Shown here: in pieces, positions 1-64,000 of the stretch
Numbering within the stretch: the stretch's first letter is position 1
Layout: every line of letters starts with the position of its first letter
Assembly (NCBI RefSeq): GCF_023617305.1
Contig: NZ_CP081485.1
Location: 1,106,501 to 1,170,500 of the forward strand
Length of the DNA: 64,000 nt
Source: Methanobrevibacter sp. TLL-48-HuF1
GTDB lineage: Archaea; Methanobacteriota; Methanobacteria; Methanobacteriales; Methanobacteriaceae
Reading direction: 5' to 3'
The notes under the pieces: generated by a model
The model's input: only the letters and a program-made list of their open reading frames with translations
Told to the model about the DNA's origin: nothing
Database searches by the model: none
Made by a program: the position numbers and the translations under genes

Positions 1-70
1 AAATATAGGTAATATATTTTAATGTCAATTTATATAAATTTATAATATATTAAGAAATTGGTGAATTATT

Positions 71-1381
71 ATGAAGGTCTTAGTAGTTGGAACTGGTGCT
101 CGTGAACATGCAATAGCTGATGCACTTAAAGATGATGTTGAGTTATATTGTTATATGAGTAAAGTAAATCCAGGTATTTCAAAAATAGCCGAATTTGCAC
201 AGGGTGATGAAGGAGAAATTGAAAAAGTAGCCAAGTTTGCTGTGGATAACAATATTGACATAGCATTTATTGGTCCTGAAGCTCCTTTAGGAAAAGGAAT
301 AGTTGATGAACTTGAAAAAAATGGAATTAGCTGTGTCGGACCATCTCAAAGTGCAGCCAGAATAGAAACTGACAAATCTTTCATGAGAAAATTATTTGAA
401 GATTATAATATTGAAGGATCTCTTGTTTACAAAGTATTTGACAATTATGATGATGTTAGTGCATTTTTAGATGACTTTGACAGGGATGTTGTAGTAAAAC
501 CTGTAGGTTTAACTGGTGGAAAAGGAGTTAAAATCGTAGGTGACCACTTAAAAGATAATCATGAAGCTAAAGAATATTCCAAAGAAGTAATTGACAATGC
601 AATGGGTGGTTTTACTCAAGTTATCATTGAAGAAAGGTTAATCGGTGAAGAATTTACTATTCAGGCTTTTTGTGATGGAACTCACCTTGCACCAATGCCT
701 GCAGCACAGGATCATCCTCATGCTTTTGAAGGAGATGTAGGTGCAATTACTGGTGGAATGGGTTCTTACTCTGATAAAGGAGGATTATTACCATTTTTAT
801 CTCAGGATGATTATGATAAAGCAGTAAAAATAATGGAAGCTACATTGGAAGCTATTGCAAAAGAAGCAGAACCTTATAAAGGTATTCTTTATGGTCAATT
901 TATGTTAACTGCAGATGGGCCTAAATTAATAGAATATAATGCAAGATTTGGAGATCCTGAAGCTATGAATGTTTTACCATTACTTAAAACTCCATTAGCT
1001 GATGTATGTCAGGCTATTGTAGATGGCAGTTTAGATAAAGTGGAATTCAATGACAAAGCTAGTGTATGTAAATATATAGTTCCTGAGGGATATCCGGAAA
1101 CTTCTCATGGCGGAGAACTCATTGAAGTGGATGAAAGAGCTATTGAAGAGTTGGGAGCTAAAGTATTTTATGCAGCAGTCGGTCTTGAAGATGACGGTAT
1201 TCACCTTTCAGGTTCCAGGGCATTAGGTATTGTAGCTGATGGTGACAGTATTGAAGAAGCTGAAAAAATAGCTGAAAAAGCATGTGCTTGTATAAAAGGT
1301 AATGTATATCACAGAAGTGATGTGGGAACTACGGACCTTGTTAATAAAAGAGTAGAACACATGAAAGAAATCCTAAATTAA
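71..1381 (+). CDS. purD: phosphoribosylamine-glycine ligase (GAR synthetase)
   Basis: This enzyme joins glycine to 5-phosphoribosylamine with ATP, the second step of purine synthesis in the cytoplasm. The 436-residue length is normal for the family. The N-terminus has the nucleotide-binding pre-ATP-grasp fold ([10 protein letters not shown], residues 5-14). An ATP-grasp core follows with the glycine-rich [10 protein letters not shown] near residue 150 and the family signature [10 protein letters not shown] at about 287-296. A GGTGA ribosome site lies at 60-64, six bases before the ATG, with AT-rich TATA-like sequence upstream. It appears to be transcribed alone, since a hairpin terminator overlaps its stop codon. 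Confidence 0.97.
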
Positions 1382-1402
1382 ATTTTAGGATTATTATTTT
1401 TT
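1371..1402 (+). terminator. hairpin terminator of purD
   Basis: The stem TCCTAAA (1371-1377) pairs with TTTAGGA (1384-1390) around a six-base loop that contains the purD stop codon. A T-rich tract follows directly. Archaea need mainly the T tract, so the hairpin role is inferred. Confidence 0.55.
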
Positions 1403-1607
1403 AAAAAATAGGTAAAAAAGATTTTTAAATTCTTTTTCAATCCTTTTTTTAAAACTTTCGCTTTATTTTTCAGGGTTAAACCTTAAAAATCCTTTTAGCT
1501 TTATAATATGCTTTTATTTCTGTTTGTTATATTAAATGCTATAGAAAACTTTAATATATAATAATTATATATATTTTATTTTGTTAAGATTAAAGAAGGG
1601 TTAAACT

Positions 1608-2513
1608 ATGAGCAATTTATTGTCTGTTTGTGACATCAAAGATGAAGTACTGGATATTTTAGAATTAGCTAAAAATTTCAAAGAAGGAAAAATGGAAGAA
1701 AAACCTTTAGCAGGTAAATCATTAGCTATGATATTTCAAAAATCATCTACAAGGACTAGGGTATCTTTTGATGTAGGTATGTATCAGTTAGGTGGTCAGG
1801 CTTTGTTTTTATCCTCTTCAGAATTACAAATGGGTAGAGGAGAACCTATTCCGGATACTGCAAAAGTTTTAAGTCGTTTTGTAGACGGAATAATGATACG
1901 TGCTATTGAACATGATGATGTTGTGGAATTAGCTAAATATTCTGATGTTCCGGTTATCAGTGGTTTAACTAACTTGGAACATCCCTGTCAGGCTTTAGCT
2001 GATATGTTAACTATTAAGGAACATTTAGGTAAATTGGAAGGCAAAAAACTTTGTTTTGTTGGTGACGGAAACAATGTATGTAATTCTTTGCTTTTAATGG
2101 CACCTCTTGTTGGAATGGACATGTCTGTAGCATGCCCTGAAGGTTATGAACCTAACGAAGACATTGTTAATACGGCCAAAAAATTAGCGAAAGATCATAA
2201 TAAGGAAATTACTATCAGTTCTGATTTAAAAGTCGCTCTTGATAATGTGGATGTAGTCTATACTGATGTTTGGGTAAGCATGGGTGATGAAAAAGAAGCA
2301 GAACAAAGACAAAAAGATTTTGCACCTTATCAAGTTAATTCAGATTTAATGAGTTTAGCTAATGATGGGGCTATTTTTATGCATTGCTTACCGGCTATTC
2401 GTGGTCAGGAAGTTAGCGGTGAAGTTATTGACGGTCCCCAATCAGTGGTCTTTGATGAAGCTGAAAACAGACTTCATGCACAAAAAGCGGTTCTTTATCA
2501 CTTTTTAAAATAA
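1608..2513 (+). CDS. argF: ornithine carbamoyltransferase
   Basis: It transfers the carbamoyl group from carbamoyl phosphate to ornithine, giving citrulline in arginine synthesis. The 301-residue protein has the carbamoyl-phosphate loop STRTR near residues 47-51, the HPCQALAD motif near 125 and the ornithine-side HCLP motif near 258, which separates it from aspartate carbamoyltransferase. The ribosome site AAGGG sits about 7 bases before the ATG. It stands alone between purD and ilvB, all on the same strand but with more than 100 bases between them. The stop is followed at once by a run of T that probably ends transcription. Confidence 0.96.
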   Translation: MSNLLSVCDIKDEVLDILELAKNFKEGKMEEKPLAGKSLAMIFQKSSTRTRVSFDVGMYQLGGQALFLSSSELQMGRGEPIPDTAKVLSRFVDGIMIRAIEHDDVVELAKYSDVPVISGLTNLEHPCQALADMLTIKEHLGKLEGKKLCFVGDGNNVCNSLLLMAPLVGMDMSVACPEGYEPNEDIVNTAKKLAKDHNKEITISSDLKVALDNVDVVYTDVWVSMGDEKEAEQRQKDFAPYQVNSDLMSLANDGAIFMHCLPAIRGQEVSGEVIDGPQSVVFDEAENRLHAQKAVLYHFLK

Positions 2514-2625
2514 CTTTTTTTTCAAATTTTAATTTTCACTATTTTTCTTAAAAAAACTAAGATACTTTTATATATTTTCATTAATAAACTTTAATTATTA
2601 AATAAAAAAAATTAAGGTTTTTATA

Positions 2626-4317
2626 ATGAGAGGCGGAGAAGCAATAATTGAATCCCTAAAAAGAATGGGGGTAAATACAATCTTTGGTTATCCTGGAGGA
2701 CAAACCATACCGTTTTATGACATGTTATATGATGCAGACATGGATCATATATTGGTTAGACATGAACAGTGTGCAGCTCATGCAGCAGATGGATTTGCAA
2801 GAGCTTCCGGTAAAGTGGGTGTGTGTTTGGCTACTTCTGGCCCCGGTGCAACTAATCTTGTAACTGGTATTGCTACTGCTTATATGGATTCTTCTCCAAT
2901 CATAGCTATTACTGGTCAAGTACCAACACATTTAATAGGTAATGACGCTTTTCAAGAAGCTGATATTATAGGAATTACCATGCCTATTACTAAACACAGT
3001 TTCCAGCCAAAAGATCCTAATTTAATACCTTCCATTGTTAAAACAAGCTTTGAAATAGCTGAAAGTGGAAGGCCAGGTCCGGTTTTAATTGATGTTCCAA
3101 AAGAAATTCAGGAAGGAGAATTGGATTCTTTTGATGATTCATTAATTTCAACACCAGGTTATAATCCAACTTTAAAAGGAAACATTAAACAAGTTAGAAA
3201 AGCCCGTGATTTGATAAGGGAATCTAAAAAACCGATTATCCTTGCAGGTGCAGGAGTTATATTAGCTAATGCTTCACAGGAGTTAAAAGAATTATCTTAT
3301 TTAATAAATGCTCCGGTCATGACATCCTTACTTGGTAAAGGAGCTATTGATGAAACAGATGATATGGCATTAGGTATGCTTGGAATGCATGGAAGAAAAG
3401 TAGCTAATGATTCAATAAATGATAGTGATTTGATTATAGCTGTAGGTATAAGATTTTCAGACAGGGCAACAGGAAGATTAGACAGTTTTGCACCTAATTC
3501 TAAAATTATCCATATAGACATTGATCCTGCTGAAATAGGTAAAAATGTAGATGTTGATTTGCCTATTGTAGGTGATGCTAAAAATGTTTTATCTTCATTA
3601 ATTAATGTTTTAAAAGATTATGAAAGTAATGAAGATGCAAAAAAATGGGTTAAACTTCTTATAGAACGTAAAAAAGAATGTCTCCCTAGAGTTACTTATG
3701 ATGATATTCCATTAAAACCACAAAGTGTTATACGAGAAATCAGTGAAGTTTTAACTCCTGATTCTATTTTAACAACTGATGTAGGTCAAAATCAAATGTG
3801 GGCGGCTCATTTCTATGATACTCAAAAGCCACGTAAATTCATATCTTCCGGAGGTTTGGGAACTATGGGATTCGGATTGCCTGCAGCTATTGGTGCTAAA
3901 GTAGCATGTCCTGAAGATCCTGTTGTATCTATTAACGGTGACGGAGGATTTTTAATGGTTTGTCAGGAGTTGGCTACTATTAGAGATTATGATATTCCTG
4001 TTATTGCAGTTGTTTTAGAAAATAGGACTCTTGGAATGGTTTATCAATGGCAAAACTTATTATATAATGGAAGATATTCTGAAACTAAATTAGGAGCAAG
4101 TCCTGATTTTGTTAAATTAGCTGAAAGTTTTGGAGTTAATGCAACCAGAATTACAAAACCTGGAGAAACTAAAGAGGCATTAAAATCAGCTATTAAGGAT
4201 AATGAACCTATTTTGCTTGATGTTATAATAGATAAAGATGAAACTTTACCTATGGTGCCGCCAGGTGCAGCTATTGATGAAATGATTGGTGAATATAAAC
4301 TTGAAAAAGATGTATAG
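2626..4317 (+). CDS. ilvB: acetolactate synthase, large (catalytic) subunit
   Basis: It condenses two pyruvates, or pyruvate and 2-oxobutyrate, with loss of CO2, the first common step to valine, leucine and isoleucine. The 563-residue protein has the three domains of thiamine-diphosphate enzymes: an N-terminal domain with the catalytic Glu in RHEQCAAHAADG (about residue 47), a central FAD domain, and a C-terminal ThDP/Mg site running from GDGG (about residue 440) to the Asn in ENRTLG. The next gene is its regulatory subunit, 9 bases downstream, so the two form one operon with the carbonic anhydrase gene. A weak AAGGT site precedes the ATG. Confidence 0.97.
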   Translation: MRGGEAIIESLKRMGVNTIFGYPGGQTIPFYDMLYDADMDHILVRHEQCAAHAADGFARASGKVGVCLATSGPGATNLVTGIATAYMDSSPIIAITGQVPTHLIGNDAFQEADIIGITMPITKHSFQPKDPNLIPSIVKTSFEIAESGRPGPVLIDVPKEIQEGELDSFDDSLISTPGYNPTLKGNIKQVRKARDLIRESKKPIILAGAGVILANASQELKELSYLINAPVMTSLLGKGAIDETDDMALGMLGMHGRKVANDSINDSDLIIAVGIRFSDRATGRLDSFAPNSKIIHIDIDPAEIGKNVDVDLPIVGDAKNVLSSLINVLKDYESNEDAKKWVKLLIERKKECLPRVTYDDIPLKPQSVIREISEVLTPDSILTTDVGQNQMWAAHFYDTQKPRKFISSGGLGTMGFGLPAAIGAKVACPEDPVVSINGDGGFLMVCQELATIRDYDIPVIAVVLENRTLGMVYQWQNLLYNGRYSETKLGASPDFVKLAESFGVNATRITKPGETKEALKSAIKDNEPILLDVIIDKDETLPMVPPGAAIDEMIGEYKLEKDV

Positions 4318-4326
4318 GTGAGTTAA

Positions 4327-4818
4327 ATGGCTTTAGAGTATCATGTTATAAATGCATTAGTTGAAGATAAGCCGGGAGTATTGCAAAAAGTTGCTGGCCT
4401 ATTTACAAGAAGAGGTTTTAACATTGACAGTATTACAGTTGGAGAATCTGAAGTTGAAGGATTGGCCCGTATGATTATTACTGTTAAAGCAGACCAAAAA
4501 TTATTGGAGCAAGTTACAAAACAACTGAATAAGCTTGTAGATGTTATTAAAATAAAAGATATTACTGAAAATGCTGTTAAAAGAGAGTTATGTCTAGTTA
4601 AAGTTAATATTCCAAATGAAAAAGCTAGAGCAGAAATAATGCAGTATGTAAACATCTTTAGAGCTAAAATTGTAGATGTTTGTGAAGAAGCTTTAATTAT
4701 TGAAATTACCGGAGACATTGAAAAGATAGATGCATTCCTATCCCTTTTAAAAGGATATGGTATTAAAAAGATTTCACGTACTGGTCTTACTGCAATGTCC
4801 CGTGGATTTCGTTCATGA
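4327..4818 (+). CDS. ilvN: acetolactate synthase, small (regulatory) subunit
   Basis: This 163-residue protein binds the catalytic subunit and in this family mediates valine feedback control. The N-terminal ACT domain is clear (VINALVEDKPGVLQKVAGLF, with the conserved Arg-Gly-Phe-Asn-Ile-Asp segment next), followed by the ALS small-subunit C-terminal domain that ends in GLTAMSRG. A GGTGA ribosome site at 4317-4321 overlaps the end of ilvB, and the stop codon TGA overlaps the ATG of the carbonic anhydrase gene. The gene is therefore probably translationally coupled on both sides. Confidence 0.95.
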   Translation: MALEYHVINALVEDKPGVLQKVAGLFTRRGFNIDSITVGESEVEGLARMIITVKADQKLLEQVTKQLNKLVDVIKIKDITENAVKRELCLVKVNIPNEKARAEIMQYVNIFRAKIVDVCEEALIIEITGDIEKIDAFLSLLKGYGIKKISRTGLTAMSRGFRS

Positions 4819-5342
4819 TGATTCTTAATGAAATTTTGGAGAATAATAAGAAATTTGTAGATGAATTTGAAGGTGAGGAATTATCCCACCATCCCCAAAA
4901 AAAGTTAGCTATCTTAACTTGTATGGATTGTAGATTAACTGGATTTTTAGAACCAGCACTTGGTATTGGAAGGGGTGATGCTAAGATAATCAAAAATGCA
5001 GGAAATACAATTGTAGGTGAAGACGCTATTCGTTCAATAGCAGCTGCAATTTTCTCACTTGGTGCTGAGGAAGTTTTGGTTATTGGCCACACCGAATGTG
5101 GAATGGCTGGTTCTGACCCTGAAAAATTAAGAAATGCTATGATTGAGAGAGGAATCCCTCAAGAAGAAATTGACAAAGTTGATTTAAAATCTTGGATTGG
5201 CGGATTTGAAGATGAAGAGGAAAATGTTATAGACACAGTTGAAAAAATTAGAAATCATCCTCTTATTCCAGATGTACCAATTCATGGTCTTATGATGGAC
5301 ATTGTTACAGGTAAATTAGATGTTGTAGTAGATGATAGATAA
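4815..5342 (+). CDS. cab: beta-class carbonic anhydrase (Cab type)
   Basis: It interconverts CO2 and bicarbonate. The zinc ligands are visible as Cys36 in LTCMDCR and His92/Cys95 in GHTECG, with the Asp38-Arg40 dyad typical of beta carbonic anhydrases. The 175-residue length matches the short archaeal Cab group known from Methanothermobacter. The start ATG overlaps the ilvN stop (ATGA); a second in-frame ATG follows directly at 4818, so the start is uncertain by one codon. The location inside the acetolactate synthase operon is notable because that enzyme releases CO2; a metabolic link is my inference. Confidence 0.93.
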   Translation: MMILNEILENNKKFVDEFEGEELSHHPQKKLAILTCMDCRLTGFLEPALGIGRGDAKIIKNAGNTIVGEDAIRSIAAAIFSLGAEEVLVIGHTECGMAGSDPEKLRNAMIERGIPQEEIDKVDLKSWIGGFEDEEENVIDTVEKIRNHPLIPDVPIHGLMMDIVTGKLDVVVDDR

Positions 5343-5445
5343 ATTATTATCTACTTTTTTCTATTTTTAGCTATTTTAATTAAATATTTCACATCTAAAG
5401 CAATTTTTTAAGGTATTATCAATTTTTCTTTTGTTTAAACAGAAA

Positions 5446-5456
5446 TTATATATATT
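5446..5456 (+). promoter_or_regulatory. TATA-like box before stem-loop region
   Basis: TTATATATATT lies about 25 bases before the first stem-loop (5477). Archaeal transcription normally begins about 25 bases after the TATA box, so a transcript starting near 5475 would begin at the edge of that stem. This is seen spacing plus inference. Confidence 0.35.
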
Positions 5457-5476
5457 ATTATTGACTACTAATTAAT

Positions 5477-5594
5477 AAGCAAAGCCAAAGGTGTTTGCTT
5501 AATTTCGTATAGTTTGTAAGATGTGAAATCTTTTATTCGATTAAAATGCTGTTATTGGGGGATTATAAATATAAATTTATAATCATAACAGCAT
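5477..5594 (+). ncRNA. candidate structured RNA, element 1
   Basis: Three stems follow each other. AAGCAAA (5477-5483) pairs with TTTGCTT (5494-5500). AAGAT/ATCTT forms a small hairpin near 5518-5532, flanked by TTAATTTCG and TTATTCGATTAA. A long hairpin then has ATGCTGTTAT (5546-5555) paired with 5585-5594 and GATTATAAAT (5561-5570) paired with 5575-5584, with a one-sided bulge TGGGG (5556-5560). That is 20 perfect pairs broken by one bulge. T-rich sequence follows on the plus strand. I know no named RNA family with this form; strand and ends are inferred. Confidence 0.4.
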
Positions 5595-5638
5595 AGTTCT
5601 ATTTTTAATTATTTTTTTATAGTTATGATTATTATTTT

Positions 5639-5716
5639 GAGAATTAAATTGGAAAAAATGATTAGACTGTGCTAAATTGGGGATTTAGCAGAGATAAAAA
5701 ACCAATTTCAATTCTC
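5639..5716 (+). ncRNA. candidate structured RNA, element 2
   Basis: GAGAATTAAATTGG (5639-5652) pairs with 5702-5716 over 14 pairs with one bulged C. Inside it GCTAAAT (5671-5677) pairs with ATTTAGC (5683-5689) around the five-base loop TGGGG (5678-5682). The same TGGGG is the bulge of element 1. A TATA-like TTTTTATAG at about 5614-5622 is correctly placed for a start near 5640. No coding frame explains it. Confidence 0.4.
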
Positions 5717-5787
5717 TTAATCTATATTATTGATTATAATATTTTTTCAAGAATTAAAATTATGAAAAAACATATAATTATATGAAT

Positions 5788-5900
5788 TATAGATAAATTT
5801 CGATAAAACATAAGAGTACCTCCTTATTACTTAGTAATAAGAGAATATTGACATTTGTCAATGTTGTAATGCCTCTTATTCGATTAATTTTCAGTCTATA
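5788..5900 (+). ncRNA. candidate structured RNA, element 3 (branched)
   Basis: TATAGA (5788-5793) pairs with TCTATA (5895-5900). Within it ATAAGAG (5810-5816) pairs with CTCTTAT (5873-5879). That stem encloses two hairpins, CTTATTAC/GTAATAAG (5823-5841, eight pairs) and AATATTGAC/GTCAATGTT (5844-5865, nine pairs with one U-G). The result is a branched fold closed by two helices. The flanks TTTCGAT and TTATTCGATTAA repeat those of element 1. A T run follows at 5901. Confidence 0.42.
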
Positions 5901-6163
5901 TTTTTAAAATATAGTTGTATTTTAACTTATATAAATTTAAACGTATTTTAACCAGTTAAAATTACTTTTAATTGGAATATTGTTCTTATACTTTAAAATT
6001 AACCTGATTGGGAAATATTGATGTTAAATCAATAAGTTTTCTATAAAATAATAATTTTTCTTAACATTAGTTACTTTTATAAGTAGAAAAAATAATATAT
6101 ACTATTTGATATTTGAAGTACTTTAAATATCTCACATTTATCAATTATATAGGAGAAGTTAAA

Positions 6164-7156
6164 ATGAAAATGTATTACGAATCAGATGTAAATACTGATG
6201 CTCTTGAAGGTAAAACCGTAGCTGTAATGGGTTATGGAAGCCAAGGTAGAGCACAATCTAGAAACATGGCTGACAGTGGTGTCAATGTTATTGTTGGACT
6301 TAGGGAAAATGGTAATTCCTGGAATTTAGCTAAAGAAGATGGTATGACTGTAAAATCCTTCTCTGATGCAGCTAAAGAAGCAGATATCATCCACATTTTA
6401 CTTCCTGATGAAATTCAAGAAAAAATCTACAATGAACAAATTGCACCTTATGTTGAAGCTGGAAATACCATTTCCTTCTCTCACGGATACAACATTCACT
6501 TTGGTTTAATCAAACCTGATGAAGATGTTAACATTGTAATGTTTGCTCCTAAAGGACCAGGTTCTAGAGTAAGAACTACTTACTTAGACGGTTTTGGAAT
6601 TCCTGGATTAGTAGCTATTGAACAAGATGCTACTGGTGATGCATTACAACTTGCATTAGGTATGGCAAAAGCTTGTGGTTTCACTAAAGCTGGTGTAATT
6701 GAAACTACTTTTAAAGAAGAAACTGAAACTGATTTATTTGGTGAACAAGCTGTTTTATGTGGTGGACTTACTGCATTAATTAACGCTGGTTTCCAAACTT
6801 TAGTGGAAGCTGGTTACCAACCTGAAATTGCTTACTTTGAAACCTGTCACGAAGTAAAACTTATTGTTGACGATATTTATGAACATGGTTTCGGCGGAAT
6901 GTGGAAAGATGTAAGTAATACTGCAGAATATGGTGGATTAACCAGAAGGGACTATGTCATAACTGAAGAAACTAAAAAAGGTATGAAAAAAGTTTTATCT
7001 GAAATTCAAGACGGTACTTTCAAAAAACAATTTGCTGATGAAAATGCAACTGATGCAGCAAACTTAAAAGAAATGAGAGCTGCTGAAGACCAAGAAACTA
7101 TTGAAGTTGTTGGGGAAAGACTCAGAAAAGCTTGCGGATTACAAAAAGATGATTAA
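6164..7156 (+). CDS. ilvC: ketol-acid reductoisomerase
   Basis: It rearranges and reduces 2-acetolactate or 2-aceto-2-hydroxybutyrate with NAD(P)H, the second step of branched-chain amino acid synthesis. I start it at the ATG preceded by AGGAG (6151-6155), which gives 330 residues, the class I length; an in-frame ATG 51 bases upstream has no ribosome site. The Rossmann motif GYGSQGRAQ is near residue 21, and the Mg-binding segment [12 protein letters not shown] with the downstream [12 protein letters not shown] marks the C-terminal knotted domain. It has its own promoter region, separate from ilvBN. Confidence 0.97.
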
Positions 7157-7194
7157 ATAATTTAATCATTATTCTCTTTTTTCTCTTTTTTTTA
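7150..7194 (+). terminator. hairpin terminator of ilvC
   Basis: TGATTAAA (7150-7157) and TTTAATCA (7161-7168) form an eight-pair stem overlapping the stop codon, followed by a long T/C-rich tract with runs of six and eight T. Confidence 0.6.
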
Positions 7195-7219
7195 TAATTA
7201 TTTTTTGGATGCAATTATT

Positions 7220-8224
7220 ATGGTTTTTATAGGAATGGATCATGGAACTACTGGAATCTCTTTTTGTATTATGTCTGATGATGGTGAAGTTGTAGATGTT
7301 TTTAAAATTGGAAGGGAAGAAAGTAAACAGGGCAAAGTATCAGCTATTGAGGAATTATCTAAAAGAGTTGATTTGGAGTCTATTGATTTAATGGCAGTTA
7401 CTTATGCAATGGGGGATGGAATAAATAAGATTCAAAACATTGATCAGGTAAAAAATAGGGGAATTTTATCTATTAACGGGGCTGGAAAGGTCACTGGCGG
7501 AGGAACCTCTGTTTTTAGTGAAATAGAAGACTCAAATATTCCTGCGGTCATGATACCTGGCCTTCATAAAGATTCTGATTCATTGGATAAATTATTTAGA
7601 GCAGCTTACTCTCATCAGGCCAGTCCAGAGAAAGTTAGCATATGCTATAATGCTTTTTTAGAAACTGGTTGGAAAAATATGATTGTAGCAGATATCAGTT
7701 CCAATAGTGTAGATATTTTAATTGAAAACGGTAAAATTAAAGGGGCTATGGATGCCTGTTTAGGTGCTATGGGTATTGTCCATGGGCCAATTGATTTGGA
7801 AATGATAAGACAAATTGATGAGGAAGATTTTTCAGCAAATAATCGTTTTTCACATGCGGGAGCTATAAAAATAGCTGATATTGACGGTAAAGTAGCTAAT
7901 ATAAAAGATCAGTTATTAAATAATTATGAATCTGGAGATGAAAAAGCTAAATTAGCTATTGATACTTTAATAATGACTGTAGCTATGGAAATTGCAGGAT
8001 TGGATGTTGTTTGTGAAAATGAAATTGAAGGTATTGTTTTAACAGGTTCTGTAGGTAGTGCAACCAAACCTTTTAATTTTGAAAATGAGATTAACAAGTA
8101 TTTTAAAAATAAGTATTCTTTAAAAGTTATTTCTAAAGAATCTGGAGCTATTGGTGCAGCACAAATAGCTATGGATGTTTATAATGGTAAAAAAGAGATT
8201 TTGGGGATTTTAGTAGATTATTAG
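7220..8224 (+). CDS. methanogenesis marker protein 12
   Basis: This 334-residue protein belongs to the methanogenesis marker 12 family, found in methanogens and of unproven function. It has an actin/acetate-kinase-like fold: the phosphate loop FIGMDHGTTG at the N-terminus, DISSNSVDILIENGKI in the middle and the adenosine-type motif GIVLTGSVGSA near residue 275. I place the start at ATG 7220, which puts the phosphate loop at residues 3-12; a TTG 15 bases upstream is in frame but less likely. It ends just before the convergent Sm-like gene. Confidence 0.85.
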   Translation: MVFIGMDHGTTGISFCIMSDDGEVVDVFKIGREESKQGKVSAIEELSKRVDLESIDLMAVTYAMGDGINKIQNIDQVKNRGILSINGAGKVTGGGTSVFSEIEDSNIPAVMIPGLHKDSDSLDKLFRAAYSHQASPEKVSICYNAFLETGWKNMIVADISSNSVDILIENGKIKGAMDACLGAMGIVHGPIDLEMIRQIDEEDFSANNRFSHAGAIKIADIDGKVANIKDQLLNNYESGDEKAKLAIDTLIMTVAMEIAGLDVVCENEIEGIVLTGSVGSATKPFNFENEINKYFKNKYSLKVISKESGAIGAAQIAMDVYNGKKEILGILVDY

Positions 8225-8422
8225 CTAGTCTTTTAAACTAACTAAAACTACATTTCCACCTTTTATAGTTTCTAATCCGTTTTCAGTTTCAAGGACTAGA
8301 TTTAAGTAATTATCAACAGCTATTACTTTTCCTTCACTGTGATTATCGTCTCTAAGATCTACACTAACATTTTTACCTTTAAACTGTAAAAATAATTTAT
8401 TAATTTCTTCATTGTTGTTCAT
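8225..8422 (-). CDS. Sm-like (LSm) RNA-binding protein
   Basis: The 65-residue protein shows the two Sm motifs. Sm1 is VSVDLRDDNHSEGKVIAVDNYLNLVLE, with the conserved Gly, Asp and Asn. Sm2 is IKGGNVVLVSL. Archaeal Sm proteins form rings that bind U-rich RNA. A GGGTTGA ribosome site precedes the ATG on the minus strand. It is shorter than most archaeal Sm proteins (70-80 residues) at both ends but keeps the core. The stop is directly next to the stop of the marker 12 gene. It is divergent from the small protein gene at 8533. Confidence 0.85.
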   Translation of the reverse strand: MNNNEEINKLFLQFKGKNVSVDLRDDNHSEGKVIAVDNYLNLVLETENGLETIKGGNVVLVSLKD

Positions 8423-8532
8423 TAAATCAACCCTTGATTTTTATAGTATAATATTAATTTTTTAGCTTTATATAAGTTATGCAGTGCCTTGTTAAAAAAG
8501 TTCATATACTTAATTGTTACATAAAATAAATT

Positions 8533-8676
8533 ATGGCAATTAATTTATTAGAACAAAATTTAGAAGCAATTACACAAACCTTAGCCAGATTGCAAAAAGA
8601 AGGCTGTAATGACGAGAAAATTTTAAATGAACTTCGTGAAGAAAGAGATAAAATACTTAAAGATTTAAAACTTTAA
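8533..8676 (+). CDS. 47-residue small protein, probably leaderless
   Basis: An open frame from ATG 8533 to TAA 8676 encodes 47 residues, predicted as one or two charged alpha helices (NLEAITQTLARLQKEG, then NELREERDKILKDLK). I do not recognise a family. Support for a real gene comes from codon use like its neighbours, a TATA-like CATATACTT at 8503-8511 placed about 26 bases before the ATG, and a tight fit between the Sm-like gene and the convergent surE stop, one base away. No ribosome site is visible, which fits a leaderless message. Confidence 0.6.
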   Translation: MAINLLEQNLEAITQTLARLQKEGCNDEKILNELREERDKILKDLKL

Positions 8677-8677
8677 G

Positions 8678-9454
8678 CTATTTTAACCATTCTTTTATTA
8701 AATCCATATCTCCAGTTAAATCAATTGTAAGTGGGGTTATGGTTGCTTTATTTAGTTTTTTAAGGCAGTGACCATCTGTACCTTCACAATCTGAATTGTA
8801 AGGGTCTCCACCAATCCAATAATAAGGTTTTCCACGTGGGTCCAATCTTCTTTGAATTATTGGGGTGTACATTCTATTTCCAAGTTTTGCAACTTCAAAT
8901 TCTTCATCTACCGGATTTTCAGGTATATTTACATTTAATAAGTCAATACCTTCAGGCAATCCTTTTTTCAATACTATTTTTACAAGTTTTTTAAGCATTT
9001 TACCTGCAAAACTAAAATCAATATCTACGGTTCCATTTTCAAATTTAATATAATCTCTTGTAACTTCTTGAGAAATAGCTATTGAGGGTATTCCAAAACT
9101 TGCAGCTTCAAGTGCTGCACCTATTGTTCCAGAAGTTGTTAATTCAGCTTTTCCAATATTGAAACCGGTATTTATTCCAGAAATCATTATATCCGGTTTT
9201 TCTCCCATAATTTCAAATAATCCAAAGGTAACTGCATCAGTTGGTGTTCCAGTTACTCCATAAGCTTGGCTTTTATCTCTTAAAGTTGTTGGATTTATTC
9301 TTAAAGGATCATAAAGAGTTATTGCATGTCCAATTCCACTTTGTTGGGTTTCAGGAGCTACTACATAAACATCACATAAATCTTCAATTGCATTTTTAGC
9401 AGCTAATATTCCTGTGGCATTTACTCCATCATCGTTACTTATTAATGCTTTCAT
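8678..9454 (-). CDS. surE: 5'/3'-nucleotidase SurE
   Basis: SurE removes phosphate from nucleoside monophosphates and is a survival protein in bacteria. The N-terminal metal-binding motif ISNDDGV (Asp8-Asp9), the TGTPTDAV segment and SGINTGFN with its metal-site Asn are all present. The length of 258 residues is normal. It is transcribed alone on the minus strand, divergent from the nuclease-like gene at 9577. Confidence 0.95.
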   Translation of the reverse strand: MKALISNDDGVNATGILAAKNAIEDLCDVYVVAPETQQSGIGHAITLYDPLRINPTTLRDKSQAYGVTGTPTDAVTFGLFEIMGEKPDIMISGINTGFNIGKAELTTSGTIGAALEAASFGIPSIAISQEVTRDYIKFENGTVDIDFSFAGKMLKKLVKIVLKKGLPEGIDLLNVNIPENPVDEEFEVAKLGNRMYTPIIQRRLDPRGKPYYWIGGDPYNSDCEGTDGHCLKKLNKATITPLTIDLTGDMDLIKEWLK

Positions 9455-9576
9455 ATATTTTAATAATATTTTGGTACTTAAAATAATTTATGCTGATATG
9501 ATAAACTTTAATAACAATTTAATGTATAAAATATATTAGTAAATTTTTTTTGAAATAAACACTTACGGGTGGAAAA

Positions 9577-10485
9577 TTGGAAAAACCACAATTGATTAAT
9601 TTTATAGCTAAAGTGATGGAGGATTCAGGTTTTAAAGTTTATAAGAATTTTAAAACTTCACAAAGGGTTATAGATATTTATGCAATTTTACCTACAACAA
9701 TCGGGGATTTTGGTGTAGTTGTAGCATGTAAAAACTATGATAAAAATTTTGAAGTCGGTGTTGATGTATTAAGAGAGATGGAAAGCGTAGCTGAAAGTTT
9801 AAAAGCTTCTAAAGTAGCTATTATTGCATCATCTAGTTTCACCAATCAAGCTACTAATTATGCTCTTAGAAAAAATATTAAACTTGTTGATAGGGACGAC
9901 TTAGTTGAATTAGCTAAAAAATATCAAGATAAAACCGAAACTCAATCAACTTTGGATGTTGAAAAAGAAGAGGAAGTAGTTAACGAAGATTATTACGATT
10001 ATTCGTATGATTCAGATGACATGGATTATTTAATGAGAAAACAGGACGAAAAAGAATTTATTTATAATAATTCAAATTCTTTGTATCCTCATGATAATTC
10101 CCATCATTCTCATAGATTATTATCTAAATTTGGTGGGCATAATGAGTCTCAACAAAGAGCAAGTTTAGCTCCTGTAAACTCTTATTATTATGATTCTAAA
10201 CCAAGAATGAATTTTAATATTGGTGAAACAGTATCTAAAATCTTAGCTAATCCTATTGCAGTTATACTTTTAGTTGTAATTGTTTCTTATGCATTATCCT
10301 ATCTATTAGGCAGTGTTTTAAAAGCTGGTGGTGGAATAGGTGGCTTAGTCGAAATGCTTGTTGCATTAGTCATGTCCTATGGATTGACTTATTTCTTTTC
10401 AGAAAGAAACAGATATTTCATCATTAGAGGAACTGTCATATTCTTTATTTCATTAATTATATTGATTATATTAATTTTTATTTAA
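9577..10485 (+). CDS. membrane-anchored Mrr-like nuclease domain protein
   Basis: Residues 1-120 resemble the Mrr-type restriction endonuclease fold: a helix with FIAKVMEDSGFKV, then VIDIYAILP and VVVACKNYDK, which match the positions of the catalytic Asp and the (Q/E)xK-like strand. Next comes an acidic, Tyr/Asp/His-rich linker (about 135-215). The C-terminus has three predicted membrane helices (about 221-244, 253-275 and 280-302). The start is TTG 9577 with GGGTGG a few bases before. A nuclease tethered to the membrane is an inference; the central ACK departs from the more common QxK. It overlaps the convergent gene by 15 bases. Confidence 0.65.
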   Translation: MEKPQLINFIAKVMEDSGFKVYKNFKTSQRVIDIYAILPTTIGDFGVVVACKNYDKNFEVGVDVLREMESVAESLKASKVAIIASSSFTNQATNYALRKNIKLVDRDDLVELAKKYQDKTETQSTLDVEKEEEVVNEDYYDYSYDSDDMDYLMRKQDEKEFIYNNSNSLYPHDNSHHSHRLLSKFGGHNESQQRASLAPVNSYYYDSKPRMNFNIGETVSKILANPIAVILLVVIVSYALSYLLGSVLKAGGGIGGLVEMLVALVMSYGLTYFFSERNRYFIIRGTVIFFISLIILIILIFI

Positions 10486-11562
10486 TTTAATATTTTTATA
10501 ATTTAAAATAATTAAAATAAATCCTAATAAATACAAGAACCATATCATAATATCTGTAGGGCCTGTTTCAATCCATATTAGGGTATGTGCTAAAATTATG
10601 GAATAAATTCCAATTCCAATTTCTTTTTTATATTTTCCAACTATATTGACGACTTTTAAGAATACTCCCATGAAGAACATCTGTATTAAAACACCTATCA
10701 ATCCGAAATCAAGATATGCAGGTCCAAACATAGTTGAAGTTATGCAGACATTATCTGTAAGAACATACTGCCCGATAAAAGTTCTTGGACTGCCGCTTGA
10801 AAAGATCATTGATAAAATATGACCATGGGTAGTGCCCCCTAGGTTTAAAATTCTTTGAAATACTTCCAGGGTAAATCCTGCTCTGTAAAATATTAATTCA
10901 AGAGGATTTAACATCCAGTGCTGGCCAGAAATAGACTGTGATGCAATATAACCAATAGCCAGCAAACCAATTACAATCAATCCTACAAATAAAATTCCTA
11001 TTTTTCTATTTATTTTATTAATATAATACATTGTAATAAATACACTAGCTAAAATTCCAAGTACTGATGTTCTATATCCATTTAATCCAAAAATTAAAGC
11101 TCCAATTAAAACCAAAATCAGATATCTCTTTTTATAATATTTTGCTATTAGTAGATTTATCATAATTAAAAATAATGGATAAGCTATTCTCCAGATGTTT
11201 GTAGTTGCATTGGATTTCAATACGCTGTTAAAAAGTGGGATTCCTCCAATAAGAATCATATTTATTGATTGAAGTATAATAGCTATTAAAACAAGTGCAA
11301 TTAATATTTTTCTGTTAAAAAAATCATTTATTTTCGCATATATTGGAGATGATGCTGTTTCATCTATTGTAACTTTGAATTTTACAATTCCCGCTCCAAT
11401 TAAAAATACCAGTGTTGTAAGTAGAACGGTTCCGATGGTTTCTAAACTTAAGGGATATTCGAATCTGTAATTAAATGATCCAATATATCCCATTGATAAA
11501 AACACTATTATTGCAGCTGCTACAATATATGGTGAAAAAAAGTCAAAGTTTTTAAAGTTCAT
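10471..11562 (-). CDS. multi-span membrane protein, Wzy-like oligosaccharide repeat polymerase
   Basis: A 363-residue very hydrophobic protein with about ten membrane helices and a large loop near the middle containing SQSISGQHWMLNPLELIFYR. The pattern fits O-antigen or oligosaccharide repeat unit polymerases, which join sugar repeats outside the membrane; the sequence family is weakly conserved, so the role is tentative. I start at ATG 11562 because GGAGG (in the tail of the upstream cfbB gene) lies at the right distance; a longer frame from 11610 would lie inside cfbB. The two genes are four bases apart and likely co-translated. Confidence 0.6.
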   Translation of the reverse strand: MNFKNFDFFSPYIVAAAIIVFLSMGYIGSFNYRFEYPLSLETIGTVLLTTLVFLIGAGIVKFKVTIDETASSPIYAKINDFFNRKILIALVLIAIILQSINMILIGGIPLFNSVLKSNATTNIWRIAYPLFLIMINLLIAKYYKKRYLILVLIGALIFGLNGYRTSVLGILASVFITMYYINKINRKIGILFVGLIVIGLLAIGYIASQSISGQHWMLNPLELIFYRAGFTLEVFQRILNLGGTTHGHILSMIFSSGSPRTFIGQYVLTDNVCITSTMFGPAYLDFGLIGVLIQMFFMGVFLKVVNIVGKYKKEIGIGIYSIILAHTLIWIETGPTDIMIWFLYLLGFILIILNYKNIKLNKN

Positions 11563-11566
11563 GAAA

Positions 11567-12922
11567 TTATCCTCCAACTTCTCTTGCAGAAATTGCCAGA
11601 TTCCCTCCAAAATTAGGCATAGCTGCTACATGTGTATGAACATAGCTTGCAAGTGTGTTTTTTTCTATAAATCCGTCCTGATTGTTATATGAACCTTTTC
11701 CTCTTAAAATATTAAAAGCTAAATTGTGTTTTATATTGGAAGAGTCTACTAAAACTTTTGAGTAATGGAATTCATGTCCGTTAAATTTTTCACCTTTTTT
11801 GGAGATTATATTATCTTCCTTTACTTCTGCTACTGTATATTTTAAGGCCTGAACTTTATCAGTTAAAATGGCATTATATGGATAAATTCCAACCTGTTTG
11901 TCTCCATGAATAGAATTCATAAGATACATCAAACCGCCACATTCAGCAAAAATAGGTCTGTTTTCCATATGGAACTGTTTTATCTGTTTCAGCAGATTTG
12001 TATTTTCGCAAAGCTCTTTAGAAAATAATTCAGGATAGCCTCCTCCAATGTATAATCCGTCTACATCAGGTAATGATTCATCTTTCAGAGGTGAAAAATA
12101 TTCTATTTTGCAGCTGTTGGCTTCCAGAGATTCAATATTTTCTTTATAATAAAAATTAAATACTTCATCGTAAGCCACTCCAATTTTAACTTTCTGTTTA
12201 TTTAGTTTATTCCAGATATCTTCTCTTGGTGAAGTTAATTTAGGAGCTTCTTTAGCTATTTCAACTAATCTGTCTAAATCAATAGATTTTTTTATTATAT
12301 CTGACCAGAGTTCAATAAAAGACAGGGAATTATCTCTTTCAACTGCAGGAACTAATCCTAAATGCCTCTGTTCAATGGATATTGCATCATCACGGACAAT
12401 TCCTCCAATTACCTCAATGCCTGTAATTTCTTCAATGGATCTTTTAGTTTTTAAGTAATGGGCGTTGTTTTTTACTTTATTTAATATAACTCCGGCAATA
12501 TTAATTTCTGGGTCTAAAGCTTTAAATCCTAAAACTAAAGCAGCAGCACTTTTCACTAAACTTCTGGAATTAATAATTAAAATAACAGGAGCATTTAAAG
12601 ATTTAGCTATTGATGCAGTACTTCCAATATCATTTATGGAATCAATACCTTCATAAAGTCCACGGACTCCTTCAATAATTGCAATATCTTTTTTTTCCAT
12701 AGCTTTTAAGAAAGCATCTCTTACCTGGCCTTCTTTCATAAAAAATGAATCAAGATTTCTTGAGGTATTTCCAGTAGCTAATGTGTGATAAGTCGGATCA
12801 ATATAGTCTGGCCCTACTTTAAATGGCTGGACATTATATTCTTCGCTTAATGCTTTCATAATTCCAGTAGCTATTGTTGTTTTTCCAACTGCACTACCAG
12901 TTCCTGCTAATATAATTCTCAT
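11567..12922 (-). CDS. cfbB: cobyrinate/Ni-sirohydrochlorin a,c-diamide synthase
   Basis: This ATP- and glutamine-dependent amidase makes the a,c-diamide of the tetrapyrrole ring. In methanogens the CfbB form acts on Ni-sirohydrochlorin on the way to coenzyme F430; the CobB form serves cobamides, and sequence alone does not separate them here. The 451 residues show the P-loop [11 protein letters not shown] at residues 6-16 and a class I glutaminase-like domain with [11 protein letters not shown] (nucleophile Cys) near residue 328. It is divergent from thrS with 101 bases between them. Confidence 0.9.
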
Positions 12923-13023
12923 AATATTATTTTATGGATTGTTGTTGTATAATTATTTATCGCATAACATGTTTTAAATAAGATAATCAATATATTTTAA
13001 ATTAATATATTTATGGTGGTTAA

Positions 13024-14850
13024 ATGAGAATACTACTTATTCATTCTGATTATTTAAATTACAATGTAAAAAATAAGACACCTGTAGCTGAAGAAATCGA
13101 AGATGCTAAAAAACAAGGAGCATTTGATGAATCTTTAGTTGTATTTACAGCTGTTGAAAAAGACGACGAAAATAACCCACAAGGGATTGTTAAAAATTTA
13201 GTTAAAGAAGTTATTAAAACTAATGACCAAGTTAAAGCAGAAAACATAGTTTTATATCCATATGCTCATTTATCTTCTTCTTTAAGCTCTCCAAAAGTAG
13301 CTGTTCAAGTATTGAAAGATGCTGAAGAAGCTTTGGTTGGCGAAGGATTAAATGTTAAAAGAGTACCCTTCGGATGGTATAAAGCATTTGAAATCTCCTG
13401 TAAAGGACATCCGTTAAGTGAACTTTCAAGAACTATTACTGCTGAAGAGGAAGACGAAGAGGAAGTAGAGAAAAAACCTTCTTCATGGTCTATTCTTGAC
13501 GGAGATAAACTCATTGATATTGATGATTTTAAATTTGAAAATGATCAGTTAGAAAAACTTGTTAGCTATGAACTTGGTACCGGAGCATCTGATGCAGGTG
13601 AACCTCCTCATGTTAAATTAATGAGAGAAAAAGAGTTATGTGACTATGAAAGTGCATCTGATGTAGGAAACCTTAAATGGTTCCCAAAAGGACGTTTAGT
13701 TCGTGATTTACTTGCTGATTATGTTTATAATTTAGTTGTAGAACAAGGAGCAATGCCTATTGAAACTCCGATTTTCTATGATTTGGATAATGAAGCTATT
13801 AATGTTCATGCAGCTAAATTTGGAGAAAGACAATACAGAACAGACACTAAGAAAAACTTAATGCTTAGATTTGCATGCTGTTTTGGTGCATTTAGAGTAA
13901 TGGCTGACCCATTTATTACATGGAAAAATTTACCAGCAAAACTCTATGAATTATCTACTTACAGTTTCCGTTTTGAGAAAAAAGGAGAAGTTGTAGGTCT
14001 TAAAAGATTAAGGGCATTTACCATGCCGGATTTCCATAGTTTCTGTGCTGATATGGATAGTACCTTAGAAGAATTCTCAAAACAAACGGATATGTGTATT
14101 CAGACTGGTTTGGATTTAGATGTTAATTATGAAATAATTTTCAGAGCTACTAAAGACTTCTATGATGAAAATAAAGATTGGATGTACAGTATTGGTAAAA
14201 AAATAGGTAAACCTGTTTTACTTGAAATTTTACCTGAAAGAAAACATTACTGGTCCTGTAAAATTGACTTTGCAGCTATTGACTACTTGGGAAGGCCAAT
14301 TGAAAATCCGACAGTTCAGATAGATGTTGAAAGCGGTAAAAGATTTGACATTACCTATCTTGGAGAAGACGGAAAAGAACATTATCCAACTATTCTTCAC
14401 TGCAGTCCAACTGGAAGTATAGAAAGGGTTATCTGCAGTTTACTTGAAAAAACAGCTATTGAAATAGATGAAAAAGCTCCAATGTTACCTACCTGGTTAA
14501 GTCCGATTGAAGTAAGAATCATAACTGTTGGTGAAGATCACAAAGACTTTGCTAATGAATTATATGATAAAATCAATGCTGAAAATATTCGTGTTGATGT
14601 AGATGACAGAGATGAAAGTGTCGGTAAAAAAATAAGGAATGCAGCTACTGAATGGATTCCTTACATATTTGTTGTTGGAGACAATGAAAAAGAATCTGGC
14701 GTATTTTCTGTAACAGTTCGTGAAACCGGTGAAAAAGTTGACATGACTGTTGATGAGTTAATTAAAGAGGTTCTTGATAAAACTAAAGGAATGCCTTACA
14801 GAGGTCTACCTTTACCAAAAGATATCTCAACAAGGATTAATTTCCAATAA
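13024..14850 (+). CDS. thrS: threonyl-tRNA synthetase, archaeal type
   Basis: It charges tRNA-Thr. The 608-residue protein begins with the archaeal editing domain related to D-aminoacyl-tRNA deacylase ([20 protein letters not shown]) in place of the bacterial TGS/editing modules. The class II catalytic core follows, with motif 2 around [15 protein letters not shown] (residues 318-332) and motif 3 near [15 protein letters not shown]-terminal anticodon-binding domain starts at about 490. GGTGG-like sequence lies a few bases before the ATG. Confidence 0.97.
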
Positions 14851-14880
14851 ACCTTCTTTTTTGAAGGTTTTTAATCTTCT
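14849..14880 (+). terminator. hairpin terminator of thrS
   Basis: AAACCTTC (14849-14856) and GAAGGTTT (14863-14870) pair around six T, followed by T-rich sequence. Confidence 0.6.
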
Positions 14881-14940
14881 TTTTTTGAAAATAATTCTTT
14901 TAATCTCTCTTTTTAGTGTAAACTAATTAAAATATATTTT

Positions 14941-15085
14941 ATAGATATGTGGGGGGGATAAAATCCACATATCTGTTTATTTAAGTGATGTGTTTTGAAT
15001 ATATGGAGGTTTGATAATACATTCACGACTAAGTTTTTGAAATATGTTTTAATCACATATTCCAGATTATACTCTGTAAAGACTT
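14941..15085. ncRNA. candidate structured RNA before fae-hps
   Basis: AGATATGTGG (14943-14952) pairs perfectly with 14965-14974, and two more pairs extend it; the loop begins with five G and reads GGGGGATAAAAT. A second stem joins GTGATGTGT (14986-14994) to ATACATTCAC (15017-15026) with a bulged T. A third pairs GAAATATG (15039-15046) with CATATTCC (15056-15063) with one mismatch, and a small CAGA/TCTG hairpin follows. No protein gene fits. The rest of the gap to 15264 is AT-rich with TATA-like sequence and the GGAGG site of fae-hps. Confidence 0.35.
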
Positions 15086-15264
15086 GTATATATTTTTTAT
15101 CTTTTTTTAAGCTTTAATTATATGTTATAATGTTATTATTGTATTTTAAATCAAAATTTACACTTTTAAATCAATATTATCATAATCTGTTTTTTAGTAG
15201 TTAGCTTTATTTAATTAAAAAAATATAATTATATACTGTATATAATATACGGAGGAACTATTTA

Positions 15265-16491
15265 ATGTACAATATAGGAGAAGCTCTCATTGGTGATGGA
15301 AACGAGTTAGCTCATATTGATTTAATAATCGGTGAAAAAGAAGGACCTGTAGGTCAAGCTTTTGCAAATGGATTATCAAATTTATCTGTTGGCCACACTC
15401 CATTAACCACTGTAATTAGACCAAACTTAATGACTAAACCAGCAACTTTAATTATTCCTAAAGTTACTGTTGGAGATTTAGATGATGCTGCTAAAGTATT
15501 CGGACCTGCACAAACTGCTGTCGGTAGAGCAGTAGCTGATGCAGTAGAAGAAGGATACATTCCAAAAGATATTGTTGAAGATATCGTAATTAATGTAAGT
15601 GTATTCATTGACCCTGCTGCAAAAAATTATAGGAAAATATATCAGTACAACTATGGAGCAACTAAATTAGCTATTAGAAGAGCTATGGAAGGTTATCCAT
15701 CTATTGACAAAGTACTTGCAGAAAAAGACCGTGGAACTCACCCAATTATGGGCTTCAGAGTACAAAAACTTTGGTCTCCACCATATTTACAAGTTGCACT
15801 TGATTTAGACAACTTAGATGCTATGGAAAGAATCATTAATGATTTACCGGACAAAGAAAGAGTTCTTATTGAAGCTGGAACTCCACTTGTTAAAAAATTC
15901 GGTGTTGGTGTTGTTGGAAAAATTAGAGAATTACGTCCAAGTGCATTTATTATAGCTGACTTAAAAACTTTAGATGTTGGTAGGGTAGAAATAAAAATGG
16001 CTGCAGATGAAACAGCAGATGCAGTAGCTATTTCTGGTCTTGGAACTATTGAATCTATTAAGAAAGCTATTCATGAAACTCAAAAACAAGGTATTTACTC
16101 AATTCTTGATATGATGAATGTATCTGACTTTGAAGAAAAATTATCTGCTCTTCCAGATGATTTAAAACCAGATATAGTTTTATTACACAGAAATGTGGAT
16201 TTAGAAACTTACAAAGCTGAAAAAGGTGAAGATACCAGTGAAATGACTGAATGGGGTAATATCAAATCCATTAAAAAACTCATTGGTGATGGTTTAGTTG
16301 CAGTAGCTGGAGGAATCACTCCTAATAAAGTGGAAGAAGCTACTTCAAAAGGTGCAGATATTATTATTGCAGGTAGATACATTATTGGTTCTAGAGATGT
16401 AAGAAGAGCTGCTGAAGACTTCTTAGCACATTTCCCACAAGATCCAGATAGTATGAGACTTGCACTTGACGAAGACGAACAAGTAAATTAA
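15265..16491 (+). CDS. fae-hps: bifunctional formaldehyde-activating enzyme / 3-hexulose-6-phosphate synthase
   Basis: The N-terminal Fae domain (about 1-160) joins formaldehyde to tetrahydromethanopterin; its catalytic His17 is in place (GNELAHIDL). The C-terminal Hps domain (about 165-408) is a TIM barrel with the DLKTLDVG motif. In archaea the Hps part mainly runs backwards, making ribulose 5-phosphate from hexulose 6-phosphate for ribose supply, and Fae captures the formaldehyde released. The 408-residue fusion is known in several methanogens. A strong GGAGG site at 15251 precedes the ATG, with TATA-rich sequence directly upstream. Confidence 0.96.
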
Positions 16492-16524
16492 ATCTTTTTG
16501 ATTTAATTTATTTTACTTTTTTTT
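16484..16524 (+). terminator. hairpin terminator of fae-hps
   Basis: TAAATTAAATC (16484-16494) pairs with GATTTAATTTA (16500-16510) across five T, then a T-rich tract to 16524. The stem includes the stop codon. Confidence 0.65.
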
Positions 16525-16542
16525 AAAAAAGGAGATTATAAT

Positions 16543-16821
16543 ATGGGATTTTGTAATTCTTGTGGTAGGCCAATTGTAAAAGCAGATTACGGCACTAACG
16601 CAGATGGTAGTTTAAATGATGAATATTGTAAAGATTGTTTTCAAAATGGGGAATTTACAGAACCAGATATAACTCTTGAAGAAATGATTATAAGAAAAAC
16701 AAAAGAAATGATGGAAAAAAATCCTAGATTACCTGAAAACCAGGCTACAGGTATTACTGTTGGATTTATACCAGGTTTAAAAAGATGGTGTCCCGAAGAA
16801 TATTGGGACGATAAATTTTAG
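16543..16821 (+). CDS. putative zinc-ribbon protein
   Basis: A 92-residue protein with Cys pairs CNSCGRPI (residues 4-11) and CKDC (about 30-33) that match the small putative zinc-ribbon domain found in many anaerobes. The C-terminal half has the helical segment LEEMIIRKTKEMMEKNPRLP and a Trp-rich end. The function is unknown. GGAG at 16531-16534 serves the ATG. Its stop codon overlaps the stop of the convergent coiled-coil gene. Confidence 0.75.
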   Translation: MGFCNSCGRPIVKADYGTNADGSLNDEYCKDCFQNGEFTEPDITLEEMIIRKTKEMMEKNPRLPENQATGITVGFIPGLKRWCPEEYWDDKF

Positions 16822-17603
16822 TCTGTTTTTAAAATAAATTCTTTAATTCTATTAGCTATATACTCATCATGACTTTTATTTGATTTGAGGAAGTAATTTT
16901 CTTCTTCTAATTCATTATATTTATCAACTAATTCGTTGTATTCATCATACATACTTTTAAGTTCTTTTTCTAGCTTTTCATTACTCTCAAAAATGTTTGC
17001 ATAGCTGGTTTTGGTATTAAGTGTATCCTGTTTTAAAGTAGTATATTTATTGCTTATTCTTTCATAGCTGTCTTTAATACTTTTGTTTTCTTCTTTTATG
17101 TAGGAGCATTTGTCTTTAAGGTTTTTGTTTTCTTCTTTTATGCTTGTGAATTTGGTTTTAATATTTTCAGTTTCCTGCTTGATATTTACGAACTTGGTTT
17201 TAATGTTTTCATTTTCTTCAATTAATTTAGAATGCTTGTCTTTTAAACTTTCTAATTTTGAAGATTCATTTTCAAGAGTAGCTGATAACTGTTCTTTTTC
17301 CTGTTTAAGTAGATTAATTTCATTTTCAAATGCTTCAACATCTACTTTTGGGGTGGTTTCTATTTGGTTGGTGTATAGATAATTAGCTATTTCAAGTGCA
17401 CTAACTTTATCTTCCAGGTTTTCAAACTCTTTAACTTCACTTTGAGGAATAATTAAAACTTCTTCTTGATCTTCGTATATGTCATCATGTTTAGGTATTG
17501 TGATTTGTATCTGTTTTGTTGTGTATTTTTTCTTTTCACCATTTTTAAGAGTCCTGTTGTATTCTCTAGAATATTTTTTTACAATACCTTTTCCAGTTTT
17601 CAT
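16818..17603 (-). CDS. coiled-coil protein of unknown function
   Basis: This 261-residue protein has a basic N-terminal domain (about 1-60; GKGIVKKYSREYNRTLKNGEKK, then a strand-rich part) and a long coiled coil (about 65-245). Within the coil a 14-residue unit recurs about four times, e.g. ENIKTKFVNIKQET, ENIKTKFTSIKEEN, KNLKDKCSYIKEEN. I do not recognise a family beyond similar-looking methanogen proteins. No membrane helix or signal peptide is visible, so it is probably cytoplasmic, perhaps a scaffold. Confidence 0.7.
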   Translation of the reverse strand: MKTGKGIVKKYSREYNRTLKNGEKKKYTTKQIQITIPKHDDIYEDQEEVLIIPQSEVKEFENLEDKVSALEIANYLYTNQIETTPKVDVEAFENEINLLKQEKEQLSATLENESSKLESLKDKHSKLIEENENIKTKFVNIKQETENIKTKFTSIKEENKNLKDKCSYIKEENKSIKDSYERISNKYTTLKQDTLNTKTSYANIFESNEKLEKELKSMYDEYNELVDKYNELEEENYFLKSNKSHDEYIANRIKEFILKTD

Positions 17604-17642
17604 ATTTTATTCCTCAATATTTTAACATTATAATTTTGTAGT

Positions 17643-19139
17643 TTAGTTATTATATCTTTTTCTAATTTTCTCATCGTTTAATGTTAATGTTAGACATAAT
17701 CCGACTGTTAGCAGGATTGCCGTAACATCCATTACAAGTTTCATTGCATCTTTTAATATGGTATCTACAATTTTTTCAGTTAAGCTGTGTTCGTGTTTTA
17801 ATTCTGTTGTGTTTACATGCCCTAATTTTTCAAGATATTTTCCACTATGGTGAGTAAGATTGTTGCTGTCTAGATAATCTGGCGCATAAGTATCTACTGC
17901 ATCATGTAATCCGCTAAATGCTCCAATTATAAGAATACAACCGATTATAGCAGTACCCATTGATGAACCTAGTGTCTGGCTTGTTGTAATAAGTCCTGAT
18001 GCTGTACTTTGCTTTTCTTCAGGAGTAGTATTAAGTGAAATGTCCACACCTAGGGAAATGACAAATCCTAAACCTAATCCAAAGACAGTTAATCCCGGAG
18101 CTATGTCTATAAAGTGAGTATTTAATCCAAATTGGTATTTGAGTAAAAATGTTGATCCGATAGCTAATATAAATCCTATAATCATTATGATTTTATGGTT
18201 GAATTTCATAGCTAATTTTGGAGCAAGTATGGAAGTTACTAAAAGTCCAAATGTAGCCGGAAGTAAAGTTAATCCGGTTCTGAATGCACTTAAATGCAAT
18301 ACACTTTGTAAAAATACAGATACTGCAAATAATGCTCCTCCTAATGATAAATTAGTTATTAAACGTATTCCCATTCCTGTTTTTAAATTATGGTTTTTAA
18401 GTAAACTGATATCTACTAAAGGTATTTTTCCTTTTTTCTTTTGTTTATTTTCGAATATTCCAAAGGCTACAAGTAAAATAACTGACAATGAAATTAAAAT
18501 CAGTGTTGTTAGGTGGTGGTGTTTTAAACATAATATTCCTAAAACAAGGCTTATCAATCCGCTTACACATAAAATAGCTCCGATTATGTCGAAATCACTT
18601 TTATTGAGGTGAGGTTTAAAGTTTTTAATTTTATATGAGAATAAAAATATGAACACAACTATTAACAGTTCAAGTATGAATCCAACTCTCCAGCTCAAAA
18701 ATGTAGTTACAACTCCTCCAAATAATGGTCCTATAGCTGCAGCTATTCCTGCAATTGCACTGCTGATTGCAAGGGCAAAGGTACGTTTGTCATCTTTGTA
18801 TGTTCCGCTGATAATGGAGATTGTAGCAGGAGTCATTAATGCTCCCCCTAATCCCTCAAGCAGAGACCATCCAATAAATAAAGTAATTGCATTTTGACTT
18901 ACAGATGCGATTAATGCACCGATTCCATAAATTAGCGCACCTGCTAAAAATATTTTCTTTTTTCCAACGATGTCTTGTAATTTAGATCCAACAAGCATCA
19001 GTGAAGCGGTAATTAAAGTATAAAAACAGATAATTAATTGTATTGTGCTTAATGAAGTATTCAGGTCTATAACCAGCTGTGAAATACTTACATTCATGAA
19101 AGTCGAGTCCAGAGTTATTATAAATGAAGCTAATGCCAC
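17643..19139 (-). CDS. MFS drug/multi-substrate exporter (DHA2 type), N-terminus disrupted
   Basis: It is a 14-helix major facilitator of the EmrB/QacA group, with LDSTFMNVSI in helix 1, GSKLQDIVGKKKIF after helix 2, and a long C-terminal loop before the last helix. The frame that opens with GTG 19139 starts inside helix 1. Upstream in the same frame the DNA reads RNITKDKTT, stop TGA (19155-19157), LPLILV, joining straight onto ALASFIITLD. That reads as a normal exporter N-terminus with one codon changed to a stop, perhaps once TGG. The gene may be a new pseudogene, or GTG 19139 may give a slightly shortened transporter. Confidence 0.8.
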   Translation of the reverse strand: MALASFIITLDSTFMNVSISQLVIDLNTSLSTIQLIICFYTLITASLMLVGSKLQDIVGKKKIFLAGALIYGIGALIASVSQNAITLFIGWSLLEGLGGALMTPATISIISGTYKDDKRTFALAISSAIAGIAAAIGPLFGGVVTTFLSWRVGFILELLIVVFIFLFSYKIKNFKPHLNKSDFDIIGAILCVSGLISLVLGILCLKHHHLTTLILISLSVILLVAFGIFENKQKKKGKIPLVDISLLKNHNLKTGMGIRLITNLSLGGALFAVSVFLQSVLHLSAFRTGLTLLPATFGLLVTSILAPKLAMKFNHKIIMIIGFILAIGSTFLLKYQFGLNTHFIDIAPGLTVFGLGLGFVISLGVDISLNTTPEEKQSTASGLITTSQTLGSSMGTAIIGCILIIGAFSGLHDAVDTYAPDYLDSNNLTHHSGKYLEKLGHVNTTELKHEHSLTEKIVDTILKDAMKLVMDVTAILLTVGLCLTLTLNDEKIRKRYNN

Positions 19140-19267
19140 CAGTATAAGTGGGAGTCATGTTGTTTTATCTTTTGTAATATTTCTCACCAAATTTAATTTA
19201 ATTATTTTTAAATTTGTTTAAACTATTTAAAGTATTTAATTATAAACATTTAGCTGAGGCTGATTAA

Positions 19268-19855
19268 ATGAAAGTTTTTGGTATTTGTGGAAGCCCTAGA
19301 AACAGTACAACATATTATGTTTTAAAAGAAGCATTAAATAAATTAGAGGACAATAGATTTGAAACATATCTGTTTAGTTGTTCTGGAAAGAATATTGGAC
19401 CTTGTATGCATTGTGATTATTGTTTGGAACACAAAAAATGTATTAATAATGATGATATGCTGGAGGTATATGAAAAACTTCAGCAATGTGACGGACTGAT
19501 ACTGGCTACTCCGGTTCAAAGCGGAGGCATAAGCAGTAATCTGTCAGCTATTATGGACAGAACACGTGCTCTGGAAGCTGTTGATTATAATATTTTAAGA
19601 GGTAAAATTGGAATGAGCATAGCTGTTGGCGGAGACAGAACTGGCGGTCAGGATTTTGCCCATTTAAAAAATATAACTTATTTCATGATACATGGAATAA
19701 TTCCGGTAAGTGGAGGTCCTTTCGGATCTAATTTAGGAGCTTCTTTCTGGTCTAGGGATTCTCTTGAAGATATAAAAAAAGATGATTACGGATTTGAATC
19801 ATTAAACAGAACATTAGTGGAATTTGAAAAATTTTTAAAAAAATATATTGATTAA
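19268..19855 (+). CDS. iron-sulfur flavoprotein (NADPH-dependent FMN reductase-like)
   Basis: A 195-residue flavodoxin-fold protein. The phosphate loop GICGSPRNSTTYY (residues 5-17) binds FMN, and the compact motif CMHCDYCLEHKKC, spaced Cx2Cx2Cx5C (near residue 48), matches the 4Fe-4S site of the Isf family known from methanogens. Such proteins pass electrons from ferredoxin and may help against oxygen or peroxide; the exact partner is unknown. It is divergent from the MFS gene. Confidence 0.85.
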   Translation: MKVFGICGSPRNSTTYYVLKEALNKLEDNRFETYLFSCSGKNIGPCMHCDYCLEHKKCINNDDMLEVYEKLQQCDGLILATPVQSGGISSNLSAIMDRTRALEAVDYNILRGKIGMSIAVGGDRTGGQDFAHLKNITYFMIHGIIPVSGGPFGSNLGASFWSRDSLEDIKKDDYGFESLNRTLVEFEKFLKKYID

Positions 19856-19946
19856 GTTATTGCAATGAGTATATTTATATAGTAAAATTAATTTATATTA
19901 GTATAGTTTTTTTAATTTAATCAAATTTTTTTTATTAGGTTATGTT

Positions 19947-21503
19947 ATGGCGAGTAAGTTAGTTAGAGGCAGCTTTATTATTTTTATAGGTAATATTATC
20001 TTCCGTATTGGAGGATATCTGTACCGTTTTTTAATGGCTGCTCTTTTAGGCCCAACTAGCTGGGGTATTTTAGCTACTACTTTGCCATTTCAGGGAATAT
20101 TCCAAACATTGTCTGCTGGGGGGCTTCCTCCTGCAATAGCTAAGTATGTTGCAGAATATGAAATTGTAAATGAACATGACATGGCTCGTAAAACGATTTA
20201 TGTAGCTTTAAAAATCATGGTATTTCTGGGAATATTCTTTGGAGTGATTATGGTTTTCGTTGTTGCTCCATGGCTTGCTTACAATTATTTGGGAAAGCCT
20301 GAAACACTTGTTCCTTTGCAAATTGTAGGTCTTATTACTCCTTTTAGTGTTATTGTCGGTGCTTTTAGAGGAGCATTTCAGGGAGTATATAAAATGGAGT
20401 ATATTGTATATACCCGTGCTGTAGAGCAGTTGGGAATGATTTTGTTTGCAACAGCATTTGTTTTAATTGGATTTTCTGTTACTGGTGCATTATGGGGTAC
20501 TGTAATAGGTTTTGCAGCAGCAGCTGTTTCTGCAGTATATATATTTAAATATCATATGGCAAAATATATTCCTCCAGCTAGTGTGGATTTTAAATTTACC
20601 TGGAGAGATGAATTAGATTTAGCCACTACTTTAGTTAAATTCTCAATTCCAGTAATTATTACTGCTATTGCTGAAATGCTTATTTATAATATCTGTACTA
20701 TGGTTATGGGTAAATTTTTAACTTTGGAAGCTGTTGGATTTTTCGCAGCTGCGGATCCTATATCCAGATTGCCGTTGATGATTTCTATTTCAATAGCTAC
20801 AACAATTTTACCTGCTTCTTCTGAAGCATTTAAATCTGGAAATAAGGTAGCACTAGAAAAATATGTTTCTGAAGCATATAAGTTTTCTTTACTGTTTGTT
20901 GTTCCAATGTGTATAGGATTAGCTTGTTTTGCAGCACCTATTTTAAGATTGCTTTATTTCACTAATCCTGCTTATGTTGCAGGGGCATCTGCATTAGCTA
21001 TTTTGTCTGTTGGTATGACATTTTACTCATTGTTTTCAATTTCAACAAGTATTGTTCAGGGAATTGGAAATCCAAGGATTCCTATGTATATATTAATATT
21101 TGGATCTATTTTAACAGCTATTTTAAATTGGGTCATGGTTCCTACATTAGGTATTGCCGGAGGTGCTGCAGCTACTTCAATAGCTTGTTTTGCAATGATG
21201 GTGCCTATACTTTATATGGTATTTAAATTAACTAAAGTTAAAGCTCCTAAAGTTTCAGTAGTTAAAATATTAGCTGCTTCAATGATAATGGGTGTTGTTG
21301 CATATATTATGCCTAAAACAACTTCCTGGTTATTTGTAGGAATTATTGTCTGTATTATTGTGTACTTCTTTGCATTAATACTTGTAAAATTCTTTACTCA
21401 GGAGGATATTATTAGTTTAAGAGCATTATCATCTAAATTCGGACCTTTATCTAAAATTATGAACAAAATGTTAGACTTGGTCGAAAAAATCGAATTCAGA
21501 TAA
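19947..21503 (+). CDS. polysaccharide flippase (MATE/Wzx superfamily)
   Basis: A 518-residue membrane protein with about 14 hydrophobic helices and the N-terminal signature LVRGSFIIFIGNIIFRIGGYLYRFLM of polysaccharide biosynthesis flippases. These proteins turn lipid-linked sugars or wall precursors over the membrane. In a pseudomurein-walled methanogen the cargo could be a wall precursor or a surface glycan; the sequence does not decide. It stands alone between the flavoprotein and the ModE-like gene. Confidence 0.85.
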   Translation: MASKLVRGSFIIFIGNIIFRIGGYLYRFLMAALLGPTSWGILATTLPFQGIFQTLSAGGLPPAIAKYVAEYEIVNEHDMARKTIYVALKIMVFLGIFFGVIMVFVVAPWLAYNYLGKPETLVPLQIVGLITPFSVIVGAFRGAFQGVYKMEYIVYTRAVEQLGMILFATAFVLIGFSVTGALWGTVIGFAAAAVSAVYIFKYHMAKYIPPASVDFKFTWRDELDLATTLVKFSIPVIITAIAEMLIYNICTMVMGKFLTLEAVGFFAAADPISRLPLMISISIATTILPASSEAFKSGNKVALEKYVSEAYKFSLLFVVPMCIGLACFAAPILRLLYFTNPAYVAGASALAILSVGMTFYSLFSISTSIVQGIGNPRIPMYILIFGSILTAILNWVMVPTLGIAGGAAATSIACFAMMVPILYMVFKLTKVKAPKVSVVKILAASMIMGVVAYIMPKTTSWLFVGIIVCIIVYFFALILVKFFTQEDIISLRALSSKFGPLSKIMNKMLDLVEKIEFR

Positions 21504-21819
21504 GGCACGATTATATTTTTTTAATTTTTCTTTTATTTATTGATATTTCTTAAAATAGCTAAAAAATAATATTTTAAGTTTTATATTTGATTATTAAGAT
21601 TATTTTATTTTTATTTTTATTATTTTAATTTATTCAGCATATATTTAAAGATACATTGAAAAATATCGATAATTAATAAATATTGCTTTTTAAAATAACT
21701 CTGTTTGATTATTTAATGATTTTTTATAAGTATTTATTTATATTTTTAATATTTTTCATCGAAACATTATTTAATTATAAAAATCATATTAATTCTATAT
21801 TATATTTTGGAGGAATTTT
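21504..21819. other. gene-free AT-rich stretch
   Basis: No coding frame is convincing. CTTAAAATA (21549-21557) can pair with TATTTTAAG (21570-21578) and is followed by T-rich sequence, a possible terminator for the flippase gene. The end carries AT-rich promoter-like sequence and GGAGG at 21810-21814 for the next gene. Confidence 0.5.
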
Positions 21820-22512
21820 ATGACCGATGTGAAGGCAGGTGTTGAGTATAAGATTAATGTTGATGGGAATTCGTTCTTATTGGACAGTAAAAAATATCAG
21901 TTGCTTGAAAGTATCCTTAATACTGAGTCAATGACTGAATCAGCTAAATCAATTAAGGTTTCTTATAGAACTGCATTGAATTATATTGATAAAATAGAAT
22001 CTGCACTTAATGTTAAAATTGTTAATACAACTAAAGGTGGAAAAGGTGGGGGTGGGGGAACTACCCTTACTGATGAAGGTTATTCAATTTTAAAAGAATG
22101 TAAGAAAATCAATGCTATTATGGAATTACATAAGGATGTTAATGAAATTGAATCTGAAGTTTTAAATGTTGATGAATCTAAAGGAATCATGACTATTAAA
22201 ATGAACCAGTTTGAGATTAACACTCCATTAAACAGAAATTATAAAGTGGGAGATAAATTACTGGCATTAATCAGCTATGATAATATTTTTGTTATGCTGG
22301 AGCCTCAAACTTCCAGTATTCGTAATATTATTAAAGGAAAAATCATTGAAATGAAACTGGAAAAAGAGGTTATTCGTGTAAAGATAGATGTTGGTGGGCT
22401 TGGTTTGTATTCTGACATAACTCTGTCTGCAGAAAAAGATTTAAATCTTACAATTGGTAAAGAAGTGTATATTGGATTTAAAGCCATGTCTGTTGCTACT
22501 TTAAAGTTATAA
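21820..22512 (+). CDS. ModE-like regulator with TOBE (molybdate/tungstate-binding) domain
   Basis: The N-terminal half is a LysR/ModE-type winged helix (about 10-105): SILNTESMTESAKSIKVSYRTALNYIDKIE, followed by the Gly-rich turn KGGKGGGGGTTLTDEG typical of ModE. The C-terminal half (about 125-230) is a TOBE/Mop module with SSIRNIIKGKIIEMKLEKEV. Such proteins sense molybdate or tungstate, which this organism needs for formylmethanofuran dehydrogenase. No transporter genes adjoin it; a ferredoxin gene follows. The target is therefore unknown. GGAGG precedes the ATG. Confidence 0.85.
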   Translation: MTDVKAGVEYKINVDGNSFLLDSKKYQLLESILNTESMTESAKSIKVSYRTALNYIDKIESALNVKIVNTTKGGKGGGGGTTLTDEGYSILKECKKINAIMELHKDVNEIESEVLNVDESKGIMTIKMNQFEINTPLNRNYKVGDKLLALISYDNIFVMLEPQTSSIRNIIKGKIIEMKLEKEVIRVKIDVGGLGLYSDITLSAEKDLNLTIGKEVYIGFKAMSVATLKL

Positions 22513-22528
22513 TTTTGGGGGAATTCTT

Positions 22529-22729
22529 ATTTTAAAAATTGAGGTTGATGAAAGTAAGTGTACAGGGTGCGGATCCTGTTATGATATTTGTCCAAAAGCA
22601 GGCAAAATATGGAAAATAAATACTGTTGCACATGTATTGGATTTAAGATATTGTCATGTTTGTACTATATGTGCAATGGCATGCCCTGAAGATTGCATTA
22701 AAATTATACGCAATGCTCCGGAAGAGTGA
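22529..22729 (+). CDS. small 2x[4Fe-4S] ferredoxin, probable ATT start
   Basis: The frame ending at TGA 22727 encodes a clear two-cluster ferredoxin of 66 residues: CTGCGSCYDICP, and CHVCTICAMACPEDC. No in-frame ATG, GTG or TTG exists before the first cluster. A strong GGGGG ribosome site at 22517-22521 lies 7 bases before ATT 22529, so ATT is the likely start, giving (M)LKIEVDESKC. It lies 16 bases after the ModE-like gene and before hisB, all on the same strand. Automatic gene finders would miss or truncate it. Confidence 0.8.
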   Translation: MLKIEVDESKCTGCGSCYDICPKAGKIWKINTVAHVLDLRYCHVCTICAMACPEDCIKIIRNAPEE

Positions 22730-22774
22730 ATTATTTGCTCTTCTTTTAATTTAACAATAGTTTGAGGAATAGCT

Positions 22775-23353
22775 ATGGATAGAAAATCAAATGTTTCAAG
22801 AACTACATCTGAAACAGATATAAAAATAAAAATGGATCTTGACGGAAAAGGTAAATATGATATTTCAACTGGTGTGAATTTTTTTAATCATATGCTGGAA
22901 GCATTTTCAAAGCATTCAATGATTGATCTGATTGTTGATGCAAAAGGAGACATTGAAATTGATGATCATCATACTATTGAAGATGTTGGTATATTGTTGG
23001 GGGAAGCTTTCAATCAAGCTATTGGAGATAAAAGAGGCATTAAAAGAATGGCTGATGCTACAGTGCCTATGGATGAATCAGTAGCTAAAGTAGCTGTTGA
23101 TATTGGAGGACGCAGCTATTGTAATATGGAATTTGACTTTACTAATGAAAAAATTGGGGACATGACTTCTGAAATTGTTATTCATTTTTTCGAGTCTTTT
23201 GCATCTTCAGCTAAATTAAATATTTATGGTGTCTCAAAAGGAGCAAATGACCATCATCAAGCAGAAGCGGTCTTTAAAGCTTTTGCTAAAGCATTAAAAG
23301 AAGCAATAAAAATAGAACATGATGAAATTCCAAGTACAAAAGGTGTTTTATAA
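22775..23353 (+). CDS. hisB: imidazoleglycerol-phosphate dehydratase
   Basis: It catalyses the sixth step of histidine synthesis, removing water from imidazole glycerol phosphate. The 192 residues include both metal-binding repeats: [12 protein letters not shown] with [16 protein letters not shown] in the first half, and [16 protein letters not shown] in the second. It is the monofunctional form with no phosphatase domain. GAGGAA lies before the ATG. The TTG start of the following gene adjoins its stop directly. Confidence 0.96.
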
Positions 23354-23989
23354 TTGGCAGGTGAAGACTTTTCTCAACGTGCATCTCATGATCGTTTAAG
23401 TGCAATAACTGATGGAGTTTATGCTGTAGCTTTAACTTTACTTGCTTTGGAGATTGTTGTTCCATCAGTTAATTCAATACATTCTTCTTCTCAATTAAAT
23501 ATTTATGTGCTTAATAATTTGTTACCTCAGTTATCTTTGTATTTTGTTAGTTTCATTATACTTTCAAATTTTTGGGCATCTACTAATGCTATTCCAATGT
23601 ATAAAAAAGTGGATAATACTATTCTTACAATAAATTTAGCTATTTTGGCATTAGTGGTTTTAATACCCTTTTCAACTTCTTTTGTATTGTCTTTTTATCA
23701 ATACAGTCAAAGTGTAATTGTTTTTAGTTTAATTATCTTATTAGTGGGATTACTTTATTTAATTTTATATATTTATTTATTTAAAGAAAATTTAGTTAAA
23801 GAACGGATTTATAAGTTTATAGAACCTCATAAAAGGATAATGATTATTGGATTAAGTATTCCTCCAATATTGGCTTTGATATCAATAATATTGGCACTGT
23901 TTAATCCTTTAGCAGGAATGTATGTTTATGTTGTTGTGCTTTTTGCAGCAGTGATAAAAAAAATAGCTAAAAGATTTATAAAGAGTTAA
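23354..23989 (+). CDS. TMEM175-family (DUF1211) potassium channel-like protein
   Basis: The 211-residue protein has six predicted membrane helices. The first contains RLSAITDGVYAVALTLLALEI, matching the FSDG-type selectivity motif of TMEM175/DUF1211 proteins with ITDG in place of FSDG. Prokaryotic members are homotetrameric potassium-selective channels. The start is TTG 23354, directly after the hisB stop, with AGGTG-like sequence inside the hisB end, suggesting coupled translation. Its physiological role here is unknown. Confidence 0.8.
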   Translation: MAGEDFSQRASHDRLSAITDGVYAVALTLLALEIVVPSVNSIHSSSQLNIYVLNNLLPQLSLYFVSFIILSNFWASTNAIPMYKKVDNTILTINLAILALVVLIPFSTSFVLSFYQYSQSVIVFSLIILLVGLLYLILYIYLFKENLVKERIYKFIEPHKRIMIIGLSIPPILALISIILALFNPLAGMYVYVVVLFAAVIKKIAKRFIKS

Positions 23990-24020
23990 TTTTTTTTAGA
24001 TGTATAAAAAAAGATAATGT

Positions 24021-24040
24021 AAGTAGCTAAAAAGCTACTT
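24021..24040. terminator. shared hairpin between convergent genes
   Basis: AAGTAGCT and AGCTACTT form a perfect eight-pair stem around AAAA between the convergent channel gene and mtd. T runs lie on each side in the matching direction, so it could stop transcription from both sides. Confidence 0.55.
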
Positions 24041-24052
24041 TTAATTTTGTAT

Positions 24053-24880
24053 TTATTCTGGTTTGCTGATTAAATCTGTTTTGCAACCAGTATTTCCCTC
24101 TTTCATGTGAGGGGTTCTTAAAACAGAATCGTTACCTTTTTCAATTTCTCTAGCTTCATCAGCTAATGCTGCTGCAGATGCTGCCATTTCGTGTGCCGCT
24201 GCTACTAATGGGATGAAGTTTTCGAAACCTTTGGTCATGAAACATCCTTTCATATCTAAGTTTGCAACAGCTCCAGCCATTTCATATGCTGCAATAGCTT
24301 TTGCTTTTGCATATGGGTTTTCAAATCCTGCTGCTTCAACAGCTTTTTCAGCAGTAATTATAAGTTTAGGCAATTCGATATTTCCTGCTGCAGCTCCGTC
24401 AATTACACCGTCAATTGTGTTTTGAACTAATCTTAAAGCTCCGGTTTCTGCAAGCACTTTGAGAATATCTGCATTGAAAATAGCCATTTCAGTTGGGTCT
24501 AACCATTCTCTTTTTGCACCAATCATAGGGTCAGACATTACAATAATGTAACCTAATCCTTGTTCATCCATTTCATCTTTTTTACCTTTACCTGGTGCAT
24601 CACCAATGATAATAGCTGGAATGTCTTTTTCAGATAACATTTCTCTTGCTTTAGCTGGTCCTGGTGCTCCTGGGTTTGGGCTAATGAAGATACAGAAATC
24701 TGGGTCAAATTGATCAACTTTTGGTACAACATCTTCAACTTGTTCAGGATTCATTTTTGCTCCAGATCCAAATACTCTTACATCAATATTTGGTCTGTCT
24801 GCTCTTTCATCTAAAAGAAGGTCTAATACTGGAGAGGTTCCAATATTTCCACTTTTTATAATACCTATTTTTACAACCAT
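24053..24880 (-). CDS. mtd: F420-dependent methylene-tetrahydromethanopterin dehydrogenase
   Basis: It oxidises or reduces the methylene/methenyl step of hydrogenotrophic methanogenesis with coenzyme F420, in the cytoplasm. The 275-residue sequence is typical throughout: KIGIIKSGNIGTSPVLDLLLDERADR at the start, FISPNPGAPGPAKAREML in the middle, and the C-terminal MKEGNTGCKTDLISKP. AGGTGAATT precedes the ATG on the minus strand, and a palindrome lies 21-46 bases upstream. It is a single-gene unit, next to tRNA-Val. Confidence 0.98.
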   Translation of the reverse strand: MVVKIGIIKSGNIGTSPVLDLLLDERADRPNIDVRVFGSGAKMNPEQVEDVVPKVDQFDPDFCIFISPNPGAPGPAKAREMLSEKDIPAIIIGDAPGKGKKDEMDEQGLGYIIVMSDPMIGAKREWLDPTEMAIFNADILKVLAETGALRLVQNTIDGVIDGAAAGNIELPKLIITAEKAVEAAGFENPYAKAKAIAAYEMAGAVANLDMKGCFMTKGFENFIPLVAAAHEMAASAAALADEAREIEKGNDSVLRTPHMKEGNTGCKTDLISKPE

Positions 24881-24900
24881 TTTAATTCACCTATTATTTT

Positions 24901-24926
24901 TATACAATTGTTTATAGAATTGTATA
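24901..24926 (-). promoter_or_regulatory. inverted repeat in the mtd promoter
   Basis: TATACAATT (24901-24909) and AATTGTATA (24918-24926) are a perfect nine-base inverted repeat with an eight-base spacer. Read on the mtd strand it overlaps the TATA-like AAATATAC and the expected start site. It could be a regulator site or a hairpin in the leader. Confidence 0.45.
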
Positions 24927-25065
24927 TTTATTAATCTTTTGATTTAGCTCTGATTAATTAATTTGAATATTTTTTATATTTTGTTCAAAAATTTTAGAAA
25001 AAGTAGTTAGAAAATGATAAAATATTCATGAAATAATAGTTAAATTTTTAAAAATAGTTGGGAAG

Positions 25066-25137
25066 TGGTTCCGACGAGATTCGAACTCGTGATCCCCTCC
25101 TTGTAAGGGAGGTATCATACCACTAGACCACGGAACC
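25066..25137 (-). tRNA. tRNA-Val (anticodon UAC)
   Basis: On the minus strand the acceptor stem GGTTCCG (from 25137) pairs with CGGAACC. The anticodon arm is CCTCC-CTTACAA-GGAGG, giving anticodon UAC, which reads GUA and related valine codons. The T arm is ACGAG-TTCGAAT-CTCGT. The discriminator is A and CCA is not encoded. No intron is seen. Confidence 0.97.
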
Positions 25138-25196
25138 ATAGCACATCATTATTTATTGATGTTATAATATATAAAGCTTTTGGTTTTTTAAGGAAT

Positions 25197-26339
25197 TTAT
25201 ATTTTATTTCCACAATTGAAACAAAAAACATCATCTTCTTTTATTGCACTTCCGCAATTGCTGCATTTCAATTCATGTTTTAATTTGTTTCCGCAGTTGG
25301 TGCAAAATGCATCATCATCATTTACCTGATGTCCGCACTTATTACAAGTTAATTCATATTTTAATTTGTTTCCGCAGTTGGTACAGAATATATCATCTGC
25401 TTTTATAGTATTTCCACAATATTTGCAGGTATTGGCAGAATGCTTATTTTTAGCTGCACTTATTCCTGATACTTCAGCACTTGCAGTACCTAATGTAGGT
25501 ACTTTTTCAAGCATATTTGAACTTGTTGATGTGCTGTCGGATAAAACTGGCTGACTATAAAAGTCTGTTCTGTTTTCTATTTCAAATATCATTTCATTCA
25601 TTGCAGCAATTCTTTTATCATCAGAGGGGTGGGTAGAAAAGAAATCAAAATCATTGGCATTTTCTTCACTCATGGACTGCCAGAATGCCGGAATTTCACT
25701 TATGTCATAACCTGCCCAGTGAATTATCATCATTCCAAGTTTATCAGCTTCTATTTCTTGAGACCTTCCAAATGGCTGTATTAAAAAAAGTTCAGATCCG
25801 ATATCTGCAATATTTGTAATTGCACCTGCAGCAAGTCCCAGCTCTTCCTGACCTAAAAGAATAAGTCCGATGCTTCCGATTCTGGAAATGGTTGTTATTG
25901 TATTTTTTGTATTTCTGATACTGGATTCGGTTCTGGAGTGGTCTAAAAGAGCATGGGCAATTTCATGACCTAAAATAAATGCTATTTTTTCTTCAGTATT
26001 TGCTATTGGCAAAATTCCTGAAAGTACAATGATTTTTCCTCCGGGTATACACATTGCATTTACTGTGTCATCTTCAACTAAATGGACTTCCCAGTCATAA
26101 TAGTCTGCAGTATAATCTGACCTACCGATTTTAGCTAAATATTTTTCAACAGCATTTATTAAATTTGAAGTAACTTTTAAGATTAATTGGCCTTGTTGTG
26201 TTTGGTCTAATATTTCATACTTGTTTATCATATCGTAATAGTGATTATAATATTCATCTAAAAATTTATCATCATCTACATTGTCATAATGTGATTTTCC
26301 AGTAAATGGGTTAAGGCCACTTCTATCATCTTTACTCAT
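25197..26339 (-). CDS. M48 family metallopeptidase with C-terminal zinc ribbons
   Basis: The 380-residue protein carries the zinc protease motif HEIAH (His125, Glu126, His129) with the third ligand Glu195 in QEIEADKLG, and the M48 segment MCIPGGKIIVLSGIL. After a Ser-rich linker there are three similar zinc ribbons in tandem (about 306-380), each CxxCG...FC.NCGNK. Unlike HtpX it has no obvious N-terminal membrane helices, although a hydrophobic stretch near 153-178 could dip into the membrane. Substrates are unknown. The tandem ribbons suggest binding to a partner or nucleic acid. Confidence 0.85.
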   Translation of the reverse strand: MSKDDRSGLNPFTGKSHYDNVDDDKFLDEYYNHYYDMINKYEILDQTQQGQLILKVTSNLINAVEKYLAKIGRSDYTADYYDWEVHLVEDDTVNAMCIPGGKIIVLSGILPIANTEEKIAFILGHEIAHALLDHSRTESSIRNTKNTITTISRIGSIGLILLGQEELGLAAGAITNIADIGSELFLIQPFGRSQEIEADKLGMMIIHWAGYDISEIPAFWQSMSEENANDFDFFSTHPSDDKRIAAMNEMIFEIENRTDFYSQPVLSDSTSTSSNMLEKVPTLGTASAEVSGISAAKNKHSANTCKYCGNTIKADDIFCTNCGNKLKYELTCNKCGHQVNDDDAFCTNCGNKLKHELKCSNCGSAIKEDDVFCFNCGNKI

Positions 26340-26492
26340 TTTACCACCATATTTGTTATTACTTTATTTTTTATACTTTATAAAATCATGGGTTTACTTT
26401 GTGTATAAAAGTAGCCTATATCTAAAAGTAACTTATAAATAAAAATAAAACCATATTATATATTAATAAATTATTAATTAAAAGTGATATAA

Positions 26493-27416
26493 ATGGCATG
26501 GGATGATTCTGCTAGCAAAATATGGATGGACGGAAATATGGTTGATTGGAAAGATGCAAAAATTCATGCACTTTCACATGTAGTCCATTATGGTACAAGT
26601 GTTTTTGAAGGTATTAGGGCATATGATAATAAAAAAGGCACATGTATCTTTCGTTTAAATGAACATGTAAAACGTTTATTTAATTCTGCAAAAGTTTATA
26701 AAATTGATATTCCTTATACTCAGGAGGAAATTGCACAGGCAATTAGGGATACCGTTAAAATCAATGAGTTAGCTTCCTGTTACATACGTCCTGTTGTATT
26801 TAGAGGGTATGGTCAGTTAGGAGTAAATCCATTAACCTGTCCTGTTAATAGTGTAATAGCTGCTTGGGAATGGGGATCATATTTAGGTGAAGAAGGAATG
26901 GCTAATGGTGTAAATGTCGGAGTTTCCTCCTGGAGAAAACCAGCTCCAGATACTTTTCCAACATTAGCTAAATGCGGTGCTAATTATATGAATTCCCAAT
27001 TGGCTAAATTGGAAGCTATTGAACATGGTTATGATGAAGCTATTATGCTTGATTATGAAGGCCATGTTTCTGAAGGTAGTGGAGAAAACATTTTCATTGT
27101 AGAAGATGGTGTATTATACACTCCTTCAATGGATTCTTCCAATCTTAAAGGAATTACAAGAGAATCTATCAAACAGCTAGCTAATGATTTAGGATATGAA
27201 GTTGTTGAAGAAGGAATTTCAAGAGAAAGATTATACTTTGCTGATGAAGTATTTTTCAGTGGAACTGCTGCTGAAGTTACTCCTATTCGTTCAATTGATC
27301 ATAAAATCATTGGTGCAGGTAAAAGAGGTCCAATTTCAGAAAAATTACAAAAAACTTTCTTTGACATTGTTGAAGGTAAAAAGGATGATAAATTTGGCTG
27401 GTTGGATTATATTTAA
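26493..27416 (+). CDS. ilvE: branched-chain amino acid aminotransferase
   Basis: It makes valine, leucine and isoleucine from their 2-oxo acids, using pyridoxal phosphate. The class IV aminotransferase fold is clear: [13 protein letters not shown] near residue 30, the PLP lysine in [14 protein letters not shown] (about residue 157), and the phosphate-binding SEGSGENIF. The length of 307 residues is normal. AGTGAT lies before the ATG. The uppP gene follows almost directly, so the two may share a transcript. Confidence 0.96.
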
Positions 27417-27428
27417 ATGGTGTGGGAA

Positions 27429-28262
27429 ATGGATATAATTCAGGCAATTATTATTGGTATTGTTCAGGGATTAACTGAATTCTTACCTGTAAGTAGTTCA
27501 GCTCATTTAATCTTTGCTCAAAATGCATTAGGGGTAGAATCTTCTCTTGCTTTTGATGTTTTTCTTCATTTAGGAAGTTTAATGGCTGTATTATGGTTCT
27601 TCCGTGCAGATATTATCAGAATGATTCAGGCATTCTTATTAAGTATTGGAGATATTATTCAACACAGATTTAAGGAGGGATTTTACTCTGATCCTTATAA
27701 AAGATTGGTCTGGTATGTAATTATAGCTACTATTCCTGTAGGTTTAGTTGGAGTATTATTTGAAAGTCAGGTAGAGTCATTGTTTGCAGGTGCATTGTAT
27801 GTTCCGGCATTTTTCCTATTTGTAACCGGTACTATTCTTTACTTGTCTCAAAGAATGAATTCTGGAGAGGTTGATTTATCAAATCTTTCACTTAAAGAAT
27901 CAATATTTATGGGATTAGGTCAGGCATGTGCTATATTACCTGGTCTTTCACGTTCAGGTACTACAATAGCTGCAGGTCTTGTAATTGGATTGGATAAAGA
28001 ATTTGCTGCTAAATTCAGTTTTATATTATCTATTCCGGCTATTTTAGGAGCATTTATAGTTCAACTTAAGGATATTGGAACAATTACTGATTTCAATGCT
28101 TTAGCTGTTTTATTAGGATTTTTAGCAGCATTAATATCTGGTTATTTGGCTATTAAATGGTTACTTGAATTAATTCAAAAAAGAAGTTTGGATATTTTCG
28201 CATATTACTGTTGGATTGTAGGAATAATAGTATTTATGGGTTCAATAACCCATTTATTCTAA
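27429..28262 (+). CDS. uppP: undecaprenyl-diphosphatase (BacA/UppP family)
   Basis: This membrane enzyme removes one phosphate from polyprenyl diphosphate, recycling the lipid carrier of wall and glycan synthesis. The 277 residues hold the two conserved re-entrant motifs, GLTEFLPVSSSAHL (residues 13-26) and GLSRSGTT (about residue 175), within about eight membrane helices. I start at ATG 27429, matching the usual MDIIQA opening; an ATG at 27417 touches the ilvE stop and lacks a spaced ribosome site. In this archaeon the substrate is likely the pseudomurein or glycan carrier. Confidence 0.93.
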   Translation: MDIIQAIIIGIVQGLTEFLPVSSSAHLIFAQNALGVESSLAFDVFLHLGSLMAVLWFFRADIIRMIQAFLLSIGDIIQHRFKEGFYSDPYKRLVWYVIIATIPVGLVGVLFESQVESLFAGALYVPAFFLFVTGTILYLSQRMNSGEVDLSNLSLKESIFMGLGQACAILPGLSRSGTTIAAGLVIGLDKEFAAKFSFILSIPAILGAFIVQLKDIGTITDFNALAVLLGFLAALISGYLAIKWLLELIQKRSLDIFAYYCWIVGIIVFMGSITHLF

Positions 28263-28265
28263 ATA

Positions 28266-29333
28266 CTATTCACTGCAAATCTTTTCTATTTTTTTTCTTA
28301 ATCTTTCAACAGAGTTTCCTCTAATTAATGCTGTAAACATTGCACCCCCAGCTCCAACACCTTCTTTAACAAAACCGTCCAGATAATTTTTCAATCCAGG
28401 ATATTCTGCTTCTTCAAAATTAGGGTCTACAATATTGACTGTAATATCTTCATCAATCTGTTTTACAAGGTCAAATAAATCAGCTGTTTCATCATTAGCC
28501 ACAAAAACTGTAGTAGCTAAGTTTATTCTTGAGAAATCAAAATTAGGATTTATGGATTTTACAATTGCACAAACAGCAGCCATTTGTGTTCCCCCGCCTA
28601 AAATTATTGGGATATCTGTAGATATTACAAGTCCAGCCATTCCTGCAAGGGTTGGATCTCCAACAGCTCCAATAGCTTGCATTGCATCAATTTCATCAGT
28701 TTCAGGGTCAAGACCTGCATTTTTCAATCCTTCATCTACTACTTTTGTTTTTAAATCATGAGGATTTGTAGGCATACTTCCGCTGACTTTCTCATTAGCA
28801 TCATATCCAAGAGCTCTTAAGACTCCAAGAGCAGTAGTTGTTCCTGCAGCTATACTTTCTCCGATTACTAGATAATCATGCATCATTGAAAGCTTTGCTC
28901 CAAGTTCTTTTGCATTTTCATAAATTTCCAATGGATTTAAAACTCCTTTTCCGGTTCTGATATCTCTTCCATATTCATTTCCAAGTCTGTTGCATTCTAA
29001 ATGAGGGGTAACTTTAGAACCAGCATCTACTATAACAAATGGTATATCAGCAAGTTGTAAGGATGCTTTAGTCAGCATTGATGGTGTTGGTGCAGCAGTT
29101 TCTCCAACCACTGTTTGTGGAATTTCTTCCATACAATGAACACTTCCATGAACCATTATTTCAGCATCTGCTGCAGGAGTATATTCAGTTAATTCGGGAG
29201 TTGCTCCAGCTCCAGATATTCCAGGTATTTTGGAAGTTTCAGTTGTACCAATTACACATATAAATACTGGTTCCCCATATTTTATTTGGTTTATTAATTC
29301 ATCAGAACCGTATGTTGTTATTCCGTCAATCAT
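28266..29333 (-). CDS. cobT: nicotinate-nucleotide-dimethylbenzimidazole phosphoribosyltransferase-like protein
   Basis: It belongs to the archaeal CobT-like family that activates the lower base of cobamides. The 355 residues include the phosphate-site glycines VIGESIAAGTTTALGVLRALG (about 158-178) and IPIILGGGTQMAAV (about 240-253). Methanogens make pseudocobamides, so the natural base may be adenine or another purine; that is an inference. Its start overlaps the end of the upstream unknown gene by four bases, so the two are coupled. Confidence 0.88.
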   Translation of the reverse strand: MIDGITTYGSDELINQIKYGEPVFICVIGTTETSKIPGISGAGATPELTEYTPAADAEIMVHGSVHCMEEIPQTVVGETAAPTPSMLTKASLQLADIPFVIVDAGSKVTPHLECNRLGNEYGRDIRTGKGVLNPLEIYENAKELGAKLSMMHDYLVIGESIAAGTTTALGVLRALGYDANEKVSGSMPTNPHDLKTKVVDEGLKNAGLDPETDEIDAMQAIGAVGDPTLAGMAGLVISTDIPIILGGGTQMAAVCAIVKSINPNFDFSRINLATTVFVANDETADLFDLVKQIDEDITVNIVDPNFEEAEYPGLKNYLDGFVKEGVGAGGAMFTALIRGNSVERLRKKIEKICSE

Positions 29334-29791
29334 TTATTCACCTTTTTTAATTCTTCAATAATAATTTTATTTTGATTTATAATTTTTTGATTTTGCTTAA
29401 TAATTTTTTCCAACATCTCTTTTTGAGTCAAATCCGTGCTGAATGTTTTTCCGTCTCTGGCTCTTGGAGGTATTTTGATTTCATTTGTTTGAGGTCTTGG
29501 AGGAATCCTATTTTGACTGTCAGAATCTTTTTTAATGTCTTTGGTGTAAATATTTGAGACGGTCTGTTTACTGTTTTCTTCTAACAGTTCCATTAATCTT
29601 GAATCTACTTCATCACCTTTAAGCTGTCCCTGTTCAACTTCAAATCTCAGTCTTTTTTGGATGTTGTATCCCTGGTAAATTGGTATTCCTCTGTTTTCGA
29701 TTTCTTCTTTAAACTCTTCACTAAGGTGTACATCTCCTGTTAATTGCGTAACTCTTTTTTCTTCAGAAGTTTTCGTGCTATAAAATCCCAT
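29330..29791 (-). CDS. unknown protein with C-terminal coiled coil
   Basis: I do not recognise this 153-residue protein. It has a charged N-terminal helical part (HLSEEFKEEIENRGIPIYQGYNIQKRLRFEVE), a disordered middle rich in Pro and Arg (NRIPPRPQTNEIKIPPRARDG), and a C-terminal coiled coil (EMLEKIIKQNQKIINQNKII). No signal or membrane helix is seen. Its stop overlaps the cobT start (ATGA), which suggests a shared transcript, but the protein gives no clue to a cobamide role. Confidence 0.65.
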   Translation of the reverse strand: MGFYSTKTSEEKRVTQLTGDVHLSEEFKEEIENRGIPIYQGYNIQKRLRFEVEQGQLKGDEVDSRLMELLEENSKQTVSNIYTKDIKKDSDSQNRIPPRPQTNEIKIPPRARDGKTFSTDLTQKEMLEKIIKQNQKIINQNKIIIEELKKVNK

Positions 29792-29811
29792 AATTTGTAA
29801 TTTATTTTTGA

Positions 29812-31545
<1,734 letters not shown>

Positions 31546-31762
31546 GAAATCATAATTTAATTCTTTATGTATTGCTGAACCTCTTTTTCTAGTGTATGAA
31601 ATATAAGGGATGAGAGTAAATTTCTAATCAGTTCATATAATTCTGATGCTTATTGATTTTTGCACTAAAACTCTGATACAAAATTTCTTTTGTAGTTATT
31701 TGAAGAATATGCATTCAGCAGTTATTATGTTAATCAGGATAACTGACTGGATATATTAAATA
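31546..31762. other. gap with possible decayed coding sequence
   Basis: No intact gene is present. At about 31700-31750 the plus strand reads LFEEYAFSSYYVNQDN before a stop, which looks more protein-like than chance but has no start. It could be a remnant at the edge of the inserted ATPase genes. Confidence 0.25.
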
Positions 31763-33037
31763 CTATCTTAAACAACCGATTGGAATTACTTTAACACCAT
31801 CCGGACGAGTATATGCATCTTTTCCGCCAGTCAGCACTGCAAGAAATGTGGGATTATCCAATTTTTTATTCTTTTCAATTAACTTATTGATTTTAAGAAG
31901 ATTTTGGGCACCTTCCTCTATTCTTTCACTTCCAAGCTTGCATTCTATTAATGCATATCTTCCGTCTCTCAAGTGAACAACACAGTCAATTTCCAAATCT
32001 GACTTGTCATGATAATATGAAACTTTTCCGCCATAGGAATTTGTATAAACATTTAAGTCACGAATGCATAAATTTTCAAAAATAAATTCGAATGTTTCCA
32101 AATCATTTTCCATTGATTTAGGATTTGCATTCAATGCTGCTACGGCAATTGAAGGATCAATGAATACTTTTTTATTTCCTGATCTGATTGCTGATTTTGA
32201 TTTGATGTTTGGCGACCATCCTCTGTTGTCTTCAATTACAAATAATTTTTTCAAGGCATCAACATATGAATAGTATGTGGGTCTACTTATATCCATAAAA
32301 TTAGCATTAATATCCTCTATAATGGTTTGATTTTTAGCCAGTGGGGAATTGTTTCTTGCAAGCGAACGTAATAATACTCTTACCCTATCAGGATCTCTTT
32401 TAACCCCATCAACAGCAGAAACATCTGTGTTACAAATGTTTTCCAAATAATTATATGCAACAAAGAGTTTGCCTTCTCGGGTTTTTTGATTCAATGAATC
32501 TGGCCAACCCCCACGGCAGGCAGCAAATATCAAATCATCTATTGTTAAAGAGGATTCACAGTCATTAATGTTAATGTCTGGATTGTCAAATAAGTCCATA
32601 ATTGAAATCTGCCCGTTTGATTCACCGCTTTCATACAAACTCATAGGCCTCATTAACATTCTATGGATTCTTCCGGTTCCTGAGTGCATAATGCTGTCTT
32701 CATCAACCACTGTTGAACCGGTTAGAATATATAATCCATATCCTTCGCTTTCATCTACGCTTGTTCTGACGGAATCCCACAATACTGGAGCCACCTGCCA
32801 TTCATCAATCAATCGCGGTTTGTTTCCTTTTAATAATCTGGAAGGCTCTATGTCTGCCCACATCATATTTGTTTTATAATTATCTTTGTCTTGTAGTTTT
32901 AATACACTTTTGGCATGCTGTTCAGCAGTAGTTGTCTTGCCACACCATTTTGGTCCAACAATGAGAATTGCACCAATCATTGTAAGATATTTTTCCAAAT
33001 CTTCATCCAATATTCTCGGCAAATACTTAACAACCAT
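31763..33037 (-). CDS. AAA ATPase with DUF4143 domain
   Basis: The 424-residue protein has the P-loop GPKWCGKTTTA (about residues 28-38), the segment RLIDEWQVAPVLWDSVR, and the arginine-bearing STVVDEDSIMHSGTGRIHRMLMRPMSL typical of AAA_14 ATPases. A winged-helix and DUF4143 region follows, with the nuclease-like DLEIDCVVHLRDGRYALIEC then K, an E-x-K arrangement. Such genes are common accessory genes in archaea and gut bacteria, with no settled function. AAGGAG precedes the ATG. It lies in an apparent insertion between kae1-bud32 and rdgB. Confidence 0.85.
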   Translation of the reverse strand: MVVKYLPRILDEDLEKYLTMIGAILIVGPKWCGKTTTAEQHAKSVLKLQDKDNYKTNMMWADIEPSRLLKGNKPRLIDEWQVAPVLWDSVRTSVDESEGYGLYILTGSTVVDEDSIMHSGTGRIHRMLMRPMSLYESGESNGQISIMDLFDNPDININDCESSLTIDDLIFAACRGGWPDSLNQKTREGKLFVAYNYLENICNTDVSAVDGVKRDPDRVRVLLRSLARNNSPLAKNQTIIEDINANFMDISRPTYYSYVDALKKLFVIEDNRGWSPNIKSKSAIRSGNKKVFIDPSIAVAALNANPKSMENDLETFEFIFENLCIRDLNVYTNSYGGKVSYYHDKSDLEIDCVVHLRDGRYALIECKLGSERIEEGAQNLLKINKLIEKNKKLDNPTFLAVLTGGKDAYTRPDGVKVIPIGCLR

Positions 33038-33297
33038 AATGATTACTCCTTAATTTTACAATTTTTCTATATATTACTTTACAATTTTTCCATATTTTAT
33101 TTTACATTTTTTCTAATACAAAAATCTGTTACTTATTTTATTTAGAGCATTTTGAAAAGCAATATTTTTTTTCGAAAAATAGGTATGTTTTCTTGTCATA
33201 TCGATTGTTTCATCATTTTGGTTCATTTTCATTTTTTGTTTTTTGAATATGCTTGTTTTAAATAATATTGGATAGTGTAACTTAGGCAAGTTTATCA

Positions 33298-34458
33298 CTA
33301 TCTAATTAATCCAGTATCCTGATTTATACGTAAATTTTGCAGGTATAATTTGAAAAGATTACTTTTTAATTTGTATTTGCCTCTTGCTGGTTTGATTATC
33401 ATGTTTTTGTTAATTAAACTTTTTAGCAATGCTGAAGGTTCTGAGTTTAGGTGAGCATTATCTTTGATATGGGAATAGGATAAAATTGTTTCGTTGCTTT
33501 CAGCCATTAAGCATAGTATTTTTCGCTCTTCCGTAGTGGATTTAGAGAATAATGATTTAAATTCACGTTGGGCCAAAATGTTTAAGGAATACACAGATGC
33601 CTTTTTAAACTCATCCATAGTCACTTTATCATCTTCATTTGTTTCTTCAAAGCAGCTGTAAGCTAGGATTTGCATGTAATATGGAATTCCGTTTGATAAT
33701 TCATATATTTCTTTTATGACATTCTCTTCAAAGGCCACATTTTGTTCTTTAGTAGGAATATTGATTGCATCATATACTTCGCCGTATGATAATGGTCCAA
33801 TTAAGTAAGGTTCGAATATCCGTACTGCTGAGTCAAGTTTGTCTTGTATTTTGTTGAAAATGTCTTCTGAACCAGTAGCTACAAACATTATGTTTTTTCC
33901 TTTTAGATTTAATTCTACAAGAGCATTCTGCAAGATACTCAATATCTTCATTGTTTCATCATTGCCCATAATCCTTTGAAGATCATCAAACAACAGGATT
34001 AAAACAGGATTGTCAGAGCCTAGCTCATCATAAATCACGTTTAAAATTTTTTCAAATGCAACTGCAGGGCTGCTTTGGGGAATTTCACGTGATACAGATA
34101 TGCCTCCGATAAATGGTATATTAATACCTAATGAACTTATTTTCTCCCAAAAATGGCTAATATTAATATTTAACGTGTCAGAACATTTTTCTATTATTAA
34201 TGAGTAAATGTCTTCAAAATTTCCTTCCATTAATGGAATTCTAACTGAATATACATCATCAAGATTAGTTATTTCCTCTTGAAATTTTAATAATAAAGAT
34301 GTTTTTCCAATATCTTTTGGTCCATATAATATTAAATGGCCGGGAATTCCTATTTTAGTTGAGTTATATATTTTTTTAAGTTCATTTAATTCATTTTCAC
34401 GCCCAGTGAAATACGAAGGCAAAATTCCAGTTCGTTTTCTAAAAGGATTATTTTTCAT
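33298..34458 (-). CDS. AAA ATPase, ORC/STAND-like
   Basis: This 386-residue protein opens with the typical lead-in FTGRENELNELKKIY, then the P-loop GPKDIGKTSLL (residues 45-55), Walker B VLILLFDDLQRI and the sensor segment IMFVATGSE. The C-terminus is a winged-helix domain (about 310-375). It resembles the AAA_16/ORC-like ATPases often mobile in methanogens. It is unlike its neighbour at 31763 in sequence. AGAGGT precedes the ATG, and a 9-base tandem repeat lies upstream. Function unknown; regulator, defence or plasmid-type roles are possible. Confidence 0.8.
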   Translation of the reverse strand: MKNNPFRKRTGILPSYFTGRENELNELKKIYNSTKIGIPGHLILYGPKDIGKTSLLLKFQEEITNLDDVYSVRIPLMEGNFEDIYSLIIEKCSDTLNINISHFWEKISSLGINIPFIGGISVSREIPQSSPAVAFEKILNVIYDELGSDNPVLILLFDDLQRIMGNDETMKILSILQNALVELNLKGKNIMFVATGSEDIFNKIQDKLDSAVRIFEPYLIGPLSYGEVYDAINIPTKEQNVAFEENVIKEIYELSNGIPYYMQILAYSCFEETNEDDKVTMDEFKKASVYSLNILAQREFKSLFSKSTTEERKILCLMAESNETILSYSHIKDNAHLNSEPSALLKSLINKNMIIKPARGKYKLKSNLFKLYLQNLRINQDTGLIR

Positions 34459-34852
34459 GTTTATAACCTCTGATAATACATTTCATAAAAAACATAAAAA
34501 AAATTTATGTTTCTTATGTTTCTTATGTTTCTCAAGAATTTTGAAATTTACATATAATCAATGCTATTCTAATAATTTTTTAAATCATAAAATAAAAAGT
34601 ATCAATTTTCATAAGAGCATTCGCTAAAGGATTAAGTTTGTAAGAAAAGCAAATAAAACAATAATGTTCAAGTTTTTTACATATTGGGAAATGATAAAAC
34701 TATTGGAAGGGAATTTAAACCATTATTGGAGACTGATGATAATATATAATTACTTTAGATTAGCTAAAATTTCCTAAACAATTAATTGTTCATTTAAATC
34801 TTTTAACTGATTATGGTTAATTTTATAAAAAATTTAGTTCATAATTAACTTT
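34459..34852. other. gap between the ATPase gene and rdgB
   Basis: The stretch carries the tandem repeat described separately, and a possible decayed frame at about 34660-34747 reading VFYILGNDKTIGREFKPLLE then TDDNI and a stop, without a proper start. The end supplies the AT-rich promoter of rdgB, whose ATG lacks a clear ribosome site. Confidence 0.35.
34507..34533. repeat. 9-base tandem repeat, three copies
   Basis: ATGTTTCTT occurs twice and is followed by ATGTTTCTC, in direct tandem, 49-75 bases upstream of the ATPase start at 34458. A related AAAAAACATAAA lies just before it. It could be a regulator site or a simple slippage repeat. Confidence 0.6.
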
Positions 34853-35401
34853 ATGATAACATTTATAACTGGTAACAAACATAAAGTTATAGAAGCAGAG
34901 AATATATTTAAAGATTATGACATTAACTTGGAGCATATTGATTTAGGTTACTGTGAACCTCAGGGAACTCTTGAGGAAGTAGCTATATCAGGTGCAAAAT
35001 ATGCTAGTCGTAAACTTAATAAACCTGTGATTGTTGAAGACGCTGGTTTATTCATAAAAGCTTTAAAAGGTTTTCCGGGAACATATTCTTCTTATGTTCA
35101 AGAAACTCTTGGAAATCAGGGAATATTAAAGCTTTTAGATGGTGTCGATGACCGTTATGCCGAATTCAGGTCAGTTATTGGGTACTGCGCCCCCAATTCT
35201 GAGCCCAAGATCTTTTTAGGTAAGGTCATAGGTGAAATCGCAGTTGAGGAAAAAGGAGATTTAGGTTTTGCTTTTGATCCTATTTTCTATGTTCCAGATG
35301 AAGATAAGACTTTTGGAGAACTTACAACTGAAGAAAAAAACCAGTTTTCACATAGAAAAAATTCTTTAGAAAAATTTATTAAATGGTATTCTGTTCAATA
35401 A
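34853..35401 (+). CDS. rdgB: XTP/dITP pyrophosphatase (Ham1 family)
   Basis: It hydrolyses non-standard purine triphosphates such as XTP and ITP, keeping them out of nucleic acids. The 182 residues show the opening [14 protein letters not shown], the metal-binding [21 protein letters not shown] and the substrate motifs [11 protein letters not shown] and FSHRKNS. The start ATG has no clear ribosome site, so the message may be leaderless. It heads a plus-strand run with rps15, the DHH nuclease and the phosphomevalonate dehydratase. Confidence 0.95.
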
Positions 35402-35457
35402 TTTTCTAATTTATTATTATGGGCTTACTTTATAACTAATATTAAGAGGTAATTATT

Positions 35458-35856
35458 ATGGCAAGACCAGAATGGGTAACTTACAGTGATGAAGAAATTG
35501 AAGAAATGATTTTAAAATTTAACAAAGAAGGAAAAAGTACCAGTGAAATTGGTATTATCTTAAGAGACCAATACGGTATTCCTAGTGTTAAAGAAGTAAC
35601 CGGTGAAAGAATCACCCAAATCTTAAAAAGAAATGATCAAGCTGGAAAATACCCTGAAGATTTAATGAACTTAATCAAAAGAGCAGTAAATATAAGAGAT
35701 CATTTAGCTGAAAATCCTAAAGATTTACACTCTAAAAGAGGTTTAACTATCATTGAATCTAGAATCAGGAGATTAGCTTCATATTATGTAAATGAAGGTG
35801 CATTACCTGAAGGATGGAGATACAATCCAAAAGAAGCAGCACTCCTTGTTAAATAG
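35458..35856 (+). CDS. rps15: 30S ribosomal protein S15
   Basis: It binds 16S rRNA in the platform of the small subunit. The 132 residues are the archaeal/eukaryotic form with the N-terminal extension [18 protein letters not shown] and the core [17 protein letters not shown], with [19 protein letters not shown] at the end. AGAGGT lies before the ATG. The following gene starts inside its last codons. Confidence 0.97.
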
Positions 35857-37180
35857 AGCTAGTGAAGCTAGTAATGTGCTTAAAGAGCACATAGAAAACA
35901 ACAACGTTATAAGAATTATTTCTCATAACGATGCTGATGGAATTTCAGCAGCAGCTGTATTAGCTAATGCTTTAAAAGAGGAAAAGGTTCAGTTTCACAC
36001 TACAATTGTTCCTCGTCTTAAAGAAGATTTAATAAATCAGTTAAGACATGAAAAACATGATTTGGTCATTTTTTCAGATATGGGAAGTTCTTTTGTAGGT
36101 GAACTTAATTCCTTTAAATGTGATGTTATTATAGCTGATCATCATCAGGTCAGTGATGTTGAAGCAGAAAGCAATGTGGTTCACATAAATCCTCATCTGT
36201 TTGATATTGACGGAAGCAGGGATTTAAGTGGAGCAGGTTCCAGCTATTTGGCAGTTAGGGACCTTGATAAAAAACACTTGGCTTATTTTGCTTTAATTGG
36301 TGCTTTTGGTGATATGCAAGGTCAGGACGGATTTACTGGAGTTAATAAACTCATTATTGATGATGCTAAACAAAGTGGTAATCTGGAAATTCATGACGGT
36401 TTGAAAATAGTTTCCAAATCCTCTGAACCACTTTTCAAGTCTTTAGCTTACACTTTTTCTCCGCCGCTTCCCGGAATAACTGGGGATTTGGAAGGTTCAA
36501 CTGAGTTTTTAGAAAGGATGAATCTGTCTTATGGAATTAAATTTTCTGATTTAGGTGAAGAGGAAAAAGATATTCTTAAAGATGAACTTATTAAGATTAA
36601 TCCGGATATTTTCGGTGACTGTTATACAGTTCCAAAAGAAATACCTCTGCTTCGTGATTTGGAAGAGTATTCATATATTCTTGATGCATGCGGTAAAAAT
36701 AAGAAGTTTGGATTAGGTTTAAGCATTGCTCTTGGAGAACGTGAAAAAGCCTTAAAAACAGCTACTGATTTGCAGCGCAAATATCGCGATCAGCTTGTTA
36801 AAGGTTTGGAATGGATTAAAAAGGAAGGTTCAGTTAATCTTTCTCATATTCAATATTTATACAGTGAAGATAAAGTGTTGAAATCTGTAATGGGTACAAT
36901 AGCTAGTATAGGTTTGTCTATTAACCTGTTGGATGATTCAAAACCTGTTTTAGGATTATCCAGACTTCATAAGGATATTAAAGTTTCCGGAAGAACAACC
37001 AGACAGCAAGTTGAAAATGGAGTTAATTTGGGAAAAGCCTTACAGGACAGTTCCAACAATTTCGGTGGCCAGGGTGGAGGTCATGATATTGCTGCAGGAG
37101 CTATGATTCCATTTGACAGTAAAGACAACTTTTTAAACTTGGTTAATGATATGGTTGAATATCAAATAAATAATGATTAA
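35846..37180 (+). CDS. archaeal RecJ-like DHH family nuclease (GAN type)
   Basis: The 445-residue protein has the DHH phosphoesterase core: [14 protein letters not shown] (the DxD metal motif), FSDMGSS, DHHQV (DHH motif) and the C-terminal [14 protein letters not shown] of DHHA1. Archaeal members act as single-strand exonucleases, some with the GINS replication complex. I start at TTG 35846, overlapping the rps15 stop; the in-frame ATG 54 bases earlier lies well inside rps15. A GTG at 35876 is another option. Its stop overlaps or adjoins the next start. Confidence 0.88.
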
Positions 37181-37181
37181 T

Positions 37182-38369
37182 ATGTTTTTAACAAAAAAAG
37201 AAGAACAAATGTGTGATGGGGAGTTTGGAGAAACTGTTAGAAAAAGTATGGATATTTTAGTAGCTTTAGGAGATATTTATGGTGCTTCTAAATTGGTGGA
37301 TATCACTTCAGCACAGGTTTCTGGAGTTTCTTATAAAACTATTGGTGATGCGGGACTGGAATATCTTCAGGATTTAGCCAGTGATGATAAAGGAGTAGCT
37401 AGTGTTAATTCTTCCCTAAATCCTCCAGGAACTGATTTGGATAATTGGGAAGCTCTCGGATTTCCAAAAGAATTTTCAGTTAAGCAAAATCAGATTGTAG
37501 AAGCTTACGGCAAACTTGGAATCTCAAAAACATGTACTTGTACTCCTTATCTTGTTGGAAATGTTCCCAGATTTAGAGACCATGTGTCCTGGTCAGAATC
37601 TTCAGCAGTAGCTTATGTTAATTCTGTAATTGGTGCTAAAACTAATCGTGAAGGTGGTCCGGCAGCATTAGCTGCAGCTATTGTTGGTAAAACTCCTCTT
37701 TATGGATTCCATTTAGATGAAAATAGGAAGGCTAATTTAGTAGTGGATGTTGAAACCGAACTCGCAGGTGCTGATTTCGGAGCTCTCGGATATATTGTTG
37801 GGAAAATTGTCGGTGGAGGAGTGCCTTACTTCACCCTTAAAAATATTCCTGATAATAATAATTTAAAAACATTGGGAGCAGCACTTGCCTCATCAGGTTC
37901 AGTAGCTCTTTATCATATGGAGAACGTTACTCCGGAATATGAATTGGCTGCTAAAAGTGAAGCTGATGATCATATTACAATCTCTGAAGACGACATTTTA
38001 GACACCCGTAACAAATTATCCACTACAGCTGATGAACCGGATTTAATCTGTTTAGGCTGTCCTCATGCTTCATTGGAAGAAATAAAAGAAGTTGCAAATA
38101 TTGTCAGGGGAAAATCAATTAAAAATAAATTATGGATTTGTACATCAGTTAGCGTAAAAGCAACAGCTGACAGAATGGGTTATACAAAAGCTATTGAAGA
38201 TTCAGGTGGTAATGTGGTCTGTGATACCTGTATGGTCGTAGCGCCTATTGAAGATATGGGCTTTGAAGTAATTGGTGTAAATTCAGCAAAAGCAGCTAAT
38301 TATGTTCCCTCTATGTGCGGACTTGATGTTGTTTATGATGATGTGGAAAATTTAATTCACTTTGAATAA
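37182..38369 (+). CDS. phosphomevalonate dehydratase large subunit (aconitase X)
   Basis: Aconitase X proteins of archaea dehydrate 5-phosphomevalonate in the archaeal mevalonate pathway to isoprenoids. The 395-residue sequence shows the family marks: [20 protein letters not shown] at the start, [26 protein letters not shown] with cluster/substrate residues, [28 protein letters not shown] and the closing [15 protein letters not shown] prefer ATG 37182 over ATG 37173 because it gives the standard start MFLTKKEE; neither has a clear ribosome site. The small subunit is not in this window. Confidence 0.9.
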
Positions 38370-38567
38370 TTTTTTCCACTATTTTTTTTAAATTTCAATA
38401 AATTTCTATAGAATACTTTTCAGCTATTTTTCTTAAAAGCGTATTTTATAGGAAACAGTTTATAATTGGTATTGAAAAATATTATTTAAATGCAATTAAC
38501 TTTTTAAGGAATGGTCTTCAACTTTAAATTTAATAAAATCATATAATAATTATAGGTGGATAAATTT

Positions 38568-39950
38568 ATGAATTATTTAGTTATTGGTGCGGGAAATGCC
38601 GGCAGACCTGTTGCAAGGTTGCTTAATAATCAAAATCATAATGTTATTATAACTGATCCGAAACATTTGTCTGATTTTAAACAGGATGTACAAAGTATTT
38701 TAAAACAGATGGAAAAGGAAGGTGTCGTTTTAGATTTGGAAAATGATAATCCTTCTGTTGAGGGTATTGATAAGGTTTATATGGCTCCAAGTTTGCCTGA
38801 CAGTGCACCTATTGCAAAAAAGGTTGCTGAAGCTGATTTAGATGTTATTACTAATGAAGACTTTTCAAAAATGGTAAATGATTTAATTCCTGTTGATATT
38901 ATTGGAATCACGGGAACTATGGGTAAAACAACTACTACATTTATCACAACAAGCATTTTTAAACAGGCAGGTTATAAAGTATGGTCCTGTTCTTCTTTAG
39001 TTAATAATTTAGTTAGTGAAGCTATTATTGATGGCATAGTTAAAGGTAAAGCTCAAAATTGTGATATAGCTATTTTTGAACTTCCTCATGGAACTATCGG
39101 ACTTCTGGATGAATTGGATATTAAAATTGGTCTTTTAACCAATATTGCTGAAGACCATCTGTCTGAATTTGGAGGTTCTCTTGAGAAATATCAGCAACGT
39201 AAACTGATTTTGGAAAAAATGAGTGAAATATTTATTGCAAATAATTCCTGTAGAGACATTATAGCTCCGGTAAGGGACAATGCTCTTTATTATGCTTTAG
39301 ATGATAACTGTGATTTCATTGGAACTGCAGGTGATGAAAAATTAACCGTCAGATATTCAAAAGGGGAATTTACAACACCATTCCACATGGTCAGCTATTT
39401 CTTTGAAAACTCTGTAGGGGCCAGCAGTGTTGCTTTAACTTATGGCGTTTCTCAGGAAGATATTACTGATGCATTATCTGAATTTAAAGGACTTCCGGCA
39501 CATATGGAGGATGTTGGTGAGTACAATGGAAGAAAAGTTATTCTGGATTCTGCATTTTTATATGATGGAATGAAAATCACTCTTGATTATTTTAAAGATG
39601 ACAATGTTGTACTGTTTTTAGATCATTTTGATACATTGTCTAAAAGAGATAAGGCAGAAGTTGGAAAGCTTGTTGGACAATATGTAGATGTTATAATAGC
39701 TAGCGGATTTAATGAAGTTAACCAGAAAGTTGAAATGGATGCGGCATATGAAGTTTTAGATGCTGTTGAAAATCCGAATGCGGTTAAGGTAGCTACCAGA
39801 GATATTACTGAAGCTGCTGCTTTAACATTCAAATATTCCAAACCTGGAGACATTATTTTGCATATGGGGCCACTTATAGCTTATGACAGACTCACCACTG
39901 TTGAAAAAATCATGAAAGGACTTGAAGAGGGAAGTAAAAAATATGAATGA
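38568..39950 (+). CDS. Mur ligase family protein, probable pseudomurein peptide ligase
   Basis: The 460-residue protein has an N-terminal Rossmann-like domain (YLVIGAGNAGRPVARLL), the ATP loop GITGTMGKTTTT (about residue 112) and the Mur central motif LLTNIAEDHLSEFG, then the C-terminal domain with VILDSAF. Methanobacteriales build their pseudomurein peptides with Mur-related ligases, so that role is likely, but which residue it adds is not readable. I start at ATG 38568, since AGGTGG lies 9 bases upstream; GTG 38556 is part of that site. The next ligase gene overlaps it by 8 bases. Confidence 0.85.
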   Translation: MNYLVIGAGNAGRPVARLLNNQNHNVIITDPKHLSDFKQDVQSILKQMEKEGVVLDLENDNPSVEGIDKVYMAPSLPDSAPIAKKVAEADLDVITNEDFSKMVNDLIPVDIIGITGTMGKTTTTFITTSIFKQAGYKVWSCSSLVNNLVSEAIIDGIVKGKAQNCDIAIFELPHGTIGLLDELDIKIGLLTNIAEDHLSEFGGSLEKYQQRKLILEKMSEIFIANNSCRDIIAPVRDNALYYALDDNCDFIGTAGDEKLTVRYSKGEFTTPFHMVSYFFENSVGASSVALTYGVSQEDITDALSEFKGLPAHMEDVGEYNGRKVILDSAFLYDGMKITLDYFKDDNVVLFLDHFDTLSKRDKAEVGKLVGQYVDVIIASGFNEVNQKVEMDAAYEVLDAVENPNAVKVATRDITEAAALTFKYSKPGDIILHMGPLIAYDRLTTVEKIMKGLEEGSKKYE

Positions 39951-41475
39951 GTCTGATTTTTCGAAAGATACCACATTTGGTGTAATTGGGATTTGTGGAG
40001 CTAACTGTAATCTGGTAGCCAGAATTCTTAAAGACCGCGGATTTGATGTTATTGGAACAGACATGGCATCTGCTAATGACTGCAGGTTTAAAAAATCTTT
40101 GGAAGGGTATGATATTGAAGTATTTTATGAATCTCATCCGGAAGAGTTTTTTGAAAAAGCAGATTATATAATTCCACCAATAAGTTTACCTAAAACAGCT
40201 AAAGTATTTGACATTATTCAGGAAAAAAACATTCCTGTTTTGGAAGTTAGTGATATTATAGATATTTTTAAAGTAAACAAACCGGTATTTGGAATAACCG
40301 GCACTAACGGTAAGACGACTACCACAACTCTTTTGAAAAAAATAGCCTGTGATAATAATATTGTACCTGTTGAACATAACTTGGAAAAAATGCAGGGAAA
40401 TGCCGAGTATATTCCAATTTTACAGTCCCGGTTAAATGGTGATGTGGGAATTTTGGAAGTAGGCACATTTGGAGTTCCAGGTACTATTGAGAGAATAGTT
40501 GGAAATTCTCAGTTAAGTTCCGGACTAATAACTAATATAACTCCTGATCATTTAAATGATTTGGGGAGCTTTATGGAGTATGCACATGTCAAGGCAGAAT
40601 TTATAAAAGGATTAAATGGAAAGCAACTTATTGTAAACGGTCAGGATCCGACAATTATGGGGCTTTTAAGGGAATTGAACTTTGCAGGTGAAGTAATTAC
40701 TTTTGGAGTAGATGAAATGCCTGTATGTGTATCTTCTAAAGAATGTGTTTGCGGCAAAACCGTTGATGTTAAAGAGATTATTTCAGGTTCAGGATATTAT
40801 TTATGTGAATGCGGTCTAACAACTCCGCAGCTGGATTATATTGCAACTAATATTGATTTGAAAAATAGATCCTTTGAGTTACATACTCCAGATGAAAAAC
40901 TGGAAGTTAAAATGCTTCTTGATGGAATTCATAATGTTTATAATGTTTCAGGCGTAATTATTGCAGCTCATGAATTTCTAAAATTACCTTATGATAAAAT
41001 ATTGGAATCAATAGCTACTTTTGGAGGGGTTTCCGGTAGAATGGAAAAAGTAGCCACCATTGGCGAAAAGGATGTTGTTGTAGATTTTGCACATAACCCT
41101 GCAGGTGTTGAAACGGTTTTACGGGAATTTAAAAAGTTATATGGTGATATTACTACAGTTATTACAATTTCATCAGAATCCGGTGCTAAAGGGGATTTGG
41201 AAATATTTGATAATGTTTTAGAATTTTCCAAATATGTTGTTCCTGCTTCAAGTGCTTCTCAAAAAATAGCTAGTGATAAAATAAGTGAACATCCTGAACT
41301 TAAAGAAAAAATTATGCTGAATCATGTTGATGATTTTGTTAAAAAAGGCACTCTTGGTGCAACTTTTGATGAAGTCCGGGAGGGAATTAATCAGGCATTA
41401 AAACTAGACTGTAATAAGGTAATAGCTATTGGGGAGGCTGCTACAAAATTTAAAAAATGTGTTGATAATTTATAA
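39943..41475 (+). CDS. MurT-like Mur ligase with zinc ribbon, probable pseudomurein enzyme
   Basis: A second Mur ligase of 510 residues, with GITGTNGKTTTT (about 116), ITNITPDHLNDLGS and the late motif DFAHNPAGVETVL. The central domain contains a Cys cluster (about 262-290): CVCGKTVD, then GYYLCECGLTTPQLDY. This layout is that of bacterial MurT, the lipid II amidation ligase partner of GatD. No GatD-like gene adjoins. AGAGGGA precedes ATG 39943. With its neighbour it forms a two-gene operon upstream of the giant adhesin. Confidence 0.85.
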   Translation: MNESDFSKDTTFGVIGICGANCNLVARILKDRGFDVIGTDMASANDCRFKKSLEGYDIEVFYESHPEEFFEKADYIIPPISLPKTAKVFDIIQEKNIPVLEVSDIIDIFKVNKPVFGITGTNGKTTTTTLLKKIACDNNIVPVEHNLEKMQGNAEYIPILQSRLNGDVGILEVGTFGVPGTIERIVGNSQLSSGLITNITPDHLNDLGSFMEYAHVKAEFIKGLNGKQLIVNGQDPTIMGLLRELNFAGEVITFGVDEMPVCVSSKECVCGKTVDVKEIISGSGYYLCECGLTTPQLDYIATNIDLKNRSFELHTPDEKLEVKMLLDGIHNVYNVSGVIIAAHEFLKLPYDKILESIATFGGVSGRMEKVATIGEKDVVVDFAHNPAGVETVLREFKKLYGDITTVITISSESGAKGDLEIFDNVLEFSKYVVPASSASQKIASDKISEHPELKEKIMLNHVDDFVKKGTLGATFDEVREGINQALKLDCNKVIAIGEAATKFKKCVDNL

Positions 41476-41839
41476 ATTAAATAGTTTATGTTTAATCATG
41501 TTTTTTAAATTTTAGCTATTTAATATATATTTTGTTTACTTATTATTATTTTTAATATTATTTTTTACACATAATTTAATTTTTATTTATTAATCCTATA
41601 CCTTTTTTTACTTATTTTTATTATTTGGTTTATTTTAATTTTGTTCATTTTTATATTTTAAAAATGGTTTTTTGTTTGATTAACTATTTGATTGATTATG
41701 TTATATTTTAATTTATTCATATTAAATAGGTAGTTTTATATAAGTTGTGTAAAAGATATATACATTGTCTAACTATTTGTTAGTTCAGTTTAAATTTTAA
41801 TGTGTTTAATTGTAATTTTTAGAAAAGGAGAAAAATCTC
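41476..41839 (+). promoter_or_regulatory. T-rich terminator zone and adhesin promoter/leader
   Basis: The first 200 bases are strongly T-rich on the plus strand and probably end the Mur ligase transcript. TTTATATAA at 41735-41743 is the likely TATA box of the adhesin, which gives a leader of about 75 bases. CTAAC/GTTAG (near 41770-41784) can form a small hairpin in the leader. AAAAGGAG at 41823-41830 is the ribosome site. No gene is seen here. Confidence 0.55.
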
Positions 41840-44800
41840 ATGAGTCTAAAAAAGAATATTGGTGTGTTAGTTCTTTTATTAGTACTTTTAAGCATGTCTG
41901 CAGTTTCTGCTGAAGATGTATCTGTTGATACTAATAATACTTATCAGGCACCAAATGAAATTCAAAAAGATTTCACATCTTTACAAACAGACATTGATAA
42001 TTCTCAAAATGTATTTGAGCTTAATTATGATGTCAAACATGGAGATGATGAAAAGGATAATTATGGTATTTCTATTACAAAGACTACTATAATTAACGGA
42101 AATGGTCATACAATTGATGCTAATGGTCATGGAAGTATTTTTTTAGTAAAAGATCCTTCTGTTACATTAACATTAAATGATTTGACTTTAATTAATGCAA
42201 ATCCTGTTTCTGATAGTTCAGGAATTGTAAGTAATGGTGGGGCTGTTTACTTTGATGGTTCTACTTTAATTGTAAATAATGTGAATTTCAAAAACAATAC
42301 TGTCTATAAATATGGTGGTGCAATTTACACTACTGGAACTTGTATTGTAGACAGTTCTGTTTTTGATGGAAATGATGTGCAATTCAGAAGTCAAAATATT
42401 GATAATGGAGGTGCAGCTATCTATGCAGATAATGGTGCTTCATTATTAATCTCTAATTCACAAATAATTAATAACCATAAAAACATGGTTATTCGTGACA
42501 ATAATGTTGGAGATCTTGTAGACGGTGTAGTAGTTGCAACAGGATATACTAAAATTTCAAAATCTTACTTTAGAAATAACAGCGGATGTTATGGTGGTGC
42601 TGTAACTTCTTTAGGTTACACTAGCGCAGGTAAAAATCAGATTATCATTGAAAATTCAGTATTTGATGCAAATAGAGCATTCCAAGGTGCAGCTGTAAAT
42701 GTTATAGGTTCTACTTTCAAAATATCCGGAACCAATTTCACCAACAATAAAGGTGTTGGTTATGGAAGTGATAATCCTAATGTAGGGGCTCTTCTTACAT
42801 GGTATGGTTGTGAAGGTACAATATCTGATTGTAATTTTATAAACAATACTGCAGAGAATGGTGCTGCTTATAGATTAGGTGATGATCATAATGGTGTTTC
42901 CAGTGCCAGTGTTGACAGCTGTACTTTTATAAACAATACTGCAACTAATCAAGGTGGTGCTATATATGAAGGTGGAAAAACAGGTAAAGCTACTTTAGAT
43001 ATTAAAAATTCCACATTTACCAATAACTCTGCAAAAAAAGAAGGTAGTGCTATTTATAATGGATATACTTTAAATATTGATGATGATACAACATTTACTA
43101 ATAATATGGTTTATATGTATTATACTGGTACTTTAAACATAAGTGAAATTAAAACCTTTACTGATTTGCAAAAAGCTATAAATATGGTTGAAGGTGATAT
43201 CCATTTAAGTTCTAATGTAACTATGTTAGATAGTGAAGCTGATAAGTTTGTAAATGGTATTGTTGTTGACCATCTTGTTAATCTTAAATGTGACGGTTTT
43301 ACTATTAATGCTAATAATTTAGGTAGGATATTTAATGTTACCTCAACAGCTGATAAATTAAATATATATAATGCTAATTTAATTAATGGTAATGCTGATA
43401 TTGGTGGTGCAATATATAATACTGGTTCTGTATATGCATACGACACTGCTTTTAAAGACAATACTGCTGCTACTATGGGTGGTGCAGTATTCAACAAAGG
43501 AACTTTAACTATTCAAAAATGTATAGTGGATAGTAATGATATAACCAAACGTACTTCTTCTGCCTCTGAAGATTATGGTGGTGCAGCTATCTATAACTGG
43601 TATGATAGTACATTATTTATTAAAAATAGTACTATTTCCAACAACCTTAAAAATTATAAAAATGGGGATTATATTGTTGGTGCTGTAACTTCTCTTGGTA
43701 AAACTACAATTTCACAAAATTCTTATTTTGTTAATAACTCTGGCCGTTGGGGTGGAGCTATTACTACTTCAGGCAGTTCATTACCTGGTAAGAAAGTTAA
43801 TGAATTAAGTATTAGTGAGTCTACATTTAGTAAAAATGGAGGATTATACGGTGCAGGTATATTTATAGAAGGTTCTAAGTTCACGATTACTAGTTGTGTA
43901 TTTGATAGCAATACTGCATCTGGTAAAGGTAATATGACTCCAAATGATAATAATGGAGCAGCTATTGAAGTAACCAATACTGATAAAGCTATTACTGGAA
44001 CTATAAGTAAAACTAAATTTACCAATAACAAAGCTCAATATGGTGGAGCTATTGATATTTGTGCAGGAACCATTAAAATTTTAAATTCAAAATTCATTAA
44101 TAACTCTGCTGATGTTGAAGGTGGAGCTATAGATATTAATGCTGCAAATGGTAACCCTAAAGTTACAATTTCCAGTTCTAATTTTATTAACAATAGTGCA
44201 CCAGTTGGTGGAGCTATATGCAATGTACATGATTTAACTGTTAAAGGATCTACTTTTATTGACAATACTCCTAATACTATATTTAATTGGGTAGGTGCTG
44301 GAGGTAATCTTAATTTAAATATAAAGACTTTTACTGATTTACAAAATGCTATTGGTCTTGTTACAGGTACTTTAACTCTTAATCAAAATGTTGCAATGAC
44401 TGCTAAAGAAGCAGCTAACTTTGTAAATGGTGTAGTTATTAATAAGAATATTGCTATTGATGGTAAAGGTCATACTATTGATGCTAAGAATTTAGGTAGG
44501 ATTTTCAATATTGGTGAAGGATTTACTGTTACTTTAACTAATGCTACTTTAATTAATGGTAAAGCTGATAAAGGTGGAGCTATTTATAATGATGGTTCTT
44601 TAACTTTAAGTGATGTTAAATTAAGTGATAACACTGCTGATAGTTATGGTGGTGCTGTATTCAACAATGGTAACTTAGTTGTTGGTAATTCTGTATTTGA
44701 TTCTAATGATATTGTTAATCGTGGTAGTGCTAGTGTTGATTATGGTGGTGCAGCGATTTATAACTGGTATGATGGTGTTTTAACTGTATCTGGTTCTAAT

Positions 44801-47800
44801 TTCACTAACAATATTAAGAATTATAAGAATGGTAATCGTTTAGTAGGTGCTATTGCTACTATTGGTGATGCTACAATTTCCGATTCTTACTTTGTTAATA
44901 ATACTGGCCGTTGGGGTGGAGCTATCTCAACTGCAGGTTATTTGCTTGCTGGTGATGATGTAAATACTTTAACTGTATCTGGTTCTACTTTTAAAGAAAA
45001 TGGTGGATTGTATGGTGCTGGTATTTTTGTAGCAGGGTCTGACTTTACAGTATCTGATTGTGTATTTGATAAAAACTCTGCATTTGGTAAAGGTGATATG
45101 ACTCCTAATAATAACAATGGAGCAGCTATTGTAGTAACTGATACTGGTAAAGATATTACTGGTATTATAACTGATTCTAACTTTACTAATAACAAAGCTC
45201 ATTTCAGTGGAGCTGTTGATATTTGTGAAGGAAAAATCACAATTAAAAATTCAATATTTGTAAATAACTCTGCGGAGTATTGTGCTGGAGCTATTGCTGT
45301 TGATTCACAGATAAATAAACCTGCTGTAGAAATAATTAATTCTAAATTTGATAGTAACTCTGCAGAATATGGTGGAGCTATATATAACTATTATAATTTA
45401 ACAGTTGTTGATTCAACATTTACTAACAATTCCAAAGATACCATTTATAATTTCAGAGTAGCAAATCTTGATTTAGGTATCAAAACTTTCACTGATTTGC
45501 AAAATGCTATTGGTCTTGTTAGAGGTACTTTGACTCTTGATTCTGATATTGCAATGACTGATGATGAAGCTGCTAACTTTAAAGATGGTGTAGTTATTAA
45601 TAAGAATATTGTTATTGACGGTAAAGGTCATACTATTGATGCTAAGAATTTAGGTAGGATTTTCAATATTGGTGAAGGATTTACTGTTACTTTAACTAAT
45701 GCTACTTTAATTAATGGTAAGGCGGATAAAGGTGGGGCTATTTATAATGATGGTTCTTTAACTTTAAGTGATGTTAAATTAAGTGATAATGCTGCTGATA
45801 GTTATGGTGGTGCTGTTTTCAACAATGGTCATTTAGTTGTTTCTGATTCTGTATTTGATTCTAATGATATTGTTAATCGTGGTAGTGCTAGTGTTGATTA
45901 TGGTGGTGCAGCGATTTATAACTGGTATGATGGTGTTTTAACTGTATCTGGTTCTAATTTCACTAACAATATTAAGAATTATAAGAATGGTGATCGTTTA
46001 GTTGGTGCTATTGCTACTATTGGTGATGCTACAATTTCCGATTCTTACTTTGTTAATAATGCTGGCCGTTGGGGTGGAGCTATCTCAACTGCAGGTTATT
46101 TGCTTGCTGGTGATGATGTAAATACTTTAACTGTATCTGGTTCTACTTTTAAAGAGAATGGTGGATTGTATGGTGCTGGTATTTTTGTAGCAGGGTCTGA
46201 CTTTACAGTATCTGATTGTGTATTTGATAAGAATACTGCATTTGGTAAAGGTGATATGACTCCTAATAATAACAATGGAGCAGCTATTGTAGTAACTGAT
46301 ACTGGTAAAGATATTACTGGTGCTATAACTGGTTCTAAATTTACTAATAATAAAGCTCAATATGGTGGAGCTATATATATTTGTGAGGGTAATATTGCAA
46401 TTTCTGATTCATTATTTGAAAATAACTCTGCTGATGTTGAAGGTGGAGCTATTGATATTGGTTCTGCAATAAATAATCCCGTAGTTACTATTGAAGATTC
46501 TAAATTTGTTAATAATACTCCACAAGCTATTCACAACTCTAAAGAATTGCATTTAGGTATTGAAACATTCACTGATTTGCAAAATGCTATAAATCTTGTT
46601 GATGGTATTTTAACTCTTGATTCTGATATTGCAATGACTGATGATGAAGCTGCTGGCTTTGTAGATGGTGTTGCTATTAATAAAAATATTAGAATTGATG
46701 GTAAAGGTCATACTATTAGTGCAGAAGATTTAGGTAGGATTTTCAGTATTGGTGAAGGATTTACTGTTACTTTAACTAATGCTACTTTAATTAATGGTAA
46801 GGCTACTGAAGGTGGGGCTATTTATAATGATGGTTCTTTAACTTTAAGTGATGTTAAATTAAGTGATAATGCTGCTGATAGTTATGGTGGTGCTGTTTTC
46901 AACAATGGTCATTTAGTTGTTTCTGATTCTGTATTTGATTCTAATGATATTGTTAATCGTGGTTCTGCTAGTGTTGATTATGGTGGTGCAGCGATTTATA
47001 ACTGGTATGATGGTGTTTTAACTGTATCTGGTTCTAATTTCACTAACAATATTAAGAATTATAAGAATGGTGATCGTTTAGTTGGTGCTATTGCTACTAT
47101 TGGTGATGCTACAATTTCCGATTCTTACTTTGTTAATAATGCTGGCCGTTGGGGTGGAGCTATTACTACTTCTGGCGCTTTGATTGCTGGTGATGATGTA
47201 AATACTTTAACTGTATCTGGTTCTACTTTTAAAGAGAATGGCGGATTGTATGGTGCAGGTATTTTTGTATGGGGATCTGACTTTATTGTGTCTGATTGTG
47301 TATTTGATAAGAATACTGCATCTGGTAAAGGTGATATGACTCCAAATAATAACAATGGAGCAGCTATTGAAGTAACTGATACTAATAAAGCTATTGCTGG
47401 AACTATTACTGGTTCTAAATTTATTAATAATAAAGCTCAGTATGGTGGAGCTATTGATATTTGTGAAGGTAACATTAAAATTACGGATTCAGAATTTGTT
47501 AATAACTCTGCTGATGTTGAAGGTGGAGCTATTGATATTAATACTGTTAATGGTAATCCTGAAGTTTCAATTTCTGGTTCTAAATTCATTAACAATAGCG
47601 CATCCTATGGTGGTGCTATAGTTAATGTGAAAGATTTAACTGTTAGAAACACTGAATTTGTTAACAATGCTCCTGATACTATATTTAATTATGTTGGCTT
47701 TGGAGGCAACCTTGATTTAGGTATTGAGAATTTCACTGATTTGCAAAATGCTATTGGTCTTGTTACCGGTACTTTAACTCTTAATCAAAATGTTGTAATG

Positions 47801-50800
47801 ACTGATGATGAAGCTGCTAACTTTGTAAATGGTGTAGTTATTAATAAGAATATTAGAATTGATGGTAAAGGTCATACTATTGATGCTAGGGATTTAGGTA
47901 GGATTTTCAGTATTGGTGAAGGATTTACTGTTACTTTAACTAATGCTACTTTAATTAATGGTAAAGCTGATAAGGGTGGAGCTATTTATAATGATGGTTC
48001 TTTAACTTTAAGTGATGTTAAATTAAGTGATAATGCTGCTGATAGTTATGGTGGTGCTGTTTTCAACAATGGTCATTTAGTTGTTTCTGATTCTGTATTT
48101 GATTCTAATGATATTGTTAATCGTGGTAGTGCTAGTGTTGATTATGGTGGTGCAGCGATTTATAATTGGAAAGAGGGCACATTAAAAGTAACTAATTCTA
48201 ATTTTACTAATAATATTAAGAATTATAAGAATGGTGATAATTTAGTTGGTGCTATTACTACTATTGGTAATGCTACTGTTAGTGGTTCTAACTTTGTTAA
48301 TAACTCTGGCCGTTGGGGTGGAGCTATTTCAGCTACTGGTGCTGAATTAAGGAAAAATTCAAGTACTTTAACAGTATCTAATACTATATTTAGGGATAAT
48401 GCTGCTTTATATGCTGGTGCTGTTTACATATGGGGATCTAATTACAATATAGCTGATTGTGTATTTGATAACAATACTGCGTTTGGTAAAGGTAATATGA
48501 CTCCAAATAATAATAATGGTGGTGCTCTTGTTGTATCTCAAGTAAGTAAATTCAATGAACCAATCACTGGTACTATTTCCGGTTCTAAATTTACTAATAA
48601 TAAAGCTCAATATGGTGGTGCTGCTTACTTCAATAAAGGATTTGTAACTATTACTGATTCCGTATTTGAAAATAACATAGCTACTGCTGAAGGTGGAGCT
48701 GTTGGCTTTTCTCGTGCAAGTGTTAAAGATTTAGTTGTATCAATAAATAATTCTTCATTTGTAGGTAATAAAGCACCTGTTGCTGGAGCTATTTTTACAA
48801 ATGTTGATTCAAAGATTACAAATTCAAACTTCACTAAAAACACAGCATCAAAAGGTGGAGCTGTTTTAAATGAGAATGGTGCAAAATTAACTGTTGATAA
48901 TTCTACATTTAAAGATAATGCTGCTGATAGTTATGGTGGTGCTGTATTAAACAATGGTGAATTGATTGTTACTAACTCTGTATTTGATGCTAATGATATT
49001 CTTAATCGTGGTTCTGCTGGTGTTGATCATGGTGGAGCTGCTATCTACAACTGGGAAAATGCTAAATTAGATATTTCAAAATCTAACTTTACAAACAATA
49101 TTAAAAACTATGTAAATGGTGATCGTTTAGTTGGTGCTGTAACTACTATTGGTAATGCTACTATTCGTGATTCTTACTTTGTTAATAACTCTGGCCGTTG
49201 GGGTGGAGCTTTAGCTGCAACTGGTGGAGTATCTGGCAGTGCTATAAACACTATTAGTGTAGATGGAACTAAATTTGTTAACAACACAGCTTTATATGGT
49301 GGAGCAATGTTTGTATGGGCATCTAATTACACTATTTCCAACTCTGTATTTGATAACAATTCAGCATTTGGTAAAGGTGATATGAGTCCTAATGACAATA
49401 ATGGTGGAGCACTTATAGTAACTCAGGATAATATACCTGTTTCAGGTAAAATAGTTAACTCTAATTTCACTAATAACAAAGCTCAATATGGTGGAGCTGC
49501 TTGGATTAATGAAGGAACTGTTGATATTGACGGTTCTAACTTTATAAACAACACAGCTACTACTACTGCTGGAGCTATTGGATTTGATTCACAATATACT
49601 AAAATTATCGCTACTGTTGATTCTTCTAAATTTGTAAACAATACTGCAGGTTCTTATGCTGGAGCTATTTATAATCTTGGTGATTTAACAGTTTCCGGTT
49701 CAGAATTTGACAATAATAAAGCACAATTTGGAGATATTATTTACAATAATAAGATTTACAATAAGGAAGGTATCTTAAGTATTAATGGTAACAAGTATAG
49801 TAATTACACTGAAAACAAAGCTCCAATTATTAATATTGGTGATATAAATACTATTTCAAGTACTGGTGGAATAATTGTAACTGTTTTAGATAATAAAACT
49901 GTAAATGTTTGTTACGGTGATGTTGTAACTTTACATGCTACTGTTGTTGCTGATGGTGTTCTTGTAGCTGGTCAAAAATTATTCTTCGTTATTGATAATG
50001 TTGAGTATATAGCAAATAGTTTAGGAAACGGTTCTTATATTGCATCTTATGAAGTAAAAGATGTTGGTAGTAAAACAGTCGGCATTGTTTATGACGGATC
50101 AGATGTTAATATTAAAACAGGTATGTTAAATATATCAAAAGCAACTCCTGATTTAACTGTCGGTGCATTAAATATTACTGTTGGAGATCTTGAAATAATT
50201 ACTGTAACCGGACCTAAAGATGCAACTGGTCTTATAACTTTAACTTTAAATGGTATTGATTATATATTGCCTATTTACAATGGTGAAGCTAAATTCTACT
50301 TCCAAGATTTAACTGCTGATGAGTATGAAGTATCTGCAAGTTATTCTGGTGATAATCATTATGTAGCTGCTGAAAATTCAACAGTCTTTAAAGTAGATAA
50401 AGTTTTAGCTAACTTAAAAATAAATGTTGAAGATATTACTTTTGGTGAAAACGGACTTGTTATAATCACTTTACCTTCTGATATTGACGGTTCAGTAGTT
50501 ACTGTTAATGTAAATGGTAAAATTTATCCTGTAACTGTTGAAAATGGATTTGCAAAACTTCCATTACGTGAATTAAATGCTGGTGATTATAATATATCTG
50601 CAGTATTTGCAGGTAATGATAAATACTTGCCTGGTGTAAGCAATGCTTTATTAACTGTATCTAAAGCTGACCCTGCATTAAATGTATTTATTTCAGATGT
50701 TGATTATGGTGGAATATTTAACATTAATGTTGCCTTAACTGGTGTGGATGCTATTGGTTTAAATGGTAATGTGATTGTCACCGTTAATAATAAAGATTAT

Positions 50801-53800
50801 ACTGTTGCAGTTACTGACGGTAAGGGTAATGCTACTGGTGTTAAATTAGCTGCTGGTACTTATGATTTCACTGCTAAATTCGCAGGTAGTGATAATTATA
50901 ATGATGTTAGTGATTCCGGTAATTTCAAAGTTAATAAGGTAGATTCTGCTATTTATGTTGCTGTTAATGATATTAAAGTTGGTGAAGATGCTGTTATTAC
51001 TGTTAAATTATTTGGTGATGCTACTGGTAGTGTAACTGTTAATGTAAATGGTAAAGATTATACTGAACCTGTTGTTAATGGTGTAGTTAATGTAAAAGTG
51101 TCTGGTCTTAAAGCTGATACTTATGATGTAGCTGTTAAATATTCTGGTGATAACAATTATAATACTGCAGTTGCTACTTCCAGCTTTACTGTGTCTAAAG
51201 TTGACTCTATCATGGATGTAACTGTTGATGACATTGTATTTGGTGAAGATTTAACTGTTGAAGCTGTTTTACCTGATGATGCTACTGGTGAGGTAGTTAT
51301 TGTTGTTGATGGAACTTCATATCCTGCAACTATTATCGATGGTAAAGCTACTGGAACTATTAAAGATTTAACTGCTGGTGATCATACTGTAGTTGTTAAA
51401 TATGCTGGTGATGATAAATACTCTGGTGTTGAAGTTACTGAAGTTGTTAATGTTGCTAAAGCAGATGCTGTTTTAGGTGTTGTTATTGCTGATGTTGATT
51501 ATGGCAATGGATTTGTTATTGAAGCTACTTTAACTGGTGTTAATAATGCTCCTTTATCTGGTAATGTGATTGTTACTGTTAATGGTAAAGAATATACTGT
51601 TGAAGTTGCTGCTGATGGTAAAGGTATTGCTACTGGTGATAAATTAGCTGCTGGATCTCATGGTTTTGCTGCTGTCTGGGCAGGAAATGATAATTACAAT
51701 ATTGTTACTGAAAACGGTGATTTCAAAGTTAATAAGGTAGATTCATCTATTGATGTTGCTGTTGATACTATTGACTTTGGTGAAGATGCTGTTATTAGTG
51801 TTAAATTAGCTGATGATGCTACTGGTGAAGTAGTTATTACTGTAAATGGTGAAGATTACACTACAGCTATTGAAAATGGTGAAGCTACTGTAACTGTATC
51901 TGATCTTAAAGCTGATGATTACACTGTTTCTGTTAAATATGCTGGTGACAACAATTATAATGGAGCAACTGGCAGTGCTGAATTTAGTGTACTTAAAATA
52001 ACTCCGGACATGGATGTAACTGTTGATGGTGCTGTATTTGGTGAAGATTTAACTGTTGTCGCTGTTTTACCTGCTGATGCTACTGGTGAAGTAGTTATTA
52101 CTGTTAATGGTAAAGATTACTCTGCAGTTATTGAAAATGGTGTAGCTAGTGCAACTGTTTCTGGTATTAACGCTGGTTATTACACTGTTTCTGTTAAATA
52201 TGCTGGTGATAACAATTATAATGCAGTTGATGTTACTAAAGGTGTTAATGTTGCTAAAGCAGATGCTGCTTTAAATGTTATTATTAATAATGTAGATTAT
52301 GGTAATGTATTTACTGTTAATGCTGTTTTAACTGGTGTTAATAATGCTCCTTTAGATACTAATATAATTGTAACAGTTAATGGTAAAAACTACATTGTAG
52401 CTATTGTTAATGGTAAAGGTACTTTCCATGCTGATAAATTAGCTGCTGGATCTTATAACTTCAATGCTAGATTCGCAGGAAGCAATAATTATAATGAAGT
52501 TAGTGATTCTGGTAAATTCAATGTTTATAAAGTAGATTCTGCTATTGATGTTGCTGTTAGTGACATTAATGTCGGCGAAGATGCTGTTATTAATGTTAAA
52601 TTAGCTGATGATGCTACTGGTGAAGTAGTTATTACTGTAAATGGTGAAGATTACACTGCAGCTATTAATAATGGTGTAGCTACTGTAACTGTATCTGATC
52701 TTAAAGCTGGTGATTACACTGTAGCTGTTAAATATGCTGGTGACAACAATTATAATGCTGTAGTTGCTACTTCCAGTTTTACTGTGTCTAAAGTTGATTC
52801 TACTATGGATGTAACTGTTGATGATATTGTATTTGGTGAAGATTTAACTGTTAATGCTGTTTTACCTGCTGATGCTACTGGTGAAGTAGTTATCACTGTT
52901 AATGGTAAAGATTATCATGTAGCTATTGATAATGGTAAAGCTATTAAAACTATTGGTGGTTTAGCTGCTGGTGATTACACTGTAGTTGTTAAATATGCTG
53001 GTGATGATAAATACTCTGGTGTTGAAGTTACTGGTGTTGTTAATGTTGCTAAAGCACAACCTGTTTTAGGTGTTGTTATTGCTGATGTTGATTATGGCAA
53101 TGGATTTGTTATTGAAGCTACCTTAACTGGTGTTAACAATGCTCCTTTAAATGGTAATGTGCTTGTTGCTGTTAATAGTAAATTCTATGTTGTGAATGTT
53201 ATTAATGGTAAAGGTACTTTAACTGGTGATAAATTAGCTGCGGATACTTATGGTTTTGCTGCTGCTTGGACAGGAAATAATAATTATGCTAGTGTTACTG
53301 AAAACGGTGATTTCAAAGTTAATAAAGTAGATTCTGCTATTGATGTTGCGGTTAGTGATATTAAAGTTGGGGAAGATGCTGTTATTAGTGTTAAATTAGC
53401 TAATGATGCTACTGGTGAAGTAATTATTACTGTAAATGGTGAAGATTACACAGCAGCTATTGAAAATGGTGTAGCTAGTGCAACTGTATCTGATCTTAAA
53501 GCTGGTGATTACACTGTAGCTGTTAAATATGCTGGTGACAACAATTATAATGGAGCAACTGGCAGTGCTGAATTTAGTGTATCTAAAATAACTTCTGATA
53601 TGGATGTAACTGTTAATAACATTGTATTTGGTGAAGATTTAATTGTTGATGCTGTTTTACCTGCTGATGCTACTGGTGAAGTAGTTATCACTGTTAATGG
53701 TAAAGATTATCATGTAGCTATTGATAATGGTGAAGCTGTACAAGTTGTTAAAGATTTAGCTGCTGGTGATTACACTGTAGTTGTTAAATATGCTGGTGAT

Positions 53801-56731
53801 GATAAATACGCTGGTGTTGAATTTACTGACGTTGTTAATGTTGCTAAAGCAGATGCTGCTTTAAATGTTATTATTAATAATGTAGATTATGGTAATGTAT
53901 TTACTGTTAATGCTGTTTTAACTGGTGTTAATAATGCTCCTTTAACCGGTGATGTGATTGTTACTGTTAATGGTAAAGATTACACTGTAAACGTCGTTAA
54001 TGGTAAAGGTAATGTTACTGGTGTTAAATTAGCTGCCGGATCTTATGATTTCACTGCTAAATTTGCAGGTGATAATAATTATAATGCAGTTAGTGATTCC
54101 GGTAAATTCAATGTTAATAAGGTAGATTCTGCTATTGATGTTGCTGTTAGTGACATTAAAGTTGGGGAAGATGCTGTTATTACTGTTAAATTACTTAGTG
54201 ATGCTACTGGTAATGTAACTGTTAATGTAAATGGTAAAAATTACAATGGAACTGTTATCAATGGTATGGCTAATGTAAAAGTGTCTGGTCTTAAAGCTGA
54301 TACTTATGATGTAGCTGTTAAATATTCTGGTGATAACAATTATAATGATGCAGTTGCTACTTCCAGCTTTACTGTGTCTAAAGTTGATCCTACTATGGAT
54401 GTAACTGTTGATGGCATTGTCTTTGGTGAAGATTTAACTGTTGAAGCTGTTTTACCTGCTGATGTTACTGGTAAAGTAGTTATTGTTGTTGATGGAACTC
54501 CATATACTGCAAATATTACTGATGGTAAAGCTACACAAGTTGTTAAAGATTTAACTGCTGGTTATCACACTGTTGGTGTCAAATACGGTGGTGATGATAA
54601 ATATAATGATGTTGTAGTTGACGGATTTGTAATTGTTGATAAAGCACAACCTGTTTTAGGTGTTGTTATTGCTGATGTAAATTACGGCAATGAATTTGCT
54701 ATTGAAGCTACCTTAACTGGTGTTAACAGTACTCCTTTAAATGGTAATGTAATTGTTACTGTTAATGGTAAATTCTATGTTGTGAATGTTACTGACGGTA
54801 AAGGTACTTTAACTGGTGTTAAATTAGCTGCAGGTACTTATGGATTTACTGCTGTTTGGGCAGGAAATGATAATTATGCTGCTGTTGATGAAAACGGTGA
54901 TTTCAAAGTTAATAAATTAAACTCAACTGTTGCAGTTAATGCTGATGACATTAAAGTTGGTGAAAATGTAACAGTAAGTGTAAATGTGCCTTCTGATGCT
55001 ACAGGTAATGTGATTGTTACTGTTGACGGTAAAGATTACACTGTAGCTATTGTAGATGGTAAAGCAGTTAAAACAATATCTGATCTTAAAGCAAACAATT
55101 ACACTGTAACTGTTAAATACGATGGAGACAACAATTATAATCCTAATCAGAACACAACCAAATTCACAGTATCCAAAATATCTGACTATAATATGAACAT
55201 TACTGTTCCTGGTGATGTTAAAGTTGGAGAAGATGCTGTTATTATAGTAAACGTTCCTAAAGACGCTTCAGGTAATGTTACTGTTAGTGTTGGTAAAGAT
55301 GTTTATAATGCTGTAATTAGTAATGGTTCTGCTAAAGTTGTTGTTTCTGGTTTAGGTGCTGGTGTTTATAATGTTTCAGCTACTTTCGCTGATGACAAAT
55401 ATGCACAAAACAAAGCTAATGCAACTGTAGTTGTATCTAAAGTAACTGATTATAACATGAATGTTTCTGTTCCTGAATTTAAAGAAGGAGTAAACTCTAC
55501 TATTAGTGTGGATTTACCTAAAGATGCAACTGGAACAGTTACTGTTGAAATCGACGGTAAAAAATACACTGCAAATGTAACTAACGGAACTGCAAAAGTA
55601 AATATTCCTGCTTTAAGTGCTGGAAATCATAATATCACTACAACTTACTCTGGTGATGCTAAATATGATTCCATGACTAAAAAAGGAAACATAACTGTAA
55701 TTCCAAATGTAAACTTAGATGTTAATGATGTTGTAATGTTTTACCATGACGGAACCCGTTTAGTTGCTAAATTAACAGATTCTCAAGGTAAACCAATAGT
55801 TAATGCTACTATATACTTCAATATTAATGGTGTGGACTATGCTAAATCTACTGATGATAACGGTACTGCATCTATGGGTCTTAATTTAGATTCCAATGTA
55901 TATGCAGTAACTGTAACTTATAATGGATCTGATATCTACAGTAAAATCTCCAAAAATGTTACTGTTACTATTAATCCAAGTATCATAGCTAAAGATTTAG
56001 TTAAAATGTATCAAAATGATACTAAATTCTATGCTAAATTCATTGGCAGTGATGGAAAAGCATTAGTTAACACTACTGTCAGATTTAACATTCACGGTGT
56101 ATTCTACAATAGAACTACTAATGATGATGGTATTGCTGAGTTAGGTATTATGTTAAGACCTGGAAATTATATTTTAACTGCTTACAACCCTGTAACTGGT
56201 GAAGAACAAGGATTTAACATAACCGTAAAATCATTAATCGTGCAAAATGACTTAACCAAATATTACTTAAACGCTTCCAAATTTGAGGCAACTATCTATG
56301 ATAAAAACGGAAGCTTAGCAGTAAACAAAACTGTAACTTTCAACATTCATGGAGTATTCTATACTAGAAGCACTGATGATAAAGGTGTAGTAAGTTTGGG
56401 AATCAGTTTAAGACCTGGAGAATATATCATTACAACAATATATGAAGGATTAGCTGTAGGTAACAATATAACTGTTTTACCTACTTTAGTTACCCGTGAC
56501 CTTAATATGACTCATGAAGATGGCAGTAACTTCACTGCACAAACACTAGATGGTCAAGGTAAACCATTAGCTAACCAAAATGTAACATTTAACATAAATG
56601 GTGTGTTCTATAATAAAGTCACTGATGAAAATGGTGTTGCTTCATTAGCTATGAGATTAATGAGTGGAAAATACATTATTACATCTTACTGGAATGATTT
56701 CCAAACAGGAAACACAATAATAATATCTTAA
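41840..56731 (+). CDS. giant secreted adhesin-like protein (4,963 residues)
   Basis: It begins with a signal peptide (residues 1-24, cleavage likely after SAVSA). Residues of about 60-2660 form right-handed parallel beta-helix repeats, rich in the motif GGAIYN...L.V..S.F.NN, in six large units. About 22 immunoglobulin-like domains follow (about 2680-4620), rich in the pattern DATG.V.VTVNGKDY. Four related domains of about 85 residues close the protein (4624-4963). There is no C-terminal membrane helix, so the last domains may hold it to the wall. Adhesin-like proteins of this build are typical of gut Methanobrevibacter and are thought to bind host or bacterial surfaces. The predicted product is very acidic and rich in Asn, Gly, Val and Asp. 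It is intact with no stop over 14.9 kb. Confidence 0.93.
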   Translation: MSLKKNIGVLVLLLVLLSMSAVSAEDVSVDTNNTYQAPNEIQKDFTSLQTDIDNSQNVFELNYDVKHGDDEKDNYGISITKTTIINGNGHTIDANGHGSIFLVKDPSVTLTLNDLTLINANPVSDSSGIVSNGGAVYFDGSTLIVNNVNFKNNTVYKYGGAIYTTGTCIVDSSVFDGNDVQFRSQNIDNGGAAIYADNGASLLISNSQIINNHKNMVIRDNNVGDLVDGVVVATGYTKISKSYFRNNSGCYGGAVTSLGYTSAGKNQIIIENSVFDANRAFQGAAVNVIGSTFKISGTNFTNNKGVGYGSDNPNVGALLTWYGCEGTISDCNFINNTAENGAAYRLGDDHNGVSSASVDSCTFINNTATNQGGAIYEGGKTGKATLDIKNSTFTNNSAKKEGSAIYNGYTLNIDDDTTFTNNMVYMYYTGTLNISEIKTFTDLQKAINMVEGDIHLSSNVTMLDSEADKFVNGIVVDHLVNLKCDGFTINANNLGRIFNVTSTADKLNIYNANLINGNADIGGAIYNTGSVYAYDTAFKDNTAATMGGAVFNKGTLTIQKCIVDSNDITKRTSSASEDYGGAAIYNWYDSTLFIKNSTISNNLKNYKNGDYIVGAVTSLGKTTISQNSYFVNNSGRWGGAITTSGSSLPGKKVNELSISESTFSKNGGLYGAGIFIEGSKFTITSCVFDSNTASGKGNMTPNDNNGAAIEVTNTDKAITGTISKTKFTNNKAQYGGAIDICAGTIKILNSKFINNSADVEGGAIDINAANGNPKVTISSSNFINNSAPVGGAICNVHDLTVKGSTFIDNTPNTIFNWVGAGGNLNLNIKTFTDLQNAIGLVTGTLTLNQNVAMTAKEAANFVNGVVINKNIAIDGKGHTIDAKNLGRIFNIGEGFTVTLTNATLINGKADKGGAIYNDGSLTLSDVKLSDNTADSYGGAVFNNGNLVVGNSVFDSNDIVNRGSASVDYGGAAIYNWYDGVLTVSGSNFTNNIKNYKNGNRLVGAIATIGDATISDSYFVNNTGRWGGAISTAGYLLAGDDVNTLTVSGSTFKENGGLYGAGIFVAGSDFTVSDCVFDKNSAFGKGDMTPNNNNGAAIVVTDTGKDITGIITDSNFTNNKAHFSGAVDICEGKITIKNSIFVNNSAEYCAGAIAVDSQINKPAVEIINSKFDSNSAEYGGAIYNYYNLTVVDSTFTNNSKDTIYNFRVANLDLGIKTFTDLQNAIGLVRGTLTLDSDIAMTDDEAANFKDGVVINKNIVIDGKGHTIDAKNLGRIFNIGEGFTVTLTNATLINGKADKGGAIYNDGSLTLSDVKLSDNAADSYGGAVFNNGHLVVSDSVFDSNDIVNRGSASVDYGGAAIYNWYDGVLTVSGSNFTNNIKNYKNGDRLVGAIATIGDATISDSYFVNNAGRWGGAISTAGYLLAGDDVNTLTVSGSTFKENGGLYGAGIFVAGSDFTVSDCVFDKNTAFGKGDMTPNNNNGAAIVVTDTGKDITGAITGSKFTNNKAQYGGAIYICEGNIAISDSLFENNSADVEGGAIDIGSAINNPVVTIEDSKFVNNTPQAIHNSKELHLGIETFTDLQNAINLVDGILTLDSDIAMTDDEAAGFVDGVAINKNIRIDGKGHTISAEDLGRIFSIGEGFTVTLTNATLINGKATEGGAIYNDGSLTLSDVKLSDNAADSYGGAVFNNGHLVVSDSVFDSNDIVNRGSASVDYGGAAIYNWYDGVLTVSGSNFTNNIKNYKNGDRLVGAIATIGDATISDSYFVNNAGRWGGAITTSGALIAGDDVNTLTVSGSTFKENGGLYGAGIFVWGSDFIVSDCVFDKNTASGKGDMTPNNNNGAAIEVTDTNKAIAGTITGSKFINNKAQYGGAIDICEGNIKITDSEFVNNSADVEGGAIDINTVNGNPEVSISGSKFINNSASYGGAIVNVKDLTVRNTEFVNNAPDTIFNYVGFGGNLDLGIENFTDLQNAIGLVTGTLTLNQNVVMTDDEAANFVNGVVINKNIRIDGKGHTIDARDLGRIFSIGEGFTVTLTNATLINGKADKGGAIYNDGSLTLSDVKLSDNAADSYGGAVFNNGHLVVSDSVFDSNDIVNRGSASVDYGGAAIYNWKEGTLKVTNSNFTNNIKNYKNGDNLVGAITTIGNATVSGSNFVNNSGRWGGAISATGAELRKNSSTLTVSNTIFRDNAALYAGAVYIWGSNYNIADCVFDNNTAFGKGNMTPNNNNGGALVVSQVSKFNEPITGTISGSKFTNNKAQYGGAAYFNKGFVTITDSVFENNIATAEGGAVGFSRASVKDLVVSINNSSFVGNKAPVAGAIFTNVDSKITNSNFTKNTASKGGAVLNENGAKLTVDNSTFKDNAADSYGGAVLNNGELIVTNSVFDANDILNRGSAGVDHGGAAIYNWENAKLDISKSNFTNNIKNYVNGDRLVGAVTTIGNATIRDSYFVNNSGRWGGALAATGGVSGSAINTISVDGTKFVNNTALYGGAMFVWASNYTISNSVFDNNSAFGKGDMSPNDNNGGALIVTQDNIPVSGKIVNSNFTNNKAQYGGAAWINEGTVDIDGSNFINNTATTTAGAIGFDSQYTKIIATVDSSKFVNNTAGSYAGAIYNLGDLTVSGSEFDNNKAQFGDIIYNNKIYNKEGILSINGNKYSNYTENKAPIINIGDINTISSTGGIIVTVLDNKTVNVCYGDVVTLHATVVADGVLVAGQKLFFVIDNVEYIANSLGNGSYIASYEVKDVGSKTVGIVYDGSDVNIKTGMLNISKATPDLTVGALNITVGDLEIITVTGPKDATGLITLTLNGIDYILPIYNGEAKFYFQDLTADEYEVSASYSGDNHYVAAENSTVFKVDKVLANLKINVEDITFGENGLVIITLPSDIDGSVVTVNVNGKIYPVTVENGFAKLPLRELNAGDYNISAVFAGNDKYLPGVSNALLTVSKADPALNVFISDVDYGGIFNINVALTGVDAIGLNGNVIVTVNNKDYTVAVTDGKGNATGVKLAAGTYDFTAKFAGSDNYNDVSDSGNFKVNKVDSAIYVAVNDIKVGEDAVITVKLFGDATGSVTVNVNGKDYTEPVVNGVVNVKVSGLKADTYDVAVKYSGDNNYNTAVATSSFTVSKVDSIMDVTVDDIVFGEDLTVEAVLPDDATGEVVIVVDGTSYPATIIDGKATGTIKDLTAGDHTVVVKYAGDDKYSGVEVTEVVNVAKADAVLGVVIADVDYGNGFVIEATLTGVNNAPLSGNVIVTVNGKEYTVEVAADGKGIATGDKLAAGSHGFAAVWAGNDNYNIVTENGDFKVNKVDSSIDVAVDTIDFGEDAVISVKLADDATGEVVITVNGEDYTTAIENGEATVTVSDLKADDYTVSVKYAGDNNYNGATGSAEFSVLKITPDMDVTVDGAVFGEDLTVVAVLPADATGEVVITVNGKDYSAVIENGVASATVSGINAGYYTVSVKYAGDNNYNAVDVTKGVNVAKADAALNVIINNVDYGNVFTVNAVLTGVNNAPLDTNIIVTVNGKNYIVAIVNGKGTFHADKLAAGSYNFNARFAGSNNYNEVSDSGKFNVYKVDSAIDVAVSDINVGEDAVINVKLADDATGEVVITVNGEDYTAAINNGVATVTVSDLKAGDYTVAVKYAGDNNYNAVVATSSFTVSKVDSTMDVTVDDIVFGEDLTVNAVLPADATGEVVITVNGKDYHVAIDNGKAIKTIGGLAAGDYTVVVKYAGDDKYSGVEVTGVVNVAKAQPVLGVVIADVDYGNGFVIEATLTGVNNAPLNGNVLVAVNSKFYVVNVINGKGTLTGDKLAADTYGFAAAWTGNNNYASVTENGDFKVNKVDSAIDVAVSDIKVGEDAVISVKLANDATGEVIITVNGEDYTAAIENGVASATVSDLKAGDYTVAVKYAGDNNYNGATGSAEFSVSKITSDMDVTVNNIVFGEDLIVDAVLPADATGEVVITVNGKDYHVAIDNGEAVQVVKDLAAGDYTVVVKYAGDDKYAGVEFTDVVNVAKADAALNVIINNVDYGNVFTVNAVLTGVNNAPLTGDVIVTVNGKDYTVNVVNGKGNVTGVKLAAGSYDFTAKFAGDNNYNAVSDSGKFNVNKVDSAIDVAVSDIKVGEDAVITVKLLSDATGNVTVNVNGKNYNGTVINGMANVKVSGLKADTYDVAVKYSGDNNYNDAVATSSFTVSKVDPTMDVTVDGIVFGEDLTVEAVLPADVTGKVVIVVDGTPYTANITDGKATQVVKDLTAGYHTVGVKYGGDDKYNDVVVDGFVIVDKAQPVLGVVIADVNYGNEFAIEATLTGVNSTPLNGNVIVTVNGKFYVVNVTDGKGTLTGVKLAAGTYGFTAVWAGNDNYAAVDENGDFKVNKLNSTVAVNADDIKVGENVTVSVNVPSDATGNVIVTVDGKDYTVAIVDGKAVKTISDLKANNYTVTVKYDGDNNYNPNQNTTKFTVSKISDYNMNITVPGDVKVGEDAVIIVNVPKDASGNVTVSVGKDVYNAVISNGSAKVVVSGLGAGVYNVSATFADDKYAQNKANATVVVSKVTDYNMNVSVPEFKEGVNSTISVDLPKDATGTVTVEIDGKKYTANVTNGTAKVNIPALSAGNHNITTTYSGDAKYDSMTKKGNITVIPNVNLDVNDVVMFYHDGTRLVAKLTDSQGKPIVNATIYFNINGVDYAKSTDDNGTASMGLNLDSNVYAVTVTYNGSDIYSKISKNVTVTINPSIIAKDLVKMYQNDTKFYAKFIGSDGKALVNTTVRFNIHGVFYNRTTNDDGIAELGIMLRPGNYILTAYNPVTGEEQGFNITVKSLIVQNDLTKYYLNASKFEATIYDKNGSLAVNKTVTFNIHGVFYTRSTDDKGVVSLGISLRPGEYIITTIYEGLAVGNNITVLPTLVTRDLNMTHEDGSNFTAQTLDGQGKPLANQNVTFNINGVFYNKVTDENGVASLAMRLMSGKYIITSYWNDFQTGNTIIIS
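43150..49860 (+). repeat. beta-helix tandem repeats of about 1.1 kb
   Basis: Units begin with a conserved FTDLQ.AI segment at about 43153, 44326, 45484, 46567 and 47727, spaced 1,173, 1,158, 1,083 and 1,160 bases; a sixth unit from about 48800 lacks that segment. DNA identity is very high in parts: bases 45781-46080 and 46861-47160 differ at only two positions in a direct comparison of the 300 bases. Confidence 0.9.
50666..55439 (+). repeat. higher-order repeat of three immunoglobulin-like domains
   Basis: Six units start at 50666, 51461, 52259, 53054, 53849 and 54644, that is every 795 bases (once 798), or 265 residues. Each holds three domains of about 88 residues. From the second unit on, the first domain alternates between two versions (LGVVIADVDYGN and LNVIINNVDYGN), so a 1,590-base period is also visible. 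The third and fifth units are identical for at least 90 bases at their starts. Confidence 0.9.
55708..56731 (+). repeat. four C-terminal domain repeats of the adhesin
   Basis: Four copies of about 85 residues share the pattern D-h-x-M/K-x-Y, then G-K-P-L-x-N-x-T-V-x-F-N-I-x-G-V-F-Y and R-P-G-x-Y-I. They differ from the preceding immunoglobulin-like domains. The location at the C-terminus of a protein without membrane anchor suggests wall attachment; this is inference. Confidence 0.75.
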
Positions 56732-56734
56732 TTT

Positions 56735-56770
56735 GGGAGATTTTAATTAATCTCTCCTTTTTCTTTTTTT
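56735..56770 (+). terminator. hairpin terminator of the adhesin gene
   Basis: GGGAGATT pairs with AATCTCTCC (one bulged T) around TTAATT, followed by T-rich sequence. Confidence 0.6.
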
Positions 56771-56870
56771 TAACAAGTTCTTTACTTTAAAATTAAATTA
56801 CACTACTTTTTGATTAGTTTTCACATGCTCTTATTAAACATTTATAAACATTCAGTTACTATGTTCTATC

Positions 56871-59189
56871 ATGGCACATTATATTGACCACCCATTAATA
56901 AAATCCGATTCTATCGAAGCTAGGTTATATCAACAGGTTTTAGCTGCCGATGTGTTAAAGAAAGGAAATACGATGATTGTTGCACCTACGGCATTAGGTA
57001 AAACTATAGTAGCTACTTTAGTAGCAGCAGATAGATTGGATAAAGTTAAAAACTCTAAAATATTAGTATTGGCTCCAAGTAAACCATTAGCTATACAGCA
57101 CGAGTCTACTTTTAAGGAATTTTTAACTGTCCCCTGTTCATCAATTACGGGTGCTGTTAAAACTGATGAAAGAGTTAAAAGATGGGAAGAATCTCAAATA
57201 ATCTGTGCAACTCCGCAAACTGTTGAATCTGACTTGTTGAAAGGAAGATATTCTCTAAAAGATGTATCTTTAGTTGTTTTTGATGAGTGTCATCACGGTG
57301 TTGGATCTTATTCTTATGTATATTTGGCTTCAAGATATGTTAAAGAATCTAAATTTAACCTGATTTTAGGACTGACTGCTTCTCCAGGTTCTGATAAAGA
57401 AAAAATAAAAGAAGTTTGTGATAATTTATATGTTCAAAATATTGTAGTTAAAACTGAAGAGGATTATGATGTAAGGCCTTATTTTAATCCGGTTGCAATC
57501 GATTGGGTTAGGGTTAAAATGAGTTCTGAATTGGAAAAAATTAAAAAACATGTTGATAAAGCTCTTAAAGTTCGTCTTAAAGGTCTTAAGAATATGGGAA
57601 TTATTAGAACAGTTTCTGTTAACAAAACAGATATATTGAGAGCAAGAGGAAGAGTTCAAAGTGCAATTGCAAGAACTGTAAATCCTAAAAAGGAATGTTT
57701 CCAGGCTATTTCAATTTTGAGTGCAGTTATCAATATACAACATTCTCAGGAACTTATTGAAACACAGGGAGTAGTTACATTTAACAAATATGTAGCTAGA
57801 TTACGTAAAAAGAAAACAAAAGCTGCCAAATCATTAATTCAGGATCCTAATTTTGGTAAAGCTATTTATCTTGCAAGAGAAGCTGAAAAACATGGTTTGG
57901 AACATCCTAAACTTAAAAAAGTAACTGATATCATTAAAAAAGAATTGGGGCAAAATGGTCAAACCAAATTGCAGTCTGAGAGGTATGTTAAAGATGCTGA
58001 CCAGAAATCTTCAAAAATAATGGTTTTCACTCAGTATAGGGATTCTCTTGAAATGATTCATCAGAAACTTGAAAAAGAAGGAATTAAATCTGCCAAGTTC
58101 TTTGGTCAGGCTTCAAGAGATGGTGAAAAGGGATTAACTCAAAAGGAACAAAAAGAAATCATTAAAGCCTTTAAAATTGGTGAATATGATGTACTTCTCT
58201 CAACAAGTGTAGCTGAAGAGGGAATTGATATTCCTGCTGTTGATTTGGTTATTCTGTATGAACCTGTTCCTTCTGAAGTTAGAATGATTCAAAGGAGAGG
58301 AAGAACAGGCCGTAAACGTTCAGGTCGTGTAAAAGTTCTTATTACAAATGGAACCAGAGATGAAGGTTATTACTGGGCTTCAATTAATAAGGAACGCAGA
58401 ATGAAACGCCAGTTAATTGATCCCGAGGTATTGGAAGAGTTGAATTCCAATGCTATTGAAAGGATGGAAAATGAAAAAAGAGTAAAAGTTTTAGATCCTG
58501 CTCCCAAAAAGGAAGAACTTCCGGTTGTTTTTGCAGATACTCGTGAAGGTAATTCAAAGGTCATACGTCATTTGTCTGAAATGGAAATTGATGTTAAAGT
58601 TCAGGCAATGGCTGTTGGTGATTATCAGGTAAGTGATGAAGTTGTCATAGAACGTAAAACAGCTAAAGACTTTGTTGATTCAATTGTTGATAAAAGACTC
58701 TTTAAACAGGCAAGGTCTTTAATGGAGGAATTTAAACGTCCTTTAATTATTCTTGAAGGGGATGATTTGTACAATGGTATGATTAATCCGAATGCAATTA
58801 GAGGTTCAATAGCTTCAATAGCTCTTGACTTTGGAATCAGTATTATACCAACAAGAAACGCTCAGGATACTGCAGCTATGATTAAAAGAATAGCTATCAG
58901 AGAGCAAAGTGGTGAAAAAACACCAATTCAGATAAGAACTGATAAAAAACCTGTTAACTTATGGGAACAGCAGCTGTTTATAATAGAATCTCTTCCAAAT
59001 ATAGGGCCTGTTAATGCTAAAAACTTATTGGAGCATTTTGGAACAGTAGCTAATATTATTAATGCTTCTGAAAGTCAGCTTCAGGAAGTTGAAGGTATCG
59101 GTAAAAAAACTGCAGCCAATATTCGAAAAGTAGTTGATTCCAAGTATCTCTATTTCCAAAATGAGATTAAGGAAAAAAAATTATTGTAG
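56871..59189 (+). CDS. hef: Hef helicase/nuclease (XPF/FANCM family)
   Basis: Hef acts on stalled replication forks, unwinding and cutting branched DNA. The helicase part has APTALGKT (residues 38-45), FDECHHG (about 136-142) and the C-terminal helicase motif QRRGRTGRKRSG. The XPF nuclease domain carries ERKTAKDF (about 594), and two helix-hairpin-helix motifs close the protein (LPNIGPVNAKNLLEHFG, EVEGIGKKTAANI). The full 772 residues give the complete archaeal form with both activities. It has its own promoter after the adhesin terminator. Confidence 0.96.
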   Translation: MAHYIDHPLIKSDSIEARLYQQVLAADVLKKGNTMIVAPTALGKTIVATLVAADRLDKVKNSKILVLAPSKPLAIQHESTFKEFLTVPCSSITGAVKTDERVKRWEESQIICATPQTVESDLLKGRYSLKDVSLVVFDECHHGVGSYSYVYLASRYVKESKFNLILGLTASPGSDKEKIKEVCDNLYVQNIVVKTEEDYDVRPYFNPVAIDWVRVKMSSELEKIKKHVDKALKVRLKGLKNMGIIRTVSVNKTDILRARGRVQSAIARTVNPKKECFQAISILSAVINIQHSQELIETQGVVTFNKYVARLRKKKTKAAKSLIQDPNFGKAIYLAREAEKHGLEHPKLKKVTDIIKKELGQNGQTKLQSERYVKDADQKSSKIMVFTQYRDSLEMIHQKLEKEGIKSAKFFGQASRDGEKGLTQKEQKEIIKAFKIGEYDVLLSTSVAEEGIDIPAVDLVILYEPVPSEVRMIQRRGRTGRKRSGRVKVLITNGTRDEGYYWASINKERRMKRQLIDPEVLEELNSNAIERMENEKRVKVLDPAPKKEELPVVFADTREGNSKVIRHLSEMEIDVKVQAMAVGDYQVSDEVVIERKTAKDFVDSIVDKRLFKQARSLMEEFKRPLIILEGDDLYNGMINPNAIRGSIASIALDFGISIIPTRNAQDTAAMIKRIAIREQSGEKTPIQIRTDKKPVNLWEQQLFIIESLPNIGPVNAKNLLEHFGTVANIINASESQLQEVEGIGKKTAANIRKVVDSKYLYFQNEIKEKKLL

Positions 59190-59212
59190 GAAAACTGAAG
59201 GTAATTTAACCA

Positions 59213-60346
59213 TCAATCTCCTAAATCTTCACTATGTACCGGAGTATAATATTTTTCAGCTACAAATGTAGGTAAAATAGCACTTAATACGAGTATTCCA
59301 GTTATTACACTATATTCTGTCTGATTGATTAATGCATTATTTAGTCCGAATACTGCAGCAACAAGCCCAAAGGTTAAACCGGTACTCATCATCATTGTAA
59401 CATAGTTATAGTTTTGTTTTAAAAAGATTTTACTTGGATAATAAACTCCAATGTATTTGCTTAGTTGACGTAATACAAATAATGTTAAAAAGATTCCAAA
59501 ACAGCTATATATTAAAGGTATTGAAACTTTCATTCCTCCAATTATGAAAAATATTGGAGTTATAATAGCAAATGCAACGGTTTTGAATCTGGCTTTAACT
59601 TCTCCTTTTTGTGTGTTTTTAAAGTGATCGGAAAGTATTACTCCCAATATAAATGCAGGTAATATGGCTTGTCCGCCACCAAGACTTCCAAAGAATATAA
59701 ATCCTAAAAGTAAGACAAAAACATATTTTATTTCCAGTTCTCCTATTTTATTTTTAAATAATGGATTTTCGAAAAATAAATCAGATTTATAATAAGCCAT
59801 TACAAGAACTGCTAAAGACACTACATAAAATAATAATGTATAAATGTCAAATTTTGTAAATAAAACACTTAAAGCTATTGCAGTACATATGTCTGTTATA
59901 AATGTTGCAACCATTATTAATTTTCCGATTTTGTATTTAAATAGTCCTTTTTGAGTTAAAACGGAATAAACAACTGCAATACTTGTTTCAGATAATGCGG
60001 TACTTGTTAATAGCGCAGGATTTAATTCCCATCCTATAATGTAATAAGTTACTAAAAACACTATTACAAAAGGAATTAGAAATGATAAAAATCCTATTGT
60101 AAAACTTTCTTTAAAATTATCTTTCATTAAGTCAACATCAATTTCGACTCCAGCTAGAAATGTAAGCAATATTCCTCCAAAACTAGCTATATAAATCATC
60201 CAAGATTCGCTGTGGAAGAGTCCCAGATTTCCTATTATTACTCCTACTGCAATTTCAACTACTGTTACACTAATTCCAGTTTTAATAGAAATTACACTAG
60301 CTAGAAGTATTATTATCCCTAAAATTAATGGAAATACATCAGCCAT
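59213..60346 (-). CDS. cation/proton antiporter (CPA2, KefB/NapA-like)
   Basis: A 377-residue protein with about 12 membrane helices of the sodium/hydrogen exchanger superfamily. GVEIDVDLMKDNF follows helix 3, and the segment LTSTALSETSIAVVYSVL lies where ion-binding residues are found in the family. No TrkA-N regulatory domain is attached. It may exchange Na+ or K+ for protons; the ion is not readable. GGAGG lies before the ATG on the minus strand. Confidence 0.85.
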   Translation of the reverse strand: MADVFPLILGIIILLASVISIKTGISVTVVEIAVGVIIGNLGLFHSESWMIYIASFGGILLTFLAGVEIDVDLMKDNFKESFTIGFLSFLIPFVIVFLVTYYIIGWELNPALLTSTALSETSIAVVYSVLTQKGLFKYKIGKLIMVATFITDICTAIALSVLFTKFDIYTLLFYVVSLAVLVMAYYKSDLFFENPLFKNKIGELEIKYVFVLLLGFIFFGSLGGGQAILPAFILGVILSDHFKNTQKGEVKARFKTVAFAIITPIFFIIGGMKVSIPLIYSCFGIFLTLFVLRQLSKYIGVYYPSKIFLKQNYNYVTMMMSTGLTFGLVAAVFGLNNALINQTEYSVITGILVLSAILPTFVAEKYYTPVHSEDLGD

Positions 60347-60478
60347 TAAATTATCCTCCTAAGTATTTTTTATATAACATAGGAGTTATCAGCAATTTTT
60401 GCGGTTTGAAAATAAGTTTCTGGTGAACCCCATCACCAAGTTATTATTTTAAATATTTTATTATTTAAAACTTTCATC

Positions 60479-60988
60479 ATGATTTATACAACTTGCTATG
60501 ATTCTCCTTTGGGAAAATTAACATTAGCTAGCAAAAACAATAAACTGATTGGTTTGTGGATTGAAGGTCAGAAACATTTTTTTGGAAATTTTAAAGATAA
60601 AACAGGGGAAAATAATGATTTAACTATTTTTAAAAAAACTGAAAAGTGGCTGGATAGCTATTTTAGAGGGGGAAATCCTTCAGTTAAAAATTTGGATTTA
60701 AATCTGCAGGGAACTGAGTTCAGATTAAAAGTCTGGAATTTGCTTAAAGAAATTCCTTATGGTGAAGTTGTTAGCTATGGGGATATTGCAAAAAAGATAA
60801 GTTCTGATATGTCTTCTCAGGCAGTTGGCGGTGCTGTAGGTCATAATCCTATTTCTATTATTGTTCCATGTCATAGAGTTGTTGGTTTTAACGGCAAATT
60901 AACCGGTTATGCTGGCGGTTTGGAAAATAAGATTAAATTATTGAAATTGGAAGGTGTAAAAATAAGGGATTTAAAAGTTATTTTTTAA
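60479..60988 (+). CDS. ogt: methylated-DNA-protein cysteine methyltransferase
   Basis: It removes alkyl groups from O6 of guanine in DNA, a one-use repair protein. The acceptor Cys131 is in the hallmark PCHRVVG. The helix-turn-helix EIPYGEVVSYGDIA and the Asn hinge GHNP are also present. The 169-residue length is usual. The 3' end overlaps the convergent TIM-barrel gene by 18 bases. Confidence 0.95.
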   Translation: MIYTTCYDSPLGKLTLASKNNKLIGLWIEGQKHFFGNFKDKTGENNDLTIFKKTEKWLDSYFRGGNPSVKNLDLNLQGTEFRLKVWNLLKEIPYGEVVSYGDIAKKISSDMSSQAVGGAVGHNPISIIVPCHRVVGFNGKLTGYAGGLENKIKLLKLEGVKIRDLKVIF

Positions 60989-61717
60989 ATAATCATAACT
61001 TTTTTTAACCCAATCCTTCTCATTTACTTCTATGATGTAGGTACCATTATACTTTTTATCTTCAAAAGTAGAGATGATACTTTTTAAATCAATAGAGCCA
61101 TCACCTAATGCATAGTGTGAGTCATCATCACCATTATTATCATGGGCATGTATGTGTTTAATGGAATCAAAGTACATATCCTCCGGCCCATATCCTGCAT
61201 GATTTGCATGACCTATATCTAAGGTCATAGACATGTCCAAGGAAGTAACCAGTTCATTTAATTCATAGGGATTTGAGTATATGTATCCTTCAAAGGTAGG
61301 CATATTTTCAATAGCTGCATTTACACCTAAATCTTTTCCATATTCTCCAATTTCTTCAATAGACTGTTTATTCAATTTAAAAATTTTATCTTCAAAGTCT
61401 CTGCCTAAAAAAGGAATGGATCCTGGATGAACAACAACAATTTCAGCATCAATTTCATTTGCAAGGTCAATGGATTTTTTAATTTCAGCTATTGAAGCCT
61501 GTCTGATGTTTTCAGTTAATGATGCTATGTTCAAATTGATAATAGGAGAATGGACAGTATATTTTAAACTGTAATTCTCAAAGATATCTGTATCTAAATC
61601 CTGATTTGGATACTGATGCAATATCTCTGCATAATCCAGTCCTAATTCCTCAAAATATTCTAAATTTGTTCCTATATCATCTTTAAATCCTGATAATGTT
61701 GATGCACCTATTTTCAT
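60971..61717 (-). CDS. TIM-barrel sugar phosphate isomerase/epimerase or endonuclease IV-like protein
   Basis: The 248-residue protein has the xylose isomerase-like TIM-barrel fold: IGASTLSGFKDDIGTNLEYFEELGLDYAEI at the start, VVHPGS, AIENMP (metal Glu), LDIGHANHAG (metal Asp/His), HAHDNNGDDDSH and IIEVNE. These are the metal-site positions of the AP endonuclease family 2 group, most of which are isomerases or epimerases; the substrate is unknown. AGGTGAA precedes the ATG, and it follows the PIN-ATPase gene by 9 bases in one operon. Confidence 0.85.
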   Translation of the reverse strand: MKIGASTLSGFKDDIGTNLEYFEELGLDYAEILHQYPNQDLDTDIFENYSLKYTVHSPIINLNIASLTENIRQASIAEIKKSIDLANEIDAEIVVVHPGSIPFLGRDFEDKIFKLNKQSIEEIGEYGKDLGVNAAIENMPTFEGYIYSNPYELNELVTSLDMSMTLDIGHANHAGYGPEDMYFDSIKHIHAHDNNGDDDSHYALGDGSIDLKSIISTFEDKKYNGTYIIEVNEKDWVKKSYDYLKNNF

Positions 61718-61726
61718 TTATTTCAC

Positions 61727-63577
61727 CTATTTTTTAACTGCAGTTATCTCTAAACCCATTTCTATGGCATCGAGCAACATGTCAGATAATTCGATGCCTC
61801 TTTTTATTTTAATTTCTCCTTTTCGGCTTGTTGTAGCTGTAAGCAAATATTCTTCTCCAACAAAAATATCAAAGTTTTGTGTACCATTGACTTTTCCCAA
61901 ATCTAAAATCAGCTGTTTTTTAGTGTGGATAATATCTACTTCAAATTTTTCACCGCGGGCCAGATGTCCCGGAGTGTTTTCAAGAATTTCAACACCTAAA
62001 CTTATTCCAATATCCTTTTCAATCTCAGCTATTCTTTTCCCGTTTTTACCGATGATTTTTGGAATATACTTTTCATTAATGTAGATATTTGCCCTTTCAG
62101 GAGAAATTATTTCTACTCCTACTTTGGATTTTGGAATTAATCTTTTAATTTTTCTAAGGATTTGCTGTTCAGCTAGTCTGTCTACAGCAGATTTGGAAGT
62201 AGATGAATCTCCTGAAGAATTGTTAACTAAATCAAGGTCCATTACAATTGTCTGCTCACCATATGTGTAGATTTCATTTTTAAGCTCTCCAGTTTCAAAA
62301 TCACGAATTTCAATAACTGGTCTGGCTAAATCTGCTTCCTTCATACCTGATGGAACTTTAACAGTCATTTTTGTTTCAAATACTTCTTTAATATCTCCAT
62401 CTTCAATGTAAATGCTGGTGTCTACTACTGAAGTAATTATTCCAAGTTCAACTCTTGATGAAATCCTCTGTATAGCATCTATTGGTCTTGTAGCATGAAC
62501 TACTCCAATCATTCCGACTCCGGCCATTCTCATATCTGCAAATATGTTAAAATCACTGTTTTTTCTAAGTTCATCATAAATTGTGTAGTCCGGTCTGACA
62601 AGCAATAAAACATCAGCAGTATTTTCCATACTTCCTTCTAAAGGAGCATATTGTGTAATTTCTGCCGGAAGTTGCAGATCTCTTGGAGATTCCATTGTTT
62701 TTACAATTTTATTTAAATCTTCAGCATAATATTTAGCTAGTGCCTGAACAAATGTACTTTTACCTGCTCCTGGAGAACCTGAAATAAGTATTCCTTCAGC
62801 GCTTTTGCTTATCCTTTCCATCAGCTTTTCAGAGATGTTGTATTCATCCAAACTAACATTAGCTACAGGTCTGACTGCGGTTATTTCAAAAGCTTCTGAA
62901 AATGGAGGTTTGGCCATTGAAATTCTATATTCTCTGGATTGAATAACTGTTGATCCGTCTTTGTCTGATTCCAGATAACTTTTAGGATCGCTTCTGCTTT
63001 TTTCCAGGATTTCATTATAGATATCTAACATGTCAGAGTATGTGTAAGCTTTGTCTCCAATTTTTACAAATTCCACATGTCCAGGGTTTCCTTTTTTAGC
63101 CATTGGAACAACATTTTCTTTTAAATGAACAGACATTGTGTCGTCGTCAAATAATTTTTCAATAGACAGTTCTGCATGTTTATATTCCTGTTTGAAGTAG
63201 TAAACAGAAATTCCCTGAGCTTTTGCAGTTTCAGCCTGAACTTTATCGTTTGTAACTAATGTTCCAAATTCACTTCTGGCTAAATCTCTGATTAAGCTGT
63301 CAATTTCTCCGCTTTTGGCATATCTGATGTCATAATTAGTCGGACGTTTTCCTTTAAAGGTAATAGCTAACTCGCCATTGTCTTGAGCTTCCTGTAATTT
63401 CTGAAGTTCTTTTAAACCATTTATTCCTTCATTTCTATTTGTATTTGCCTGATGTTCAAGTTCACAAACAACAGCTTCAGGAACAATAATTTCAGGATAA
63501 TCCAAATCCTCTTTAGCTATTATTTTACTTATAGCTCCTTCTATTACAGCACTTGTATCTGGTATTATTGTTTTCAT
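61727..63577 (-). CDS. PIN domain-ATPase-KH domain protein (PilT/VirB11-like)
   Basis: The 616-residue protein starts with a PIN nuclease-like domain (IIPDTSAVIEG, then acidic residues), passes into a secretion-type ATPase with ISGSPGAGKSTFVQAL (about residue 268) and a Walker B-like DELRK segment, and ends with a KH RNA-binding domain (NEKYIPKIIGKNGKRIAEIE). This fusion is conserved in archaea with unknown function; an RNA-linked role is suggested by PIN plus KH. I start at ATG 63577, which is one base after the hisI stop and gives the PIN strand at the very start; 63592 would overlap hisI. Confidence 0.88.
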   Translation of the reverse strand: MKTIIPDTSAVIEGAISKIIAKEDLDYPEIIVPEAVVCELEHQANTNRNEGINGLKELQKLQEAQDNGELAITFKGKRPTNYDIRYAKSGEIDSLIRDLARSEFGTLVTNDKVQAETAKAQGISVYYFKQEYKHAELSIEKLFDDDTMSVHLKENVVPMAKKGNPGHVEFVKIGDKAYTYSDMLDIYNEILEKSRSDPKSYLESDKDGSTVIQSREYRISMAKPPFSEAFEITAVRPVANVSLDEYNISEKLMERISKSAEGILISGSPGAGKSTFVQALAKYYAEDLNKIVKTMESPRDLQLPAEITQYAPLEGSMENTADVLLLVRPDYTIYDELRKNSDFNIFADMRMAGVGMIGVVHATRPIDAIQRISSRVELGIITSVVDTSIYIEDGDIKEVFETKMTVKVPSGMKEADLARPVIEIRDFETGELKNEIYTYGEQTIVMDLDLVNNSSGDSSTSKSAVDRLAEQQILRKIKRLIPKSKVGVEIISPERANIYINEKYIPKIIGKNGKRIAEIEKDIGISLGVEILENTPGHLARGEKFEVDIIHTKKQLILDLGKVNGTQNFDIFVGEEYLLTATTSRKGEIKIKRGIELSDMLLDAIEMGLEITAVKK

Positions 63578-63578
63578 T

Positions 63579-63977
63579 TTAATACACATCATCGGGATTG
63601 AAAACTTTTTCTAAAATTGTTTCAAGTTCCTCTTCTTTTATGTTTTCAATATTTTTAGTGTTTAATTTTCTAAAAAAACATGAAAAGTAGCCTTCATGGC
63701 ATGCAGCTCCGTTCTGTTTGACTTTCAAAACAACTGCATCCATATCACAGTCAACAAGTAATTCTTTAACTTCCTGAGTATGACCTGAACTTTCACCTTT
63801 CAGCCATTGGGAATTGCGGGAAGTACTCCAGTAATGGGCTTTTCCAGTTTCAACTGTTTTTTGAAGGGCTTCTTTATTCATATTGGCCACCATCAGTATT
63901 TGCCCAGTTTTCCAATCTTGGGCAATAGCTGTAATGACTTTCTGACCATTTATTTCATGTCTAAAATTAATTTCCAT
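63579..63977 (-). CDS. hisI: phosphoribosyl-AMP cyclohydrolase
   Basis: It opens the purine ring of phosphoribosyl-AMP, the third step of histidine synthesis. The 132 residues show the metal motifs DCDMD and the zinc cysteines in [20 protein letters not shown] with YFSC after it, together with [18 protein letters not shown]. It is the single-domain archaeal form without the HisE part. AGGTG lies before the ATG close to the window end, and the gene heads the operon with the PIN-ATPase and TIM-barrel genes. Confidence 0.96.
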
Positions 63978-64000
63978 TGTTCATACACCTTTAATATATT

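Follow-up and report, generated by a model that had tools for sequence, protein, structure and literature searches.

The carbonic anhydrase-ilvC gap and its elements

The window analysed here is a 64 kb stretch (positions 1106501-1170500) of the closed 1.95 Mb Methanobrevibacter genome G000. Its nearest relative in the comparison was the genome of a sister species, G024 (one contig of 1,853,160 bases), which showed 92.9% identity over 447 kb of sampled synteny. Within the window, a plus-strand ilvB-ilvN-CA cluster closes with the gene of a beta-type carbonic anhydrase (CA, 4815-5342), and ilvC follows on the same strand (start codon at 6164). The entire gap between them, 5343-6163, has an A+T content of 81% and contains no gene or open reading frame, which bears out an earlier note describing about 590 geneless bases (5446-6034) with a series of stem-loops. 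That note could name no RNA family for them. Indeed, Rfam gave zero matches in the gap at the gathering cut-off and likewise none at E≤5 across 5340-6170, and a known RNA family was rejected; at the sister locus, there were two sub-threshold chance matches. The only riboswitch in the window was a fluoride riboswitch (RF01734, 49.7 bits) at 60373-60446 on the minus strand.

The gap was the most structured among the 12 intergenic regions of the window: its whole fold had a z score of about -5 on both strands, and the remaining 11 regions ranged from -3.8 to +1.7. For 5446-6034, the z score was -4.79 on the plus as well as the minus strand, and 0 of 100 shuffles folded as well. Background values were obtained from 211 tiles, none longer than 200 bases, sampled over 464 kb of the genome (mean z -0.7, sd 1.4); the lowest z of all tiles was that of 5543-5742 (-4.8 plus, -7.6 minus). 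Non-random structure was confined to ca. 5476-5894 (ca. 420 bases; hereafter, the block). The 140 bases of 5895-6034 (z -1.1/-0.5) folded no better than shuffles, and the chance level extended up to 6060. The two strands were equally structured, and no strand-specific structural signal was found. This is a real structural feature of narrow range and no known family, for which an RNA function is a plausible candidate. The elements of the locus are listed below, with the strand where one applies.

5441-5453, plus strand: BRE/TATA-like element AGAAATTATATAT, giving a candidate start of transcription at ca. 5474-5477
5476-5501: hairpin H1 of 11 pairs, predicted by folding
5499-5545: variable segment R1, in which a locus-private repeat has one of its two copies, CTTTTATTCGATTAA (5530-5544)
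5546-5594: hairpin H2 of 20 pairs with one 5-base bulge, TGGGG (z -7 to -9)
5612-5618, plus strand: T7 run after H2, a possible terminator of a plus-strand RNA of ca. 140 nt
5639-5716: hairpin H3, made up of an outer stem of 14 pairs that includes one bulged base and an inner hairpin at 5671-5689
5720-5794: long imperfect hairpin H4, predicted by folding
5792-5894: branched fold I2 with two closing helices and hairpins at ca. 5820-5843 and 5844-5865
5873-5887: second copy of the private repeat, CTCTTATTCGATTAA, inside I2
5928-5939, minus strand: TATA-like site TAAATTTATATA, from which an antisense RNA would begin near 5903
6070-6099, plus strand: ilvC promoter region consisting of GTTACTTTTATAA (6070-6082) and AAAAATAATATA (6088-6099), conserved in the genus (score 10.8)

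Three structures picked out in the earlier note were confirmed: its 20-pair hairpin with one bulge is H2, its 14-pair stem is the outer stem of H3, and its branched fold closed by two helices is I2 with the two hairpins inside. Some of the at least nine strong inverted repeats that it counted lie within 5895-6034, where structure is at the level of chance. The T runs said to follow several elements do include the T7 run after H2, which is kept as ATTTTTTTATA in the sister genome, but T runs are ordinary for this gap because of its A+T content.

Two further regions of the window deserve mention. The gap between a threonyl-tRNA synthetase-like and a Fae-Hps-like gene (14851-15264, z to -3.8) carries a G run enclosed by the arms of a palindrome, AGATATGTGG..CCACATATCT, and has a large indel relative to the sister genome. 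A large repeated coding region at 41805-55372, probably consisting of adhesin-like genes, differs from that of the sister in the number and order of its units.

Promoter-like sites and the relation to ilvC

The matrix used to score promoter-like sites was derived from 170 upstream regions. The element at 5441-5453 scored 8.9, while the median for gene upstream regions was 8.2; H1 begins 20-25 bases further on, the sister genome carries the element unchanged, and the 64 kb window has a single exact GAAATTATATAT box. The best score in the block (11.7) was that of the minus-strand site at 5928-5939, where the DNA is also identical in the sister. At the best plus-strand score, ca. 0.4 sites are expected by chance, and neither the plus-strand nor the minus-strand site is beyond chance in such A+T-rich DNA; given this expectation, the minus-strand site makes a weak candidate promoter. 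TATA-like boxes had been proposed before the first two elements. The first of these stands as a good and conserved site, but the second, near 5620 and ca. 20 bases before 5639, was rejected, since the corresponding T7-ATA stretch of the sister lies ca. 50 bases before the element and the spacing therefore differs. The literature searched contained neither transcript data for the block nor a small-RNA study of this methanogen group.

Because branched-chain amino acid genes lie on both sides and on the same strand, the block could be a cis-regulatory leader of ilvC (an attenuator or riboswitch-like element) or the 3' region of the operon formed by ilvB, ilvN and the carbonic anhydrase gene. Against a leader, the whole genus conserves a promoter-like region 65-95 bases ahead of ilvC: GTTACTTTTATAA followed by a TATA-like box was found in species with the block and in species without it. 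This region lies 3' of the block, so that the block is unlikely to be a leader of ilvC, and the candidate was rejected on the strength of the conserved proximal region at 6070-6099. The view that the block is something beyond a simple leader is thus supported. Moreover, Rfam gave no riboswitch match, and a 3' region is disfavoured by the T-rich DNA found beyond the stop codon of the carbonic anhydrase gene in G000 and the relatives that were read. Taken as a whole, a role in cis is very improbable.

Divergence, fold retention and distribution in the genus

The flanking genes are 98% identical between the sisters (ca. 95% at third codon positions), and the rest of the locus is 97-98% identical. 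Within the gap, 5376-5450, 5651-5675, and 5901-6163 showed 92-100% identity, while ca. 5500-5550 and 5800-5900 fell to 44-65%; for the two variable segments, ca. 5500-5600 and 5790-5894, identity was only ca. 45-65%, and over the block at 5475-5893 it was 74%. Among the 62 intergenic regions with orthologues, the CA-ilvC gap had the most low-identity-island columns.

Retention of folding was evaluated against a null in which unchanged bases were fixed and differing bases were shuffled among the differing sites. With both strands and both directions tested, R1 with H2 folded better than this null (P=0.001 to 0.094), as did the branched fold I2 (P=0.001 to 0.026); most of these P values were under 0.05, and the whole element gave P of ca. 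0.00-0.05. When islands were cut automatically over the 464 kb sample, retention in both directions was seen only at the island at 5780; at the cut made at 5497, only one of the two directions reached significance. In the permutation test, H1, H3, and H4 showed no retention beyond chance, and their changes were neutral for folding. H1 is nearly identical in the sister, and the 5' side of the H3 internal loop is identical. Among the 18 shared pairs of H2, there were two double compensating changes (C-G to T-A and A-T to G-C) and one single change (A-T to G-T). The earlier note had looked to other genomes for compensating base changes; these are present in H2 (three) and H4 (one), but H3 has lost 6 of 28 pairs in the sister, and no pair of I2 is kept in register by the alignment. 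The shape and loop positions of I2 nevertheless agree between the sisters, an agreement reached by ca. 2% of shuffles. Drawn from two sequences, these observations provide evidence, though uneven, that folding has been retained.

The strongest rival to an RNA gene is a hot spot at the DNA level, in which polymerase template switching and slippage in hairpin-forming A+T-rich DNA rewrite short segments, and the stems, new palindromes, and short local repeats are by-products of mutation with no RNA function. The equal structure of both strands fits this explanation, as do the folding-neutral changes in H1, H3, and H4 and the direct repeat at 5530 and 5873, which is private to G000. In addition, the islands have diverged ca. 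10 times as much as third codon positions, more than drift allows, and low-identity islands occur in 11 other sampled intergenic regions. However, those other islands lack structure retention in both directions, the shape of I2 is kept with a different sequence, and exact two-sided changes in the middle of the H2 stem are less well explained by single template switches. We regard such a hot spot as a serious possibility, if on balance a doubtful one.

The private repeat offers a further view of the two divergent segments. In the whole G000 genome, CTYTTATTCGATTAA with at most one mismatch occurs only at 5530-5544 and 5873-5887, and it is absent from the sister, which has its own pair, CTYATAATTCAAG, at the corresponding places and one further exact copy elsewhere. 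When segments chosen by eye were compared, the similarity of R1 to I2 was significant within genomes (P≤0.0003) and not across genomes (P 0.35-0.7). With automatically chosen segments, the G000 pair gave P=0.002 among 44 pairs and the sister pair gave P=0.25. Because this automatic control weakened the eye-chosen test, concerted evolution of R1 and I2 is taken as no more than suggested. Sequence common within a species and not between species would be as expected if R1 and I2 recognise one fast-evolving partner. A structured RNA whose paralogous domains R1 and I2 diversify in concert, meeting one fast-evolving partner in a self/non-self or antitoxin-like manner, may be conceived on this basis, but we give it little credence.

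Sixty-seven genus genomes were searched for the block by DNA search, by two covariance models, and with the sister sequence. The block was found in G000 and G024 only, and 65 of the 67 had no recognisable copy; the covariance models, of H2 and H3, found only the two known copies. The comparison with the same gap of other Methanobrevibacter genomes, proposed in the earlier note, thus had a mixed outcome. Viral contigs searched with a conserved 20-mer and with ilvC gave no useful further alleles. Elsewhere in the genus, CA and ilvC are separated by 123-170 bases or by unrelated genes, which by their reading frames are a methylguanine-DNA methyltransferase-like frame, adhesin-like frames, and small proteins. 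No decayed copy of these gap genes was found in the G000 gap, and a decayed gene from the same gap of other species was therefore rejected. In another Methanobrevibacter genome (L012:5520-6535), the gap holds a 1016-base sequence without a long frame, the 3' part of which presumably resembles the end of an IS200/IS605-type transposon.

Within the genus, the gap is a site of insertion: many species have it short, and others have it filled with unrelated genes. This agrees with a second rival, in which the block is what is left of a non-autonomous mobile element, either MITE-like or a decayed insertion, that integrated in an ancestor of both sisters and is now decaying. The close relative G074 (CA 84% identical) likewise has a 161-base gap without the block, which aligns only with the ilvC-proximal part. 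MITE-like and palindromic elements resemble the block in their strand-equal hairpins and in insertion into a gap that is short in relatives, but the block is single copy, without clear terminal repeats and without a family. No further copies were found in its own genome or in 66 genus genomes, and a dispersed repeat family was rejected for this reason. Clear terminal repeats or a target duplication were not found: the block edges offer only weak A+T-rich arms as terminal inverted repeats, and the boundaries lie in T-rich DNA. A protein remnant was also not found in the gap, and decay would not preserve folding. A mobile remnant is accordingly unlikely.

Three intergenic regions of G000 outside the window are noted here. 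At 1293703-1294122 (L163:3203-3622), a region with z to -6.9 and no Rfam match has the GAAATTATATAT box preceding hairpins GAGCATGTAATGG..GCATGCTC and GATACAAAAAG..CTTTTTGTATT. It resembles the block in this box, in its strong hairpins, and in being restricted to the same two species of the genus, but differs in that its sequence is conserved (ca. 93%) and free of islands; it is a candidate lineage-specific RNA, cleaner than the CA-ilvC block. At 1200203-1200697 (L158:9703-10197), a series of stem-loops lies in a 495-base intergenic region, for which the sister and the rest of the genus gave short matches and no full match. At 1085222-1085835, many AACTTATAA/TTATAAGTT repeats stand directly before a ParA-like ATPase gene in what looks like a partition (centromere-like) site.

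A candidate lineage-restricted RNA gene

The reading that we prefer, tentatively and at somewhat less than even confidence, is that ca. 5441-5894 is an independent, young, lineage-restricted non-coding RNA gene derived from the common ancestor of both sisters. It is supported by the z scores of the fold, by fold retention in the two segments, by compensation in H2, and by the kept BRE/TATA-like element, as well as by the separate ilvC promoter region beyond the block and the lack of an open reading frame or decayed gene. Against it stand the lack of retention in H1, H3, and H4, the decay of H3, and the equality of the strands, as in DNA palindromes. Housekeeping RNAs of the same genome also speak against it: RNase P RNA (RF00373) and tRNA (RF00005) resemble the block in fold z and upstream TATA-like sites, but they are almost unchanged between the sisters, whereas the block is 74% identical and the other species of the genus lack it.

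Under this preferred reading, the gene would have originated in the gap, or reached it by insertion, in an ancestor that both sisters share. Transcription would most simply proceed on the plus strand from ca. 5475, and the RNA would end either at the T7 run (ca. 140 nt, comprising H1, R1, and H2) or near 5894 (ca. 420 nt, the whole set). The product may be a stable, structured RNA that acts in trans, its two variable stem-loop domains (R1 and I2) both contacting one fast-changing partner, either a protein or target RNAs reached via the loops. A common partner of this kind would explain stems that change in sequence yet keep their shape. The block resembles the lineage-specific small and intermediate non-coding RNAs of archaea in its intergenic position, lack of an open frame, narrow species range, promoter-like element before the first hairpin, and T run after a long hairpin. 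Unlike them, it has two segments that change unusually fast and shows no strand preference.

If transcribed, the block would be a species-group-specific RNA of the dominant human-gut methanogens (presumably M. smithii and M. intestini). It would also serve as a test case of RNA stems that keep their shape while evolving at a rate far above that of neutral DNA. If it gives no transcript, the block would clearly illustrate how hypervariability driven by hairpins can be mistaken for an RNA gene in genome scans.
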